A stretch of DNA of 64,000 nucleotides from Saccharospirillum mangrovi (GTDB taxonomy: Bacteria > Pseudomonadota > Gammaproteobacteria > Pseudomonadales > Natronospirillaceae), in the NCBI RefSeq assembly GCF_003367315.1, contig NZ_CP031415.1, positions 1,486,001 to 1,550,000 of the forward strand, read 5' to 3'. The notes below the pieces were generated by a model. It did not search any database, was not told where the DNA came from, and worked only from the letters and a program-made list of their open reading frames with translations. Numbering within the stretch: position 1 is the first letter of the stretch; every line of letters begins with the position of its first letter. Shown piece by piece: positions 1-64,000 of this stretch. The translations under genes were made by a program, and so were the position numbers.

Positions 1-1
1 T

Positions 2-289
2 GCTTTTGTCATCCTGATTTTGAGCACTTTGGCGCAGTATATCGCTCAGCCGATTCTTTCTGAGATCGATGTTGATACTCGTGAAGATGGCATTGTTAAA
101 TGGTTCAACGTCAGCAAGGGTTTTGGCTTTATTACCCGCGACAACGGCGAAGATGTGTTTGTGCATTTCCGTTCTATTCGCGGCCGTGGTCACCGCTCTT
201 TGCAGGAAGGTCAACGCGTTAAATTTGGTGTTGTCGAAAGCACCAAAGGCCTGCAAGCGGAAGATGTCACTGTGGTGCGTCAACGTTAA
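2..289 (+). CDS. Membrane-anchored cold-shock domain protein (5' end outside window)
   Basis: The reading frame is open to the left edge. The first visible residues ([16 protein letters not shown]) are hydrophobic and look like the end of a membrane helix. A complete cold-shock domain follows, with RNP1 KGFGFIT and RNP2 VFVHF, ending in VTVVRQR. The protein is therefore a nucleic-acid-binding CSD tethered to the inner membrane, not a free CspA of about 70 residues. A TTG at position 20 could be called as a start, but it lies inside the hydrophobic stretch and has no clear ribosome site, so I treat the gene as 5'-partial. A strong hairpin terminator follows 24 bases after the stop. RNA chaperone function is inferred from the family. 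Confidence 0.8.
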
Positions 290-313
290 TCAGCGGTCGT
301 TTTTGATCGCAAT

Positions 314-340
314 AAAAAGGCGAGCCTGGCTCGCCTTTTT
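314..340. terminator. Bidirectional rho-independent terminator
   Basis: A perfect stem (AAAAAGGCGAGC / GCTCGCCTTTTT, 3-nt loop) is flanked by A and T runs, so it can stop transcription from both the cold-shock gene and the minus-strand genes to its right. Confidence 0.9.
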
Positions 341-366
341 TGTGTCTGTAATTTGAGGTTCGCGTT

Positions 367-771
367 TCAAGCGCCTTCGGTATGCCATTTCAATTCCGAT
401 TGACGGCCGTCCGGTTGAATCGACAACCAGGCATCCGGGTCGGAACCTTCCTGCCAACCGCCGGCGGCGATGCGTGCTTCGCAATTGAAAAAGGCCGCGG
501 CCGATTGCGCGCATTCCAGATCGTCACGCCAGGGCAGTTCGGTGTGGTTTAGCCACAGACTGGTAAAACCGTCGGCGACTTTTTCAACCACCAGCACCAT
601 AAAACGTTCACCTTCCCAGACGCCTTGAAACGGCCGTGAATTTTTCGGCATGCCGGAAACCCGCTTGCTGGGCGTCAGGTCATCCAGTTGATCGGCCAGC
701 CAGGGTTCGAGCGCATCGACGCTGACGCCGCGCAAATAGATTTCGATATCAGGAGCGTGTTGATGAGTCAC
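367..771 (-). CDS. Conserved hypothetical protein, 134 aa
   Basis: No family recognised. The protein is soluble, with no signal peptide or membrane segment, and is acidic and rich in Trp. I place the start at GTG 771 (protein begins [14 protein letters not shown]) because further upstream the frame runs through the preceding gene. That gene is overlapped by 23 bases, which suggests translational coupling. The product ends just before the bidirectional terminator, so the two minus-strand genes form a short operon. Function unknown. Confidence 0.6.
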   Translation of the reverse strand: MTHQHAPDIEIYLRGVSVDALEPWLADQLDDLTPSKRVSGMPKNSRPFQGVWEGERFMVLVVEKVADGFTSLWLNHTELPWRDDLECAQSAAAFFNCEARIAAGGWQEGSDPDAWLSIQPDGRQSELKWHTEGA

Positions 772-1078
772 TAGCAGGTTCCAGAATAAACAACAAAACA
801 CGAAAGACGCTGAGCGCCAGATAGCCCACCAGCGCATAAAGCCCGCCGGCATAGATAAACACCAGACCGATCAACGAAATCACTTCCTGATTCAGACCGG
901 GCGCCACCAGGGAATTGGTTAACACCACAATCATCATGCCGGCGCAGAAAATAAAACCGCCGGTGGTGAATTGTTTCAGTGAACGTCGGGGCGATTCGGT
1001 TTGGCGGCGTAACCAACCAACCAAAACAGTGCGAACGGTGGACAGACGAGACAGCATGGGCAATGACGCTGAAGGCAT
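749..1078 (-). CDS. Small inner-membrane protein, 109 aa
   Basis: Two or three hydrophobic helices are visible (about residues 40-60, 65-85 and 86-99) after a basic N-terminus, giving a small integral membrane protein of unknown function. The start could be ATG 1078 or the internal ATG at 1057. Neither has a strong ribosome site, and a TATGAT-like -10 on this strand (1093-1088) lies very near ATG 1078, which would favour 1057. The gene is divergent from dapE and overlaps its downstream partner by 23 bases. Confidence 0.6.
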
Positions 1079-1091
1079 TTAACCGTATCAT
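1063..1091 (+). promoter_or_regulatory. Probable sigma-70 promoter of dapE
   Basis: ATGACG, a 17-nt spacer, then TATCAT. The transcription start would fall near 1098, about 28 bases before the dapE ATG. Confidence 0.5.
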
Positions 1092-1125
1092 AGCGCGCTC
1101 CAAACCCGCTGCACAAAGGTTGTCC

Positions 1126-2256
1126 ATGTCGTCCGCAACGCTCGCTCTGGCTAAAGCGCTGATCGCCCGCCCTTCCGTTACGCCCGATGATGCCGGTTGC
1201 CAGGCCTTGCTGGCCGAACGTCTTGCGGCGGTTGGTTTTCACAACGAAGCGCTGCGTTTTGATGACGTCGATAACCTCTGGTCGGTGCACGGCGAGGGCG
1301 GCCCGTTATTGGTGTTTGCCGGCCATACCGATGTGGTGCCGACGGGCGATGCCAAACAATGGCGCTTCCCGCCGTTCGAACCGACCGAAGCCGACGGCTA
1401 CTTGTACGGTCGTGGCGCTGCCGATATGAAAGGCAGTTTGGCTGCCATGACAGTCGCCGCCGAACGCTTTGCGCAAAAACATCCGAATCATCCCGGCCGT
1501 CTGGCTTTTTTGATTACTTCCGATGAAGAAGGCGACGCCTACAACGGCACCACCCGCGTTGTCGATACGCTGGTTGAGCGCGGCGAGAAAATAGACTGGG
1601 CGGTGGTTGGTGAACCTTCCAGCACCCACACCGTTGGCGACGTTATTAAAAACGGCCGTCGCGGTTCCATGCTCGGTTATCTGACGGTTAAAGGCATTCA
1701 GGGGCATGTTGCTTATCCGCATCTGGCGAGTAATCCGGTGCATCGTGTTGCACCTGCCATTGCCGATTTGAGCACCGAAGTCTGGGACAACGGCAACGAC
1801 TTTTTCCCGCCGACCAGTTTTCAGATTGCCAATTTCAATTCCGGCACCGGCGCTACCAATGTGATTCCCGGCGAAGCGCACATTGTCTTTAGTTTCCGTT
1901 TCAGCACCGAAGTGACCGCCGAACAATTGCAGCAACGCACCCGGGCGATGCTCGACAAACACGAGCTGGAATACGACCTGCGTTTTGAAGTAAAAGGCCA
2001 GCCGTTTTTGACCGAGCGCGGCGCGCTGGTGCAGGCGGCGACCCAGGCCGTGCAAGATGTGATGGGCTTTGAAACGGAATTATCGACCGCCGGCGGCACC
2101 TCCGACGGTCGCTTTATCGCGCCGACTGGCGCGCAAGTGGTCGAGCTTGGGCCGGTCAACGCCACCATTCACAAAGTCGATGAATGCGTTGCCGTGGCCG
2201 ATCTTGAACAGTTAACCGAACTGTATCTGGCCGTCATGGAAAATCTGCTTATTTGA
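1126..2256 (+). CDS. dapE: Succinyl-diaminopimelate desuccinylase
   Basis: Hydrolyses N-succinyl-LL-2,6-diaminopimelate to LL-diaminopimelate and succinate in the succinylase branch of lysine and peptidoglycan precursor synthesis; a cytoplasmic di-zinc M20 enzyme. Motifs seen: FAGHTDVVP (metal His), GRGAADMKG (bridging Asp), SDEEGDA (catalytic and metal Glu), VVGEPSS (metal Glu) and NATIHKVDE near the C-terminus (metal His). At 376 residues it matches the usual length of about 375. I chose ATG 1126, preceded by AAAGG, over the longer upstream frame, because the protein then begins with the normal [15 protein letters not shown] block. The stop overlaps the convergent gene by 8 bases. Confidence 0.96.
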
Positions 2257-2635
2257 ACTCCAGGCCCTTGAGCTGCAGGTTCAGCGCCCGGCCACTGATC
2301 TGCACTTCGTACAGGCTGAAGCAGAGCGAGGCCACTAACAGCAGCAGCGAGAGTGCAAAAAATCCGGTGCCAATGGTGGCCTGATTCAAAAACAAAAAGA
2401 ACATCGCCAACACACAGCCAATAAACGCCAGAACACCCAGCACCTGCATGCGGCGAATCGCTTCGATACGGATTTTTAAATTTAAAATCTGATCGGTTAA
2501 ATCGCTGTTCGGGTCGTCCTGGTTTTGCCGAATCAGCGTGCGAATTAATTGAGCGACCACCAAAAACCGATTGGTGTATGCCAACAGCAACAACGAAATG
2601 GCGGGAAAGAGTAAAGCGGGTGTGGTCAGGTTCAT
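2249..2635 (-). CDS. DUF2721 family membrane protein
   Basis: A 128-residue protein with an N-terminal helix (about 4-26), a charged central stretch carrying [18 protein letters not shown], and two further helices (about 65-85 and 88-112). This order is typical of DUF2721 inner-membrane proteins, whose function is not known. It converges on dapE with an 8-base overlap and is divergent from the TerB-like gene, with 44 bases between the two starts. Confidence 0.8.
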
Positions 2636-2679
2636 CAGCTTGCTACACTCCGGCGTTCAGCAAGGGGAGGAGGATGTTC

Positions 2680-3111
2680 ATGTTAGCTAAATTGCTGGAC
2701 TGGTTTGAAGCGCCCAAGGAAAAAACAGTCGAATTAACCGCCGACGAAGCCGCCACCGTTTTGATGGTGGAAATCATGTTGGCCGACCAAACGCAAGACG
2801 AACGCGAAGCCGCCTTAATTGCCGAACGCCTCGCCATCCGCACCGGAGATGACCTCGCCACCGCCAAAGCGCTGGTCAACAAAGCCCGGCAAATGCACAA
2901 CGACAGCCCCGACCTGTACCCCTTCACCCGCGTCATTAACGACCAGTTCGACGAAGCGCAAAAATATCAGTTGGTGGTGGATTTGTGGCGAACCGCCCTC
3001 GCCGATAACAGCATCGATAAACTGGAAGAACACATGATCCGACGCATTGCCGATATGCTGTATTTACACCACAGCCATTTTATTCAGGCCAAACACGCCG
3101 CTCAGCAATAA
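2680..3111 (+). CDS. TerB-like (DjlA N-terminal type) protein
   Basis: A 143-residue, all-helical acidic protein resembling the tellurite-resistance TerB / DjlA N-terminal fold. Seen: LTADEAATVLMVEIMLADQ, DEREAALIAERL, YPFTRVINDQF and a C-terminal LEEHMIRRIADMLYLHHSHF, the usual last helix pair of the family. The start at ATG 2680 follows AGGAGG (2668-2673) at ideal spacing; an ATG at 2674 is too close to it. An extended -10 (TGCTACACT, 2641-2649) lies upstream. TerB-like proteins bind metal or sit in stress-related membrane complexes. Here the gene stands alone, so no specific role can be given. Confidence 0.8.
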   Translation: MLAKLLDWFEAPKEKTVELTADEAATVLMVEIMLADQTQDEREAALIAERLAIRTGDDLATAKALVNKARQMHNDSPDLYPFTRVINDQFDEAQKYQLVVDLWRTALADNSIDKLEEHMIRRIADMLYLHHSHFIQAKHAAQQ

Positions 3112-3422
3112 ACCCCTTCTTCGAATTCTTTTATCAAAAAACAAAACCATACGGCGATGCAGATGTTCGTCGGATTTTTGTCTGAAAAAATTCAAAAACC
3201 GCCAAAAAATTGGCGCGCATTACTACAGTTTTTCCAATCGGTGCCGATGTAAGTTCACAAAGATGGTCATCGCGTTGCAACCTTTGTGAACTCGGTCAAT
3301 ACTAGTGAGTAATTCGGGTTGCAAATAAAATGTTGCCTGCAACCGCTGTCGGATTGGAATGCGGATGTCTGACCGTGTTCCCCATCTGGTCGCACGGATT
3401 TTCTGGTTGGAGTTTTAAAGAA
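3112..3422. other. Intergenic region without a gene
   Basis: AT-richer than its surroundings. It contains the long inverted repeat at 3253-3291 and several GTTGCAA/TTGCAAC words nearer the next gene. No convincing coding frame, tRNA or terminator was seen. Confidence 0.6.
3253..3291. repeat. Perfect 10-bp inverted repeat, candidate operator or leader hairpin
   Basis: GTTCACAAAG (3253-3262) and CTTTGTGAAC (3282-3291) are exact reverse complements separated by 19 bases. They lie 132 bases before the VanY-like gene. There is no T-run, so a terminator is unlikely. Confidence 0.6.
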
Positions 3423-4787
3423 GTGAATCGTAGACAGTTCCTATTTCAGGCACTTTCGGTCTCTGCCATGGCCGCGGGAACCGGTTATGCAACGCTGGAT
3501 ATGATTCGTCGCTCATCGCCGGAATGGGCCATCAGCCAAGCGGAAAAAGCGCGCAAGGCGGCCGAAGATGCTTTGAAGTCTGGCCCGGTTTCCGATGAAG
3601 GTGCGTTAGCCAGTGCACCGCCGCAGCCGCCGGCCCAGCCGGTACAACCGCAACCGACTCAACCGACCGCACCCATTGAACCCGCACCGGCCACGCCGGC
3701 TTCCGATATTGCCCGGCAACGGACTCCGTTAGCCGACCCGGCAGCCGATGGCTGGCGTGAAACCTTCGCGCGTCAGCAAGCCTTGCAGCCTGAACTGCCA
3801 CAAAAAGTGCCGCAAACTCCGCAAGCGCCAGTTGTCGCTCAGACCGAACCGACGCCAACACCAGCGCCAGCGATAACCCCAGCGCCGCAACCGTCGCCCC
3901 AGGACCGGCTCGACCGCCTGGCGCGTCAGGAAGCCGCGCAACAGTCGCTGACCGATAAGCCCATCGACAACGTATTGCCCACCGAACCGCTGGCCGTAAA
4001 CGATTCATTGCTGGATGAAAGCCAGGCATCGACCGATGCGCCGGTGTACGTGGAAGAATCTCAGGATCAGGCTGAGAAAGTGCGGCAGAAAGTCGAGCAC
4101 TTTGAATACGACTTTTCCGATGACGTTTTTGTCACCCAGGCCGATTTCCAGACATTGGTATCGGCGCTCGAACGCATCAACCGCGTTCAGGCGTATGTCG
4201 GGCATGGCAACTTCAACATCATCGCCTTTGACGACATGGTTCGTTACGCCCGTTACCAGCCGCGCATTGGCGAGTTCACACCGCGTGAGTTGGATTATCT
4301 GGAACAGTTGTTTTACGACGATGTTCGCGACCTGGGCTTTTTCGGCGAGCGTGTTATCAGTCGGCTCGATCACCGGCTGAACGCCAACGACATTCAGAAG
4401 ATTCAAGGCACCGGCCATTTCCTGTTGCGCGGGCAATCGGAAAGTTTCTACAACCAGTTGCGCGCCCAGGTGGGCGACTCGCTGATTCTGACCAGCGGCG
4501 TGCGCGGCGTGGTTAAGCAATACCACCTGTTTATGGCGAAAGTCGTGCAGGCTGAAGGCAATATCTCGCGCGCTTCCCGCTCACTGGCACCGCCGGGGCA
4601 TTCCTACCACGCCATTGGCGATTTCGACGTTGGCCGTGTGGGTGGCGGGTTGAGCAACTTCACGTCCGACTTCGCCGAAACCGACGAATACAAACGTCTG
4701 CGCGATCTGGGTTTTGTGCACATCCGCTACACGCAAGACAACGAATTCGGCGTGCGTTTTGAGCCATGGCATATTCGGGTCGTCTAG
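3423..4787 (+). CDS. Tat-exported VanY-type (M15) DD/LD-carboxypeptidase-like protein
   Basis: Begins NRRQFLFQALSVSAMAAG, a twin-arginine export signal. This supports the GTG at 3423, 11 bases after a GGAG, over the upstream ATG at 3330. Residues about 55-200 are a Pro/Gln/Ala-rich linker, probably wall-spanning. The last 200 residues carry an M15B peptidase domain with zinc motifs GHSYHAIGDFDV (His near 393, Asp near 402) and a terminal EPWHI (His near 450). Family members trim peptidoglycan stem peptides. Tat export with such a long disordered spacer is unusual, since most VanY-like enzymes use Sec. The stop codon sits in a perfect hairpin (4777-4796). Confidence 0.8.
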   Translation: MNRRQFLFQALSVSAMAAGTGYATLDMIRRSSPEWAISQAEKARKAAEDALKSGPVSDEGALASAPPQPPAQPVQPQPTQPTAPIEPAPATPASDIARQRTPLADPAADGWRETFARQQALQPELPQKVPQTPQAPVVAQTEPTPTPAPAITPAPQPSPQDRLDRLARQEAAQQSLTDKPIDNVLPTEPLAVNDSLLDESQASTDAPVYVEESQDQAEKVRQKVEHFEYDFSDDVFVTQADFQTLVSALERINRVQAYVGHGNFNIIAFDDMVRYARYQPRIGEFTPRELDYLEQLFYDDVRDLGFFGERVISRLDHRLNANDIQKIQGTGHFLLRGQSESFYNQLRAQVGDSLILTSGVRGVVKQYHLFMAKVVQAEGNISRASRSLAPPGHSYHAIGDFDVGRVGGGLSNFTSDFAETDEYKRLRDLGFVHIRYTQDNEFGVRFEPWHIRVV

Positions 4788-4890
4788 TGACGACCCGGGG
4801 AGACGCTTGACGCTTAACGGGAGACGCTAATTAGCGGACACCTATTCAGCGTCTCACGTCTGGGCGGCATTCCGCTCCCGTTCAGCGTCT
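4777..4890. repeat. REP-like cluster of hairpins between convergent genes
   Basis: GGGTCGTC-tagt-GACGACCC (4777-4796) contains the VanY-like stop codon. It is followed by AGACGCT words at 4801 and 4822 and inverted AGCGTCT copies at 4848 and 4883, the last reaching the 3' end of the DAHP synthase gene. An AACGGGAG/CTCCCGTT pair lies in the same stretch. The layout resembles a repetitive extragenic palindrome and could also act as a weak two-way terminator. Confidence 0.5.
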
Positions 4891-6231
4891 AGCTTTCTTC
4901 ACCGCCTCTGCAATCAAGAACGCCAACTCCAACGCCTGATCGGCATTCAACCTTGGGTCGCAATGGCTGTGGTAGCGTTCGGCCAGGTCGTGTTCGGTGA
5001 TCTGGAAGGCGCCGCCGATGCATTCGGTGACGTTGCGGCCGGTCATTTCGAAATGCACACCGCCGGCGTGGGTGCCTTCGGCGCTGTGAATCTGAAAGAA
5101 ATCCTTCACTTCCGAGAGAATCGAATCGACGGCGCGGGTTTTGTAACCGGTGTCGGTTTTGATGGTGTTGCCGTGCATCGGATCGGAACTCCACACCACC
5201 TGTTTGCCTTCGGCTTTAACGCGACGCAGCAGCGCCGGGAAATGTTCGGCAATTTTGTCGGCGCCCATGCGCACAATCAGGTTCAGGCGGCCCGGTTCGT
5301 TGTCCGGGTTGAGAATGTCGATCAGGCGGATCAGTTCGTCCGGGTCGGTGCTCGGGCCGGTTTTCAAACCCAGCGGGTTGTGAATGCCACGGCAGAATTC
5401 AACGTGCGCGCTGTCGAGCTGGCGCGTGCGATCACCGATCCACACCATGTGTGCGGCGCAGTCGTACCAGTTGCCGGTCAGGCTGTCGCGGCGTGTCAGT
5501 GCCTGTTCGTAGGGCAGCAACAGCGCTTCGTGCGAGGTGAAAAACTGGGTTTCGCGAATCTGCGGCGTGTTGTCGGGTGAAATACCGCAGGCGCTCATAA
5601 AGGCCAGCGTTTCGTCGATCATGTCGGCCAGGTGCTGGTAGCGCTCGCCTTGCGGGCTTTTCTCGATAAAACCCAGGTTCCACTGATGCACCTTGTGCAA
5701 ATCCGCCAGGCCGCCTTGGGCAAAGGCGCGCAACAAATTCAGCGTTGATGACGACTGGTGATAGGCCTTCAACATGCGTTGCGGATCGGGCGTGCGGGAC
5801 GCTGCATCGAAATCGATGCCGTTGATGATGTCGCCACGGTACGCCGGCAGCGTCACACCGTTCTGGGTTTCGTCGTCGGCTGAGCGCGGCTTGGCGAACT
5901 GGCCGGCCATACGGCCGATTTTCACCACCGGGCTTTGGCCGGCAAACGTCAGCACAACCGCCATTTGCAGCAGCACCATAAAGGTGTCGCGAATGTGGTT
6001 GGTATTGAACTCTTTGAAGCTCTCGGCGCAGTCGCCGCCTTGCAGCAAAAACGCTTCGCCGCGTGCGACTTTCGCCAGTTGCGCTTTCAGCGCTCTGGCT
6101 TCGCCGGCAAACACCAGCGGCGGTTGGTCGGCGAGTTCGCGTTCCACGGCGGCCAGGGCGTCCTGGTCGGGGTAGGTGGGCATCTGGCGGATGGTTTTTC
6201 CGCGCCAGGATTCGGGAGTCCAGGCTGACAT
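4882..6231 (-). CDS. 3-deoxy-7-phosphoheptulonate (DAHP) synthase, class II
   Basis: Condenses phosphoenolpyruvate with erythrose 4-phosphate, the first step of the shikimate pathway. At 449 residues it is a class II (plant-like) enzyme, unrelated in length to the AroFGH class of about 350. Seen: [11 protein letters not shown] near residue 70, [45 protein letters not shown] and [18 protein letters not shown], which are the substrate and metal sites of the class. The start at ATG 6231 (protein MSAWTPESW) is preceded by AGGTAA and matches homologues better than the upstream ATG at 6309. Three consecutive hairpins lie upstream of the start. Confidence 0.95.
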
Positions 6232-6269
6232 GGTGTTACCTAAATCGGGGGTTAACAGAAGGCGGTATT

Positions 6270-6340
6270 CTGCCTTATTGAAGGCAGGCGTGCATTTTAT
6301 GCACTGCATTGCCGAAATCTATTGCGGATTCGGCAATGCA
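6270..6340. repeat. Three adjacent perfect hairpins between ydiJ and the DAHP synthase gene
   Basis: CTGCCTT-attg-AAGGCAG (6270-6287), GTGCAT-ttt-ATGCAC (6290-6304) and TGCATTGCCGAA / TTCGGCAATGCA with a 12-nt loop (6305-6340). They lie downstream of ydiJ (minus strand) and in the upstream region of the DAHP synthase gene. No T-run follows, so classic termination is uncertain. A leader structure or operator for aromatic synthesis is possible. Confidence 0.6.
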
Positions 6341-6352
6341 GGTTTTCAAAGT

Positions 6353-9300
6353 TCAGTGCGTCTGAATCTGCCCCGCCAAAAATTGCAGCGGATGGCGCAA
6401 CTGAACGCCTTGCAGGCGGTCCACCTGAGAGCGGCACGAATAGCCGGTGGCGACCAGCGCTTCGCTCGGTTCGCTGTCGATCACTGCCCGCCACGATAAA
6501 TCGTAGATGCGCGCCGAGGTGTCGCGGTTGCGCGCTTCGTGGCCGTAAGTACCGGCCATGCCGCAGCAGCCGACATTTTTCAGCGTCAGTTCCTGGCCGA
6601 GTGCCGCGAAAACTGTTTGCCAATCGGCCATGCTGGCGGCGGCGTTGGTTTTTTCGGTGCAGTGGCCGAGCAACTGAACCCGGCCGGGGCGGAATTGTTC
6701 GCTCACGGCCTGCAACTGATCGAGCCGTTGGCCGAGAAATTCCTGCAACAGCCAAACGTCGGGAACCTCGCCTTCGAGGTACTTTTTATATTCGCTGCGG
6801 TACGCCAGCGTCATCGAGGGGTCGATGCCGACTAACGGAATGCCGGCTTGCGCCAGGGCGTTGAAATCGCGTTGGCGGCGTTGGGCAACGCGGGTGAAGG
6901 CTTTCAGGAAACCGTGCACGTGCAGCGGTTTGCCGTTGGCGCGGTAGGGCATTACCCAAACGCGGAAACCGAGCTTTTGCAGCAACGCCAGAATGTCGCC
7001 AACGACATCGGTGTCGAAAAAGCTGGTGAAGGCGTCTTGCACAATCACCACCGAGCGGGCTTTTTCGTCGGCCGATAACCGCGCCAGCCGCGCTGGCGTT
7101 GCCCAACCGATGCCGTGTTTGCGCATCAGGTCGCTTAAATGGCGGCGGTGAATGAGCGGGCTATCAACCATGCCAGCGCCGCGCTTGAGCAACCAGGCGA
7201 AGGGTTTTGCGCGCATCAGGCCGTTGTAGATCCATTTGAACGGCGCACGCGCCAGCAGCGGAATCACAAATTCCAGCGTGCCGATGAAATAGTCTTTCAG
7301 CGGGCGCAGATAACGGCCGTGGTACAGGTGCAAAAACTTGGCGCGGAATTCCGGCACATCAACTTTGATCGGGCATTGGCCGCTGCACGATTTACAGGCC
7401 AGGCAACCGGCCATCGAATCGTAGACTTCCTGGCTGAAATCGTAGTCGCCGCGTTTCAGCGCCAGGCTGTTTTTCAGCCGCGTCGGGAATTGCCGCCAGC
7501 CGGAACCTTGCAGTTGGGCAGTGGCGACATCGAAGGTGTTAACGCCTTGCTCGCCCAGCGCCCGAAGCCACTCGCGCAACAAAGACGCCCGGCCCTTGGG
7601 CGACTGGCGGCGGTCGCGGGTGCCTTTCCACGACGGGCACATGGCGTCGTTCGGGTCGTAGTTGTAGCAGGCGCCGTTGCCGTTGCAGTAAACGGCTTCT
7701 TTCTGGTGCTGCCAACTGGCGACGGGAATGGTGCGGTCGAGTTCGCCGCGGGTGGTGACCGCGTCGATAATCGTCAGCGGCTGGCTGGTGTCGGCGGTGG
7801 CAATTTTGCCGGGGTTCAGTTGGTTGTGCGGGTCGAAGGCGCGTTTAATCGCTTGCAATTCCGGGTACAGATCGCCAAAGAAACTCGGCGCGAATTCCGA
7901 GCGCACGCCCTTGCCGTGTTCGCCCCACAACAGGCCGCCGTATTGCTGAACCAGCTTCACCACTTCGTCGGTGATCAGGCGCACCCGCGCCAGCGAGGCT
8001 TCGTCTTTCATATCCAGCGCCGGCCGCACGTGCAGCACGCCGGCATCGACGTGGCCGAACATGCCGTAGGTCAGGCCTTCGCGGTCGAGTACGGCGCGAA
8101 AATCCATAATAAAGTCGGCCAGGTTTTCCGGCGGCACGGCGGTGTCTTCAACAAAGGGCACTGGCCGGGCTTCGCCCTGGGCATTGCCGAGCAAACCCAC
8201 GGCGCGTTTGCGCATACCCCAAATGCGGCCCACCGCTGCGGCGCCACGCGCTACCGTGTAACCGTTGCATTGGCCGGGCTGGCCGGCGAGGGTGTCGAGC
8301 CGGTCGGTCAGGCGTTTGAGACCTGCTTCGAGTTCGGTTTCATCGTCGGCGGTGTATTCCACCAGATTGATGCCTTCGATGATTTCGCCGTCGGCAGCCG
8401 GGAAAAACTCGGCAACGCCGTTCCAGCTGATGTCGTTTTTTGCCAGGCCCAGCACTTTGCTGTCGACGGTTTCAATCGAAGTCGGTTGCGCCTGCATTAA
8501 GGTTTGCGCATCGCGCAGCGAGGTTTCAAACGAGTCGTAACGCACGTTCACCAGCGCCGAGAATTTGGGAATGCGCAGCACGTTCAGTTTGGCTTCGACA
8601 ATAAAACCCAGCGTGCCTTCACTGCCGCACAGAATGTTGTTCAGGTCGAACTGGCCGGCGTCGTTGCGGATGTGCGCCAGGTCATAGCCGGTGAGGCAGC
8701 GGTTCAGTTTGGGAAAGCGGGCGTCGATGTCGGCATGGCGGCGAATCTGAACGTCGTCCACGGTGCGGTGAATGGCACCGATTAGGCCCGGTGCGTCTTT
8801 CAATTCGGCCAGTTGCGCCTCGCTGAGCGGGCCGCTGTCGAGGCGGGTTCCGTCGAGCAAAACGGTGCTTAACGCCAATACATGATCGCGGGTTTTGCCG
8901 TACATCACCGAACCCTGGCCGGAGGCGTCGGTGTTGATCATGCCGCCAATGGTGGCGCGGTTGCTGGTGGACAGTTCTGGCGCAAAAAAGTAGCCGTGTT
9001 CTTTGAGTGCCGCATTGAGCTGGTCTTTCACCACACCGGCTTCCACCCGCGCCCAGCCTTCTTCGGCGTTGATTTCCAGAATGCGGTTCAGGTGGCGCGA
9101 CAGGTCTACCACGATGCCGTCGGTCAGCGATTGGCCGTTGGTGCCGGTGCCGCCGCCGCGTGGGCTGAGCACGATGTCGTGCCATTGGGTTTGGCTGGCG
9201 AGTGCGGTGGCGCGCTGAACGTCTTGGGCGTGCTTGGGAAAAATGACCGCCTGCGGCAACACCTGATAGATGGAATTGTCGGTCGCCAGCACAGTGCGGT

Positions 9301-9409
9301 TGGCGTAATCCGGGGCGAGTTCGCCTTCAAAACCGGCGGCGTTGAGCGCGTCCAGGTAATCCAGATAGTGGCGTTGAACCGGGGTGACTTCAGCAATACG
9401 AGGGATCAT
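6353..9409 (-). CDS. ydiJ: FAD-linked and Fe-S oxidoreductase, YdiJ type (D-2-hydroxyacid dehydrogenase)
   Basis: At 1018 residues it matches Escherichia coli YdiJ in length, which supports ATG 9409 (MIPRIAEVTPVQ) over the TTG at 9451. Order: VAO-type FAD domain (SPRGGGTGTNGQ near residue 100, TSNRATIGGMINTDASGQG near 160), FAD-oxidase C-terminal domain (GHVDAGVLHVRP, WGEHGKGVRSEF), a 4Fe-4S segment (CLACKSCSGQCPIKVDVP) and a CCG-type C-terminal domain ending near NVGCCGMAGTYGHE. Such enzymes oxidise D-lactate, D-2-hydroxyglutarate or similar acids and pass electrons to quinone or another carrier. D-2-hydroxyglutarate has been proposed for YdiJ; the substrate cannot be read from sequence. The CBS gene lies 96 bases upstream on the same strand. 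Confidence 0.93.
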   Translation of the reverse strand: MIPRIAEVTPVQRHYLDYLDALNAAGFEGELAPDYANRTVLATDNSIYQVLPQAVIFPKHAQDVQRATALASQTQWHDIVLSPRGGGTGTNGQSLTDGIVVDLSRHLNRILEINAEEGWARVEAGVVKDQLNAALKEHGYFFAPELSTSNRATIGGMINTDASGQGSVMYGKTRDHVLALSTVLLDGTRLDSGPLSEAQLAELKDAPGLIGAIHRTVDDVQIRRHADIDARFPKLNRCLTGYDLAHIRNDAGQFDLNNILCGSEGTLGFIVEAKLNVLRIPKFSALVNVRYDSFETSLRDAQTLMQAQPTSIETVDSKVLGLAKNDISWNGVAEFFPAADGEIIEGINLVEYTADDETELEAGLKRLTDRLDTLAGQPGQCNGYTVARGAAAVGRIWGMRKRAVGLLGNAQGEARPVPFVEDTAVPPENLADFIMDFRAVLDREGLTYGMFGHVDAGVLHVRPALDMKDEASLARVRLITDEVVKLVQQYGGLLWGEHGKGVRSEFAPSFFGDLYPELQAIKRAFDPHNQLNPGKIATADTSQPLTIIDAVTTRGELDRTIPVASWQHQKEAVYCNGNGACYNYDPNDAMCPSWKGTRDRRQSPKGRASLLREWLRALGEQGVNTFDVATAQLQGSGWRQFPTRLKNSLALKRGDYDFSQEVYDSMAGCLACKSCSGQCPIKVDVPEFRAKFLHLYHGRYLRPLKDYFIGTLEFVIPLLARAPFKWIYNGLMRAKPFAWLLKRGAGMVDSPLIHRRHLSDLMRKHGIGWATPARLARLSADEKARSVVIVQDAFTSFFDTDVVGDILALLQKLGFRVWVMPYRANGKPLHVHGFLKAFTRVAQRRQRDFNALAQAGIPLVGIDPSMTLAYRSEYKKYLEGEVPDVWLLQEFLGQRLDQLQAVSEQFRPGRVQLLGHCTEKTNAAASMADWQTVFAALGQELTLKNVGCCGMAGTYGHEARNRDTSARIYDLSWRAVIDSEPSEALVATGYSCRSQVDRLQGVQLRHPLQFLAGQIQTH

Positions 9410-9505
9410 CGACTTCGGCACGTTCGCAAGGACGGCCGGTATTCTAACCAATTGCCGACTGATTACGAGTTGGCCGGCGCGCGTGAACGCACCGGCCCAG
9501 GGCGT

Positions 9506-10000
9506 TTAAGCGCGGGTAACGGGTGCGCGTGGCCCCAGCGGCAGTTTGGAAATGCCATCGGCCGGGCGCTTGCGTTGGTCGGCGGCTGGGTCCTGGTGCC
9601 AGGCGCGCAGTTTGAGCAGCGCCCGCAAAACGTCGGTCCGGGTGATTTCGCCGACGATGCGTTTGTGGTCCACCACCGGGTATTTTTTGGGTTTGTTGCC
9701 GGTCATGGTTTGCGCCAGATCGACAATGCTCAGATCGGCACTCACCGTCAACACATCGCGGCGCATTACATCGGCCACGTGGGCGGAATCTTCGCGGTAG
9801 TAGCTGTCGGTCAGCAGGTGTTTCAGGCAATCCTGCTCGGAAATGTAGCCGACCAGTTGACCACCGGCATCGACCACCGGGCTGCCCAGCAAGCGGTGCT
9901 TGAGCAGGGTTTGCACCGCTTCGGTTACCGTTGCGGTGTCGGCAATGGTGACGCGGGCGGGGGTCATGCAGTCGGCAACGGTGAGGGGTTCGGGTGTCAT
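9506..10000 (-). CDS. CBS-domain pair protein
   Basis: A 164-residue protein made almost entirely of two CBS motifs: about residues 8-65 (VADCMTPARVTIADTATV, GSPVVDAGGQLVGYISEQDC) and 72-130 (VADVMRRDVLTVSADLSI, KYPVVDHKRIVGEITRTDVL). A basic, proline-rich tail follows. CBS pairs bind adenine nucleotides and act as energy or ligand sensors; here there is no attached effector domain. Start ATG 10000 has GAGG 8 bases upstream. It probably shares a transcript with ydiJ, but regulation of that enzyme is only a guess from position. Confidence 0.88.
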   Translation of the reverse strand: MTPEPLTVADCMTPARVTIADTATVTEAVQTLLKHRLLGSPVVDAGGQLVGYISEQDCLKHLLTDSYYREDSAHVADVMRRDVLTVSADLSIVDLAQTMTGNKPKKYPVVDHKRIVGEITRTDVLRALLKLRAWHQDPAADQRKRPADGISKLPLGPRAPVTRA

Positions 10001-10228
10001 GGTGGCGTCCTCTTGGCTGGGTTGGTCAAGCAAAGACGCCCTCAGGGTAGCCAAGGCGGGAATGGCTGGCAAACCGACTGGCGGTCCTTTACTTCGGCAA
10101 TTTTTTTTCAATATTTCTAACGGAAGGCCAAAAATCCTACGAACGGTAAAACGATTCTTCAAACGGTCGTCGGTTAGCGTGGTGTTGCCCCCAACGATTT
10201 GGGGTTTCATCCAACCGAGGGACCGATC

Positions 10229-12685
10229 ATGCTTCGACCCAACTTTCGTTTTCATCGCACCTTTGTCTGGCTGCTGCTGTGTTTCGCACTCAGCGCCTGT
10301 GTTCCCAACCCGTTTGAATTCACCGAACCCGGCACGGCCAGGTTGGTGACCGAGGAACGCTTCAATAACCCCGTGCTCTCGCAAGCCGGAATCATCGAAT
10401 ACAGCAGCAGTAACACCGACGTCGCGACTGTAGACGCCAACGGCCTGGTGGTTGCCCTGGCCCCCGGCCAAAGCCAAATCACCGCCACCCAAACGCTGGG
10501 CGAGCGCATTCAGAGCATCGACTACAGCGTGGAAGTGATTACCCGCCAGGCCAGTCTCACGGCCTGGGTGGGGCCGTTGGGCAGTGAGCTGCAACTCTCT
10601 GACGGCACTGAAGGGGTGAATTTGTTCACCACCAGCGATGCCAACTGCAACCCCATTCAATTCGCCCACTGCGCCAACAGCCAAAGCTTGCGTCTGCGAT
10701 CCACCTCCAGCGCGGCCGTAACGCTGAGCCAGCCGGGCTATGTTCGCTTGCAGCATGGCGAACATGAGTGGTCGGGGATGTTGAGTGCGGATTGGTTTGA
10801 GGGGCGGCGGTCCCACTCGGTAGTCGCTTTTCGCGGGCGGCTTTGGGTGATTGGTGGGCTGGGTGACCGGCTGGGTATCCCCCAATACCTAACCGACATC
10901 TGGTCGTCCACCGACGGCACCACCTGGGTGCCCGAACAGTGGGACAACCAGTCGGAGCTGTTGCCCAGTGGCAACACCAGCCAGGTGGTGCTGTTCAATA
11001 ACGCCCTCTGGCTGATCAACACCAACACCGGGGCGCTCTGGTCGACGCTCGATAGCCCCGAGCACGACAGCGGTTTTGTCTGGCAGGCGCGGGGGTCGAT
11101 CGGTGCCGGGTTTGAGGGCCGCAGCGCTAGCTCGGTGGTTGTCTCGCACGACGGCGACGGCACCGAGCGGCTGTGGCTGGTCGGCGGGGATTCCGGGAGC
11201 GGCTACCGGAACGACGTCTGGACCTCAACCAACGGCACCGAATGGGCGCGCCGGGAACCCAGCGCCAACGGCAAAGTCTTTTCGGGTCGTGCTGATCACC
11301 AGGCGGTGTTTTTCAACAACCGGCTTTGGGTGATTGGCGGCAATATTGGAGACCTATACATCAACGACATCTGGTCGTCCGCCGATGGTAAAGACTGGCG
11401 AGAGGAAACCCGCCAGGCTGAATTTTCGGGCCGATACGGGCACCGCGTTGTGGTGTACAACGATGGCCGTGGCGAGCGGTTGTGGTTGGTGGGTGGGACA
11501 AGGCGGGTTTGGGTCGACAACACTGCGGAAGGTTTTAATGAGCAACTTCTAAACGACGTCTGGTCTTCCGCTGATGGCACGCACTGGCGCCAGGAGACCG
11601 TGGATGCCGCGTTCTCGAGTCGCAGAAACCACGCCCTGGTCGTCTTCAACCAGCAGCTTTGGGTGGTGGGCGGGCATGGCGGGTCTTTCCTGAACGATGT
11701 CTGGTCCAGCCGCAACGGCCAGGACTGGCAACCCCACACCGCCGAAGCCGCCTTCAGCGGGCGCTATAGCCACCAGGCGGTGGCCTTCGCCGACCGGCTT
11801 TGGGTGATCGGCGGTTACGGCGGCAGTTATAACAACGACGTCTGGTCCTCCGCCGATGGCCTGCACTGGCAGCAACACCGCGTCCACGCCGATTTCTCGC
11901 CACGCTCAGACCATCGGGTGGTCGTGTTCAACCAGCGGCTGTGGCTGGTGGGTGGGCTATTGAACGTCAATCGCACCCCGGACGACTACAGTAACGAGGT
12001 CTGGTCCAGTGCCGATGGCGTGCAGTGGCAACGCGTGCTGGCCGAGGCACCGTTCAGCCCACGCGCAGCGCACGCGTTAGTGGTGTTCGATAATCGCCTC
12101 TGGGTCATCGGCGGCACAGCGTGGAAAGACGGAGACAGTGTACAGCGACGGACAAACGACGTCTGGTCGTCCAGCAACGGCCGCGACTGGATCGAAGAAA
12201 CCGCCCAAGCCGGCTTCTCCGCCCGCGCCAGTCACCAGGCGGTGGTCTTCAACGGCCAGCTTTGGGTGATCGGTGGCCTTGGCGCTGGTAACGGCGTGGT
12301 GTGGTCCTCCCAGGATGGCCGCCACTGGCAGTCGCGCCCCGACGCCAACCTGACGACCCGTTTTGGGCACCAGGCCCTGGTCACCCAGGATGCCCAAGGC
12401 GAGCGGCTTTGGGTGATCGGTGGCAATATTTTGGGTGAAGGACCAACCAACCAACTCTGGACCACCCGCAACGGCACCCACTGGACCGCCGTTGACGACC
12501 CCCACAGCGAGCTGAACCGCTTCTCGGCTCGCACCGGCCTTCAGGCTCTGAGCTTCGATAACCGGCTTTGGGTGATCGGTGGGACTGATAACAACGGCTC
12601 TGTGTTGCACGATGTCTGGCGCTCGGCCGAGGGTGTGAACTGGCAGAAGGGGTTGCAGGTGGACGTTGAGTTTGAGGAGCGCTAA
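10229..12685 (+). CDS. Kelch-like beta-propeller lipoprotein with BIG2-like N-terminal domain
   Basis: An 818-residue predicted lipoprotein: basic start, hydrophobic core, lipobox LSAC. Residues about 40-115 resemble a bacterial Ig-like BIG2 domain (SNTDVATVDANG, ALAPGQSQITATQ). From about 190 to the end there are roughly twelve Kelch-type blades of 45-60 residues, each with RLWVIGG or a variant, then NDVWSSADG and a Trp. The second blade is degenerate (ALWLINTNTG). Twelve blades would make two six-bladed propellers. The consistent DVWSS..G..W ending makes this a distinct Kelch subfamily. Start ATG 10229 follows GAGGGA. Surface or periplasmic binding is inferred; ligand unknown. A strong terminator follows. 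Confidence 0.8.
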   Translation: MLRPNFRFHRTFVWLLLCFALSACVPNPFEFTEPGTARLVTEERFNNPVLSQAGIIEYSSSNTDVATVDANGLVVALAPGQSQITATQTLGERIQSIDYSVEVITRQASLTAWVGPLGSELQLSDGTEGVNLFTTSDANCNPIQFAHCANSQSLRLRSTSSAAVTLSQPGYVRLQHGEHEWSGMLSADWFEGRRSHSVVAFRGRLWVIGGLGDRLGIPQYLTDIWSSTDGTTWVPEQWDNQSELLPSGNTSQVVLFNNALWLINTNTGALWSTLDSPEHDSGFVWQARGSIGAGFEGRSASSVVVSHDGDGTERLWLVGGDSGSGYRNDVWTSTNGTEWARREPSANGKVFSGRADHQAVFFNNRLWVIGGNIGDLYINDIWSSADGKDWREETRQAEFSGRYGHRVVVYNDGRGERLWLVGGTRRVWVDNTAEGFNEQLLNDVWSSADGTHWRQETVDAAFSSRRNHALVVFNQQLWVVGGHGGSFLNDVWSSRNGQDWQPHTAEAAFSGRYSHQAVAFADRLWVIGGYGGSYNNDVWSSADGLHWQQHRVHADFSPRSDHRVVVFNQRLWLVGGLLNVNRTPDDYSNEVWSSADGVQWQRVLAEAPFSPRAAHALVVFDNRLWVIGGTAWKDGDSVQRRTNDVWSSSNGRDWIEETAQAGFSARASHQAVVFNGQLWVIGGLGAGNGVVWSSQDGRHWQSRPDANLTTRFGHQALVTQDAQGERLWVIGGNILGEGPTNQLWTTRNGTHWTAVDDPHSELNRFSARTGLQALSFDNRLWVIGGTDNNGSVLHDVWRSAEGVNWQKGLQVDVEFEER

Positions 12686-12710
12686 GGCGCGGGTTCCGGT
12701 AGTCAAAAAG

Positions 12711-12735
12711 AAGGCGCCATAAGGCGCCTTTTTTT
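12711..12735 (+). terminator. Rho-independent terminator
   Basis: AAGGCGCC-ataa-GGCGCCTT followed by a T-run. It ends the Kelch lipoprotein transcript and lies just beyond the stop of the convergent proS gene. Confidence 0.9.
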
Positions 12736-12752
12736 GTGGCGGTTGGCTGGCT

Positions 12753-14477
12753 TCAGCCTGCCAGCCGTTGTTGCAAAAAGGCCAGGGCGTTCGCCAGCGG
12801 TATGGCTTCTTTGTCGTCGCTGCGGCGCGCTTTGTATTCCAGCTCGCCCTCGGCCAGGCCACGGTCGCTGACCACCAGACGATGCGGGATGCCGATCAAT
12901 TCCATGTCGGCGAATTTCACGCCGGGGCTGGTTTTTTTGTCGCGATCGTCCAGCAATACGTCGATGCCGGCGTCGCTTAATTCACGGTACAGACGCTCGG
13001 CCACTTCCATCACTTCCGGCGATTTATGGGCGTTCAGCGGCACAATGCCAACCTGGAACGGGGCCAGCGCATCGGGCCAGATGATGCCGTTGTCGTCGTG
13101 GTTCTGTTCAATGGCGGCGGCCACGATGCGGCTGACGCCAATGCCGTAGCAGCCCATCAGCATGGTTTGGGCTTTGCCGTTTTCATCCAGCACGGTGGCG
13201 TTCAGGGCTTTGGCGTATTTGTCGCCCAACTGGAAGATGTGGCCGACTTCGATGCCTTTGGCGATTTTCAGTGTGCCAACGCCGTCCGGGCTGGGGTCGC
13301 CTTCGACGATGCTGCGCAGGTCGGCGATGTCCGGCAACGGCAGGTCGCGTTCCCAGTTGATGCCGAACCAGTGCTGGTCGTCGATGTTGGCACCGGCGCC
13401 GAAGTCGCTCATCAGGCTGACGGCGCGGTCGATGACAATCGGCATCGGCAGGTTGATGGGGCCAAGCGAGCCGGGGCCGGCACCGACGACGGCCCGAATC
13501 TGTTCTTCGGTTGCCATGGTCAGCGGTGCTTTTACCTGTGGCAGTTTTTCGGCTTTGATTTCGTTCAGTTCGTGGTCGCCGCGCACCAGCAGGGCAACCA
13601 GGCCGCCTTCGATGCCGTCTTCGGCGGCTACAATCAGCGTTTTGATGGTTTTTTCGATCGGCAAACCAAAACCTTCGACCAGGGCGGCGATGGTTTTGGT
13701 GTTGGGGGTATCGACTTTGCGCAATGCTTCGGTGGGTGCGGCGCGTTCGCCGGCGGGCATCACGGCTTCGGCGCGTTCGATGTTGGCGGCGTAGGTGCCG
13801 GTGTCGGAATAGGCGATGTAGTCTTCGCCGGAGTCGGCCAATACCTGGAATTCGTGCGAGCTGTCGCCGCCAATGGCGCCGCTGTCGGCCAGTACCGGGC
13901 GGTAGGTGAGGCCCAGGCGATCAAAGATGCGGCAGTAGGCGCGGTGCATGTTTTCGTATTCGGCTTGCAGCGATTCGAGTGAGACGTGGAAGGAGTAGGC
14001 GTCTTTCATGATGAATTCGCGGGCGCGCATGACGCCGAAACGCGGCCGGAATTCGTCGCGGAATTTGGTTTGAATCTGGTAGAAGTTGGCCGGCAGTTGT
14101 TTGTAGCTGGTCAGTTCGTTGCGGGCGATGTCGGTGATCACTTCTTCGTGCGTGGGGCCGAAAACGAAGTCGCGCTCGTTGCGGTCTTTCATGTGCATCA
14201 TCAGCGGGCCCATGGCGTCCCAGCGGCCGCTTTCCTGCCACAGTTCGGCCGGTTGTACGCAGGGCATTAATACTTCCTGGGCGCCGGCGCGGTCCATTTC
14301 TTCGCGCACGATGCGTTCAATTTTGCGCAGCACTTTCAGGCCGGTGGGCATCCAGGTGTACAGGCCGGAGGCGAGTTTGCGCACCATGCCGGCGCGCAGC
14401 ATCAGTTTGTGGCTGGCGATAACGGCGTCGGCCGGGGTTTCCTTGACGGTGGCGATCAGATACTGGCTTGCGCGCAT
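12753..14477 (-). CDS. proS: Prolyl-tRNA synthetase
   Basis: Charges tRNA-Pro with proline; cytoplasmic class II synthetase of the bacterial type, 574 residues against about 570 usual. Visible: N-terminal [18 protein letters not shown], motif 2 region [21 protein letters not shown], an inserted YbaK-like editing domain (about 230-380, [20 protein letters not shown]), motif 3 [14 protein letters not shown] and the anticodon-binding tail. The start at ATG 14477 ([13 protein letters not shown]) matches homologues; the upstream in-frame ATG at 14537 adds a non-conserved Pro-rich stretch. Confidence 0.97.
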
Positions 14478-14591
14478 GAACGTTCTCGTGGTTGGCGGTG
14501 GGTCAATTGGATTAAAGGGCCGCCATTGTAGTGGCAATGGCGGCGCAGGTGTAGTTGATGGGTAATCGTTGGTGGTTGGCTTGACGGGTGA

Positions 14592-15032
14592 TTACCAGGT
14601 GCCCTGGTTGGGCATCGATTGCCACGGCTCGGCCGGGGGTAGCGAGTCGCCGGCTTGCAGCAGTTCGATGGAAATATTGTCGGGGCTGCGCACGAAGGCC
14701 ATGTGGCCGTCGCGCGGTGGCCGCAGGATGTCGATGCCCATGGCCATCAGGTGTTGGCAGGTGGCGTAGATGTCGTCAACGCGATAGGCCAGGTGCCCGA
14801 AGTTGCGGCCGCCGGTGTATTCCTCTGGGTCCCAGTTGTAGGTGAGTTCGACCATCGGTGCCTTGTCGGCCAGGGCGCGGTCGCGGTCTTCCGGGGCGGC
14901 GAGGAAAACCAGGGTGAAGCGGCCTTTGTCGTTGTCGGTACGGCTGATTTCGGTAAGGCCGAGGCCGTCGCAGAAAAAGCGCAGTGAGGCGTCGATGTCG
15001 CTGACGCGGACCATGGTGTGCAGGTAACGCAT
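14592..15032 (-). CDS. gloA: Lactoylglutathione lyase (glyoxalase I)
   Basis: Converts the hemithioacetal of methylglyoxal and glutathione to S-lactoylglutathione. A single VOC-fold protein of 146 residues. The metal ligands expected of the Ni-dependent bacterial class are present: His5 (RYLHTM), Glu in [16 protein letters not shown], His in [10 protein letters not shown] and Glu in SIELLQ. The C-terminal 15 residues are an extension. Start ATG 15032 follows AGAGG at 7 bases; the long upstream frame is not conserved. It lies between proS and a GNAT-like gene on the same strand and may be cotranscribed with the latter (32-base gap). Confidence 0.95.
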
Positions 15033-15064
15033 AAAAAAACCTCTGTCGTTTTGGTCGGTCGGTG

Positions 15065-16180
15065 TTATTCGTCGGTGTGTTTGAACGGCAGCGCTTGCGT
15101 CATTTGTTCGCGGTAGCGTTCGACCATCTCGGCTTCTTCTTCGCAGAAGCGTTCGACGGCTTCGCGGAAATCCGGTCGCGCCAGCCAATGGAACGAACGG
15201 GTGATGCGCGGTTCAAACCCGCGGGCAACTTTGTGTTCGCCCTGGGTGCCGGGGTCGAAACGTTGCAGGCCGTGGCGGATGCAGTAGTCGATGCCCTGGT
15301 AATAGCAGCATTCAAAATGCAGGTTGTTGTATTCATCGAGGCAACCCCAGTAGCGGCCGTACAGGGTGGTTGAATCGCGAAAGCACAGTGCGGCGGCGAC
15401 GCCTTCTTCGCCACGAAACGCCATGAACAGCACCAGGCTGTCGGCTTGGGTTGCCAGCAGTTGCTCGAAGAATTCCAGGTTCAAATAGCCTTGGCGGCCG
15501 CGCTTTAAATAAGTCGCGTGGTAGAAGATGTAGAACTGGCGCAGCGCGGCGGTGTCGATTTGCGCGCCTTCGAAGCAGCGCAGTTCCAGGCCCTGTTCTT
15601 CGATGGAGCGGCGTTCTTTGCGCAGGTTTTTGCGTTTGCGCGAGGCGAAGCGGTCGAGGAAGTCGTCGAAGTCGCGGTAGTTTTGGTTGCGCCAGTGGAA
15701 CTGTACGTCCCGTCGTTCTGCCCAGTCGGTGTGTTCGGCCCAGAGGTCGGCGGTGGCGTCGTCCGGGAACAGCAGGTGGCAGCCGCTGTAATCCTGTTCG
15801 AGTGCTTCGGTTTGCAGTGCCTGGGCAAGGCGGGTGACCAATGGCGCATTCAGCGGCGCGCTGGCTCGTGGTCCCATAGAGGGTGTATAGGGCAGGGCGC
15901 AGACCAGTTTCGGGTAGTACGGCAAGCCGTGTTGTTCGTAGGCGTGGGCCCAGGCCCAGTCGAAAACGTATTCGCCCCACGAATGGGTTTTGCGGTAGGT
16001 GGGCAGGGCGATGTCATGATCGTCATCGCGCAACACCAGGTGGTGCGGTGCCCAGCCGCCGTCGGCCTGGCAGACGCCGCTGTCTTCCAGGGCGCGCAGG
16101 AAGCTGTTTCGGCAGAAAGGGTTGTCGCTGTTCCGGCCTAGGTGTTCAGGCCAGTGGGTGTGCCATTGTACGTCTGGCAT
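15065..16180 (-). CDS. DUF482 / COG3146 GNAT-like acyltransferase
   Basis: A 371-residue cytoplasmic protein of the family annotated as GNAT-like or 'peptidogalycan biosynthesis' proteins. Seen: [68 protein letters not shown], and a C-terminal GNAT half with [21 protein letters not shown]. The FemX-like double-GNAT fold suggests acyl or aminoacyl transfer; the substrate is not established. Start ATG 16180 ([10 protein letters not shown]) follows AGGAAAGG; the upstream ATG at 16210 is possible. A perfect TATAAT -10 lies at 16214-16209 on this strand. Confidence 0.85.
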
Positions 16181-16208
16181 GGGGCCTTTCCTGGGTAAAT
16201 GCCGGTGC

Positions 16209-16214
16209 ATTATA
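16209..16214 (-). promoter_or_regulatory. -10 box for the DUF482 gene
   Basis: TATAAT, perfect, on the minus strand about 29 bases before the ATG at 16180. The -35 is poor. It sits back to back with the HIT gene promoter. Confidence 0.45.
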
Positions 16215-16247
16215 CGGGCTGAGTTCGGTCTGACACAGGGCCGCCGG

Positions 16248-16275
16248 TTAACGGTCGAAGTCTTTGAGGTACAAT
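16248..16275 (+). promoter_or_regulatory. Probable sigma-70 promoter of the HIT gene
   Basis: TTAACG, 16-nt spacer, TACAAT. The HIT gene ATG is 22 bases after the -10, preceded by AGGAGGG. Confidence 0.5.
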
Positions 16276-16296
16276 GCCGGCCATTAGGAGGGCTCG

Positions 16297-16734
16297 ATGT
16301 TCGAACTGGATTATCGCTTACAAAACGATTGCGTCGAAGTCGGCGAACTGATGTTGAACCGCATTCTGTTGATGAAAGACGCCAATTACCCCTGGTTGAT
16401 TCTGGTGCCGCAACGCGATGGCATCAGCGAGGTTTTTCAACTGGATGAAGATGATCAGGAACAGCTGATCTGGGAAAGCAGCTTCGTGGCCGAACGGCTG
16501 ATGGACACCTTTAACGGCGACAAGATGAACATTGCTGCTTTGGGCAATGTGGTCCCGCAGTTGCATATTCATCACGTGGTCCGCAAGCAAACGGACGCGG
16601 CCTGGCCAAACCCGGTTTGGGGGGCGGTGCCGGCCAAGGCGTACCCGCGTGGCGCGTTGCGGCAACGGGTGCTGGCTTTGCAACTGGCGTTTGAGACGTC
16701 GGTCTTTAAACCGGCTGAGCCGCCGGCGGCCTGA
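16297..16734 (+). CDS. HIT (histidine triad) family protein
   Basis: A 145-residue HIT hydrolase/transferase. The triad is QLHIHHVVR near residue 90, and NILLM-like and WLILVPQRDG segments precede it. HIT enzymes hydrolyse nucleoside phosphoramidates or related nucleotides; the true substrate here is unknown. Conserved context in gammaproteobacteria is weak. Start ATG 16297 has AGGAGGG immediately upstream. The gene is divergent from the DUF482 gene, and 111 bases separate it from the PAP2 gene. Confidence 0.9.
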   Translation: MFELDYRLQNDCVEVGELMLNRILLMKDANYPWLILVPQRDGISEVFQLDEDDQEQLIWESSFVAERLMDTFNGDKMNIAALGNVVPQLHIHHVVRKQTDAAWPNPVWGAVPAKAYPRGALRQRVLALQLAFETSVFKPAEPPAA

Positions 16735-16845
16735 ACGGCGGTCGGTGCCAGTCGGGCTCTGGGTTGTCATGAAAACTTCATCGAACAGTCAGAAAGGTGA
16801 CACGGGCGAATGAATAATAGGCGCCATGACGATGGAGGTTTCTTC

Positions 16846-17373
16846 ATGAAATGGCTGCAGCGCATCCAACATCTGGACACCCTGACTTTTAACTGGTGCA
16901 TGGCGCGTCGTCGTCGCGAGCGCATCACCGCTTTGAGTCGCGCAGTGTCTCGCACGGCCGATGGCTGGCTCTATCTGGTCTTCTTCGGCATTTACGCTCT
17001 GGCGCAACCGGAATCTGGCATTGCGCTCGCTAAGATCGCTGTGATGGCGTTCGCGGTGGAACGCGGCATTTATTGGGTGTTGAAAAACACCTGCCGGCGT
17101 AACCGCCCGCAAGAGGCCATCGACGATTTCACCAGCTTTATTATCCCGTCTGACAAATTCAGTTTCCCGTCGGGCCACACCTCGGCCGCTTTCCTGTTTA
17201 CGGTTCTGGTGGCCAGCCAACTGCCGGTATTGATGCTGGCGTTGCTGTTGTGGTCTTGCTGTGTGGCGATGTCACGCATCTTCCTGGGTGTGCATTTCCC
17301 GACCGATACCCTGGTGGGCGCTGCCCTGGGTTCGCTGGTCGGTTACTGGGCGTTGGGAGGATTCGTACTGTGA
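16846..17373 (+). CDS. PAP2 family membrane phosphatase
   Basis: A 175-residue inner-membrane phosphatase of the PAP2/PgpB superfamily. All three signature blocks are present: KNTCRRNRPQEA (motif 1), FSFPSGHTSAAF (motif 2, catalytic His) and SRIFLGVHFPTD (motif 3, nucleophilic His). Hydrophobic helices alternate between them. I chose ATG 16846, 8 bases after GGAGG, over the in-frame ATG 16810. Its stop overlaps the GTG start of the following glycosyltransferase (GTGA), so the two are translationally coupled. This suggests dephosphorylation of a lipid carrier or phosphatidate that feeds a glycolipid step. Confidence 0.92.
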   Translation: MKWLQRIQHLDTLTFNWCMARRRRERITALSRAVSRTADGWLYLVFFGIYALAQPESGIALAKIAVMAFAVERGIYWVLKNTCRRNRPQEAIDDFTSFIIPSDKFSFPSGHTSAAFLFTVLVASQLPVLMLALLLWSCCVAMSRIFLGVHFPTDTLVGAALGSLVGYWALGGFVL

Positions 17374-18425
17374 AATTGCTGTACGGCGTTCAAGGCACCG
17401 GTAATGGACACATCACTCGCGCTCGGGTAATGGCCGTGGCGCTGGCTGAGGCTGGCGTTGAGGTGGACTGGGTGTTTTCCGGTCGTGAGCGTGAGCGCTT
17501 TTTTGATATGCAGGCGTTCGGTGATTTCCAGGTCTTCAAAGGCCTGACGTTTGCCACCCGCGATGGCCGCATCGATTTGCGCCGCACCATGAACGACACC
17601 TCCATGCGCGAACTGTGGCGCGACATCCGCTCGCTCGATTTGAGCCAGTACGATCTGGTGGTGACCGATTTTGAGCCGGTGGTGGCCTGGGCTGCGCGCA
17701 GTCAGGGCATGCCGTGTGTCGGTGTGGGTCATCAATACGCTTTTGGTTACGACATTCCCAAGGCCGGCCATTCGGTGGTTTCTGAGGCGATCATGCGCTG
17801 GTTTGCGCCGGTTACCGTTGGTCTGGGTGTGCACTGGCATCATTTCGGCGCGCCGATTCTGCCGCCGATCATCGAAACGGTGGATGCGCCGGTGCCGGGC
17901 GATCTGGACAAGGCGTTGGTGTATTTGCCGTTCGAGAACAGCGAAGCCACCCTGGCGCTGCTGAACGAGGTCGATACCAAGGCCACTTTTGTGATGCATT
18001 GCGCCGATGTCGAGCCGGGTCAGTATGGCCGGGTGACGGTGCGCGGTTTCAGCCGCGACGGTTTCCAGGCATCGCTGGCTGAATGCGGCAGTGTGATTTG
18101 CAACGCCGGCTTTGAGTTGGCGAGCGAAGCGCTGTCGATGGGCAAACGCATTCTGGTTAAACCGCTGCGCGGCCAGATGGAACAACAATCCAACGCGGCT
18201 GCGTTGAGTGAGTTGGGCTTAGGTCTGGTGATGCCTAAGGTGACGACCAGCGCTATTGAGTCGTTCCTGCGTCACGGCGAGCCGCGCTGGGTGAATTACC
18301 CGGACGTTGCGTCGGCCATTGTCGGCTGGTTGCAGCGTTACCCGCATGCGTCGATTGACGAGTTGGTCAACACGCTGTGGGCGGGTGTTCACTTCCCCTC
18401 CGAGCAGGAACAGCAAGTCGCTTAA
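17370..18425 (+). CDS. Glycosyltransferase, MJ1255/VC2487-like family
   Basis: A 351-residue GT-B type protein. The N-terminus KLLYGVQGTGNGHITRA carries the Gly-rich loop plus His typical of UDP-glycosyltransferases of the MurG/MGDG-synthase group. The C-terminal half has VICNAGFELASEAL and KPLRGQMEQQSNA, the nucleotide-sugar site. No membrane helix is visible, so it is probably a peripheral membrane enzyme. The GTG start at 17370 is set by its 4-base overlap with the PAP2 stop. Family members are assigned only generically; a role in glycolipid synthesis is inferred from the fold and the PAP2 partner. Confidence 0.85.
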   Translation: MKLLYGVQGTGNGHITRARVMAVALAEAGVEVDWVFSGRERERFFDMQAFGDFQVFKGLTFATRDGRIDLRRTMNDTSMRELWRDIRSLDLSQYDLVVTDFEPVVAWAARSQGMPCVGVGHQYAFGYDIPKAGHSVVSEAIMRWFAPVTVGLGVHWHHFGAPILPPIIETVDAPVPGDLDKALVYLPFENSEATLALLNEVDTKATFVMHCADVEPGQYGRVTVRGFSRDGFQASLAECGSVICNAGFELASEALSMGKRILVKPLRGQMEQQSNAAALSELGLGLVMPKVTTSAIESFLRHGEPRWVNYPDVASAIVGWLQRYPHASIDELVNTLWAGVHFPSEQEQQVA

Positions 18426-18453
18426 TGCGTTTGTTGCTGCGCTGAAAACGATG

Positions 18454-18485
18454 AAAAAACGGTCCGCTGGTCGGGCCGTTTTTCG
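18454..18485 (+). terminator. Rho-independent terminator
   Basis: AAAACGGTCC / GGGCCGTTTT stem followed by a T-run, 29 bases after the glycosyltransferase stop. Confidence 0.85.
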
Positions 18486-18495
18486 TTTTCGGGCC

Positions 18496-18513
18496 TGTAA
18501 ACCTCAGTTGACA
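18496..18513 (+). promoter_or_regulatory. TyrR/PhhR box overlapping the phhR -35
   Basis: TGTAAA-N6-TTGACA matches the TyrR consensus TGTAAA-N6-TTTACA at 11 of 12 positions. Its right half is also a perfect TTGACA -35, with a weak CAATTT -10 17 bases later (18531-18536). The site lies 67 bases before the phhR ATG and is placed to repress its own promoter, as known for E. coli tyrR. Confidence 0.7.
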
Positions 18514-18579
18514 AAACACAGACCCTGCGGCAATTTAGCGCGCTGGAAACCAGGGCGTACAGTGCAGCGGGGAGTGTGA

Positions 18580-20142
18580 ATGCGGCTGAAGATCGAATGT
18601 GAAGAGCGCTTGGGCATCTGTGCCGAGGTGCTGGATATTCTGGTGCAACACCAGATCGATCTGAGGGGCATTGAGATCGACCCCAGCGGCGAAATCTATC
18701 TGAATTTTCCCACCGTTCTGTTCGACGAATTCCAACATCTGATGCCGGAAATTCGTCTGATTCCCGGCATCCACGATGTCTCGCTCATTCCTTATTTGCC
18801 CGGCGAACGCGAACAGCAGGAAATGCAAACGCTGCTGAAAACCTTGCCCGAACCGGTGGTGTCGATCGACAGCCAGGGTTACGTCGTTATCGCCAACGAA
18901 GCTGCGCTCGACATCCTGCAATTGCCCGAGGCGGAAGTGAAAGGCAAGTTGCTGAAAAACTGGGTGAAGGGTTTTAACTTCAGCCATTGGTTGAATGGCG
19001 ACCGGCCGAACACCACGGCGTCGAATCTGCAATTGCGCGGCCGGACTTTCCTCGCCGACATCTACCCGATCCGCGTGCCGGATGAAACCGACACCGACCA
19101 GGACGATTACTTCGCCGGCGCCGTTATTACGTTCAAATCGCCCGAACGCCTGGGCCGCCAGATGACGGCTTACCAACAGCAGGCCGGTGAATTTGAATTG
19201 CTGATCGCCGAAAGCCAGCCGATGAAAAAAGTCATCCGCCAGGCCAAGCGCATGTCCGGTCTGGATGCGCCGTTGCTGATTACCGGCGAGACCGGCACCG
19301 GCAAAGAATTACTGGCGAAATCCTGCCACCAACACAGCTTGCGCAAAGACAAACCCTTTTTGGTGTTGAACTGCGCTGCCATGCCCGACAGCGTGGCTGA
19401 AAGCGAATTATTCGGTTACGCCGCTGGCGCGTTTGAAGGCGCAACTCAGGCCAAAAAAGGCATTGTCGAACTGGCCGAAGGCGGCACGGTGTTCCTCGAT
19501 GAAATTGGCGATATGTCGAAGGTGCTGCAATCGAAATTCCTGCGCCTGATGCAGGATGGCACCTACCGACGCGTCGGCGACGAGCAGGAATACACCGCCG
19601 ATGTGCGCATTATCTGTTCAACACAAAAAGATTTGCTGGCGCTGTGCCGCGACGGCATTTTCCGCGAAGATTTGTATTACCGCCTGAACGTTCTGGCGCT
19701 GCACATTCCGGCGTTGCGTGATCGCAAAAGCGATATTCTGCCGATGGCCGAACGCTTTATTGCCCGCTTCGCTGAACCGCAACGCCGCCGCATTCGTATT
19801 TCCCGCGCCTGCCAGAATGCGTTGCAGCAATACCCCTGGCCGGGCAACGTCCGGCAGATGGAAAACGCACTGCTGCGTGCGGTGTCGCTGGCGGAGGAAG
19901 ATTTGCTCGAACCCGAGCATCTGCAATTGCCCAGTTTCTCCAGCGGCTGGGGTTATGTGGACGAGCATTTCGAAGGCACGCTCGACGACGCCATGAAACG
20001 CTTCGAGGCTGAACTGCTGCGCCGTTTGTACCCGGCGTACCCGAGCAGCCGTCAGTTGGGCAAAAAACTCGGCGTGTCGCACACGGCCATCGCCAATAAA
20101 CTGCGTGAATACGGCATCGGCAAACACAGCCGCGCCAGTTGA
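18580..20142 (+). CDS. phhR: TyrR/PhhR-type regulator of aromatic amino acid metabolism
   Basis: A 520-residue regulator in the order N-terminal ACT domain (1-75), PAS (about 80-140), AAA+ (about 205-430, Walker A TGETGTGKE, Walker B FLDEIGD) and a C-terminal HTH (LGKKLGVSHTAIANKLREYG). The sigma-54 contact motif GAFTGA is altered to GAFEGA at 283-288, as in PhhR/TyrR proteins that work with sigma-70. Tyr/Phe bind the ACT and AAA+ domains and set activation or repression. Start ATG 18580 follows GGGGAG. The next gene, maiA, starts 14 bases after the stop, tying this regulator to tyrosine catabolism. A TyrR box lies in its own promoter. Confidence 0.92.
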   Translation: MRLKIECEERLGICAEVLDILVQHQIDLRGIEIDPSGEIYLNFPTVLFDEFQHLMPEIRLIPGIHDVSLIPYLPGEREQQEMQTLLKTLPEPVVSIDSQGYVVIANEAALDILQLPEAEVKGKLLKNWVKGFNFSHWLNGDRPNTTASNLQLRGRTFLADIYPIRVPDETDTDQDDYFAGAVITFKSPERLGRQMTAYQQQAGEFELLIAESQPMKKVIRQAKRMSGLDAPLLITGETGTGKELLAKSCHQHSLRKDKPFLVLNCAAMPDSVAESELFGYAAGAFEGATQAKKGIVELAEGGTVFLDEIGDMSKVLQSKFLRLMQDGTYRRVGDEQEYTADVRIICSTQKDLLALCRDGIFREDLYYRLNVLALHIPALRDRKSDILPMAERFIARFAEPQRRRIRISRACQNALQQYPWPGNVRQMENALLRAVSLAEEDLLEPEHLQLPSFSSGWGYVDEHFEGTLDDAMKRFEAELLRRLYPAYPSSRQLGKKLGVSHTAIANKLREYGIGKHSRAS

Positions 20143-20156
20143 ACGGAGGACCGACC

Positions 20157-20792
20157 ATGAAGTTCTACCACTATTGGCGTTCGTCAGCGGCGTACCGGGT
20201 GCGCATTGGTTTGTCGCTGAAAGACGTGACGGTTGAGCAAATTCCCATCGAGTTGCGCGAAGGTAAGCAGCACGAGTCGTCTTATCGCACGGTGAATCCG
20301 GCCGGTCTGGTGCCGTCGCTGGAAACCGACGAAGGCCTGTTGCGCCAGTCGATGGCGATTCTGGAATATCTGGACGAGCGTTTTCCGACGCCGGCGTTTT
20401 TACCCAAAACACCGCTGGCCCGGGCCGAAGTTCGGGCGCTGTGTCAGGACATCGGTTGCGACATTCATCCGCTGAACAATCTGCGGGTGTTGAAGCGATT
20501 GCGTTCGCAGTTCGATGCCAGCGAAGCGGCGGTGAACGATTGGTATCGGCATTGGATCAAAACCGGCCTGGACGCACTGGAAACGTTGTCCGAGCGGCAC
20601 GGCAGCGGCCAATGGTTTTATCACGATCAATTGTCGATGGTGGATGTGCTGCTGGTTCCGCAGATGTACAACGCAGTGCGCTATGACATTCCGATTGATG
20701 CCTGGCCCCGGTTGCAGCGCATCTATCAACACGCCACGGCCCAGCCAGCGTTTGCCCGGGCCGCACCGGAACGGAATCAACCGGCTGACTGA
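20157..20792 (+). CDS. maiA: Maleylacetoacetate isomerase (zeta-class GST)
   Basis: Isomerises maleylacetoacetate to fumarylacetoacetate with glutathione, the penultimate step of tyrosine breakdown via homogentisate. 211 residues: thioredoxin-like N-terminal domain (FYHYWRSSAAYRVRIGLSLK, NPAGLVPSLE, QSMAILEYLDE) and all-helical C-terminal domain (DIHPLNNLRVLKRL). The usual SSCSWRVR glutathione motif reads SSAAYRVR here; the first Ser is kept but the Cys is lost, which is tolerated in some homologues. Start ATG 20157 follows GGAGG. It is in an operon with phhR, but homogentisate dioxygenase and fumarylacetoacetase are not nearby. The 3' end overlaps trmJ by 16 bases. Confidence 0.88.
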   Translation: MKFYHYWRSSAAYRVRIGLSLKDVTVEQIPIELREGKQHESSYRTVNPAGLVPSLETDEGLLRQSMAILEYLDERFPTPAFLPKTPLARAEVRALCQDIGCDIHPLNNLRVLKRLRSQFDASEAAVNDWYRHWIKTGLDALETLSERHGSGQWFYHDQLSMVDVLLVPQMYNAVRYDIPIDAWPRLQRIYQHATAQPAFARAAPERNQPAD

Positions 20793-21535
20793 TCCTTACC
20801 GGCCGCTTGCTGCGCAGCACTGAGTACACCGCGCAGCAAGCGCAGTTCTTTGGCCGTCGGCCGGGCGCGACGAAACAGGGCGCGCAGATGTTCCAATGCC
20901 TGGCCGGGATGCGCCGGGTTCAGAAAACCGATGTCATCCAATGCCTGGCCGAGATGGTCGTAAAACCGTTCCAGATCAGCATGCAGCGGGTAGGCTTCTT
21001 CCACTGGCGTTGGCCGTTCGGCCCGCGCCGCCTTGAACACCTCGTAACACAACAATTGCACCGCCTGACTGAGGTTCAGCACCGGGTATTCTGGGTTGGC
21101 GTCGATGTTCACCTGGGCGTGGCAGCGTTGAATGTCGTCGTTGTGCAGGCCCATGCGTTCGCGACCGAATACCAATGCCACCGGTGCCTGCGCCTGCCGG
21201 GCAACGGCTTCGCGGCCACAGGCTTCGGCCGAAAAGGCAGGCAGGCGAATGCTGCGTTCGCGCGCGCTGGTGGCAACCACTAAGCCGCAGTCGGCAATGG
21301 CTTCGTCGAGCGTGGCGACGACGCGGGCGTTGTCGAGCAGGTCGGTCGCCTGGCCGGCGCGGCTGTAGGCTTCATCGGATGGAAAATCGACCGGATCGAC
21401 CAACACCAGTTGGTCCAGTCCCATGTTTTTCATGGCGCGGGCGGCGGCGCCAATGTTGCCGGGGTGCCAGGTTTGAACCAGGACGATGCGAATGTTCAAT
21501 GGCTTGGAGTTCAGAGGCAATGAGTTCAGAGACAT
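20777..21535 (-). CDS. trmJ: tRNA (cytidine/uridine-2'-O-)-methyltransferase TrmJ
   Basis: A SPOUT-class enzyme that 2'-O-methylates position 32 of tRNAs, 252 residues. Seen: IRIVLVQTWHPGNIGAAARA near the N-terminus (catalytic Asn/Arg region), LVFGRERMGL (SAM knot) and NPEYPVLNLSQAVQLLCYE (knot, SAM binding). The C-terminal 80 residues form the usual helical extension. The first 13 residues (SLNSLPLNSKPLN) are internally repetitive, and the start may be a little further in. It converges on maiA with a 16-base overlap. Confidence 0.93.
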   Translation of the reverse strand: MSLNSLPLNSKPLNIRIVLVQTWHPGNIGAAARAMKNMGLDQLVLVDPVDFPSDEAYSRAGQATDLLDNARVVATLDEAIADCGLVVATSARERSIRLPAFSAEACGREAVARQAQAPVALVFGRERMGLHNDDIQRCHAQVNIDANPEYPVLNLSQAVQLLCYEVFKAARAERPTPVEEAYPLHADLERFYDHLGQALDDIGFLNPAHPGQALEHLRALFRRARPTAKELRLLRGVLSAAQQAAGKDQSAG

Positions 21536-21626
21536 GGAAAAGCCTTGCGGTGTGATCAGTGGCGGGCGGGTCTGGGCATCGAAGCGGTGAATGGTTCGCC
21601 GCTTCGATGCCAGAGCAATGCCGGAG

Positions 21627-22907
21627 TTAACGCGGTCGGGACAGCGGCATTTCGCGGACCCGGGCGGCGATGACGGCGTTGTCTTTGATTTGCAGAATTT
21701 CGATCAGGTAACGGTCGATCTTGATCGATAAGTTGGCATCGGGAATGTCTTCGACGTGTTCCAGCACCAGGCCGTTCAGCGTTTTCGGGCCGTCGGTCGG
21801 CAGTTCCCAAGCCAGGGCGCGGTTGATTTCGCGAATGTTGGCGGTGCCGTCAATCACGTAAGAGCCGTCGCGCTGGGCATGAATTTCCTTGCTGGAATTG
21901 GCGATGTCGGTGGTGAATTCGCCGACGATTTCTTCCAGCAAATCTTCCAGCGTGACCAGGCCCTGAATGTCGCCGTATTCATCGACCACCAGGCCCATGC
22001 GCAATTGTTGCGTCTGGAAGTTGATCAACTGGGTGTGCAGCGGGGTGTTTTCCGGCACGAAGTACGGGTCTTTGGCGGCTTTGGTCAGCATCACCTTGGA
22101 CGGCTCGTCGGCGTACAGAAACTCGGCCGCATCGCGAATGTGCAGAATGCCGATCACCTTATCCAGATCGCCTTTGTAGAGCGGGAAGCGGGTGTAGTCG
22201 GTGCGACGAATCTGGTCGGCAATGGTGTCGACATCGGCTTCCATATCGACGCCGCTGACTTCGTTGCGCGGCACCATGATGTCGTCCACGGTGACGTTTT
22301 CCAGCTCCAGAATGCCGAGCAGCATGTTCTGACGCTGTGGTGGCAGCATCTCACCGGATTCATTCACCAGCGTTTTCAATTCTTCGGCGGAAAGGGCATC
22401 GCTGGAGTTCGCTTTGCGGCCGACGCGGAAGATCCAGAACAGGCCGTTAACGAACAGGTTCACCAGCCAGATGGCCGGCGCCAGCACGAACATCAGGATG
22501 CGCAGCAGCCGGGAAGCCTGAAAAGCGATGACTTCCGGATGACGTTGCGCCAGCGTCTTGGGCGTGACCTCGGCGAAAATCAGCACCACCAGTGTCAGCA
22601 GAATCGTGGATAGGGCGAGTGCCAGATCCTGCTGGGTGGGCAATAAACGAATGGCGATGATGGTGGACAGTGATGCAGCGGCGATATTAACCAGGTTATT
22701 GCCAATCAGGATGGTGCTGATCAGCCGATCCGGCTTCTCCAGCAGGCGCTGGGCCAGCGTGGCAGAGCGGTGGCCTTCATTGGCCAGGTGGCGGAGGCGG
22801 TAGCGGTTGAGAGACAACATGCCGGTTTCCGAGCTCGAGAAGAAAGCGGAACAAAGCAGCAGCAGGCCCAGCAAGACAAACAGCAGGCCTAGGGGAAGCT
22901 CGTTCAA
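21627..22907 (-). CDS. yfjD: CNNM/CorC-family membrane protein YfjD (CorB)
   Basis: A 426-residue protein: N-terminal DUF21 membrane domain with four helices (LLFVLLGLLLLCSAFFSSSETG, then STIIAIRLLP and later segments), a CBS pair (MVPRNEVSGVDMEADV, VIGILHIRDAAEFL; LVVDEYGDIQGLVTLEDLLEEIVG) and a CorC_HlyC C-terminal domain. Homologues are linked to Mg2+ or Co2+ transport. I infer TTG 22907 as the start because the protein then begins directly with the first helix; GAGG lies about 10 bases upstream. The arrangement yfjD-ypjD divergent from ffh is as in E. coli. Confidence 0.9.
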   Translation of the reverse strand: MNELPLGLLFVLLGLLLLCSAFFSSSETGMLSLNRYRLRHLANEGHRSATLAQRLLEKPDRLISTILIGNNLVNIAAASLSTIIAIRLLPTQQDLALALSTILLTLVVLIFAEVTPKTLAQRHPEVIAFQASRLLRILMFVLAPAIWLVNLFVNGLFWIFRVGRKANSSDALSAEELKTLVNESGEMLPPQRQNMLLGILELENVTVDDIMVPRNEVSGVDMEADVDTIADQIRRTDYTRFPLYKGDLDKVIGILHIRDAAEFLYADEPSKVMLTKAAKDPYFVPENTPLHTQLINFQTQQLRMGLVVDEYGDIQGLVTLEDLLEEIVGEFTTDIANSSKEIHAQRDGSYVIDGTANIREINRALAWELPTDGPKTLNGLVLEHVEDIPDANLSIKIDRYLIEILQIKDNAVIAARVREMPLSRPR

Positions 22908-22995
22908 GGGGTAAAAACCTCAGTCACCAATAGAGTGTGCTTTTTAGCGGCGCGATCGCCTCTCTGTCAAGCAAAGTCGCGGCTTGTTGATGCCT

Positions 22996-23790
22996 TTAGC
23001 CGTACTGATGCAGCAGGTATTCGAGTACGAATTTGGAGCCGAAAAAGGCCAGCATCAGAAACACGAAACCGAAGATCGTCAGCCGGCTGGCTAAAGCACC
23101 GCGCCAGCCCAGGTAGAAGTGGCCGAACAGCAGGGTGGCGAAAAAGCCCCAGGCAACGATGGTCAGCACGGTTTTATGCACCAGATGCTGAGCGAAGATG
23201 TTTTCGATAAACAGGCTGCCGGAAATCATCGCGGCGGTGAGCAGTACAAAGCCGATCATCAGCCATTCGAACAACAGCCGTTCCATGGTTTGCAACGGCG
23301 GCAGGAAACGGTTCAGGCGGCTGTCCAGTGCGTGGTTGTGCAATTGACGATTCTGCGCGCCGAGCAAGACCGCCAGCAGCGTGGCGATGGTGATAACGGA
23401 ATAAGCCAGCATCGACAAAAACACATGCAGCACCACACCGGAACGATGCAGCCGTGGCGACGAAGCATCGGGTGCCAGTACCGCGACAATCATGATCAAC
23501 GCCGCCAGCGGTAAGGCGAAGGCAAACAGGCTGTGCAGCGGTTTCGACCAGCCGCTGATCAGCAGCGCAGAAATCACAAAAAAGGTGATAACAGAGGCGG
23601 CGTTCAGAAAGCTGATTTGCAACGCACCGGAGACCAGAATTTCCGATGCCAGTGTCGATAAATGCGCCAGCGCGCCAAGTACCGCAGGCCAGAACAGCAG
23701 ACGACGATCAGGCAGTTGTACGCGATACAAGCCGTTCAGGGCGACCAGGCCACTGACGAGATAGCCCAGGATGGCGAGCCAGATCAGCAT
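22996..23790 (-). CDS. ypjD: YpjD, cytochrome c assembly-like membrane protein
   Basis: A 264-residue polytopic protein with about eight helices and the CcsA/CcmC-like core (HVFLSMLAYSVITIATLLAVL, conserved His in LHRSGVVLHV and HLVHKTVLTIVAWGFF). Homologues (YpjD/CorE) lie next to ffh across gammaproteobacteria and have been connected with divalent cation efflux in the CorBC system. A heme-handling role is only suggested by the fold. Start ATG 23790. It is separated from yfjD by 88 bases on the same strand and divergent from ffh. Confidence 0.9.
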   Translation of the reverse strand: MLIWLAILGYLVSGLVALNGLYRVQLPDRRLLFWPAVLGALAHLSTLASEILVSGALQISFLNAASVITFFVISALLISGWSKPLHSLFAFALPLAALIMIVAVLAPDASSPRLHRSGVVLHVFLSMLAYSVITIATLLAVLLGAQNRQLHNHALDSRLNRFLPPLQTMERLLFEWLMIGFVLLTAAMISGSLFIENIFAQHLVHKTVLTIVAWGFFATLLFGHFYLGWRGALASRLTIFGFVFLMLAFFGSKFVLEYLLHQYG

Positions 23791-23966
23791 TCAGAAAGGT
23801 CCTCTCAGTTCGGCGCTGGCCGAAAGGGATATGAAGGATGAAGCAGGGCGCTAGTCTCGCACAAATGATAGCGGTTCCCAAACTGCTGTTGAGCGCTGTT
23901 AGCCGCGTCTCAACCTTGAGACAAAACGGCGCCGTCACCATCATAGAGGCCGGGCTGGTGCCCTGT

Positions 23967-23972
23967 TATACT
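23967..23972 (+). promoter_or_regulatory. -10 box of the ffh promoter
   Basis: TATACT, 29 bases before the ffh ATG; no good -35 at 16-18 bases. Confidence 0.4.
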
Positions 23973-24001
23973 CCCCGCCGTTTAACTCTACGGAAAGCGA
24001 G

Positions 24002-25417
24002 ATGTTCAAGAGCCTCACCGACCGTCTTTCCCAGACGCTGAAGCAGATTTCCGGTCAGTCCAAGCTGTCCGAAGACAACATCAAAGCCACGTTGCGCGAA
24101 GTGCGCATGGCGTTGTTGGAAGCCGACGTGGCGTTGCCCGTCGTCAAAGATTTTATCGATGGCGTGCGCGAACGCGCTGTTGGTCAGGAAGTGGTCTCGG
24201 CGCTGAATCCGGGCCAGCAATTCCTCAAGGTGGTGCAGTCCGAACTCGAACGCGTTATGGGCGCGGCGGGCGAGCCACTGGCACTGAATACCCAGCCGCC
24301 GGCCGTGATTCTGATGGCCGGTCTGCAAGGTGCGGGTAAAACCACGACCGTTGCCAAGCTGGCGCGCTTCTTAAAAGAGCGTGAGAAAAAGAAAGTCATG
24401 GTGGTGTCGGCCGATGTGTATCGTCCGGCGGCCATCCGTCAGTTGGAAACGCTGGCTGGTGAAGTCGGTGCGCTGTTCCATCCCAGTGACGAAAAACAGA
24501 AGCCGGTTGCCATCGCCAAAGGCGCCATCGATGCCGCGCGCAAACAGGCGGTGGACGTACTGCTGGTCGATACCGCCGGTCGCTTAGCCATCGACGCTGA
24601 GATGATGGACGAGATCCAGGCGTTGCATAAGGCGATTAAGCCGATCGAGACGCTGTTCGTCGTCGATGCCATGACCGGCCAGGATGCCGCCAACACCGCC
24701 AAGGCGTTCAGCGATGCACTGCCGTTGACCGGCGTGGTGCTGTCGAAAACCGATGGCGATGCGCGTGGCGGTGCGGCGCTGTCGGTGCGCCATATCACCG
24801 GCAAGCCGATCAAATTTATGGGCATCGGTGAAAAAACCGATGCGCTGGAACCCTTCCACCCTGATCGTGTTGCCTCGCGCATTCTCGGTATGGGCGACGT
24901 GCTGTCGCTGATCGAGGAAGTCGAACGCAAGGTCGATAAAGACAAAGCCGAGCAGCTCGCCAAAAAGCTGCAAAAAGGCAAAGGCTTCGATCTGGAAGAT
25001 TTCCGCGAACAGCTGCGCCAGATGGACAACATGGGCGGCATGATGGGCATGATCGACAAGCTGCCGGGCATGGGCCAGATGGGCGCGGCGGTCAACCAGA
25101 TGCAGAGCGCAGAAAAGCAGTTCAAGCAGATGGGTGTGATCATCGATTCGATGACGCCGCTGGAGCGCCGCTTCCCGGACAACATCAACGGTTCACGCAA
25201 ACGCCGCATCGCCGCCGGTTCCGGCACCCAGATTCAGGACGTCAACCGCCTGCTCAAGCAACACAAGAACATGGCCAAGATGATGAAAAAAGCCGGCAAG
25301 AAGGGCGGCATGGCGAAGATGATGCGTGCCATGGGCGGCGGACTGCCAGGCGGTGGCATGCCCGGTGGCGGCTTACCGCCGGGTGGTTTTCCCGGTGGCC
25401 GAGGCCCGTTCGGCTGA
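24002..25417 (+). CDS. ffh: Signal recognition particle protein Ffh
   Basis: GTPase of the signal recognition particle; binds 4.5S RNA and signal sequences and delivers nascent membrane proteins to FtsY. 471 residues: N domain (1-85), G domain with GLQGAGKTT, DTAGR and TKTDGDARGG, and M domain (about 295-430) with GSGTQIQDVNRLLKQH. The tail is extremely Met/Gly/Pro-rich (MMRAMGGGLPGGGMPGGG) and longer than in E. coli, with a terminal PGGFPGG. Start ATG 24002 follows GGAAAGCGAG. Confidence 0.98.
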   Translation: MFKSLTDRLSQTLKQISGQSKLSEDNIKATLREVRMALLEADVALPVVKDFIDGVRERAVGQEVVSALNPGQQFLKVVQSELERVMGAAGEPLALNTQPPAVILMAGLQGAGKTTTVAKLARFLKEREKKKVMVVSADVYRPAAIRQLETLAGEVGALFHPSDEKQKPVAIAKGAIDAARKQAVDVLLVDTAGRLAIDAEMMDEIQALHKAIKPIETLFVVDAMTGQDAANTAKAFSDALPLTGVVLSKTDGDARGGAALSVRHITGKPIKFMGIGEKTDALEPFHPDRVASRILGMGDVLSLIEEVERKVDKDKAEQLAKKLQKGKGFDLEDFREQLRQMDNMGGMMGMIDKLPGMGQMGAAVNQMQSAEKQFKQMGVIIDSMTPLERRFPDNINGSRKRRIAAGSGTQIQDVNRLLKQHKNMAKMMKKAGKKGGMAKMMRAMGGGLPGGGMPGGGLPPGGFPGGRGPFG

Positions 25418-25441
25418 TCCTCGACGTTTCTCCTCGCTTTT

Positions 25442-25475
25442 GGGGCCGTTCGGCCCCGTCTGTCTTGCTTTTTAA
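25442..25475 (+). terminator. Probable terminator after ffh
   Basis: GGGGCC-gttc-GGCCCC stem (25442-25457) followed by a T/C-rich stretch ending in CTTTTT. It overlaps the -35 of the next promoter, so read-through is likely. Confidence 0.5.
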
Positions 25476-25492
25476 GCGCTCAACCGTATACT
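25465..25492 (+). promoter_or_regulatory. Probable promoter of the rpsP-rimM-trmD-rplS operon
   Basis: TTGCTT, 16-nt spacer, TATACT. This leaves a leader of roughly 145 bases before rpsP. Confidence 0.6.
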
Positions 25493-25645
25493 TTCGCGGC
25501 CTTGAAAACCGGGGTGGGCCTGGTTTTCGTTTCACTTTGGGTTAGGACGTCTGTTGTAAACAGTACTTCCGCATTCAGAGCTAACCCCTCTGAAAATCCA
25601 AAACGGCAGGTGATTTCAAAGCTTGCCCGCAACAGGAGGACGCGA

Positions 25646-25897
25646 ATGGTCGTCATTCGACTCTCACGGGGTGGTTCCAAGAAGCGCCCGTTTTACCACA
25701 TTACCGTAGCCGACAGCCGCAACGCCCGCGATAGCCGTTTCATCGAGCGCGTTGGCTTTTTCAACCCCATTGCTCGTGGTCAGGAAGAACGCCTGCGCGT
25801 CGCTCTTGAGCGGGTCGAGTACTGGCAGAGCAAGGGTGCACAAGCGTCTGATCGTGTCGCCCAGCTGTTGAAAGAGTATCGCAAGGCCCAGGCCTGA
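25646..25897 (+). CDS. rpsP: 30S ribosomal protein S16
   Basis: 83 residues, typical length, with [21 protein letters not shown] at the N-terminus. Start ATG 25646 follows AGGAGG; the longer upstream frame is leader, not protein. First gene of the classic rpsP-rimM-trmD-rplS operon. Confidence 0.98.
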
Positions 25898-25916
25898 TCC
25901 GTACGGCAGGGCCTGA

Positions 25917-26456
25917 ATGATGACACCGGATACACCGGAAAAAATGGTTGTTCTCGGCAAGGTGTCCTCGGTTTACGGCGTTAAGGGATGGCTGAAAATC
26001 TATTCCTACACCGAACCGATGGATCGCATCCTCGAATACACCGAATGGATGCTTAACCTGAACGGCCGTTGGACCCCCGTCGAAATCGACAAGGGGCGCA
26101 GCCACGGCAAGGGCATGGTTGCCCATATCGCCGGCTGCGATGACCGCGATCAAGCCCGCCAATACTGCGGTGCTGAAATCGGGGTTCCGGAGGAAGAATT
26201 GCCGGAGTTACCGGACGGTGAGTACTACTGGTACGAACTGGAAGGTCTGGCGGTGGAAACAACCGCTGGCATCAAGTTAGGTAAGGTGGACCATTTAATG
26301 AGTGCGGGCGCCAGCAACGATGTGCTGGTGGTCAAGGGCGACGCCGACAGCTTTGATCGTCAGCAACGCTTGATCCCGTACGTTCCGGACGTCTACGTCC
26401 AGGACATCGACCTCGAAGCGGGTCGCATCCTGGTCGAATGGGACCCGGAATTTTGA
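25917..26456 (+). CDS. rimM: 16S rRNA processing protein RimM
   Basis: Assembly factor for the 30S head that binds S19. 179 residues: RimM N-terminal barrel ([20 protein letters not shown], about 10-90) and PRC-barrel ([20 protein letters not shown] through [19 protein letters not shown]). Two ATG codons in tandem at 25917 and 25920 are possible starts. It lies 19 bases after rpsP, and its last 19 bases overlap trmD. Confidence 0.97.
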
Positions 26457-27250
26457 CAACGGAAACGTCTCGAGCAGCCGAACCGCAAGCCTGGTTCGGA
26501 CTGGTCAGCCTCTTTCCGGAGATGTTCGAACCGTTTTTACGGCAAGGCGTCATCGGAAGGGCGGTGCAAAGTGGCTTGATCGATGTTGGTTTATGGAACC
26601 CGCGCGATTACACCCACGACAAACACCGCACCGTGGACGACCGACCTTTTGGCGGTGGCCCCGGTATGCTGATGAAGGTGCAGCCTTTGCGCGACGCCAT
26701 CCAGGCGGCGAAAGCCGCCAGCGGTAACCGGGCAACAGTGATTTATCTGTCGCCGCAGGGCCGCCGGCTCGATCAGGCCGGGGTGAGCGAACTGCGCCAG
26801 CGCAGTCACCTGATTTTCGTCTGTGGCCGCTATGAGGGCATCGACGAAAGAGTCATCGAGACGGAAGTGGATGAAGAGTGGTCGCTGGGTGATTTTGTAC
26901 TCAGCGGCGGCGAACTGGCCGCCCAGGCGTTTATCGACGCCATCGGACGCCAGCTTCCCGGTGTACTGGGGCACGAAGCCTCCGCCGAGGAAGACTCCTT
27001 CACCGCGGGTCTGTTGGATTGTCCGCACTACACCAGGCCTGAAGTATTGGATGGCCGGGCGGTGCCGCCGGTATTGCTGAGCGGCCACCACGACGAGATT
27101 CGTCGCTGGCGGTTGAAGCAAGCACTGGGGCGCACCTGGCAAAGAAGACCGGACCTGTTGGCTGAGAAGGTACTCACCGCAGAACAGCAGGCGCTTTTGG
27201 ATGAGTTTTTGACTGAGCAAGACTCGCGCGATAGATCAGGAGCGGAGTGA
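26438..27250 (+). CDS. trmD: tRNA (guanine-N1)-methyltransferase TrmD
   Basis: Methylates G37 of tRNAs read by CNN codons, preventing frameshifting. SPOUT enzyme, 270 residues, with [49 protein letters not shown] and [16 protein letters not shown] (knot). The N-terminus has about 15 extra residues before the usual start. The ATG at 26438 lies inside rimM, while a TTG at 26453 (overlapping the rimM stop) would remove five of them. Both starts imply coupling. The stop overlaps the rplS ATG by 1 base. Confidence 0.97.
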
Positions 27251-27615
27251 TGAGCAATAGCAATTTGATTATTCAGCAACTTGAAGCTGAACAGATGAAC
27301 AAAGAAATCCCGGCCTTCGGCCCGGGTGACACTGTCGTTGTACAGGTCAAGGTAAAAGAAGGTGACCGTGAGCGTCTGCAGGCGTTCGAAGGTGTGGTCA
27401 TCGGTAAGCGTAACCGGGGTTTGAACTCGGCTTTCACCGTGCGCAAGATTTCCAGCGGTGTTGGCGTAGAGCGGACCTTCCAGACTTACTCACCGCTCGT
27501 TGACAGCATTGAAGTCAAACGTCGTGGTGCGGTTCGTCAGGCCAAGCTGTACTACCTGCGTGAGCGTTCTGGTAAGTCCGCTCGCATCAAAGAGCGCATC
27601 GACCGTAAAGGCTAA
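27250..27615 (+). CDS. rplS: 50S ribosomal protein L19
   Basis: 121 residues, typical of L19: [50 protein letters not shown] and [15 protein letters not shown]. Start ATG 27250 (TGATG overlap with trmD) after AGGAG; the GTG at 27247 would add one Met. Last gene of the operon. Confidence 0.98.
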
Positions 27616-27634
27616 GGCCGGGTTGAGTGTTCTG

Positions 27635-27661
27635 AAAAAGGCAGCTTCGGCTGCCTTTTTT
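27635..27661 (+). terminator. Rho-independent terminator after rplS
   Basis: AAAAAGGCAGC-ttcg-GCTGCCTTTTTT, with a stable UUCG loop. Confidence 0.95.
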
Positions 27662-27754
27662 GTTGGTGCTGCGAGCAAGACGGATGAAACAGCTTCTTGC
27701 AAAAAAATCACAGCGGCTTATTGCCCGCAAAGCCCATAACGACGGGGCTTCGCG

Positions 27755-27783
27755 TTGACAGCAGCCACCCCCCTCAGTATGTT
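27755..27783 (+). promoter_or_regulatory. Promoter of the hom operon
   Basis: Perfect TTGACA, exactly 17 bases, then TATGTT. The leader to the hom start would be about 70 bases. No threonine-rich leader peptide or attenuator was seen in it. Confidence 0.7.
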
Positions 27784-27858
27784 TCGCTCAGCATTCCTGC
27801 GGCCATTCTTCCTTCCTCTGAATCGGCCGTAACACCATCCAACGAAGTGAGGCAGGTT

Positions 27859-29157
27859 TTGAAATCAGTCAATGTGGGACTCTGTGGTCTGGGCACCGTC
27901 GGCAGCGGCACGTTCAACGTCATGCGCCGGAACCTGGAAGACATTGCGCGTCGGGCCGGTAAGCCGGTGCGAATTACCCACGTTGGCGCACGTCGCGATC
28001 ATCCTGAGTGCGACCTCAGCGACGTGCGCGTCTCACGCGATATTTTTGATGTCGCACGCGACCCGGACGTGCACATCCTGGTCGAATTGATCGGCGGTGA
28101 AGAAACCGCCAAAGCCCTGGTGCTGGAAGCCATTGCGCATGGCAAACACGTGGTCACCGCCAACAAGGCGATGATCGCCAAGCACGGCAACGAAATTTTT
28201 AAAGCCGCCGAAGACAAAGGCGTGGTCGTCACTTATGAAGCCGCCGTCGCCGGTGGTATTCCGATCATCAAAGGCATTCGCGAAGGCCTGGTTGCCAACG
28301 ACATCAAATGGCTCGCAGGCATCATCAATGGCACCGGCAATTTCATCCTGACCGAGATGCGCGACAAAGGCCGGATGTTTGAAGACGTATTGAAAGAAGC
28401 TCAGGCGCTGGGTTACGCCGAAGCCGACCCGACTTTCGATGTTGAAGGCATCGACGCCGCGCACAAGCTGACCATTCTGGCGTCCATTGCGTTCGGCATT
28501 CCGCTGCAATTCGACAAGGTCTACACCGAAGGCATCACCCGCATTACCCGCGAAGATGTGCAATACGCCGAAGAACTCGGTTACCGCATCAAGCATCTGG
28601 GTTTCAGTCGCAAGACCCCGGAAGGTGTTGAGCTGCGGGTGCACCCGACGTTGGTGCCGGAAAAACGTTTGCTGGCGAACGTGAACGGCGTGATGAATGC
28701 GGTGCTGGTCGAAGGCGATGCCGTCGGCCCGACCATGTACACCGGCCCGGGCGCAGGTTCCGAACAAACGGCGTCATCGGTGATTGCCGACATCGTCGAC
28801 ATTGCCCGTGAAATCGACAACGCCGGCAACGTGCCGCACCTGGGTTACAGCGTCGAAACCGAAAACTTGCCGGTGCTGCCGGTCAGCGAAATCGAAACCT
28901 CCTATTACCTGCGCATCACCGTGCGCGATGAAGTAGGGCAGATGGCGAAAATCGCTCAGGTGTTGAGTGACAACGGCATCAACATCGAAGCCATTATCCA
29001 GAAAGAGCCGGAAGACGACGCCGACGTGGTGCCATTGATTCTGCTGACGCACAACGTGCGTGAAAAACGCATGGATAACGCCATTGCGCAGTTGGAAGCC
29101 CTGGATTCCGTACCGCGTCCGGTGGTGCGTATTCGCGTCGAACATCTGGACGACTGA
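27859..29157 (+). CDS. hom: Homoserine dehydrogenase
   Basis: Reduces aspartate semialdehyde to homoserine, the branch to threonine and methionine. 432 residues, monofunctional: NAD(P) domain (NVGLCGLGTVGSGTFNVM), catalytic region (TANKAMIAKHGNEI, AAVAGGIPIIKGIREGL, GIINGTGNFILTEM, EADPTFDVEGIDAAHKLTI) and a C-terminal ACT domain (about 350-432, YYLRITVRDEVGQMAKIAQV) that allows feedback by threonine. I place the start at TTG 27859 (Met-Lys-Ser-Val-Asn), after GAGGCAGG, since homologues begin there; the ATG-like upstream frame includes the promoter. Confidence 0.95.
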   Translation: MKSVNVGLCGLGTVGSGTFNVMRRNLEDIARRAGKPVRITHVGARRDHPECDLSDVRVSRDIFDVARDPDVHILVELIGGEETAKALVLEAIAHGKHVVTANKAMIAKHGNEIFKAAEDKGVVVTYEAAVAGGIPIIKGIREGLVANDIKWLAGIINGTGNFILTEMRDKGRMFEDVLKEAQALGYAEADPTFDVEGIDAAHKLTILASIAFGIPLQFDKVYTEGITRITREDVQYAEELGYRIKHLGFSRKTPEGVELRVHPTLVPEKRLLANVNGVMNAVLVEGDAVGPTMYTGPGAGSEQTASSVIADIVDIAREIDNAGNVPHLGYSVETENLPVLPVSEIETSYYLRITVRDEVGQMAKIAQVLSDNGINIEAIIQKEPEDDADVVPLILLTHNVREKRMDNAIAQLEALDSVPRPVVRIRVEHLDD

Positions 29158-29222
29158 ACCGCATCGACCGTTCGGCCCGGCAGCCGTAAGCGCCGGGCCT
29201 GAAACCTGAGAGAGATCACAGC

Positions 29223-30617
29223 GTGAAATACATCAGCACCCGGGGCCAGGCTCCGACTCTGTCGTTTGAAGACGTTCTGCTTACTGGCCTGGCGAGCGAC
29301 GGCGGCCTTTATGTACCGGAAAGCCTGCCGCAATACAGCCTCGATGAAATCCGTTCCTGGCGCGGTTTGCCGTATCACGAGCTGGCGTTTCGCATCATCC
29401 AGCCGTTCGTCGCTGGTGCCATCAACGACGCTGAACTGGCGCAAATGCTGAAAGACACCTACGGCGTTTTCGGCCATAAGGCCGTGGCACCGCTGGCGCA
29501 GATTGATCACAACGAATACGTGCTGGAGTTGTTCCAGGGCCCGACGCTGGCGTTTAAGGATTTCGCACTGCAACTGCTCGGTCGTTTGTTGGATGTCACC
29601 CTTGCCAAGCGTGGCGAGCGCGCGGTCATTGTTGGTGCGACTTCCGGCGATACCGGCTCGGCCGCCATTGAAGGCTGCAAACGCTGCGACAACATCGACA
29701 TCTTTATCCTGCACCCGCATCAGCGAGTGTCGGAAGTGCAGCGCCGTCAGATGACGACGGTGTTGGGCGACAACATTCATAACATCGCCATTGAAGGCAA
29801 TTTCGACGATTGCCAGTCGATGGTGAAAGCCAGCTTTGGCGACCAGTCGTTCCTGCGCGGCGAGCGTCGTCTGGTGGCGGTCAACTCGATCAACTGGGCG
29901 CGCATCATGGCGCAGATCGTTTACTACTTTTATGCCGCGCTTAATCTGGGCGGGCCGGATCGTCAGGTCGCTTTCTCGGTGCCGACTGGAAACTTCGGTG
30001 ACATCTTTGCCGGTTATCTGGCGAAAAAGATGGGCCTGCCCATCGGTCAGTTGGTGATTGCCACCAACCAGAACGACATCCTGCACCGGGTGATGAGCCA
30101 GAATCTGTACGAGAAACAGCCGCTGGCGCACACCCTGTCGCCGTCGATGGACATCGTCGTGTCGTCCAATTTCGAGCGTTTGCTGTTCGATCTGTACGAC
30201 CGTGACGGCGCCAGCCTGAGCACCTTGATGGCAAAACTGAACAACGAAACCGTGAGCCTGGACGAAGCCCGCCTGGCGCGCGCGCGCGAGTTGTTCGACA
30301 GCTTCGCGCTGGACGACGCCGGCACCGTCGACACCATTCGCACCGTTCACGACCAGACCGGCTATCTGCTCGATCCGCACACCGCCATCGGCGTGGCTGC
30401 GGCGCGTGCGACCCGGCGCAGTGCGGTCGATCCGATGGTGACCTTGGGCACGGCGCATCCGGTGAAATTCACCGACGCCATCGAACGCGCCGGCCTGACT
30501 GCGCCGGCGCTGCCGCACCACTTAACCGATCTGATGCAACGCCCGGAACGCTACACCGTGCTGCCGGCTGACCTGGCACAGGTGCAGGCGCACATCGCTA
30601 ACGCCGTCTTCGGTTAA
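29223..30617 (+). CDS. thrC: Threonine synthase
   Basis: Converts O-phosphohomoserine to threonine using PLP. 464 residues, of the longer (type 2) class found in Pseudomonas and yeast. PLP Lys lies in FQGPTLAFKDFALQLLG, and the phosphate-binding block is VGATSGDTGSAAIEG; the PTGNFGDIFAGYLAKKMG segment is conserved. GTG start at 29223 after GAGAGA. It lies 65 bases after hom and 7 bases before recJ. Confidence 0.96.
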   Translation: MKYISTRGQAPTLSFEDVLLTGLASDGGLYVPESLPQYSLDEIRSWRGLPYHELAFRIIQPFVAGAINDAELAQMLKDTYGVFGHKAVAPLAQIDHNEYVLELFQGPTLAFKDFALQLLGRLLDVTLAKRGERAVIVGATSGDTGSAAIEGCKRCDNIDIFILHPHQRVSEVQRRQMTTVLGDNIHNIAIEGNFDDCQSMVKASFGDQSFLRGERRLVAVNSINWARIMAQIVYYFYAALNLGGPDRQVAFSVPTGNFGDIFAGYLAKKMGLPIGQLVIATNQNDILHRVMSQNLYEKQPLAHTLSPSMDIVVSSNFERLLFDLYDRDGASLSTLMAKLNNETVSLDEARLARARELFDSFALDDAGTVDTIRTVHDQTGYLLDPHTAIGVAAARATRRSAVDPMVTLGTAHPVKFTDAIERAGLTAPALPHHLTDLMQRPERYTVLPADLAQVQAHIANAVFG

Positions 30618-30624
30618 TTGCAGC

Positions 30625-32340
30625 ATGGCTGTCGCGCTGCCGACCATTACCGAGCGGCCCGTCGCCGCCGGCCCGGCGGTGCACGACCATGCGTTACTCG
30701 ACCGGCTGTACCGCGCCCGCGGTGTCAAACAGCCGGTTGAGCTCGACTCTCAACTTAAACATCTGCTGCCCTGGCAATCGCTGAAAGGCATCGATGCCGC
30801 TGTTGATTTGCTGCAACAGGCGTTGCAGCAGAAATGGCGCGTGCTGATTGTCGGCGACTACGACGTCGATGGCGCCACCAGCACCACCCTGGCGGTTGAA
30901 GCGCTGTCGGCGTTCGGTTTGAACGTCGATTTTCTGCTGCCCAATCGCTTCGAATACGGCTACGGCCTGTCGCCGGAAATCGTGCAGTTGGCGTTGCAGC
31001 AGGCGCCGAATCTGATCATTACCGTCGATAACGGCATCGCCAGTCTCGACGGCGTTGCCGCTGCCAAAGCCGCCGGCGTGCGCGTGCTGGTCACCGACCA
31101 CCATTTGCCCGGCGCGCAATTGCCGGACGCCGACGCCATCCTCAACCCGAATCAACCGGGCTGTGATTTCGCCTCCAAAGCCGCCTGTGGCTGCACGGTG
31201 ATGTTTTATCTGCTGATCGCCTGGCGCGCGCGGTTGCGTGAATCCGGCTGGTTCGAGCAGGGCCATCGGGAACCGCAACTGGCCGACTGGCTCGATCTGG
31301 TCGCGCTGGCGACGGTGGCCGATGTGGTGCCGCTCGACGCCAACAACCGCCGGCTGGTGCAGCAAGGCCTGGCGCGGATTCGAGCGGGAAGGGCGCGGCC
31401 CGGCATTCTGGCGTTGTTTGAAGTCGCCGGGCGCGATTGGCGGCACGCCCGCAGTCAGGATTTCGGCTTCGTTCTCGGGCCGCGATTGAACGCCGCCGGT
31501 CGCCTGGATGACATGACGGTGGGCGTAAAAACGCTGCTGGCAAAAGACCCGGCCGACGCTCGCCATCGAGCCGCCGAGCTGGATTCGCTGAACCGCGAAC
31601 GCCGCGCCATTGAACGCTCCATGCTGGTCGATGCCGAACGCTATCTGGACAATCTGAACGATCTGGCCGAACGCAACGGCCATGTTCTGTTCGAAGCCGA
31701 CTGGCACGAAGGCGTGATTGGCATTCTGGCGTCGCGGGTGAAAGACCGGGTGCACCGGCCGGTGATTGCCATGGCACCGGGCGACGATGGCTTGCTGAAA
31801 GGCTCGGCGCGGTCGATTGCCGGTTTTCATCTGCGTGACGGTCTGGACTGGATTGCCAGCCAATGCCCGGGTCTGCTGCGCAAATTCGGCGGTCACGCCA
31901 TGGCCGCCGGGCTGACGATTGACGCTGGGCGGCTGGACGAGCTGCGTCTGTGGTTTGATCGCGCCGTCACCGAGTTGTGCGCACCGGAGTCACTGGTGCC
32001 GACGATTGTGACCGACGGCCGTTTAAGCGGCAGCGACCTCAGTCTGGAGACAGCGCTGTTGCTGGAAACTGCCGGGCCTTGGGGGCAGTTGTTTCCCGAA
32101 CCGCGCTTTCACGGCCATTGGCGCATCGAAAGCCAGCGCATTGTCGGTGAGCATCATCTCAAACTGGAAGTCAGCAACGACGACGGTCAGGTGGTCGATG
32201 CCATTGCCTTTAATATCGATAACAGCCTTTGGCCAACCTCGGCTAAATTTCTCGACGGTGTATATCAATTGCAATGCAATCGATATCGCGGCAAAGAAAG
32301 CGTGCAATTGGTATTTGATGAAATAATTCCGGCCGATTAA
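30625..32340 (+). CDS. recJ: Single-stranded-DNA-specific exonuclease RecJ
   Basis: 5'-3' ssDNA exonuclease in recombination and mismatch repair. 571 residues with DHH motifs GDYDVDGATST, VDNGIASLDG and TDHHLPG, then DHHA1 (GGHAMAAGLTID) and a C-terminal OB fold (about 460-570). ATG 30625 lies 7 bases after the thrC stop, so it is cotranscribed. The C-terminal 60 codons are noticeably more AT-rich than the rest. Confidence 0.97.
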   Translation: MAVALPTITERPVAAGPAVHDHALLDRLYRARGVKQPVELDSQLKHLLPWQSLKGIDAAVDLLQQALQQKWRVLIVGDYDVDGATSTTLAVEALSAFGLNVDFLLPNRFEYGYGLSPEIVQLALQQAPNLIITVDNGIASLDGVAAAKAAGVRVLVTDHHLPGAQLPDADAILNPNQPGCDFASKAACGCTVMFYLLIAWRARLRESGWFEQGHREPQLADWLDLVALATVADVVPLDANNRRLVQQGLARIRAGRARPGILALFEVAGRDWRHARSQDFGFVLGPRLNAAGRLDDMTVGVKTLLAKDPADARHRAAELDSLNRERRAIERSMLVDAERYLDNLNDLAERNGHVLFEADWHEGVIGILASRVKDRVHRPVIAMAPGDDGLLKGSARSIAGFHLRDGLDWIASQCPGLLRKFGGHAMAAGLTIDAGRLDELRLWFDRAVTELCAPESLVPTIVTDGRLSGSDLSLETALLLETAGPWGQLFPEPRFHGHWRIESQRIVGEHHLKLEVSNDDGQVVDAIAFNIDNSLWPTSAKFLDGVYQLQCNRYRGKESVQLVFDEIIPAD

Positions 32341-32419
32341 TCACTACCTAAGGCATTGAATTTTCGATAAAATGCGCCGCCCGAAATCGGCAATACCGGA
32401 TTTAAAGTTGGAGCGGACC

Positions 32420-33515
32420 GTGGAAATCAATCCGATCAAAGAACAGATTAAAGACCTTCAGGCGCGCACCGACGTGCTTAGGGGGTACCTTTGACTTCGA
32501 TGCCAAGAAAGAGCGCCTAGACGAAGTCGAACGCGAACTGGCCCAGCCGGACGTCTGGAACGAGCCGGAACGCGCCCAGGCCCTGGGGCAGGAACGCAGC
32601 AGCCTCAACACCATTGTCAGCACCCTGACGCGTTTGATCGACGGCACCCGTGACGCCGGCGATTTGCTCGATATGGCCGCCGAAGAAAACGACGCCGGCA
32701 CCGTTGCCGATATCCAGGCCGATTTAAACGCCATGGAAGCGGAGCTGGAAACGCTCGAATTCCGCCGTATGTTCAGCGGCGAAATGGACGCCACCAATGC
32801 CTATTTGGATATCCAGGCCGGTTCCGGTGGCACCGAAGCTCAGGATTGGGCGGAAATGTTATTGCGCATGTATTTGCGCTGGGCCGAAGAAAAAGGTTTT
32901 AAAGCCGAATTAATGGAAGCCTCGGCCGGTGAAGTGGCGGGTATTAAATCGGCCACCATTCGCGTTGAAGGCGAATACGCCTTTGGCTGGTTGCGCACCG
33001 AAACCGGCGTGCACCGTCTGGTGCGTAAATCGCCGTTCGATTCCGGCAACCGTCGCCATACCTCGTTCACCTCGGTGTTTGTGTCGCCGGAAGTTGACGA
33101 CAGCTTCGAAGTGGAAATCAACCCGGCCGATTTGCGCATCGATGTATACCGTGCCTCCGGAGCCGGCGGTCAGCACGTTAACCGAACCGAATCAGCGGTG
33201 CGGATTACCCACTTGCCGACCAACATCGTGGTGCAGTGCCAGAACGACCGTTCGCAGCACAAGAACAAAGATCAGGCGATGAAACAGCTCAAAGCCAAGC
33301 TGTATGAATTCGAGATGATGAAGCGTAACGAAGCGGCGCAAGCGGTGGAAGACTCCAAGTCCGACATCGGTTGGGGCAGCCAGATTCGCTCCTACGTGCT
33401 CGACGATTCGCGCATCAAGGATTTGCGCACCGGCGTGGAAACCCACAACACCCAGGCGGTGCTCGATGGCGCCCTGGATCAATTCATCGAAGCGTCTCTG
33501 AAGAAGGGGCTCTGA
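32420..33515 (+). CDS. prfB: Peptide chain release factor 2, with programmed +1 frameshift
   Basis: Terminates translation at UGA and UAA. The gene is in two frames: 24 codons from GTG 32420 (protein [12 protein letters not shown]...) up to CTT at 32489-32491, then TGA, then the remaining 340 codons from GAC at 32493. Joining them gives 364 residues, matching E. coli RF2 (365). Motifs in the second part: [30 protein letters not shown] with the catalytic GGQ, and [13 protein letters not shown]. The anticodon-mimic tripeptide region (expected SPF) is [15 protein letters not shown]. Low RF2 raises frameshifting, an autoregulatory loop. It is not a pseudogene. Confidence 0.96.
32480..32495 (+). 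promoter_or_regulatory. RF2 programmed frameshift site
   Basis: AGG GGG TAC CTT TGA C. The AGGGGG acts as an internal Shine-Dalgarno 3 bases before the slippery CTT, and the in-frame UGA stalls when RF2 is scarce. The layout agrees with the canonical RF2 site except for TAC in place of the more usual TAT codon. Confidence 0.95.
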
Positions 33516-33569
33516 AACCGTGCCCGGTGCCCGGCGGCGTCGGGCACCTCGACAGTGGACTGAACACAG

Positions 33570-35084
33570 ATGACCGATCAGCAAACCGACAACGCAGCCG
33601 CTCCAGACGAGAACCACCTGATCGCCGAGCGCAAGCAGAAACTGGCTGACCTGGCGGCAAACCGGCCGCAAGCCTTCCCCAACGATTTCCGTCGTGAACA
33701 GATGGCGGGCGAGTTGCAGGCGCAATACGGCGATCTCGATAAAGAAGCCGTTGAAGCCGAAGGCATCAGCGTCGCCGTGGCCGGTCGCGTGATGCGTCGC
33801 GGCGGCCCCTTTATTGGCCTGCGCGACAGCAGCGGCCGCATTCAGGCGTATCTGCCCAAGCCGTTGCAGAAAGAAAGCCAGGATTGGAACCTGCTCGACA
33901 TCGGCGACATTGTTGGCGTGCGCGGCAAGCTGGCGAAATCGGGCAAGGGCGAGCTGTACGTCTCGGTCGAATCGCTCGACGACTTCACCATTCTGACCAA
34001 ATCGCTGCGGCCGCTGCCGGATAAATTCCACGGCCTGGCCGACCAGGAAATGAAGTACCGCCAGCGCTATGTCGATCTGATGATCAGCGACGAGACCCGC
34101 CGCGTCTTTGAAGTGCGTACCGGCATCGTCAACGGCATTCGTCGCTTCCTCAGCGAACGCGGCTTTATGGAAGTCGAAACACCGATGTTGCAGGTGATTC
34201 CCGGCGGTGCCACGGCCAAGCCGTTCGTCACCCATCACAACGCCATGGACATCGACATGTACCTGCGCATCGCGCCGGAACTGTACCTGAAGCGTCTGGT
34301 GGTTGGTGGTTTCGAGAAGGTGTTCGAGATCAACCGCAACTTCCGCAACGAAGGCGTATCGACCCGACACAACCCGGAATTCACCATGCTGGAGTGGTAC
34401 CAGGCCTACGCCACTTACCACGACCTGATGGATTTGACAGAAGCCATGTTGCGCGAACTGGCGCAAACGGTATTGGGCAAGACCGAGCTGAGTTACCAGG
34501 GCATGACCTTCGATCTGGGCAAGCCGTTCGAGCGCTTGTCCATGTTTGATTCCATCCTCAAATACAACCCGAACCTGAGCGCTGCCGACATCGACAACCG
34601 CGATGCCGCCGTGGCCGTTGCCAAAACGCTCGGTATTGAGGCTCAGGCCGGTTGGGGATTGGGCAAGCTACAGACGGAAATTTTTGAAGCCACGGTCGAA
34701 GAAAAACTGGCAGGCCCTGTGTTCATCACCGCCTACCCGGCGGAAGTGTCACCGCTGGCGCGTCGCAACGATGACAACCCGGACGTGACCGACCGCTTTG
34801 AGTTCTTTATCGGTGGCCGTGAAATCGCCAACGGCTTCTCCGAGCTGAACGATCCCATCGACCAGGCCGAGCGTTTCCGTGCCCAGGTCGATGCCAAGGA
34901 CGCTGGTGACGACGAAGCCATGTTCTACGACGACGACTACATCAACGCCCTGGAATACGGCCTGCCACCGACGGCCGGGCAGGGCATCGGTATCGATCGG
35001 CTGGTGATGTATTTCACCGACTCACCGTCGATCAAAGACGTCATCCTTTTTCCGCATATGAAACCCCGCCAAGCGGGCGAATAA
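33570..35084 (+). CDS. lysS: Lysyl-tRNA synthetase, class II
   Basis: 504 residues: N-terminal OB anticodon-binding domain ([20 protein letters not shown], about 65-150) and catalytic core with motif 1 ([13 protein letters not shown]), motif 2 ([20 protein letters not shown]) and motif 3 ([14 protein letters not shown]). ATG 33570 lies 54 bases after prfB; the prfB-lysS pairing is conserved in gammaproteobacteria. The first 20 residues are an acidic extension. Confidence 0.97.
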
Positions 35085-35098
35085 CCCAGGAGAGCACC

Positions 35099-35569
35099 AT
35101 GTTAGATCCGGATCTGGATAAGAAAATTCAGGAACACGAAGCCAAGATTGAAGAACTGCGTAAGCAGAAAGAAGCGCAAGCCAAGCGCATGGAAGGCTTC
35201 GAACAGTACCAGGACGAAGTGCGCAAGCTGTTCGACGAATACGGCATTTCTGAGTACGACCTGTTCACCGCGCGCGCCAATGCCATCGTTGAGTGGGTTA
35301 AGGCGCAAGGCAAGAAAGCCGACAAGCCGGAATTCTACGACGAACTGAACGCTTACTTTGCCCGCGTCGGCGGTGCCAAAGCCGGTGGTCGCAAACGTGC
35401 CAAAGGCGGTGCTGCCAAAGCTGCCACTGGCCCGAAACTGGCAATCGGTGTTTACGAGAATCCGAATACCGGTGAGCGCGTTGAGAAGAAACGTCGCAAT
35501 CCCAAGCCGTTGGATGTCTGGATTGAAGAACACGGTTTTGAAACCGTACAGGGTTGGCTGGTCGACTAA
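35099..35569 (+). CDS. MvaT/H-NS-like nucleoid protein with extra middle domain
   Basis: 156 residues. Residues 1-45 are a coiled coil (DLDKKIQEHEAKIEELRKQK) as in MvaT/H-NS dimerisation regions. Residues 32-90 form a middle domain (EYGISEYDLFTARANAIVEW) not present in MvaT as I know it. Residues 91-111 are a basic Ala/Gly/Lys linker, and 112-156 a MvaT-like DNA-binding end (VYENPNTGERVEKKRR, WIEEHGFETVQGWLVD). The MvaT pincer K-G-G-N is replaced by K-R-R-N. ATG 35099 after AGGAGAG, 15 bases behind lysS. A paralogue with the same layout sits at 63322-63825. Silencing of AT-rich foreign DNA is inferred. Confidence 0.75.
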   Translation: MLDPDLDKKIQEHEAKIEELRKQKEAQAKRMEGFEQYQDEVRKLFDEYGISEYDLFTARANAIVEWVKAQGKKADKPEFYDELNAYFARVGGAKAGGRKRAKGGAAKAATGPKLAIGVYENPNTGERVEKKRRNPKPLDVWIEEHGFETVQGWLVD

Positions 35570-35585
35570 GGTCGAACCCAGTGAG

Positions 35586-35612
35586 AAAGCCGGTATCATG
35601 CCGGCTTTTTTT
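35586..35612 (+). terminator. Rho-independent terminator
   Basis: AAAGCCGG-tatcatg-CCGGCTTT followed by more T. It ends the lysS/MvaT-like transcript. Confidence 0.9.
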
Positions 35613-36203
35613 ATACCCGCAGCCTCGGTTTCAGTGTCACAAAAGGTGACGTCGTTGACGGCCTTAAGTGACAAAAAAATGAATGCTTACAAAATGACAC
35701 AAAGTTGCCCCTTGGCGTGTCTTGAAGCCTTTCAAAAAAGAGTTTAGGCAATCTATCCCCAAGTTGACATCGACCTGACATGAAGCTCGGTCGCACCATC
35801 GATCCCACTCGTCTCTTGCTCAGAAGTTGCGCTGAAAACCTGTAACCTATTGAAAAATAATGACAATTACACTTAGGTTAAAAAATGATCAATTTGTGAC
35901 GGTCGCGTTGCGGCGGTGTCTGAGGCGCGAACTCCTCGCGTTTTTCACAGAGATATCCACAGATTTTGTGGACACTCGTCGCCAGCCCCGATGGGCTCAG
36001 GCTTCCAGAAAAAATGATTCGGGCGTCAAGCGGACGGCGGCAATTGAATGCCTTGAAAGGTGGTCGGAAACGGGGCGATTTTCGAATGGTTTTGTTGTCG
36101 GAACACAACCTTGGTGCATGGCTGTCCAACTGACCAATGACAATTGATTTGCGCAGACGCGGTCCCCACGTTTGGGCTCGACTTTGCAGTTGGACTCAAA
36201 TGC
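35613..36203 (+). other. Long intergenic leader before the second Lon gene
   Basis: About 590 bases, AT-rich in its first half. Seen: a GTCAC-aaaag-GTGAC palindrome (35636-35650), a TTGAAA near 35848, the TCCACA/TGTGGA inverted pair (35956-35972) inside DnaA-box-like words, and CTTGAAA near 36052 with a CGATTTT 17 bases on that only half matches a sigma-32 -10. A 95-codon frame (35860-36147) has no recognisable relative and weak start context. No confident promoter or gene. Confidence 0.5.
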
Positions 36204-38585
36204 ATGACCGATCAAGACAAGCCGCAACCCGAAATCATCAGCCGGGGTTCTGCCCTGGTCCGCAGTGACGAACAACTTCCCGAAAAGCTCTATCTGATCC
36301 CGGTACAAAACCGGCCTTACTTTCCGGCTCAGATCATGCCGATCATGGTCGAAGCCAACGCCTGGCGGGAAACGCTGGAGCGGGTCAGCAACACGCCGCA
36401 TAAATTGCTGTGCCTGTTTCACATCGACGATTTCGACGCCCACGCCATTGAACGCAGCCAATTGCCGTTGACCGGCACGGTGGTGCGAGTGCATCAGGTG
36501 CGTGAACGCGATGGCGCGATTCATTTTATTGCCGAAGGTTTGCGCCGGGTGCAGATACGTTCCTGGCTGGCACACAAGCCGCCGTATCTGATGGAAGTCG
36601 CTTATCCCAATGAACCGGAAGAAACCGAGAGCGAAGTCCGGGCGTATGCCATGGCATTGATCGGGGCGATCAAAGAACTGTTGCCGATCAATCCGCTGTA
36701 TTCCGAAGAATTGAAACAGTATCTGAATCGCTTCAGCCCCAACCAGCCGTCGCCGTTGGCGGACTTCGCGGCGGCCATTACCTCGGCCGATGCCAGCGCG
36801 TTGCAGGACGTGCTCGACACCGTGCCGTTACTGGCGCGAATGGAAAAAGTGCTGGCGTTGTTGAAACGCGAACTGGAAGTGGCGCGCCTGCATCAGGAAA
36901 TCAACGAGCAGGTGAACCAGGGCATGTCGGAACACCAGCGCGAATTCTTTTTGCGCGAACAGCTGAAAACCATCCAGAAAGAACTGGGCATCAGCAAAGA
37001 CGACCGCCAAAGCGACGCCGACGAATTCCGCCAACGGCTCGACGGCAAAACGGTGCCGGCCGAGGCGATGAAGCGCATCGACGAAGAGCTGCACAAGCTG
37101 TCGATTCTGGAGCCGGGATCGCCCGAATACGGCGTAACGCGCAATTACCTCGACTGGGCAACGCAGATTCCCTGGGGCCAATACAGCGAAGATAAGCTCG
37201 ATTTGAAACGCGCCCGCACGGTCCTGGACCAACACCATTCCGGTTTGGAAGACGTCAAAGAACGCATTCTCGAATTTCTGGCGGTCGGCGCTTACAAGGG
37301 CGAAATCGCTGGTTCTATCGTCTTGCTGGTTGGCCCGCCCGGTGTTGGTAAAACCTCGATTGGCCGCGCCGTGGCCGACAGCCTGGGGCGGCCGTTCTAT
37401 CGCTTCAGTCTGGGCGGTATGCGCGACGAAGCGGAAATCAAAGGCCATCGCCGGACTTATATTGGTGCCATGCCGGGCAAGTTTGTGCAGGCGTTAAAAG
37501 ACGTCGAGGTAATGAACCCGGTGATCATGCTCGATGAAATCGACAAGATCGGCGCGTCTTACCAAGGTGACCCGGCGTCGGCATTGTTGGAAACGCTCGA
37601 CCCGGAACAGAACAGCCAGTTCCTGGATCATTATTTAGACATGCGTCTGGATCTGTCGAAGGTGTTGTTCGTCTGTACCGCCAACCAGCTCGACACCATT
37701 CCGCCGGCACTGCTTGACCGCATGGATGTGATTCGGCTGTCCGGTTATCTGGCCGAAGAGAAACTCGACATCGCCAGTCGGCATTTGTGGCCGCGCCAAT
37801 TGGAACGGGCCGGGGTTGATAAACGCCAGTTGAAAATCAGCCGCAAGGCGTTGCGTCTATTGATCGAGGGCTATGCCCGCGAAGCCGGCGTGCGCAACCT
37901 CGATAAACTGTTGGCGAAGATCATCCGCAAGTCGGTGGTGCGGTTGTTGGAGCATCCCGATGCGGCCATTCAGATTCAGCCCGAGGATTTGCAAGGGTTG
38001 CTCGGCACACCCGTGTTTCGCCGTGAAAAACGCCTCAAAGGCGTGGGCGTTGTCACCGGCCTCGCCTGGACATCGATGGGTGGCGCAACTTTGCCGATTG
38101 AAACCACGCGCGTGCACGATTACATGCGTGGCCTGAAACTGACCGGCAAGCTGGGCGAGGTGATGCGTGAGTCGGCGGAAATTGCCTACAGCTTTGTGGT
38201 CGCCAACGCCAAACGCTACGGCGCCGACACCGAACTGTTCAAGCAAAGCCTGATTCACGTTCACGTACCGGAAGGCGCAACCCCCAAAGACGGGCCAAGT
38301 GCGGGTGTGACGTTATCGACCGCCCTGCTGAGCCTGGCGTTGAACAAGGCGCCGCCAGCGGGCCTTGCGATGACCGGCGAAATCACCTTGACCGGCGAAG
38401 TGCTCGCCGTCGGCGGCATTCGGGAAAAAGTGATAGCGGCGCGGCGCCAGAACATCCGCATGCTGATATTGCCGGAAGCGAATCGGGGCGATTTCGAAGA
38501 GTTGCCGGCTTACCTGCAAAAAGGTCTGACGGTGACCTTTGCCGATCACTTTGATCAGGTCGCCGAGGCGGTGTTTGGTCGCTGA
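36204..38585 (+). CDS. Lon-family ATP-dependent protease, second (AsrA-like) type
   Basis: 793 residues: N-terminal substrate domain (LYLIPVQNRPYFPAQIMPI), AAA+ with LLVGPPGVGKTSIGRAV and VIMLDEIDKIGA, and the LonA Ser-Lys protease domain (KDGPSAGVTLS, Ser near 699; GGIREKVIAARR, Lys near 742). The N-terminal RSDEQLPEKLYLIPV block and the isolated context (no clpX or hupB nearby) fit the second Lon of pseudomonads (AsrA) better than the housekeeping Lon. ATG 36204 is chosen because the N-terminus then aligns; the ribosome site is weak. ATP-dependent degradation of misfolded proteins in stress is inferred from the family. Confidence 0.9.
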   Translation: MTDQDKPQPEIISRGSALVRSDEQLPEKLYLIPVQNRPYFPAQIMPIMVEANAWRETLERVSNTPHKLLCLFHIDDFDAHAIERSQLPLTGTVVRVHQVRERDGAIHFIAEGLRRVQIRSWLAHKPPYLMEVAYPNEPEETESEVRAYAMALIGAIKELLPINPLYSEELKQYLNRFSPNQPSPLADFAAAITSADASALQDVLDTVPLLARMEKVLALLKRELEVARLHQEINEQVNQGMSEHQREFFLREQLKTIQKELGISKDDRQSDADEFRQRLDGKTVPAEAMKRIDEELHKLSILEPGSPEYGVTRNYLDWATQIPWGQYSEDKLDLKRARTVLDQHHSGLEDVKERILEFLAVGAYKGEIAGSIVLLVGPPGVGKTSIGRAVADSLGRPFYRFSLGGMRDEAEIKGHRRTYIGAMPGKFVQALKDVEVMNPVIMLDEIDKIGASYQGDPASALLETLDPEQNSQFLDHYLDMRLDLSKVLFVCTANQLDTIPPALLDRMDVIRLSGYLAEEKLDIASRHLWPRQLERAGVDKRQLKISRKALRLLIEGYAREAGVRNLDKLLAKIIRKSVVRLLEHPDAAIQIQPEDLQGLLGTPVFRREKRLKGVGVVTGLAWTSMGGATLPIETTRVHDYMRGLKLTGKLGEVMRESAEIAYSFVVANAKRYGADTELFKQSLIHVHVPEGATPKDGPSAGVTLSTALLSLALNKAPPAGLAMTGEITLTGEVLAVGGIREKVIAARRQNIRMLILPEANRGDFEELPAYLQKGLTVTFADHFDQVAEAVFGR

Positions 38586-38595
38586 GGTCAGTTAA

Positions 38596-38625
38596 AACCC
38601 TGGCTGAGACGGTTCAGCCAGGGTT
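38596..38625 (+). terminator. Strong hairpin after the Lon gene
   Basis: AACCCTGGCTGA-gacggt-TCAGCCAGGGTT, a perfect 12-bp stem 10 bases after the stop. The T-run is poor. Confidence 0.6.
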
Positions 38626-38696
38626 AAGACCTTGACGCCTATCGTGAGCGGCAGAAACTTGGAGACCGGCCATCGCCGGATACGCTGGAGACGCTC

Positions 38697-39257
38697 ATGA
38701 ATACAGTCCGCTCGCTTACCTTGACCCTGGCCTTATCGGCCGCCGCCAGCGGCACCGCCTTGGCGGATCACTATGACGACGATTACCGCTACGGCGAACG
38801 CCAGCATTTCTTTGCCGATGCGCGCGTCGTATACGCCGAACCCATCTACGAAACCTACTATTACCGCGACAGCGGCAGCCGTTACGAAATCTGCCGCACA
38901 CGCGATGTCGAAGTGGAACGCCACACCCAGGGCGGCAATCCGGGCGCGGCCATTATCGGTGGTGCCATTGGCGCAACGGTAGGCTCCAACGCGGGCCACT
39001 CGCCGGAATCTCAAGTCTTTGGTGCCATTGCCGGTGGCATCATCGGTGGCGCTATCGGTCACGAACTGGGCGGCGGCAAGGAAACGGTGGTGCGCTATCG
39101 CACCGAACGTCAGTGCGAAATTGAATACCGCCACCATCGCCGTGAGTTGGTAGGCTATGAAGTTCGCTACCGTTACAATGGCCGCGAATTCACAACTTTC
39201 ATGGATCGCCACCCCGGCCGCTACGTGCAATTGGAGGTCGAGGTGACGCCCAGATAG
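38697..39257 (+). CDS. Glycine-zipper 2TM (17-kDa antigen-like) envelope protein
   Basis: 186 residues with a cleavable signal peptide (ending GTALADHYDDD) and no lipobox Cys. A Tyr/Arg-rich stretch (about 25-80) is followed by two glycine-zipper hairpins, AAIIGGAIGATVGSNAG and IAGGIIGGAIGHELGG, as in Rickettsia 17-kDa antigen-like proteins. The C-terminal part (YRTERQCEIEYRHHRRELVGYEVRYRYNG) is conserved in this group. Localisation to the outer membrane is inferred. ATG 38697 follows GGAGACGC. The next three genes are on the same strand, beginning 34 bases after its stop. Confidence 0.85.
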   Translation: MNTVRSLTLTLALSAAASGTALADHYDDDYRYGERQHFFADARVVYAEPIYETYYYRDSGSRYEICRTRDVEVERHTQGGNPGAAIIGGAIGATVGSNAGHSPESQVFGAIAGGIIGGAIGHELGGGKETVVRYRTERQCEIEYRHHRRELVGYEVRYRYNGREFTTFMDRHPGRYVQLEVEVTPR

Positions 39258-39291
39258 TAGCCACCCCCAACCATCATGAGGCAATTCCCCC

Positions 39292-39588
39292 ATGTTGAGG
39301 TCGCTTGGGCTGAGCCTGGCCACAGCATTATTTGTTCTGGCGCTGGCCGTACCGGCCAGTGCTGAAACCCATCCCTGTACCGGCGCAAGCCTGCCATTGA
39401 GCACTGAAGGGGCTGTTGTTCAAGCCGCTGAGTGCCTCTATGGCGGTCGGGTTGTGAAGGTTGAACGCGCCGGTAGTGGTAGCAACTGGGTCTATCGTTT
39501 GCGGATTCTGCTCGACGGTGGTCGGGTGCGCAGCGTCGATTTTGACCCGGCCTCTGGTCAACCCGTGAACCCGGCGGACCGGCCCTGA
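39292..39588 (+). CDS. Small periplasmic PepSY-like protein
   Basis: 98 residues with a signal peptide ending VPASAETHP. The mature part of about 75 residues ends with NWVYRLRILLDGGRVRSVDFD, the usual end of PepSY-type domains. Such proteins are often encoded just before a two-component system and may modulate the sensor kinase. Here it lies 18 bases before the response regulator gene. A Cys pair (CTG and ECLYGG) could form a disulphide. Confidence 0.75.
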   Translation: MLRSLGLSLATALFVLALAVPASAETHPCTGASLPLSTEGAVVQAAECLYGGRVVKVERAGSGSNWVYRLRILLDGGRVRSVDFDPASGQPVNPADRP

Positions 39589-39606
39589 AGCGTCCAGGAG
39601 ACCAAG

Positions 39607-40284
39607 ATGCGTCTATTAATCGTCGAAGATGAAGCGGGCCTGCGTGAGCATTTGCAGCAGGGTTTCAAGAAAGAAGGATTCGCCGTTGATGTCAGTGTCG
39701 ACGGGCGCGATGGCCTGTTTATGGCGCGTGAACACGAATACGACGCCGCTATCATTGATCTGGGTTTGCCCGAACTCGATGGCATCGAACTGATCAAACA
39801 GGCGCGTGCCGCTGGTCGCGGCTTTCCGATTCTGATTCTGACCGCACGTGGCCACTGGCAGGATAAAGTCACTGGCTTGGAAGCCGGCGCCGACGATTAT
39901 CTGGCCAAGCCGTTTGTCTTTGCCGAATTGCTGGCGCGGGTCAAAGCCCTGGTGCGACGCAGTGTAGGCATGGCATCGCCGGCGTTGGCGGTTGGCATCT
40001 ATGAACTGGACACCGCCAGCAAAACCTTGCGCGTTGATGGCGAAGGTGTCGATCTGACCAGCTACGAATACAACACCCTGGAATACCTGATGTTGCACCG
40101 CGACAAAGTGGTGTCCAAAGCCGAACTGACCGATCACCTCTACGAGCAGGATTTTGACCGCGACAGCAATGTCATCGAGGTCTTTATCCGTCGCTTGCGC
40201 AAAAAGCTTGACCCCGACGGCGAGCGCAACCCCATCTTGACCCAACGAGGTCTCGGCTACCGCTTCAACGCCGATGCCAGCTGA
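39607..40284 (+). CDS. OmpR/PhoP-family response regulator
   Basis: 225 residues: receiver domain (MRLLIVEDEA, phospho-acceptor Asp51 in IIDLGLP, Lys in LAKPFVFAELLAR) and a winged-helix domain (LTSYEYNTLEYLMLHRDKVVSKAELTDHL, VIEVFIRRLRKKLD, GLGYRF). Sequence is close to PhoP/ColR-type regulators. The stop overlaps the kinase start by 11 bases. Confidence 0.95.
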   Translation: MRLLIVEDEAGLREHLQQGFKKEGFAVDVSVDGRDGLFMAREHEYDAAIIDLGLPELDGIELIKQARAAGRGFPILILTARGHWQDKVTGLEAGADDYLAKPFVFAELLARVKALVRRSVGMASPALAVGIYELDTASKTLRVDGEGVDLTSYEYNTLEYLMLHRDKVVSKAELTDHLYEQDFDRDSNVIEVFIRRLRKKLDPDGERNPILTQRGLGYRFNADAS

Positions 40285-41632
40285 GGTCAATCGTCCTTCC
40301 TATTCGCTGCGCCGACGCCTGCTTGGGTCGGCCACAGCGGTGTTGCTGATCTTTCTGGGTATTACCGGACTGGCGCTGGACCGGGCGGTTGAGCGTAGCC
40401 TGGTCTCGGGCCAATCCGAACGCTTGTTTCTGCGTGTGCTGAATCTGCTCGCCGAATCCGAACTGAACGGCAACGACTTCTGGTTGCCAACTTACCTCGC
40501 CGAAGAACGCTACAACTCGCCCGAGTCGGGCCTGGTTGCGCTGGTGCTAAATGAACAGCGGCAACTGGTTTGGGAAAGTCTGTCGAGCCAGTGGTTTGAA
40601 CAATCCGATTGGGTATTGGCGCAACCCAATGTGGCGCCGGGTAAAGAAGAGTTCGGCAATGTCGGCGGCTATGTGTACGAACGCTACGCCGTGCTGTGGG
40701 AAGGCACAGACGGCGAAACGCCGCGCTTCGAGTTCTGGGTTTTGGAAGACGCCTCACCGTTGCAGCGCAGTTTGCAAACCTTCCGCAGTCAGCTTTGGGG
40801 CGGGCTCGGTGCGGTCACTTTGGTGCTGTTGTTGACGCTGTGGCTGGTGGCGCGTTGGGGGCTGGCACCACTGCATCAGGTTGCCATGCACTTGCGCAAA
40901 ATCCGCAGTGGCGAAGCGCGTCGTCTGGAAGGACGTTACCCGCGTGAACTGACACCGTTGACGGACAACCTCAACCGTCTGCTGGAAGCCGAGCAAGGCC
41001 AGCGCGACCGCTACCGCCAGGCGATGGCCGATTTAGCGCACAGCTTGAAAACGCCGTTGGCGGTGATGCGGACGCTGGAACCTGGCGACGTTGACGAGCT
41101 GAACGAGCAGATCAGCCGGATGGACCAAATCGTCCGTTACCAGTTGCAGCGCGCCGTCACCGAGGCGCGTTCCGGCCCGGTGTTAGGGCAACGGGCCGAT
41201 CTTGGCGAAGCGTTGGCGCGAGTCGGACGCGCCTTGGAAAAAGCCTATGCGGCGCAGGATAAAGTGCTCGATTTGCCCGATGCCGGTGACTGGTCAGTCG
41301 CTATGGACCCCAACGATCTGCTCGAAGTGCTCGGCAATCTGCTGGAGAACGGCTTCAAATACAGCCGTTCGGTGATCTCTGTTGCGGTGACCCGCGATTC
41401 TGAAAATGCCGACGCCTGGTGTCTGGACATCGACGACGATGGCCCCGGTATTTCGCCGGCCGAACGCGAGCGCGTGCTGGGCCGGCATCAGCGCTTGGAT
41501 ACATTGCAGCCGGGGCAGGGCATCGGCCTTGCCATGGTGCGCGATATTCTGGCCAGCTACGGACTGGTATTGCAGATTGATACCAGCCCGTTTGGCGGTG
41601 CCCGTTTCCGCTTGTTGCTGCCCAGCGCTTAG
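40274..41632 (+). CDS. PhoQ-like sensor histidine kinase
   Basis: 452 residues: first helix about 18-35, a periplasmic domain of about 130 residues, second helix about 180-200, HAMP, then H-box DLAHSLKTPLAV (His near 256), N-box NLLENGFKYS and DDGPGISPAERE with GQGIGLAMVRDIL. The DLAHSLKTPL box is typical of PhoQ-type kinases. The periplasmic part is rich in Glu and could bind divalent cations or peptides, but no PhoQ acidic patch can be assigned with confidence. Target genes unknown. Confidence 0.93.
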   Translation: MPAEVNRPSYSLRRRLLGSATAVLLIFLGITGLALDRAVERSLVSGQSERLFLRVLNLLAESELNGNDFWLPTYLAEERYNSPESGLVALVLNEQRQLVWESLSSQWFEQSDWVLAQPNVAPGKEEFGNVGGYVYERYAVLWEGTDGETPRFEFWVLEDASPLQRSLQTFRSQLWGGLGAVTLVLLLTLWLVARWGLAPLHQVAMHLRKIRSGEARRLEGRYPRELTPLTDNLNRLLEAEQGQRDRYRQAMADLAHSLKTPLAVMRTLEPGDVDELNEQISRMDQIVRYQLQRAVTEARSGPVLGQRADLGEALARVGRALEKAYAAQDKVLDLPDAGDWSVAMDPNDLLEVLGNLLENGFKYSRSVISVAVTRDSENADAWCLDIDDDGPGISPAERERVLGRHQRLDTLQPGQGIGLAMVRDILASYGLVLQIDTSPFGGARFRLLLPSA

Positions 41633-42000
41633 CGAATCTGAGTCAGATAAAACACCGTCGACATGACAATCAACGCCAGCAACAACCAAAGGTTCAGGTT
41701 CTTGCCGTCCTGACGCCGGCGCGATCGGTAACGCGTCAGCAGCAAAGCGGCGACGGACAGGGCGGTGCAGAAGATCAACGCTACCGGCATCCAGGGCAGC
41801 ACGCTTTGCATCCAGTCGGTGCGCACTTCCAATTGGTGGTAACGCACCACGCCGGTGTCCATTTCCGGTCGCGCAATCCACCACAGACACTGAAAGCCCA
41901 GCAACGCTACCCAGGCGGACACGTTGCAAATATGCAGCAGACGCATCCAGGGGTCGGGTTTGCGGCGTTGGCGTCGATCAACAGGGTGTTCTTGGCTCAT
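41629..42000 (-). CDS. Hypothetical inner-membrane protein, 123 aa
   Basis: No family recognised. Basic N-terminus (RRQRRKPDPWMRLLHICNVSA), then three hydrophobic helices (about 24-42, 70-90 and 100-120). Start ATG 42000 has CAGGAAAA upstream; the ATG at 42018 is further from a site. The 3' end overlaps the kinase gene by 4 bases (convergent). It lies immediately downstream of the YgjP-type gene on the same strand, probably one operon. Confidence 0.7.
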   Translation of the reverse strand: MSQEHPVDRRQRRKPDPWMRLLHICNVSAWVALLGFQCLWWIARPEMDTGVVRYHQLEVRTDWMQSVLPWMPVALIFCTALSVAALLLTRYRSRRRQDGKNLNLWLLLALIVMSTVFYLTQIR

Positions 42001-42014
42001 CGTATTTTCCTGAT

Positions 42015-42716
42015 TCACAGTTGCAGACGGTGTCCGTTTTCATGCAGCCAGCGGCGCTCGTTGCGCCAGCTGGGATGGCTGCGATCCACTTCTGCCCAGA
42101 ACGCCGGGCCGTGATGCGGGTGCAGCAAATGAGCGGTTTCATGCGCCACCAGATAATCAACCACCCGTTCCGGCGCCAGCATGATCAGCCAGTTGTATTG
42201 GATGCGGCCTTCGGCGGTGCAGTGGCCCCACTTGGTGCGGGTGCGGCGCAGACGAATATCGAGCAGGCGGTCCGACCAACCGCGTCGCGCCAGCAGTTGT
42301 TCGGTTTTAGCCGTCAGTGTTTGTCGCGCCTGCGTTTTATAAAAATCTTCCAGCACGGCGTGCACGCTGGTTTTGTCGAGATCGGGCACGTCCAGTTGCA
42401 GCGATTCGCCGTCGTTCAGCCAACGCCATTGGGCGCGGCGACCGGGGCACAGCAGCAGCGGCAATTGCCGATCCATCAGCGGGCAGTCGCTGGCTTGAGA
42501 AAAATCCGGCCGTTCGAGACTGCGTTGATGTTGGTGCAGCCGGACTTTGTTGATCCAGTCGGCGCGGCTGTCGACAAAGGCCAGCACTTCGGCCGAGCGG
42601 GTGCGGTTGGGCAGGCGCAATTCCACCTGGCCGTCGCGGACGTGCAACGCCAGAGTTTTGCGACGCGAGCGCCGGATCGGAATCTGCTCGCCGCGCCAAC
42701 TGAGCACTTCATTCAT
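42015..42716 (-). CDS. ygjP: YgjP-type (DUF45) zinc metallopeptidase
   Basis: 233 residues of the YgjP/WLM-like family. Zinc motif HETAHLLHPHHGPAFW near 185, and RRTRTKWGHCTAEGRIQYNW before it, diagnostic of the family. Reported biochemical claims for YgjP vary, so only a metal-dependent hydrolase is asserted. ATG 42716 overlaps the stop of the upstream DUF3820 gene (ATGA). Confidence 0.9.
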   Translation of the reverse strand: MNEVLSWRGEQIPIRRSRRKTLALHVRDGQVELRLPNRTRSAEVLAFVDSRADWINKVRLHQHQRSLERPDFSQASDCPLMDRQLPLLLCPGRRAQWRWLNDGESLQLDVPDLDKTSVHAVLEDFYKTQARQTLTAKTEQLLARRGWSDRLLDIRLRRTRTKWGHCTAEGRIQYNWLIMLAPERVVDYLVAHETAHLLHPHHGPAFWAEVDRSHPSWRNERRWLHENGHRLQL

Positions 42717-42940
42717 CGCGCCCGGCCATCCATCAAGGGCGTGATCAGCGATTCCAACCCTTCGCTGCGGATCAACAACGCCAACGCCATCAACTGGCCC
42801 AACCGACCCGCCGGCCAGCCTTTGGCCTGAAACCAGAGTAAGTATTCTTCGGGCAGCCGAATCAGTGGGCGTCCGCTATATTTGCCGAACGGCATGGTGG
42901 CGTTCGCCAGGTCGATCAGATCGGTTTGTTGGAAGGACAT
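42713..42940 (-). CDS. DUF3820 family protein
   Basis: 75 residues with MPFGKYSGRPLIRLPEEYLLWFQAKG in the first half, the hallmark of DUF3820 (annotated in Pseudomonas as a putative quorum-sensing-regulated factor). Small, soluble, function unknown. ATG 42940 chosen because homologues start a few residues before MPFGKY; the ORF continues upstream without similarity. It is translationally coupled to ygjP and divergent from the DUF3024 gene, with 5 bases between the two starts. Confidence 0.85.
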   Translation of the reverse strand: MSFQQTDLIDLANATMPFGKYSGRPLIRLPEEYLLWFQAKGWPAGRLGQLMALALLIRSEGLESLITPLMDGRAR

Positions 42941-42945
42941 GCGCA

Positions 42946-43290
42946 GTGACTGCCTCCTCTGAAAATACGGTGATGTTGCCGGAGTTTGTCTGCAAGCAGG
43001 CGCAACAGAGTCTGGAACGATTTCTGGCACGGCGCCGAGGTGTCATCCTGACCGGCCAACTGTACAAGACGGCGGTGATTGTCCAACAGATTACGCCGCA
43101 TCCGCTGACGCGCGAGAGCGTGACCTTGCCGATTGCCTTGCTCAACTGGCACGAAGACCGCTGGCGTTTGTATTTCCGTGGCACGCGCGGTCGCTGGTTG
43201 CGCGTGCCGGACAGCCCGGAAATTAGTCGTCCCGATCCGTTGCTCGAGGCTGTTGACGACGATCAACTCGGCATCTTTTGGCGCCAGTAA
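42946..43290 (+). CDS. DUF3024 family protein
   Basis: About 114 residues if GTG 42946 is the start (GGAAGGA lies upstream), or about 105 from ATG 42973. Conserved features: a basic Arg-rich early segment (QSLERFLARRRG), PIALLNWHEDRWRLYFRGTRGRWLRV and a terminal LLEAVDDDQLGIFW, as in DUF3024. Function unknown. The end overlaps patB by 28 bases. Confidence 0.8.
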   Translation: MTASSENTVMLPEFVCKQAQQSLERFLARRRGVILTGQLYKTAVIVQQITPHPLTRESVTLPIALLNWHEDRWRLYFRGTRGRWLRVPDSPEISRPDPLLEAVDDDQLGIFWRQ

Positions 43291-44393
43291 TCACTCAATC
43301 GTTGAATGGCCTCTTCCAGGGTGTCGCGGTCGGTACCGAAGTTCAGCCGTACTGCCCGGTCGTTGCCAAAGTCTTTGCCGTCGCTGGGCATAATGCCGGC
43401 GGCGACAAAATGCTGCATCAATTCTCCGGCCGGTAACTCGGCTTCAATCCAGGCCAGAAAAGTGGCTGGCTGCGGCCGATACGTCAGGCCGGGCAGGGCA
43501 GCGATGGCCTCGGCCAGGCGGTCGCGGTTGGCGCGCAGGTGAACGCGCAACGCATCGAGCCAGTCCTGGCTTTGGGTGAAGGCCGCTTCGGCTGCGAAAT
43601 AACCCGGGAATGCCGGATGTGGTAATAAATCCAGACCGCTGCGTTGATAGCGTGCGCGCACCTCGTCGTTCGGCACGATGGCGAATGAACAACCCAGGCC
43701 CGCCACGTTGAACGTCTTGCTGGCGGCCATCAGCGTCAGGCTGTGGTCGCGCAGGCTGTCGAGGCGGCCGACCGGGCAATGCTGGCCGCCGTCCAACCGC
43801 AGATCGCAATGAATTTCGTCAGAGCAGATCAGCACCTGATGCTGCAGGCACAATTGGCCCAGCCGTTCCAGATCGGTATCGCCCAACACGGTGCCGTGCG
43901 GGTTCATCGGGTTGCACAGAATCATGAGGTGGCAATCGGGGTGCGCCAGTTCCTGCTCCAACTGTTGCCAGTCCCACAGCCAACGTTCGCCATCGAACTG
44001 CACCGACAACGGCACGGCGGTACAGCCACGGTGATTGGCCGCAGCGCGCAGCGGCGGGTAGTTTGGTTCCTGCACAACAACGCGACCGCCTTGGGCAAAG
44101 GCTTGTATCGCCAGGTTAAAACTCGGCACCACGCCGGGCAGCCAGAGAATCCAACTGGCGTCGATGTGCCAGTCGTATTGTTGCGCACACCAGTCCACCA
44201 CCGCCTGGTTCAGTTCCGGCCACGGATGGGTGTAGCCGTAAACCGGATGGCTAAAGCGTTGCTCGAGCGCGGCCTGTACGGCGGGGGCCGTTGCCAGATC
44301 CATGTCGGCAACCCACATGGGCAGCACAGGTTGGTCACGGTAACGTTCAAGTTTGATGGCTTGGGTGTTGCGGCGGTCGATGGCGTTAAACAT
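43263..44393 (-). CDS. patB: MalY/PatB-type PLP-dependent C-S lyase (aminotransferase fold)
   Basis: 376 residues, aminotransferase class I/II fold of the MalY/PatB subgroup, which cleaves cystathionine or related thioethers. Seen: LPMWVADMDLATAPAV, NPMNPHGTVL, ICSDEIHCDLRLDG and PLP Lys in AASKTFNVAGLGCSF. ATG 44393 is 131 bases from the divergent tcdA gene. A regulatory role like MalY cannot be inferred. Confidence 0.93.
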   Translation of the reverse strand: MFNAIDRRNTQAIKLERYRDQPVLPMWVADMDLATAPAVQAALEQRFSHPVYGYTHPWPELNQAVVDWCAQQYDWHIDASWILWLPGVVPSFNLAIQAFAQGGRVVVQEPNYPPLRAAANHRGCTAVPLSVQFDGERWLWDWQQLEQELAHPDCHLMILCNPMNPHGTVLGDTDLERLGQLCLQHQVLICSDEIHCDLRLDGGQHCPVGRLDSLRDHSLTLMAASKTFNVAGLGCSFAIVPNDEVRARYQRSGLDLLPHPAFPGYFAAEAAFTQSQDWLDALRVHLRANRDRLAEAIAALPGLTYRPQPATFLAWIEAELPAGELMQHFVAAGIMPSDGKDFGNDRAVRLNFGTDRDTLEEAIQRLSDYWRQKMPS

Positions 44394-44464
44394 GGCGGGA
44401 TCAAATTAGGTTTGGCGGCATGCTGCCGCAAGGTGGCAAAACTGGCAAGTTTGGGTACAGCTTC

Positions 44465-44473
44465 TGCTACAAT
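44465..44473 (+). promoter_or_regulatory. Extended -10 promoter of tcdA
   Basis: TGCTACAAT: a TG motif plus TACAAT, with no good -35, as expected for an extended -10 promoter. The start codon is 51 bases downstream. Confidence 0.55.
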
Positions 44474-44524
44474 GCGCGCCGCTTTTTACGGCGTATCAGC
44501 AACGGTAACTCTGGGGTGGCAACG

Positions 44525-45364
44525 ATGGCGAGTGAACGATTTGGCGGAACCGAGCGGTTGTACGGTCGCGACCAGACGGCCGCCTTGCAACGCAGCCACG
44601 TGGTGGTGATCGGCCTGGGTGGCGTTGGCAGTTGGGCGGCGGAAGCGCTGGCGCGCACCGCCGTCGGGCAACTGACATTGATTGATCTGGACGATCTCTG
44701 TGTCTCCAACACCAACCGTCAATTGCACGCGCTGGAAGGCAACGTCGGCCGCATGAAAGTGGACGTCATGGCCGAGCGCCTGCGTGCCATCAACCCCGAC
44801 ATCCAGGTCAACGCCATCACCGATTTTCTGACGCCCGATAACCTGACCACCTATCTCGACCCGGCACCAGACGCCGTGCTGGATGCCATCGACAGCGTGC
44901 GCGTGAAAGCAGCTTTGATTCACTACTGCAAACGTCAGCGCATTCCGCTGGTCACCACCGGCGGTGCCGGCGGTCAAATTGATCCGCTGAAAATTCAGGT
45001 CGACGATCTCAGCCGCACCACTCAAGACCCGCTGGCGGCGCGCACACGAAATTTGCTGCGCCGCGAGTACGGTTTCAGCCGCAACGCCAAACGCAAGTTC
45101 GGCGTGGAGTGCGTCTATTCAACCGAACAACTGCGTTACCCCCAGGCCGACGGCGACGTCTGCGCCGCCAAACCGGCACCGGGCGACAGTGTACGGCTCG
45201 ACTGCGCCACGGGTTTCGGCGCGTCCATGATGGTGACCGCAAGTTTCGGCATGGTGGCGGCGAGCCGCATGGTTGATCGGCTGTTGCGGGTTGCGGCGCA
45301 AGCAGAACCGACGGCAGGCGATCAGACTGAACAAAAGGTGAACCCCGTCTCGACCGCTGGCTGA
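44525..45364 (+). CDS. tcdA: tRNA threonylcarbamoyladenosine dehydratase TcdA (CsdL)
   Basis: ATP-dependent cyclisation of t6A37 to ct6A37. 279 residues of the ThiF/E1 superfamily: GRDQTAALQRSHVVVIGLGGVGSW, DLDDLCVSNTNRQLHAL, GGAGGQIDPLKIQVDDLSRT and a C-terminal Arg-rich RRLEYGFSRNAKRKFGVECVYS-like segment (RREYGFSRNAKRKFGVE). ATG 44525 is preceded by a weak GGGTGGCAACG. The upstream frame to 44420 passes through the promoter. Confidence 0.96.
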   Translation: MASERFGGTERLYGRDQTAALQRSHVVVIGLGGVGSWAAEALARTAVGQLTLIDLDDLCVSNTNRQLHALEGNVGRMKVDVMAERLRAINPDIQVNAITDFLTPDNLTTYLDPAPDAVLDAIDSVRVKAALIHYCKRQRIPLVTTGGAGGQIDPLKIQVDDLSRTTQDPLAARTRNLLRREYGFSRNAKRKFGVECVYSTEQLRYPQADGDVCAAKPAPGDSVRLDCATGFGASMMVTASFGMVAASRMVDRLLRVAAQAEPTAGDQTEQKVNPVSTAG

Positions 45365-45435
45365 CGTTCACCCAGGGTCGGGATACACTGCGCAGCGAAC
45401 GTCGACTGCCGTTTTTTTAGCCCTGAGGCCTACCC

Positions 45436-45939
45436 ATGTTGACCCTATTTTTGAAGTTACTGCGTACGCTGAATTCCGAAGCCGGCCCCTGGCAAATTTC
45501 CTTTGCGGCGGGCCTCGCGTTGATCATTGGTCTGACGCCAGTGATGTCGTTGCACAACGTGCTGATCCTGCTGTTTGCCTTTGTGTTTCGCGTCAATCTG
45601 GCGACCTTTTTTGCACTCTGGGCGATCTTTTCCGGCTTCGCCTATTTGCTCGACCCATTGTTCGACCGGCTCGGCTATCAATGGTTGATGGCGCCGGGTA
45701 TGGCCGATTTCTGGACCGGCCTCTACCAAAACGATTTCTGGCAACTGACGCGCTTTAACCACACCGTCACCCTGGGCAGCCTGGCCGTATCGCTGGTGCT
45801 GTTTGTGCCGGTGGTGTTGCTGTTCCGCTACAGCGTGGTGGGCTATCGCGCCAAAGTGATGCCGACGCTGGAACGCATCAAGATCGTGCAAGCGCTGAAA
45901 GCCAGCAAACTCTATGACCTCTATCAGAAATTGCCGTAA
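45436..45939 (+). CDS. TIGR03546 family membrane protein
   Basis: 167 residues, membrane protein with helices at about 20-40, 43-62, 65-80 and 120-145. The N-terminus NSEAGPWQISFAAGLALIIGLTPVMSLHN and the overall layout match TIGR03546, which is nearly always followed by TIGR03545, as here (12-base gap). No function is known. The family is found mainly in marine gammaproteobacteria. ATG 45436 follows a GAGG. Confidence 0.88.
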   Translation: MLTLFLKLLRTLNSEAGPWQISFAAGLALIIGLTPVMSLHNVLILLFAFVFRVNLATFFALWAIFSGFAYLLDPLFDRLGYQWLMAPGMADFWTGLYQNDFWQLTRFNHTVTLGSLAVSLVLFVPVVLLFRYSVVGYRAKVMPTLERIKIVQALKASKLYDLYQKLP

Positions 45940-45951
45940 GGAGCCGCACAG

Positions 45952-47892
45952 ATGAAAGCCATTCGTTGGAGCGGTTTAATCGGTTTTGTTGTCGTCCTGG
46001 CGCTGTTACTGGTGATCGGGTTTTTCTTCATCGACAACTGGGTCAAGGCCGGCATCGAAGCCGGTGGCACGCGCATTAACGGCGCCGAAGTGAATGTCGG
46101 CGATGTTGATCTGACGTTCAGCCCAATCGGTTTCAAGCTGGAAGACCTGCGCATTACCGATGTCAAAGAACCAACCAAAAACCTGTTTGAACTCGACGAA
46201 GCGCGCGTGCAATTGCGTCTGGCGCCGTTGTTTTTTGGTCGCGTCAATATCGAAGCCATGATTGTCGATGGCATGCGTTCGGGCACCGAACGGCGTCGGC
46301 CCGGTCGCGTGCTGAACGTTGAATCGCAAAGCGGTTCGGCACTAGCGCCAGCACCGACAAGCCCAACCGCCAGTTCGGACCAAACCCCGGCATCGTCAGG
46401 CAGCGCAACTGCAACGCCCGCGGCATCCAGTCAACCAGCAACTGCGCCCGCAGCCAGTGGCAATCAAAACGCTGCGCCTGCAACAGCCGAGGCCGAAGCC
46501 GAAGCGGAGCAAAGCGACAAAGCAACGTTGCCAGTACCGGCCGAAGTTGCCTTGGCGAACATGACGGCCACCCGAACCGCAGTGGCACAGGCCGACGAAC
46601 AGATGCGGGCGGCGTCCGACAACGTTGGTCAGGCGCTCGATGATTTACCCAACGACGCCACTCTGGCTGAGTACGATCGCCGTCTGGATGCGTTGGCAAA
46701 CCGTCGCCTCGACAGCCTCGATGCGGTGCGCAGCAGCCTGAACGATCTGAACGAAATCGGCGATCAAGTCGGTCGCGACCAACGCAGCGTCGCCAATGCG
46801 CGCCAGGCTGCAAGCGATGCGGTGAACACCGCCGAAGCCGCGATGCGCAACATCACCGCCGCACCGGGCGAAGACTGGAACGCGTTGCGCGAGAAATATC
46901 CGCTCAACGCTGCCACCGCCACCAAGCTGGGCCGGCTGTTGTTGGGCGACGAGATTTTCGATCAGGTTGATCAGTTGCAAGACTGGTATCAGCAAATCTC
47001 GCCCTGGCTGGCGCGTCTGGCACCGGAAGGCAACGACGACGGTCCGCAACGGCTCGACGGCCGTTACGTGCGTTTCCCGCACCCCAACCCCAGCCCGAAT
47101 TTCCTGCTGCGTGAAGCCCGCATTGGCTTCGAAGCCGACGGCCAGCCGTGGCGCATTGAACTGACCGACGTCACCGGCCAGCAACGCCTGATCGGCCGGC
47201 CAGTGCAGTTATTAATCATCAAAGGCGAGGACGACAACCCGCGCCTGCGCGTCAACGGCACACTGGATCGTCGCGGCGAAGAGGTGCACGACCATTTCGA
47301 ACTGTTCGGCCGCAACCTGGGATTGGCTGACCGCCAGTTGGCCGTTTCTGATGCGCAATTGAATTGGGCGCCGGGCCGTACCGATCTGGTCGGCACCGTC
47401 GATGTGGTCGATGGCAAATTGGACGGCGACATCGGTCTGGATTTCAGCGGCAGCGAGTTCCAGGCCGGTGGCAGCAACCGCACCGCTTCGTTGTTGAATC
47501 AGGCGTTGAACAGCGTGTCCGATTTTGAGCTGGGCATTGATGTCGCTGGTACCGTGCGTCGCCCGGCGTTGTCGTTGACCTCGAATCTCGACAACCAATT
47601 GAACCAGGCATTAAGCCGCGTAGTGCGCGAAGAATACGAGCGCTGGCTGGCCCAAACCCGCGCCAGCATCGACGCCGAAGCGGCCGATTTGCGCGCACCG
47701 CTGGACGAGCGCCTGGCGCAAGTCAAAGCCGAACGTGACCGCGTGCAGGCCAAGGCCGATGAATTCCAGCGCGAAGTGGCCGATCGGCTGGACAGCGAAC
47801 GCAGCCGGTTACAACGGCGCCAGCGCGAGTTGGAATCACGCGCGGAAGACGCCATCAAAGACCAAATCAAGAAACTCGATCTGCCGTTCTGA
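45952..47892 (+). CDS. TIGR03545 family protein (AsmA-like envelope protein)
   Basis: 646 residues: one N-terminal helix (SGLIGFVVVLALLLVIGFFF), then a large periplasmic part. VNVGDVDLTFSPIGFKLEDLRI and the repeated pattern of paired strands resemble the AsmA/TamB chorein-like grooves. Residues about 125-190 are an Ala/Thr/Pro-rich low-complexity stretch (TPAASSQPATAPAAS), followed by coiled-coil segments (about 200-300 and 560-640). It lies 12 bases after the TIGR03546 gene, so the pair is a conserved two-gene system. Lipid transport is a guess from the AsmA-like fold. Confidence 0.85.
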   Translation: MKAIRWSGLIGFVVVLALLLVIGFFFIDNWVKAGIEAGGTRINGAEVNVGDVDLTFSPIGFKLEDLRITDVKEPTKNLFELDEARVQLRLAPLFFGRVNIEAMIVDGMRSGTERRRPGRVLNVESQSGSALAPAPTSPTASSDQTPASSGSATATPAASSQPATAPAASGNQNAAPATAEAEAEAEQSDKATLPVPAEVALANMTATRTAVAQADEQMRAASDNVGQALDDLPNDATLAEYDRRLDALANRRLDSLDAVRSSLNDLNEIGDQVGRDQRSVANARQAASDAVNTAEAAMRNITAAPGEDWNALREKYPLNAATATKLGRLLLGDEIFDQVDQLQDWYQQISPWLARLAPEGNDDGPQRLDGRYVRFPHPNPSPNFLLREARIGFEADGQPWRIELTDVTGQQRLIGRPVQLLIIKGEDDNPRLRVNGTLDRRGEEVHDHFELFGRNLGLADRQLAVSDAQLNWAPGRTDLVGTVDVVDGKLDGDIGLDFSGSEFQAGGSNRTASLLNQALNSVSDFELGIDVAGTVRRPALSLTSNLDNQLNQALSRVVREEYERWLAQTRASIDAEAADLRAPLDERLAQVKAERDRVQAKADEFQREVADRLDSERSRLQRRQRELESRAEDAIKDQIKKLDLPF

Positions 47893-47947
47893 TGAGCGGC
47901 CGGTCCATAACCCGGTGGCGAGTGCCACCTGTGAGAAAGCCCTCGTC

Positions 47948-48763
47948 ATGCAGATAGATCTGGTTTTGGAAGTGGAAGACAGCGATCCGTTGATCGCCAT
48001 CGATTTTCTGGTCGACAACATTGAGCTGTCCAAGTCCAAGCTCAAAGACATGATGAACAAAGGCGCGGTCTGGCACGTCGACGGCAAGAAAGGCAAACGC
48101 CGTCGGCTGCGCCGGGCGATGAGCGATATCGCTGCCGGCGACCGTCTGGAAGTCTTTTACGACGAAGAACTGCTGGCGATCAAACCACCGCTGCCGCGCC
48201 TGGTCGCCGACGAAACGCATTATTCAGTCTGGGACAAACCCCCCGGTGTGCTCAGCCAGGGCACCGACTGGGGCGACCACGCCGCGTTGCCGCGTCTGGT
48301 GGAGTTGTATTTCACCCCGCGCCGCGAAGTCTTTCTGATCCACCGGCTCGACCGCGAAGCCTCCGGCTTGATGATATTGGCGCACAGCCGCAAGGCAGCA
48401 GCGCAGTTGTCGGAACTCTTTGCCTCGGGCGATGCGGTAACCAAGCGCTACCGCGTTGAGGTGTTGGGCGACACCAAAGACGAAGGCGTTATCAACGCCG
48501 AGATCGAAGGCAAGAAAGCGCTGACGCGTTACCAGAAAGTGAAGTATGAAGCGGAACCCAACCGCTCGACGTTGGACGTCTGGATTGAGACCGGGCGCAA
48601 ACATCAGATCCGCCGCCACTTCGATGGCATCGGCCATCCGGTCATCGGCGACCCCCGTTACGGCGAAGGCAATAAAAGCAACGAAGGCATGAAACTCAAA
48701 GCGGTTGAAATGTCGTTTGACTGCCCAATAACTTCCAAACGCCAACGGTTTTCGCTGCTCTGA
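47948..48763 (+). CDS. RluA-family pseudouridine synthase
   Basis: 271 residues: an N-terminal S4-like segment (VDNIELSKSKLKDMMNKGAVW) and the RluA catalytic domain with HRLDREASGLMILAHS (catalytic Asp), then RYRVEVLG and TGRKHQIRRHFDGIGHPVIGD. Target RNA site cannot be told from sequence. ATG 47948 (MQIDLVLEVED) is chosen over earlier in-frame starts that overlap the previous gene. Confidence 0.93.
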   Translation: MQIDLVLEVEDSDPLIAIDFLVDNIELSKSKLKDMMNKGAVWHVDGKKGKRRRLRRAMSDIAAGDRLEVFYDEELLAIKPPLPRLVADETHYSVWDKPPGVLSQGTDWGDHAALPRLVELYFTPRREVFLIHRLDREASGLMILAHSRKAAAQLSELFASGDAVTKRYRVEVLGDTKDEGVINAEIEGKKALTRYQKVKYEAEPNRSTLDVWIETGRKHQIRRHFDGIGHPVIGDPRYGEGNKSNEGMKLKAVEMSFDCPITSKRQRFSLL

Positions 48764-48868
48764 GTTTTTGTCATTTGCAGCAGCGTTCAGCGCGTGATTC
48801 GCACGGCGAGCGCGCGCTATACTCGGACCGTTTGTCCCTCTCATCGCTTGAAAAGGAAGCCTGCCTCC

Positions 48869-50059
48869 ATGTTTGAACGCGTCAGCGCCGCCCCAGCCGA
48901 TCCCATTCTCGGTCTGAACGAAGCCTTTGCTGCCGACAACCGGCCCAACAAGGTCAACCTCGGCGTCGGTGTTTTTATGAACGACGACGGCGTGACGCCC
49001 ATTCTGGATACGGTCAAACAAGCCGAGACACGGCTGGTGAAAGAAGAAATCACCAAAAGCTATCTGGCGATTTCCGGCGACCGGGAATACGGCCGTCAGG
49101 TTCAGGCGTTGCTGTTTGGTAACGACAGTGCCGTCGTCGCGGCCAACCGCGCGCGCACCGCTCAAACACCGGGCGGCACTGGCGCGTTGCGACTGGCTGC
49201 GGATTTCATGCACACCCAGTTGGGCGTCAACACCATTCACGTCAGCGACCCGACCTGGGCCAACCACGGCAACATCTTCACCAGCGCGGGTTTGACGGTC
49301 GCGAATTATCGTTACTACGACGCCAAAAACTACCGCCTGGATTTCGACGGCATGCTGGCCGATCTGGCAAAAGTACCGGCCGGCGATGCCGTGATGTTGC
49401 ACGGCTGCTGCCATAACCCGACAGGCGTCGATCCGAGCCCGGAACAATGGCAACAACTGGCCGATGTGGCCGCTGAACGCGGCTTTGTCGTGCTGTTCGA
49501 TTTCGCTTATCAGGGCTTTGCCAAAGGCATGGACGAAGACGCCGCCGGTTTGCGCGCCTTCGCCGAAAAAGTGCCGGAATTGCTGGTGGCTTCGTCGTTC
49601 TCGAAAAACTTCGGTTTGTACAACGAACGCGTTGGTGCCATGACTTTGGTGGCAACCAACGCCGACACCGCCGAAGCCGCCTTCAGCCAGGTGAAAACAC
49701 TGGCGCGTGGCAACTATTCCAACCCGCCGGCGCACGGTGCCAAAGTCGTTGCGACGATTCTGACCGACGACACATTACACGCCGCCTGGATTGAAGAAGT
49801 GGCCGCCATGCGCAACCACATTCAGCAATTGCGTGACCTGATGGTGAACAAACTGGCCGAACGTGGCGCCGCGCGCGATTTCAGTTTTATCGGTCGCCAG
49901 AACGGCATGTTCTCGTTCACCGGCCTGACGCCGGAACAGGTGAAAACGCTGAAAGAAGACTACGGTCTGTACATGGTGGGCAGCGGCCGCATCAACGTGG
50001 CCGGCATGTCGCGCTCCAACATCGATGCGGTGTGCGACGCCATCGTCGCAGTGCTTTAA
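48869..50059 (+). CDS. tyrB: Aromatic/aspartate aminotransferase (TyrB/PhhC-like)
   Basis: 396 residues, class I aminotransferase fold type I. Conserved blocks: NKVNLGVGVFMNDDG, QTPGGTGALRLAADF, SDPTWANHGNIF, CCHNPTGVDPSPEQW and PLP Lys in SSFSKNFGLYNERVGAM. Aspartate and aromatic aminotransferases are hard to separate by sequence; with PhhR in the same window a role in Phe/Tyr breakdown is likely. ATG 48869; the longer frame begins within the promoter region. No TyrR box was recognised upstream. Confidence 0.9.
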   Translation: MFERVSAAPADPILGLNEAFAADNRPNKVNLGVGVFMNDDGVTPILDTVKQAETRLVKEEITKSYLAISGDREYGRQVQALLFGNDSAVVAANRARTAQTPGGTGALRLAADFMHTQLGVNTIHVSDPTWANHGNIFTSAGLTVANYRYYDAKNYRLDFDGMLADLAKVPAGDAVMLHGCCHNPTGVDPSPEQWQQLADVAAERGFVVLFDFAYQGFAKGMDEDAAGLRAFAEKVPELLVASSFSKNFGLYNERVGAMTLVATNADTAEAAFSQVKTLARGNYSNPPAHGAKVVATILTDDTLHAAWIEEVAAMRNHIQQLRDLMVNKLAERGAARDFSFIGRQNGMFSFTGLTPEQVKTLKEDYGLYMVGSGRINVAGMSRSNIDAVCDAIVAVL

Positions 50060-50069
50060 ACGTCTTTAC

Positions 50070-50092
50070 CGGCCGGTCGTTCTGACCGGCCG
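50070..50092 (+). terminator. Hairpin after the aminotransferase gene
   Basis: CGGCCGGTC-gttct-GACCGGCCG, perfect stem followed by TCTTGT only, so termination is moderate. Confidence 0.5.
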
Positions 50093-50146
50093 TCTTGTAC
50101 TTATAGAAAATTAGTGACAGAAAATTAGTTGCAGGAATCGACCGAC

Positions 50147-52174
50147 ATGAAGCCGTTCAAGGTGCATTCCAAATATCAGCCCTCGGGTGACCAGCCCAAA
50201 GCCATCGAACAGCTGGTGAAGGGGTTGGAAGCGGGCCTGACGGCGCAAACTCTGCTGGGTGTGACCGGCTCCGGCAAGACCTACACCATGGCGAAAGTCA
50301 TCGAGGCGGCGCAGCGACCGACCATTGTCATGGCGCACAACAAAACGCTGGCGGCGCAGTTGTATTCTGAATTCCGCGAATTCCTGCCCGACAACGCCGT
50401 CGAATATTTCGTCTCCTATTACGACTACTACCAGCCCGAAGCTTACGTGCCGTCATCCGACACCTTCATCGATAAAGATTCGTCGGTAAACGAACACATC
50501 GAACAGATGCGGCTGTCGGCGACCAAGGCACTGTTGGAACGGCGCGATACGTTGATCGTGGCAACGGTGTCGGCGATTTACGGTTTGGGTTCGCCCGAGT
50601 CGTATTTGAAAATGATGCTGCATCTGAAAAAAGGCGATGCAGTCGATCAACGCTTTATCCTGCGCCGATTAGCCGAGCTGCAATACAAACGCAACGACGT
50701 TGATTTTGGTCGCGGTACGTATCGCGTGCGTGGCGACATCATCGATGTGTTCCCGGCCGAATCCGAACTGGAAGCGGTGCGCATTGAATTGTTCGATGAA
50801 GAAGTCGAACAACTGAGTGTATTCGATCCGTTGACCGGCGAAATTCTCGACAAGTTAACGCGCACAACAATCTACCCGAAAACGCATTACGTGACGCCGC
50901 GCGAAACCATCGTCAAAGCCATCGACCAGATCGAAACCGAATTGGGCGAACGGCTGAAAATTCTGGAAAACGACAACCGTCTGGTTGAAGCGCAACGTCT
51001 GGAACAGCGCACCAAATACGATTTGGAAATGATGCGCGAACTGGGTTACTGCACCGGCATCGAAAACTATTCGCGGTTTTTGTCCGGCCGTGACGCCGGC
51101 CAGCCACCGCCGACGCTGTACGAATATTTGCCCGACGATGCGTTGATGTTTATCGATGAAAGCCACGTCTCCATTCCGCAAATTGGTGCCATGTACAAAG
51201 GCGACCGGTCGCGCAAGGAAACGCTGGTGGAATACGGTTTCCGTTTGCCATCGGCGCTCGATAACCGACCGCTGAAATTTGAAGAATGGGAGCGCCTGGC
51301 GCCGCAGGCCATCTATGTGTCGGCAACGCCGGCTGACTACGAAGCCAGGCACAGTCAGCAAACGGTGGAACAGGTGGTACGTCCGACGGGTCTGGTCGAT
51401 CCGTTGGTCGAAGTGCGACCGGCCTCGACCCAGGTCGACGATTTGCTGGCGGAAATTCATCAGCGCATTGATCTGGGCGAACGCACTCTGGTCACAACGC
51501 TGACCAAACGCATGGCTGAAGACTTAACCGATTACCTGGCCGAAAACGGCATCAAGGTGCGTTATCTGCATTCGGATATCGATACCGTCGAACGCGTTGA
51601 AATTATTCGCGATCTGCGTCTGGGTGAATTCGATGTGCTGGTTGGCATCAACCTGTTGCGTGAAGGTTTGGACATGCCGGAAGTGTCGCTGGTGGCAATT
51701 CTCGATGCCGACAAAGAAGGCTTCCTGCGCAGCGAGCGTTCACTGATTCAGACCATCGGTCGCGCGGCGCGTAACCTCAACGGCAAGGCCATTCTGTACG
51801 GCGACCGCATCACCGGTTCAATGCAACGCGCCATCGAAGAAACTGAACGCCGCCGGGAAAAACAAATTGCCCACAACGCGGCGAACGGCATTACGCCGCA
51901 GGCGCTGCAAAAAGACGTGCAGGATATTCTCGAAGGCGCGCTCACACCGGGCGCACCGGGTCGCAAAGGCAAGATGGCCAGCCGCCGTCAGAAAGTCGAA
52001 CGCATCAACGCCGAAGAGAAGAGTTACGCCACCATGTCGCCGGCTGAATTGTCGAAAGAAATTGTTCGACTGGAAGACGCCATGCACCGCGCCGCCAAAG
52101 ACATGGCGTTCGAAAAAGCTGCTGCGCTGCGCGATGAAATGATTGAAGCCAAGAGTCTACTGAAAGTGGTTTAA
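50147..52174 (+). CDS. uvrB: UvrABC system protein B
   Basis: DNA damage recognition and verification subunit of excision repair. 675 residues: Walker [23 protein letters not shown] (beta-hairpin), DEAD-like MFIDESHVS, helicase motifs [18 protein letters not shown] and QTIGRAARN, and the C-terminal UVR motif ([24 protein letters not shown]) that binds UvrC. ATG 50147 ([17 protein letters not shown]) matches homologues. No LexA box (CTGT-N8-ACAG) was seen upstream. Two AGAAAATTAG copies lie in the leader. Confidence 0.97.
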
Positions 52175-52211
52175 CTCTTAAAAAATTTAACTCCTAAAAA
52201 GGAATGGCCGC

Positions 52212-52616
52212 ATGACACCGGAAGTCACCGCAAAATTCGCCAGTTACCCCAAGCCGGCCGCGTCGCGATTGAAACAATTGCGCGACATCATTCATCAGAT
52301 AGCAGCCGAACAGTCACTGGGCGATGTCACCGAATCGCTGAAATGGAACGAACCCAGCTACAGCGTGAAAGGTGGCAGCCCGGTACGTTTCGACTGGAAA
52401 GCCAAACACCCGGAACAGATTGCTCTGTATTTCATTTGCACCACATCATTGGTGGGAACCTTCCGCGAATTGTACCGCCAGGAACTCGATTTTGAGGGCC
52501 AGCGCGCCATCGTCTTATCGCTCGATCAACCCCTGCCAGAAGCGCCGTTACGCCATTGCATTGAACTGGCGTTGCGCTACCAACAACTCAAACATCTGCC
52601 GTTATTAGGCGCTTGA
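52212..52616 (+). CDS. DUF1801 domain protein
   Basis: 134 residues of the YdhG/DUF1801 fold: LKQLRDIIHQIAAEQ, VTESLKWNEPSYSVKGGSPVRFDW and IALYFICTTSLVGTFRELYR. Function unknown for the family. ATG 52212 follows AAAAAGGAATGG. Confidence 0.88.
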   Translation: MTPEVTAKFASYPKPAASRLKQLRDIIHQIAAEQSLGDVTESLKWNEPSYSVKGGSPVRFDWKAKHPEQIALYFICTTSLVGTFRELYRQELDFEGQRAIVLSLDQPLPEAPLRHCIELALRYQQLKHLPLLGA

Positions 52617-52694
52617 TGCCGGCACTTGGGTGTCGGTTGTGTCCGCTTCGTCGCTAAAGCCTCAGCTCGTTCAGCCGATTAAGGTTGAGATGGG

Positions 52695-54014
52695 GTGAAT
52701 TTTGCCTGGGACTGGGACGGTCGGATGGTATCGATCAACAACCGCTTTGATGGATTGGCTGCCAAGTTGGATTTCGACCGGCTCAGCAGCACGCGTCCAC
52801 CGAAGCAATCCGCAGACGACAGCAGCGTTAACCGACGCACACACGGCACTAATTTCAGTGTGGAGATGACGCTAGAGTCGGGCACCAAGGTGGCGTTCAG
52901 TGTGCGCCAGGGCGTAGGCGGCCAGATTTCTGACCTCACGCTTTATGCGTCACAACCGCTGACCGATCAGGAAAAAGCCGTTTTCGAAGCCATGGTGTTG
53001 GGCCTGGCGCAGGGTATTGATCAATTGTTCAGTGGCCGTGCCGGTGGCAAAACGGATTTGTTTCAGTCGATTGCCGACGCGCCGGTGGACGATCTGGAAA
53101 TCACTGCATCGCATCGGCTCGGCGCCTTGTCGCAATCGCTCACTTTGGAACAGGACGAGCGCCGCTCCGGTGAAACCCGGCTGCAATCGGACTGGCAACA
53201 GAACGATATGGAGGCGGGTATCAGCGACCGCCACGGCTTCGACATTCTCAAAAAGCCGGGCGCGGTGGCTCAGGCTTACGGTCAGGTCGATACTGGTTGG
53301 CTGGAACAGAAACTGGCTGCCGCGACGGCGGTGCTCGGGGTCACTCGCAACTTGGCCGGCGGTCTGCAAAGCGATGCGTTGAGCAGCTATTACGGGTCGG
53401 GTCTGAACGCGCTGTTGCAGGCGGCAAACGATGGCAGCCGGGCGTTGCAGGACATCGGCGCGAGTGCCGACCAGGCGCGGCACGTTGTCAGCCACACCCT
53501 GAATGCGTTGAGCCAACATGCCATGGCGAGAGGCGGCGACGAACGCGGTGGCATCCAGGCAACACCGGATTTTGACGGCACCTTCACCTCGAACCGCACC
53601 CAGGGTTTCCGTGAGACCGGACCGGGCACTTACAACTTCGACCTCTCCTTGGCGCAAAAAAGCCACGCCTCTTACAATGCAGAGAAAGACGCGCAATACA
53701 TCAGCCAGCGCCGCGAATTGTCGTTGAGCTATCGCACCGATACCGAACAGGAAAGTTTGTCGCTGAGCTGGACCAGTGAAGAACGGCAGCGCTACACCCT
53801 GGTCGATGGTCAGATGGAAAGCAGCGAAAACCGTCGGCAGGAAACGCTTCAATGGCTCATTGAAGGCATTCGCGGTAGGGCGAATGGCTACCAGCGATTG
53901 ATCGAACGCTACAACGTGGACTACAGCCAAGAAGGTGAAAGCCGAGGCTTTGCCGACCTCGGCAACGATGGCCGTTACAGCAGTGCCCAGAAGAAAGTGA
54001 ATTATCAGGTGTGA
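52695..54014 (+). CDS. Unrecognised protein, 439 aa
   Basis: No family recognised. No signal peptide or clear membrane helix. The sequence is soluble and Gln/Ser/Arg-rich, with a helical middle (LEQKLAAATAVLGVTRNLAGG; TLNALSQHAMARG) and a C-terminal part of alternating polar residues (YNFDLSLAQKSHASYNAEKD, LSLSYRTDTEQESLSLSW), perhaps beta-rich. The start may be GTG 52695 or ATG 52725; neither ribosome site is strong (AAGG before GTG). It stands alone between the DUF1801 gene and a convergent lipoprotein gene. I cannot suggest a function. Confidence 0.6.
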   Translation: MNFAWDWDGRMVSINNRFDGLAAKLDFDRLSSTRPPKQSADDSSVNRRTHGTNFSVEMTLESGTKVAFSVRQGVGGQISDLTLYASQPLTDQEKAVFEAMVLGLAQGIDQLFSGRAGGKTDLFQSIADAPVDDLEITASHRLGALSQSLTLEQDERRSGETRLQSDWQQNDMEAGISDRHGFDILKKPGAVAQAYGQVDTGWLEQKLAAATAVLGVTRNLAGGLQSDALSSYYGSGLNALLQAANDGSRALQDIGASADQARHVVSHTLNALSQHAMARGGDERGGIQATPDFDGTFTSNRTQGFRETGPGTYNFDLSLAQKSHASYNAEKDAQYISQRRELSLSYRTDTEQESLSLSWTSEERQRYTLVDGQMESSENRRQETLQWLIEGIRGRANGYQRLIERYNVDYSQEGESRGFADLGNDGRYSSAQKKVNYQV

Positions 54015-54062
54015 GGCTCAGGCCGCACGTCGATCTTTCAATGACGCCTCAATAACGTTCCT

Positions 54063-55856
54063 TCAGTAGAGAAACGCAGCACCGATGTTGCTGCCGGAGC
54101 GATCGTTTTGGTCGCCTTGAATGCCGGTCGACAAACTGCCTTCTGACCAACTTCCCACAACCAATCGTTCACCGTCGTCGCTCAAATCGACACTGGGTTG
54201 CGTGCTGTAACCGAAGCCGCCGTCACCCGAACGGTTGTTGCTCGATTTAACATAAGCCTGCTCAACCCACAGCGTGTTGTTGCGTCGGTACAGATACACC
54301 GCGCCGGCGCCAGCAACGCTGTTATCGCTTTGGTTATCGCTTGAACGATGAACGCCAACCGCGGAACTCGATTCTTCTTTGGCAACAACGGCCAACCAAT
54401 CGCCATCGCCGCTGAGCCTGACGCCGATACCAAAATGGTCATTGTTATCGGCATTCCCCGCTTTAATAAAAGCGTGTTCGCTCCAGGTGGTGCCGGTGCG
54501 AGTGAACAGGTATGCCGCGCCAGACGCGTACCGATTTTTGCTGGCGCCCGATTGCGGCTGCTGATGAACGCCCAGCATATTTGTCGGTTCATCTTCTGCG
54601 CCAACCGCCAGCACATCGCCATCGTTATTCAGGCTGACACTGGCGCCAAACAGCGAATACTCCAAAGCATTGCTGGCTTTGATGTAAGCCTCTTCTGCCC
54701 AGTTGTTGCCAGTGTAGCGATACACATAGGCAGCCCCCGAATCCCAACGGTTGCCGGTATCGCCCACCGCAGGAAAGGTGCTGCTGACCGTCGAGGCGCT
54801 GTTGTCTTCCCGGATGGCACCGACCACCAAGCGTTGGCCGTCGCCACTTAAACTCACGCTGAAACCAAACCACGCATCATGAGCATTGCTGGCTTTGATG
54901 TAGGCGTCTTCAACCCACTGGCTGCCGCTGTAGCGGTAGAGATAAACGGCGCCGGAATCGTCCAGTCCGCTGATCTCGCCTGTGCCGGGGAAAGTGGCGC
55001 TGATTCCGCGAGCATCATTACTTTCAGAATAAGCGCCAACCGCCAGCAGATTTCCATCGGCGCTTAACCCGATGGAACGACCAAAGTAGGTGGAGTCGGC
55101 AACATTCGTGGCTTTGATATAGGCCTGCTCTGACCAGCTTGTGCCACTGCGGCTGAAGACGTAGACGGCACCGGAATGACTCGCGCCACCCGTACTGAGC
55201 CCGGATTGAGAGACGTGAATACCCGTGGCATCGCTGCCATCAAGGCGAGACCCGACCGCCAGACGGTTGCCGCTGGTGCTGAATTCAAGGCTTGATGCCG
55301 GGGCGGCTAAATTGATTTTGTCTTGCTGCTGCCATTGCCCCGGCGTGGTTTCGATGAAGATGTAGAGATCGTCACCACCGGCAATGGCGAGAGTTTTGCC
55401 ATCGCCACTGAGCGCCACGGCTTGTCCGAATTCGTAATCAGAAGACACCAGAGCATCGGGTTTGAAATAACCAATACCGCCCGCGAGATTACCGGAAACA
55501 GACGTTGCCCGACTGTCACTGCAATCGGAGCCATCGCACTGTTGCAAAATATACTGAGCACGGATGCGAGCGTGCAGTGGCACGTTCAACGTGAAGGTTT
55601 CAGTACCGACAGGAATGTCTCCACTGACGTCGCTGAAACCGGACTGACCATCCGGATTCTCCAGAATGCGATAGTGGGTAACCGAATTTCCCGCCGGCCA
55701 GTCAAAGCGGAATTGACCGATGGACTGAACGCTCAGTGTCGGACCCGACGGTTGGGTGGAACCTGCGCCATCGTCACAACCAAACAGCCAGAAAAGGCTG
55801 AACATAAAACACAGGGAGTAACGCAGAAAACGGACGGGCGATGTTAATAATTTCAA
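54063..55856 (-). CDS. FG-GAP beta-propeller lipoprotein
   Basis: 597 residues. TTG 55856 (AGAGG 5 bases upstream) gives KLLTSPVRFLRYSLCFMFSL then lipobox LFGC, so a lipoprotein is likely. Residues about 40-110 form a fibronectin/Ig-like domain (FRFDWPAGNSVTHYRI). About seven integrin-like FG-GAP repeats follow (for example YEFGQAVALSGDG, YFGRSIGLSADG, WFGFSVSLSGDG, LFGASVSLNNDG, HFGIGVRLSGDG, GFGYS...VDLSDDG), each near 60-70 residues and rich in YLYRYSG strands. Adhesion or surface binding is inferred from the fold. It ends near a converging gene. Confidence 0.82.
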   Translation of the reverse strand: MKLLTSPVRFLRYSLCFMFSLFWLFGCDDGAGSTQPSGPTLSVQSIGQFRFDWPAGNSVTHYRILENPDGQSGFSDVSGDIPVGTETFTLNVPLHARIRAQYILQQCDGSDCSDSRATSVSGNLAGGIGYFKPDALVSSDYEFGQAVALSGDGKTLAIAGGDDLYIFIETTPGQWQQQDKINLAAPASSLEFSTSGNRLAVGSRLDGSDATGIHVSQSGLSTGGASHSGAVYVFSRSGTSWSEQAYIKATNVADSTYFGRSIGLSADGNLLAVGAYSESNDARGISATFPGTGEISGLDDSGAVYLYRYSGSQWVEDAYIKASNAHDAWFGFSVSLSGDGQRLVVGAIREDNSASTVSSTFPAVGDTGNRWDSGAAYVYRYTGNNWAEEAYIKASNALEYSLFGASVSLNNDGDVLAVGAEDEPTNMLGVHQQPQSGASKNRYASGAAYLFTRTGTTWSEHAFIKAGNADNNDHFGIGVRLSGDGDWLAVVAKEESSSAVGVHRSSDNQSDNSVAGAGAVYLYRRNNTLWVEQAYVKSSNNRSGDGGFGYSTQPSVDLSDDGERLVVGSWSEGSLSTGIQGDQNDRSGSNIGAAFLY

Positions 55857-56146
55857 GCAAACCTCTGTTGATCTATGACGACTCACACGAACCAGCCAGA
55901 GCGGCATGACGGCATCAAACAGGTATCGAGTTTAACCAAGGCCGAAAGAAATTTGGCGCAGGAAATATGGATCAGTGGAAGAAAAAAGGAAGGATGGGTG
56001 TCACAAAAAATAGACGTTTTTGCGATTGGGTTTGGAGGGTGGATCCAATTTGTTGGTTTAATTTTTTACTAAGCTAGATAGTGGTTAATGACGGTATTGG
56101 TTCATTGGGAATTATGCTGATGAATCGTCGGAGAACATAAATGCAT
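55857..56146. other. AT-rich junction before the integrase remnant
   Basis: About 290 bases with no convincing gene. A short frame (55875-56072) has no match I know. This is where the base composition changes to that of the island. Confidence 0.5.
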
Positions 56147-56713
56147 ACCGCTCAGCAAAGCCCAGTTTGATGCCATCTATGCCATTGCTCCGGACTGGAT
56201 GCAGGTCGCAATGGATCTGGCTCTGATCTCACTGCAGCGCCGTGGTGACTTGGTGCGTGCCAGGTATGATCACATTGAAGGTAACATCTGGCAGGTGATT
56301 CAGTCGAAGACCGAAAAGCACGGCCATCGAGCATTTTTGAATATCACGATGGGAGAGGGGTTACAGGAGGTGATTCAGCGGTCCAGATCAATTGCACCGG
56401 TCTGTCCGTTTATTTTGCGTCGTGTTCCAGAGCGGAAGAAGGCGGAAGCTCTTGATCATTGTGCGCAAGTCACTCCAGATAATCTCAGCAAGACCTTTGC
56501 TGGTCTTCGTAATTCACTTCCAGAGTTCGCGCGATGAAGAAAGAAGAGCGGCCAGGGTTTCACGCCATTCGTGCACTCGGTGGACACTTGTATCTATTGG
56601 CGGGGTTTGAAGACGAATATGTTAATCAACTCTATGGACATACTACGCAAGAAATGTCTGATGAGTATACCGATCAACATTTAGAATGGACCGAGGTGAA
56701 TGCTGACCTCTAA
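56147..56713 (+). pseudogene. Remnant of a phage-type tyrosine integrase
   Basis: The C-terminal catalytic domain is split over two frames. The first fragment (56147-56537) reads LSKAQFDAIYAIAPDWMQ, then LALISLQRRGDLVRARYDHI (Arg box) and KTEKHGHRAFLNIT. The second (56534-56713) reads GFHAIRALGGHLYL (His-x-x-Arg), LYGHTTQEMSDEY with the catalytic Tyr, and ends WTEVNADL. Losing one base near 56530 explains the break: EFAR and MKKEERPGFHAIRAL would otherwise be continuous. The N-terminal arm and core-binding domains are missing. Without repair it cannot be active. Confidence 0.88.
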
Positions 56714-56766
56714 TCATTAAGTATTGATGCTAATTTCAAGGCAGGAGATGAAGATTCTCTAGATGC

Positions 56767-57474
56767 TCACTTAAAATTCTCAGCAACGATCTTCTGGTAC
56801 TGAATGATGTCACTATCTTCGGGTAAACCACCCATCCGTAGCCAAAATAGCATTTCTTCCAGCAGAGACATGGCTTCAGCTGACAACATCAATCCAGTTG
56901 GATAATACGCAGATTGAGCAACACCCATTGGTTGTAGTTGATCTAGCCTTAGGATCGATTCAGGTGTGCTCGACCCCGGGATCATGTCCCAGTGAAACTG
57001 AGGGTAGGTACAGTGTTGAACTCGCTGAATGAACTCTTCCTTAAAACCAAGCCGTTTGTCTGTTGGGTTGGCTCCGTAAAATGGTGCGACCAGCATTGTC
57101 GGTGCTGTAGAGTAATTTGGTTTGCCGCGCGTTAGTGTCTTTTCTACTAATGGACTTTTTTGGCTGAATACAATACATGGTCGTTTTTTTGCGCGGTGTG
57201 CGGCCCATACTTCATCATCGTGCACTGGCATACCGGCAACAGGAAGTCGGTCTCGCTTTAATCGTTCGCCTATTTTTAGTGGTGCGACCTCTACTACTGC
57301 ATGTCTGTGCTCAGTCGGTTGAGATCGGCCAACCGGCGTAAATGTATAAGGTGCCTGATCAAAATGATTTATGAAGGTGTAGACTAGCGCTCCACGGCAA
57401 GCATGGGGTGAATCTTGCTCTACCCACCAGTCACCAGCTGAAATCGTTTGAAGGCAAAACTCAGGGTAGCTCAC
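56767..57474 (-). CDS. Putative PemK/MazF-like toxin in a Panacea operon
   Basis: 235 residues from GTG 57474, with AGGAGG 4 bases upstream; longer frames with ATG at 57507 or 57546 overlap the antitoxin gene more. Residues 95-104 read AKKRPCIVFS and 172-181 ESILRLDQLQ, an order and spacing resembling PemK/MazF barrels (R-P-V-V-V-S ... S-x-L-x-x-D-Q). TMLVAPFYG (126-134) lies between. The rest is not familiar. The gene starts 14 bases inside the Panacea gene, so the two are coupled. Growth inhibition through RNA cleavage is inference. Confidence 0.6.
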   Translation of the reverse strand: MSYPEFCLQTISAGDWWVEQDSPHACRGALVYTFINHFDQAPYTFTPVGRSQPTEHRHAVVEVAPLKIGERLKRDRLPVAGMPVHDDEVWAAHRAKKRPCIVFSQKSPLVEKTLTRGKPNYSTAPTMLVAPFYGANPTDKRLGFKEEFIQRVQHCTYPQFHWDMIPGSSTPESILRLDQLQPMGVAQSAYYPTGLMLSAEAMSLLEEMLFWLRMGGLPEDSDIIQYQKIVAENFK

Positions 57475-58249
57475 CGTCCCTCCTAGTATCTGATTTCCAT
57501 ATCTCATCGGAGAACTTCGCCTCCAATGTTTTATCGGTAAATTCATCTCCTGCTAGGCTGTCCAGCCATCGCATTCCCTCGTCAAACACTTCGTCGTATT
57601 TCGCTTCAATGATTGGGGGAACTAGTTTAGGTTCAAAGCTCTTGTGGGCACGCTTTTCTCTTAAAGCCGCTATTGATGCATGAGCCTTTGCATTTTTCTT
57701 GGAATTCTTTTTTTCTAATTCCTTATTAGGTTTTTGCTGCACAGGGGGGAAATAGCTCTCCGCTGCATAGCTAAAATCAAGTAGCTCTTTAGGTGCAGCA
57801 TTCAGCATCGGCTCGGTCAAATAAACGGAATGCAATAGGCTATCTGTGTCTTTTGTATGGTTGTGAATGTCGTTCTTTAAGCGGAGCTTAATTGCACCGG
57901 GAATGTCGTTTGATACAGTTCGCAGCCTATCATCATCTGATATGCTCCATCGGTGAAATTCACCCGTTCCATAATCACTGTCTCCAGTATATTTCCGCGC
58001 CATAATTGCTTGCATGGCTGGTTCGATGCGGGAGTGAACTTCTTGTGACCAGGGGCCGAAGTTATAGAACTGCCAGTCTATTCCCGTGTAAGTTTCACCG
58101 CCATTTCTGCGTGCGTAGTAGTAGTCGGCCAAGTAAACATACTTAAGCAAATGTATAGGGCCAAGACTACGATCAGTGAAGTCGTCTTCTTCGCCAGCAA
58201 CGAGAATGCTGTACTGGATCAGTAGGTCAATGCGGGTAACGTTAGGCAT
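57461..58249 (-). CDS. Panacea (SocA/DUF4065) domain antitoxin
   Basis: 262 residues. The N-terminal half carries the Panacea core (LLKYVYLADYYYARRNG near 34-50, FYNFGPWSQEV near 61-71). The middle (about 165-200) is a Lys-rich linker (KELEKKNSKKNAKAHAS), and the C-terminal 60 residues may hold the toxin-specific part. Panacea proteins are known as antitoxins (PanA) paired with many unrelated toxins (PanT). ATG 58249. The antitoxin comes first and the toxin second. Confidence 0.8.
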   Translation of the reverse strand: MPNVTRIDLLIQYSILVAGEEDDFTDRSLGPIHLLKYVYLADYYYARRNGGETYTGIDWQFYNFGPWSQEVHSRIEPAMQAIMARKYTGDSDYGTGEFHRWSISDDDRLRTVSNDIPGAIKLRLKNDIHNHTKDTDSLLHSVYLTEPMLNAAPKELLDFSYAAESYFPPVQQKPNKELEKKNSKKNAKAHASIAALREKRAHKSFEPKLVPPIIEAKYDEVFDEGMRWLDSLAGDEFTDKTLEAKFSDEIWKSDTRRDGELP

Positions 58250-58633
58250 TGTTTAAAGCTCGATTTGCCTGATTCGCTATGTTTAGTAGAACAACATCTC
58301 TACAGCATTAGCGATAGCTGTAAGACAAGTGCGCAGTCACACTAGTGTTTTTATCGGTCAACGTACAATAGCCTTTAGTCATAGTCGGCTGTAGTAGTGA
58401 CCTATGGACATGAGATCTTCTGAGAACAAAAAGGTCAAATCACCGTTCTAGCATGTTGCCTATACGGACGGGTCGCGAAGTGTAATGCCCTGAAAGTTTA
58501 TGTCAAAGGCCAACTTAAATTATTCCGACTCCAGCATCTGGACTATGAGAAGCTTCGAATAAAGACTTGCAGTAGAAGCTGTCAGAAGGCATTGGAATGA
58601 CTGTATATCGTCAAAATTTTGCAGTACCCCAGA
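58250..58633. other. AT-rich upstream region of the Panacea operon
   Basis: About 380 bases without a convincing gene. It includes the inverted repeat at 58301-58322. The ORF that crosses the tRNA (58520-58720) is judged spurious. Confidence 0.6.
58301..58322. repeat. Inverted repeat upstream of the Panacea antitoxin
   Basis: TACAGC (58301-58306) and GCTGTA (58317-58322), 10 bases apart. It lies 52-73 bases before the antitoxin start, a suitable place for an autoregulatory operator. Confidence 0.5.
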
Positions 58634-58669
58634 CACAAAAAAACCAAGCACCGCTAAGCGCTTGGTTTT
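58634..58669 (-). terminator. Terminator of the tRNA-Val transcript
   Basis: On the minus strand, AAACCAAGC / GCTTGGTTT stem followed by a long T-run, 12 bases past the tRNA 3' end. Confidence 0.8.
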
Positions 58670-58680
58670 AATGAAGAATT

Positions 58681-58757
<77 letters not shown>

Positions 58758-58970
58758 TCAGGTCGGGGCGTATATTACCTAGAAATTTCCCTCACGCAAC
58801 CCCCAGTCCTGAAAAATTTAACGGATTCAAACAGTTACCCGTCTTTTCCGGTGGCGGCAGCGTCGTTCTGGCGGGGCTGGTTTGTGTCGGTGGTTTGGTC
58901 GGCTGTGGTCGGTTTGATCCAGGTCAGTCATTGGCTTGAGGCGCCGTCTTAGACTGTGCCCAGGTTGTGA

Positions 58971-61076
58971 ATGGGGTGGCTGAACATGGATGGGCAAACG
59001 CTATGGGCGCTGGGCTTGGCCGGGCCGGTGGCGCTGGCTGTTTTGGTCTATTGGGGTTGGCGGCGGCAGCGTCGGCGTATTGCCCGGTTGCGGGCTACGT
59101 TGGCGTCGTCTCCGGATTTTGTGTTCGAGCTGGATGGAGACGGCCGCTTTTGCGATGTGCACAGCCCGGTGCCGGAGGTGCTGTATCGGCCTCGGGCGGC
59201 TTACCTCGGGGCTACGCCTGAAACTGTGTTACCGGAGGATGCGGCGCTGGTGGTGCGGCGGCTGTTGGAGTCTGAGCCGGGTTGGGAATCGCAACGCAGT
59301 GATCAATTGTCGTTGCCGGTGGACGGCCATTGGCGTTGGTTTGAAGTGACCGCCAGTTTCAGCGCACACCCTCGGCCCGGACGCTGGCTGTTGTGGATGC
59401 ACGACATCACCGACCAGAAAGAGGCGCTGGCCGACCACCAGATTTCTGCCTTGGCGCTGCAAACCCAGGATGCGGTGCTGATCACTGACCGGGACCAACG
59501 CATTCTCCGCGTGAACGCGGCCTTTACTGACATCACTGGTTACCGCGAAGACGAAGTGATCGGGCGCAAACCCTCGCTGCTCAGTTCTGGTATTCACGAT
59601 GCCGACTTTTACCGCCAACTGTGGCAAACCATTGAACGCGACGGTTATTGGTCCGGCGAAATCTGCAATCGGCGCAAGAACGGCGAGCTGTTTACCGAGC
59701 GGACGGTGATCAAGGCGGTGCGCGATGGCAACCGTCGGGTGACGCATTACATCGCCAGCTTCAGCGACATCACCGAGCGCAAGGCGGTTGAGGCCCGGAT
59801 GCAGAAGCTGGCCTATCAGGATCCGTTAACGCTGTTGGCGAACCGGCGATTGTTGATTGAACGGCTTGATGGTGTGCGGGCGCAAAGCCGTCGCACCGGC
59901 CAGTTTGCGGCGCTGTTGTTTGTCGATCTGGACCATTTCAAACAACTCAATGATGCCTTCGGCCATGCGCTGGGCGATGAACTATTAATCCAGGTAGCGC
60001 GGCGCATGAAAGCCTGTTCGCGCACTTCGGACAGTCTGGCGCGGACCGGGGGCGATGAATTCGTTGTGCTGGTGGGTGGCCTGTCGTCCGATCAGGCCAC
60101 GGCCGAACGCGCGGTTCAGGCGTATGGCGACAAGCTGCTGGCAGCGTTGCGCCGACCCTACAATTTGCAGGGGCAGGCCTATCTGCTCAGCGCCAGCATT
60201 GGGGCGACGCTGTTTCGCGGTGACGAGCGCAGCGTCGATACGCTGTTGGTGTCGGCCGATCTGGCGATGTACGCCTCGAAACAATCCGGTCGTGATCAAC
60301 TGTGTTTTTTCGAGCCGGACATGCAGGCGCGGCTGCAACGACGCAATCAGTTGGAGTTGGATTTACGCGAGGCGCTGGAGAACGATCAATTTGAATTGCA
60401 TTACCAGCCGCGTACCAATCTGCATGGGCGAATTCTGGGTTATGAGGCTTTGCTGCGTTGGCGCCATCCGCGCCTGGGCGTTTTGCAGCCGGAACATTTT
60501 CTGGGCATGGCGGAAGCCAATGGTCTGATTATCGACATCGGTCGCTGGGCGTTGCGTCAGGTGTGTGAGCAAAGCCAGCGGTTGGCTGGTGAAACCGCTT
60601 TGCCCATCTCGCTGAACATCAGCACCCGCCAGTGGTTGACCGCCGATTTTGTGGCGCAGGTGGATGCTATTCTGGCGTTGACCGGGGCCGACCCGGCGCT
60701 GCTGGAGTTCGAAGTGACTGAAGCGTTGATCAGCCGTGATCTGGACCGCAGCCGCGAACGCATGGCGCAGTTAAGTGAAATGGGTGTGCGTTTTGTGCTC
60801 GACGATTTTGGTACCGGCTGTTTGTCGCTGCCGTTGTTGCATGCGCTGCCCTTGGACCGGCTGAAAATCGACGCCTCGTTAATTGAAGGGCTGACTGCGC
60901 GCAGCAGTGCTTACACCCTGGTGAAATCGATCATCGCGATGGCGCGGCCGTTGGGATTGCAAGTGTTGGCCGAAGGTGTGGAATCGCCCGAGCAAGTACA
61001 GATTCTCAGCGCGTTGGGCTGTGATCAATGCCAGGGTTATTGCTTCGGCCCGCCCAGGTTACTGAGCCAGAATTGA
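58971..61076 (+). CDS. PAS-GGDEF-EAL cyclic-di-GMP protein
   Basis: 701 residues. One N-terminal helix (about 11-28), a first PAS-like region (about 45-150), a PAS domain (about 160-270, VLITDRDQRILRVNAAFTDI), GGDEF (about 290-440, intact GGDEF in TGGDEFVVL) and EAL (about 460-700, YEALLRW, FEVTEALISRD, DDFGTG, LAEGVES). In the EAL domain the loop reads DDFGTGCLSL, where Cys replaces the more usual Tyr/Phe. Both cyclase and phosphodiesterase core residues appear kept. ATG 58971; ATG 58986 is possible. The 3' end overlaps the next gene by 18 bases. Confidence 0.93.
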   Translation: MGWLNMDGQTLWALGLAGPVALAVLVYWGWRRQRRRIARLRATLASSPDFVFELDGDGRFCDVHSPVPEVLYRPRAAYLGATPETVLPEDAALVVRRLLESEPGWESQRSDQLSLPVDGHWRWFEVTASFSAHPRPGRWLLWMHDITDQKEALADHQISALALQTQDAVLITDRDQRILRVNAAFTDITGYREDEVIGRKPSLLSSGIHDADFYRQLWQTIERDGYWSGEICNRRKNGELFTERTVIKAVRDGNRRVTHYIASFSDITERKAVEARMQKLAYQDPLTLLANRRLLIERLDGVRAQSRRTGQFAALLFVDLDHFKQLNDAFGHALGDELLIQVARRMKACSRTSDSLARTGGDEFVVLVGGLSSDQATAERAVQAYGDKLLAALRRPYNLQGQAYLLSASIGATLFRGDERSVDTLLVSADLAMYASKQSGRDQLCFFEPDMQARLQRRNQLELDLREALENDQFELHYQPRTNLHGRILGYEALLRWRHPRLGVLQPEHFLGMAEANGLIIDIGRWALRQVCEQSQRLAGETALPISLNISTRQWLTADFVAQVDAILALTGADPALLEFEVTEALISRDLDRSRERMAQLSEMGVRFVLDDFGTGCLSLPLLHALPLDRLKIDASLIEGLTARSSAYTLVKSIIAMARPLGLQVLAEGVESPEQVQILSALGCDQCQGYCFGPPRLLSQN

Positions 61077-61790
61077 GCGCAGGCTTTCGGCGATGCCGAT
61101 GGTGACCAACGTCGAGGCCAGCGTGCCGATCAGCACGTATTCGGCAAAGGCGCGTTCCTCCAACTGACGAAAACGCGCAAAGCCCTTGGCGGCGATGATC
61201 AAGGCGATGACGTTGTAGTTGGCGCTCGAGACCAGCACCAGATACATCAACCAGCGCTCCAGAATGCCGATGACGCGGCCGGCGTTGTATTCCCGGGCGT
61301 CAACGTTTTCCGCGCTGTCTGGTTCGGCTTGGGGCAGTTTCGGTTCGAGCGAAAAGCGCCGGAACAGACTGCGAATCAGCAAGTTGGCTTCGTTGGCGAC
61401 CAACAGAAAGCCGGTCAACCAGATTAAGGCGCGTGTTGCCGCCTCAGTGCTTAACCCGAGCGACCACAAACCATTAGCCAGTGCGGTCTGCCAGGCCGGA
61501 GCGGGCAGGGCGTCGGCGAGAAACATCAGGCTGATCAGCATGATCAGAGTGGCGGCCAGACGGGCGTCGTTTAACCAGGACGCCGGCAGCAGGCGCTCTG
61601 GTGCGATCAACGCCAATATCAGCAAACCGGCCAGGCTCACACTGGCGACCGACACTCCAAGTGTCAGCAGCCACCACAGCATTTGGCCGACGAGCAGGCT
61701 AACCAGAAAGCGCGCTTCCAGCGGTTTATCGCGAGCGATCAGCGCCAGACGACTGGTCAGCCAGCCGACCAGAAACAGCCACGTCATCAT
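61059..61790 (-). CDS. Multi-pass membrane protein paired with SatD-like gene
   Basis: 243 residues with about six to eight hydrophobic helices. The C-terminal segment (RVIGILERWLMYLVLVSSANYN, LIIAAKGFARFRQLEERAFAEYVLIGT) resembles the end of DUF3307-type membrane proteins, which are found beside SatD proteins. ATG 61790 overlaps the SatD-like stop, so they are translationally coupled. Role unknown. Confidence 0.75.
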   Translation of the reverse strand: MMTWLFLVGWLTSRLALIARDKPLEARFLVSLLVGQMLWWLLTLGVSVASVSLAGLLILALIAPERLLPASWLNDARLAATLIMLISLMFLADALPAPAWQTALANGLWSLGLSTEAATRALIWLTGFLLVANEANLLIRSLFRRFSLEPKLPQAEPDSAENVDAREYNAGRVIGILERWLMYLVLVSSANYNVIALIIAAKGFARFRQLEERAFAEYVLIGTLASTLVTIGIAESLRSILAQ

Positions 61791-62419
61791 GGTCGGCTCC
61801 GCATGCCGTTATTGAGTTGGGTGGTGACGGCGCGCAACAGGCGAATAACGGCGTGCAGCCCGCCACTGTTGATGTTCTTGTACACCGCCTGTTCGCTGAT
61901 GCCGAGTTCGTCGGCGATGCGTTCGACGCGCCAGCCTAGCAACAGCCGGTTGAGAATGTGTAGGCGGTTGGCGTTCCACTTGCTCAGCTGATGGCTGAAC
62001 AAGCCCAGACCGCCTGCGGCCAGCGCCTGTTCGTTGTCGGGCAGGCCGGCGAGGGTGAAGAGTTCGCCGCTGCGTTTGAGCTGGTCGATGCCATCGCGGG
62101 CCTGATAGAAGGCTGGGCCGTCCATGCCCAGCGCTTGTTCCGGGTTCAGGTCGGTGGTGATGTCGCCCAGACTCAGCGCGTAGCGCATCCGTACCGGGTG
62201 CACGGCGGCGGAAATCGACAGGCAATCGGCAAACAAGCGATCGGCGTTGTCGTAGACCACCTGAAATTCATCGCCCAGCGTCAGCGTATAGGGTGAAATC
62301 AGACCGGCGCGGTCCCGGTTCAGATCGTCCAATGCGCCTTTGAGTTGCTCTTGCAACTGTTGGCGCAAACTGGAGCGGCGTGAGGCGACGAGATCGCCGA
62401 TCAGCACCAGAGGCGTCAT
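61787..62419 (-). CDS. SatD-family protein with HTH
   Basis: 210 residues, ATG 62419 with GGAGG upstream. The N-terminal part (LVLIGDLVASRRSSLRQ, near 4-20; TLTLGDEFQVVYDNADRLF, near 46-64; RYALSLGDITTDLNPEQALG, near 79-98) follows the class III nucleotide cyclase order D-hydrophobic-S, GDEF, then R-x-x-x-x-G. The C-terminus has an HTH-like RIADELGISEQAVYKNIN (about 168-186). SatD proteins are named for a Streptococcus operon linked to secretion and acid tolerance; the mechanism is not known. Cyclase activity is inference only. Confidence 0.75.
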   Translation of the reverse strand: MTPLVLIGDLVASRRSSLRQQLQEQLKGALDDLNRDRAGLISPYTLTLGDEFQVVYDNADRLFADCLSISAAVHPVRMRYALSLGDITTDLNPEQALGMDGPAFYQARDGIDQLKRSGELFTLAGLPDNEQALAAGGLGLFSHQLSKWNANRLHILNRLLLGWRVERIADELGISEQAVYKNINSGGLHAVIRLLRAVTTQLNNGMRSRP

Positions 62420-62450
62420 GCCAACCTCCACGGTTGTTTAATGATGATTT

Positions 62451-62484
62451 AAACCATAATGGTTTCTTTGGTTGAATTGCAACC
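62451..62484. promoter_or_regulatory. Palindrome cluster upstream of the SatD operon
   Basis: AAACCAT-a-ATGGTTT (62451-62465), then GGTTG-aattg-CAACC (62470-62484). Four AACCA/TGGTT half-sites fall in 35 bases, beginning 32 bases before the SatD ATG. A likely operator for the SatD HTH. Confidence 0.55.
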
Positions 62485-62523
62485 ATTTCAGTCGACTGCG
62501 TTTCGACTGTGCGGGCTGCGCGT

Positions 62524-62529
62524 TACAAT
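62524..62529 (+). promoter_or_regulatory. -10 box of the TSUP gene
   Basis: TACAAT, 33 bases before the GTG start. The -35 is weak. Confidence 0.35.
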
Positions 62530-62561
62530 GCCGAGCCTTACCGACGTTAAGGAATTGCGCT

Positions 62562-63314
62562 GTGTTGTTGTCTCCCACTTTCTATGTTCTGGCGGTGATC
62601 GCCATCCTGATCGTCGGCATTTCCAAAGGCGGTTTTGGCGGTGGTTTGGGCATGGTTGCCGTGCCGTTGATGTCGCTGGCCATTTCACCCTTTGATGCCG
62701 CGGCCATCCTGCTGCCGATGCTGTGCATCATGGATATCGCCGGTCTGCGCGCCTATTGGCGGCGTTGGGATGCGCGCAATCTGTGGATCATCATTCCCGG
62801 TGGCTTGATCGGCGTACTGGTGGCAACGCTGACCTATCGCTGGGTCGATGAACAAATGTTGCGCCTGCTGATTGGCGTTATAGCCGTGGCGTTTGCACTG
62901 AATTACTACAGCCAGGCCTGGCGTCGGGAACGGCCGGCGCGACCGGCAAGCCGGGTTCGTGGTGGGTTTTGGTCGGCCGTGGCGGGCTTTACCAGCTTTT
63001 CGGCCCACGCTGGCGGTCCGCCAATCAGCGTCTATTTATTGCCGCAACAATTGGATAAGACGTTGTTCGTCGGCACGACGGTTGTGTTCTTTGCCTTCAT
63101 TAATTACATCAAGCTGGTGCCCTACACCTTGCTGGGCCAGTTCCGTCCGGAAATTTTGCTCAATGCGGTGATGTTGGCGCCGGTGGCTGTGGCAGGGGTG
63201 TATTTGGGGCTTTGGCTGCACCACCGGTTGTCGGAGCGTTGGTTCTATCGATTGTGTTACGCCCTGTTGCTGCTGACCGGTTTGCGGTTGCTGCAACAGG
63301 GGTTGATGGGCTAG
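62562..63314 (+). CDS. TSUP (TauE/SafE) family transporter
   Basis: 250 residues, about eight helices. Two repeats typical of TSUP: GISKGGFGGGLGMVAVPLMSL near residue 20 and AGFTSFSAHAGGPPISVYLLP in the second half. Members export sulfite, taurine-derived or other organic acids; the substrate is unknown. GTG 62562 is preceded by AAGGA at 8 bases; the longer frame from 62472 crosses the promoter. The next gene, on the other strand, begins 8 bases past its stop. Confidence 0.9.
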   Translation: MLLSPTFYVLAVIAILIVGISKGGFGGGLGMVAVPLMSLAISPFDAAAILLPMLCIMDIAGLRAYWRRWDARNLWIIIPGGLIGVLVATLTYRWVDEQMLRLLIGVIAVAFALNYYSQAWRRERPARPASRVRGGFWSAVAGFTSFSAHAGGPPISVYLLPQQLDKTLFVGTTVVFFAFINYIKLVPYTLLGQFRPEILLNAVMLAPVAVAGVYLGLWLHHRLSERWFYRLCYALLLLTGLRLLQQGLMG

Positions 63315-63321
63315 GCGGCCG

Positions 63322-63825
63322 TCAGCCTTCGCTCTGGGCGGTGTCGATTTTCCAGGACAGCACCGTTTCCAGGCTGTTTTCGATCACCCATTGATTTAAC
63401 TCGCGCGGCGCGCGGGTTTTCTTTTCCAGCGTTTCCAGTTTGAGTGGGTGGCGATATTGCCCCGGTGGCAATTCGCGCGCCGGTTGTGGACGACCAGTCA
63501 GCGGTTTCTTGCGGGCTTGTTGTTTCAGGCGGTCGCCGATGAATTTTTCCAGTCGAGTCAGTAGCGCCGATTTATTCAGGCGCGGCAGGTGATCGGTAAT
63601 CCATTCGCCAATCTGGACGCTGCGTCGATTAAAAATATCTTCTTCGGTTAATTCATAATCGCGTTGCAGGTTTTTCAATAAATCCAAATACAGATCAAAA
63701 CCTTCTTCCTTTTTTAATGCAGCGGCTTTGGCCTGTTTTAACGCGTCCAGTTCAGCTTGGTATTGCTGAATTTGTTGATCGATCATTTGATCGTCAATAG
63801 GGGTATATGACTTGGCTTCGGTCAT
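63322..63825 (-). CDS. MvaT/H-NS-like nucleoid protein with extra middle domain (paralogue)
   Basis: 167 residues, more diverged from MvaT than the 35-kb copy. Coiled coil about 10-45 (QMIDQQIQQYQAELDALKQ), middle domain 40-100 (EGFDLYLDLLKNLQRDYELT, EEDIFNRRSVQIGEW), a basic linker, and a C-terminal block about 122-160 (QYRHPLKLETLEKKTRAP, QWVIENSLETVLSWKID). The MvaT pincer K-G-G-N is here K-T-R-A. The gene is AT-richer than its neighbours. ATG 63825 has only a weak ribosome site (GAG). Confidence 0.72.
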   Translation of the reverse strand: MTEAKSYTPIDDQMIDQQIQQYQAELDALKQAKAAALKKEEGFDLYLDLLKNLQRDYELTEEDIFNRRSVQIGEWITDHLPRLNKSALLTRLEKFIGDRLKQQARKKPLTGRPQPARELPPGQYRHPLKLETLEKKTRAPRELNQWVIENSLETVLSWKIDTAQSEG

Positions 63826-63861
63826 GGTCTCAATGTTCAAAATAAAGTGGATGAACAAACC

Positions 63862-63890
63862 GCTTTGCACACAGGTATGCCATGCAAAGC
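63862..63890. repeat. Inverted repeat upstream of the second MvaT-like gene
   Basis: GCTTTGCA (63862-63869) and TGCAAAGC (63883-63890), 13 bases apart, 37-65 bases before the MvaT-like start. The rest of the stretch to the window end shows no gene. Confidence 0.45.
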
Positions 63891-64000
63891 ATCAACACTG
63901 GCGGTTTAACGCTGGCCTGGAACGGGCCGCTGTTGGGAAAACCGGGCAGTGGGCAATGAATCATGCGATCCGTCAGGAGATTACGCATAACGCACTAAAA

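Follow-up and report, generated by a model that had tools for sequence, protein, structure and literature searches.

A Panacea-type gene pair with a predicted enlarged MazF-fold toxin candidate at a variable tRNA-Val site of Saccharospirillum mangrovi

The window analyzed here (the whole stretch of 64,000 nucleotides of Saccharospirillum mangrovi DNA) carries on its minus strand two overlapping genes, panA and panT, which are listed with their neighboring features in Table 1. The panT reading frame is open from an ATG at 57546, and the GTG at 57474 is its likely start, because it is preceded, at a distance of 4 nt, by an AGGAGG and because the relatives have a start codon at the aligned position, mostly with a purine-rich site. 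The alternative start at the ATG at 57507, with its conserved 'YGN', was ruled out, as two relatives (L010 and L012) have no start codon there; the 'YGN' upstream of the GTG looks conserved because the VWKS of PanA is conserved in the other frame. The open reading frames, the AGGAGG and the conserved start thus bear out an earlier note made on this DNA, which had described a second gene of 235 codons starting 14 bases inside panA. Upstream of panA, the consensus scan for promoters returned TTGACA-16-TACACT with a score no better than regional chance.

Table 1. Features of the panA-panT locus (window coordinates).
Feature	Position	Strand	Basis
panT, 235-aa toxin candidate, predicted expanded MazF/PemK-type barrel, GTG start	56767..57474	-	ORF, conserved start, AlphaFold2, Foldseek
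ESILRLDQLQ, with R176 and D178, aligned to Kid-type VRCDQ motif	56932..56961	-	conservation, hhalign
AKKRPCIVFS, predicted barrel strand 2 with R98-P99	57163..57192	-	11/11 invariant, hhalign
panA/panT overlap, 14 nt	57461..57474	-	ORFs
AGGAGG ribosome-binding site of panT, within panA	57479..57484	-	sequence
panA, predicted Panacea-domain antitoxin, 262 aa, first of pair	57461..58249	-	ORF, PF13274, profile-profile comparison
Panacea core of PanA, residues 34-79, LLKYVYLADYYYARRNGG to about EPAM	58013..58150	-	Pfam PF13274, conservation
Possible promoter TTGACA-16-TACACT, about 230 nt before panA	58479..58506	-	consensus scan
tRNA-Val(gac), island flank	58681..58757	-	ARAGORN
Tyrosine-recombinase (integrase) gene remnant, two frames	56199..56713	+	PF00589

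Between the tRNA-Val(gac) gene and an FG-GAP lipoprotein gene (55900-58760), the window holds the integrase remnant and the PanAT pair. The GC content from about 55.9 to 58.6 kb is 0.43-0.48, compared with about 0.55-0.62 around it, and the remnant matches PF00589 in two adjacent frames (profile positions 26-97 and 123-168), with neither match reaching the cut-off. No direct repeat of the tRNA-Val 3' end was found on the far side of the island. A genome of the same genus (L079, 3349-8200) has the same tRNA-Val together with the GGDEF-EAL and FG-GAP lipoprotein flanks and a different content between them, which by sequence comprises a histidine kinase, a response regulator and a GGDEF-EAL protein. 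The panA-panT locus is therefore a variable site beside a tRNA gene; the low GC content and integrase remnant, previously taken to fit mobility, are both present.

We then assessed the assignment of PanA to the Panacea family. Residues 34-79 of PanA match the Pfam profile PF13274 (SocA_Panacea) with E=4e-4 and 21.7 bits, which is below the gathering score of 25.7, but eight of nine PanA family members match the same profile at E<=0.01 and the core is strongly conserved across the nine. Comparison of the PanA profile with a profile of ten other Panacea proteins from the same order gave a score of 64.1 (probability 96%), far over the null from shuffled columns (12.9 ± 2.6, maximum 21.8). Taken together, the family matches and the profile-profile score support the prediction that PanA is a divergent Panacea protein, so that the Panacea (DUF4065/PF13274) domain expected of a PanAT antitoxin is found here; the assignment made from the sequence alone stands, although the core is not as clear as it had then been called. 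Past the Panacea part, PanA continues for about 100 partly conserved residues, with a Lys-rich linker followed by WLDSLAG...FS..VWKS..R (residues about 165-262). This extension is a candidate toxin-binding tail.

Searches for the family of PanT gave no significant match for the window protein in Pfam, NCBIfam, PHROGs, PADLOC or PDB sequences, and none for its relatives in Pfam, PHROGs or NCBIfam. The MazF/PemK profile PF02452 matched neither the window PanT nor its relatives even at E<=10, and the best hits to PDB sequences, a chemotaxis transducer (E=0.12) and thermolysin (E=1.3), are not believable. Alignment of the PanT family with a profile of true PemK/MazF proteins using hhalign gave a score of 26.3, which none of 200 shuffles reached (13.0 ± 2.3); this line alone is only suggestive, however, because the reversed alignment against PemK scores 21.2. 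In the alignment, RAKKRPCIVFS falls on the 'RP' strand of MazF/PemK, LVAPFYG on the third strand and SILRLDQLQ on IVRCDQPR of a Kid-like toxin. The two motifs that had been read as standing in MazF/PemK order, AKKRPCIVFS and ESILRLDQLQ, are real, conserved in all relatives and aligned with their proposed counterparts.

Structure prediction points to the same fold. With an alignment of 11 sequences, the best of five AlphaFold2 models of PanT had a mean pLDDT of 79.1 and a pTM of 0.73, while the remaining four reached pLDDT values of 59 to 69. An earlier model from nine sequences was poor (pLDDT 54.8), with MazF already ranked first, and the rise to 79.1 came upon adding two diverse members. Foldseek comparison of the model with the PDB placed MazF-type toxins at all of ranks 1-23 among 206 matches (E from 6.5e-3, probability 1.00 to 0.75), the top matches including M. 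tuberculosis MazF-mt9 and mt1 and E. coli MazF, with E values of only about 0.01 and TM-scores of about 0.5-0.6 of the target; after rank 23 the probability falls to about 0.02. The best fold match in a viral model library was a phage PemK-like protein (probability 0.99). The predicted model contains the SH3-like barrel and C-terminal helix of MazF-type toxins, and a MazF-type barrel is therefore supported by prediction as the fold of PanT, in agreement with what the earlier note had suspected.

The model also accounts for the ends of the protein, about 90 N-terminal and 55 C-terminal residues that had been left unplaced; neither end forms a domain of its own. A strand at residues 29-36 is best read as barrel strand 1, and it is followed by a long insertion (37-94) with two strands (43-48 and 60-65) and a low-confidence loop (75-84), which stands in place of the usual MazF beta1-beta2 loop. 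Strand 2 (95-102), strand 3 (126-134), a helix (146-153) and later strands at 160-164, 172-176 and 190-197 come next, and the model ends with a MazF-like C-terminal helix (199-214) and an extra one (222-234). We infer the match of these elements to individual MazF strands from the model.

The active site of MazF and Kid consists of the Arg of the 'RP' motif, a Thr of strand 3 and, in the Kid type, a further Arg and an Asp; both toxins cleave RNA and thereby halt translation. R98, P99 and R176 of PanT are identical in all 11 members of the family, and D178 is kept in ten and replaced by Glu in one. Where MazF and Kid have the Thr, ten members have Tyr and the other has Phe. RNA cleavage is the most likely activity predicted for PanT, although, because the catalytic Thr aligns with Tyr or Phe, this activity may be altered or lost, which leaves room for an altered chemistry or another target.

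Homologous panA-panT pairs were found at ten further loci, nine of them closer and one remote, giving eleven with the window, and they come from Gammaproteobacteria, Binatia and prophage contigs. The PanT family is rare: homologues occur twice in 295 genomes of the window's order, once among 399 from the phylum (this is the remote one) and in six viral contigs (five of them distinct), while a scan of about 85,000 species genomes with short peptide patterns, by which members can be missed, returned four, two of them the loci already found in the order. A tblastn search of 72,556 plasmids and 50,697 phage records returned no relatives. A weak match with stops (G513, L004) and two short matches (L024 and L025) were put down to chance.

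The coupling of PanT to a Panacea gene, noticed at first in the window only, holds throughout the family. Each of the ten homologues is immediately preceded by a Panacea gene, and in all eleven pairs, the window's included, PanA and PanT are encoded next to each other on one strand, with PanA first. The genes overlap by 11, 14, 17 or 20 nt in ten pairs, with a constant relative frame, and are 4 nt apart without overlap in the remote one. Scanning the viral contigs with PanA gave five contigs, every one of which also has PanT, and scanning with PanT gave the same five and a sixth in which PanA is present too. Moreover, the two proteins have diverged in step. Pairwise distances of PanA and PanT are correlated with a Mantel r of 0.96 (11 pairs; none of 10,000 permutations reaches it), and with r of 0.90 when the remote member is left out (reached by one permutation in 10,000). 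No partner swap was seen among the eleven pairs, unlike in Panacea as a whole, for which swapping is reported to be frequent (PMC8832971). In the viral contigs, genes for a terminase, portal, head protease or baseplate are found close to the pair, as is an excisionase-like gene at one locus (L003); the pair is mobile cargo of prophages and islands.

Panacea genes with other partners were also encountered. Among genomes of the same order, two have a different pair (L059, 1411-2280; L056, 967-1893), whose partner of about 141-145 aa has the conserved motifs RRxxxWSxxxxAGRHGLGxEKI and FYVLWFDxxFxLYDHG; in L059 the pair comes directly after an intact integrase-like gene. L061 (1411-2768) and L062 (1393-2863) have a Panacea gene immediately behind, or overlapping with, a gene whose product of 292-331 aa has apparent membrane segments at its N-terminus and a GAF-like part at its C-terminus; a 325-aa protein in L065 is similar to this product. 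In L057 (854-1935), L060 (1022-1986) and L066 (914-1980), the Panacea gene is followed by one for a protein of 122-175 aa with apparent C-terminal membrane helices, like the membrane-type PanT partners.

The best-supported reading of the locus, and in our judgment probably the correct one, is a PanAT module of type II in which PanT, a predicted toxin, has an enlarged MazF fold. PanA, with its Panacea domain and conserved C-terminal extension, would be produced first and bind PanT, which would probably be produced by translational coupling from its start site inside panA. Direct binding of the toxin by PanA has been shown for other PanATs (PMC8832971), and we infer direct neutralization here as well. 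Free PanT would most likely cleave RNA and halt translation in the manner of MazF and Kid, and as cargo of prophages and islands the pair would stabilize its element or act against other phages.

We weighed this reading against several others. That panA and panT are simply adjacent island genes without a toxin-antitoxin relation is very improbable: no close homologue is known to have been studied, but in Gammaproteobacteria, Binatia and phages alike, all eleven loci keep the two genes either overlapping or 4 nt apart, and the distances of the two proteins go in step. A pair devoted to phage defense rather than addiction, in which the C-terminal extension of PanA senses an infecting phage and frees the toxin, is doubtful yet deserves more weight. 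The extension of about 100 residues is conserved, the pair is carried as cargo beside prophage structural genes, and there is overlap between phage-defense systems and the toxin-antitoxin pairs of the Panacea network (PMC10440598); however, there is no PADLOC match and no recognized defense gene directly beside panA-panT, and genomic position alone is no sign of a trigger.

The activity of the toxin raises a further alternative. CcdB belongs to the same general fold class as MazF and is a gyrase poison without the RNase residues, and PanT could likewise be a genuine PanAT toxin that has a MazF-type barrel but is no RNase and acts on another target. The Tyr or Phe at the Thr position in all 11 members and the long insertion instead of the usual beta1-beta2 loop are consistent with this, whereas R98, R176 and D178 (Glu in one member), expected of a Kid-type RNase, are retained, and CcdB is absent among the 50 fold matches listed, the first 23 of which are taken by MazF; we regard a non-RNase PanT as unlikely. 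Equally speculative, and in our view improbable, is the idea that PanT belongs to a family of its own, whose RNA target or chemistry differs because the barrel has gained an insertion between strands 1 and 2 and has Tyr instead of its Thr, with the PanA extension holding the toxin in check like a MazE tail and phage infection as the trigger.

Panacea antitoxins neutralize many unrelated toxins, and how one domain manages this is an open question, for which an enlarged MazF-fold toxin that diverged in step with its PanA offers a clean case. The pair lets one ask which part of PanA neutralizes the toxin, the Panacea domain or the added tail, and whether RNA is still cut by a MazF barrel that has Tyr for Thr. 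It also adds a kind of prophage and island cargo for which the searched libraries have no family name.

Compared with MazF, PemK and Kid (PF02452), PanT shares the predicted barrel and C-terminal helix and, in order, the 'RP' of strand 2, a strand 3 ending in Pro and a VRCDQ-like motif, but it has no PF02452 match, is twice as long, has Tyr or Phe at the Thr position and is partnered by a Panacea protein rather than a MazE/PemI-like one. Contrary to what the earlier note had proposed, a MazF-like toxin does not by itself extend the PanAT repertoire, since such PanTs have already been reported: the PanAT survey of 2022 (Kurata et al.; PMC8832971) listed PemK-domain partners and validated two MazF-like PanTs. 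MazF/PemK also ranks among the commonest folds of the network published in 2023 (PMC10440598). With the MazF-like PanATs of the survey, which include those of Pseudomonas moraviensis and Bifidobacterium ruminantium, the window pair shares a Panacea antitoxin adjoining a toxin of predicted MazF/PemK-type fold, the lack of a domain match of the toxin by sequence and the antitoxin-first order, the common one among PanATs (PMC8832971). It differs from them in a PanT of 235 aa with a barrel insertion and an added C-terminal helix. L058, of all loci found the one nearest to the P. moraviensis type when judged by the PanA N-terminus only, encodes a 137-aa partner with no detectable similarity to the window PanT, a weak negative from one sequence. 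The PanT family may already stand as a cluster in the survey data (PMC8832971). What is new here is a PanT family unnamed in the libraries searched, of twice the usual length and with a changed active-site position, together with a PanA that has its own C-terminal extension.
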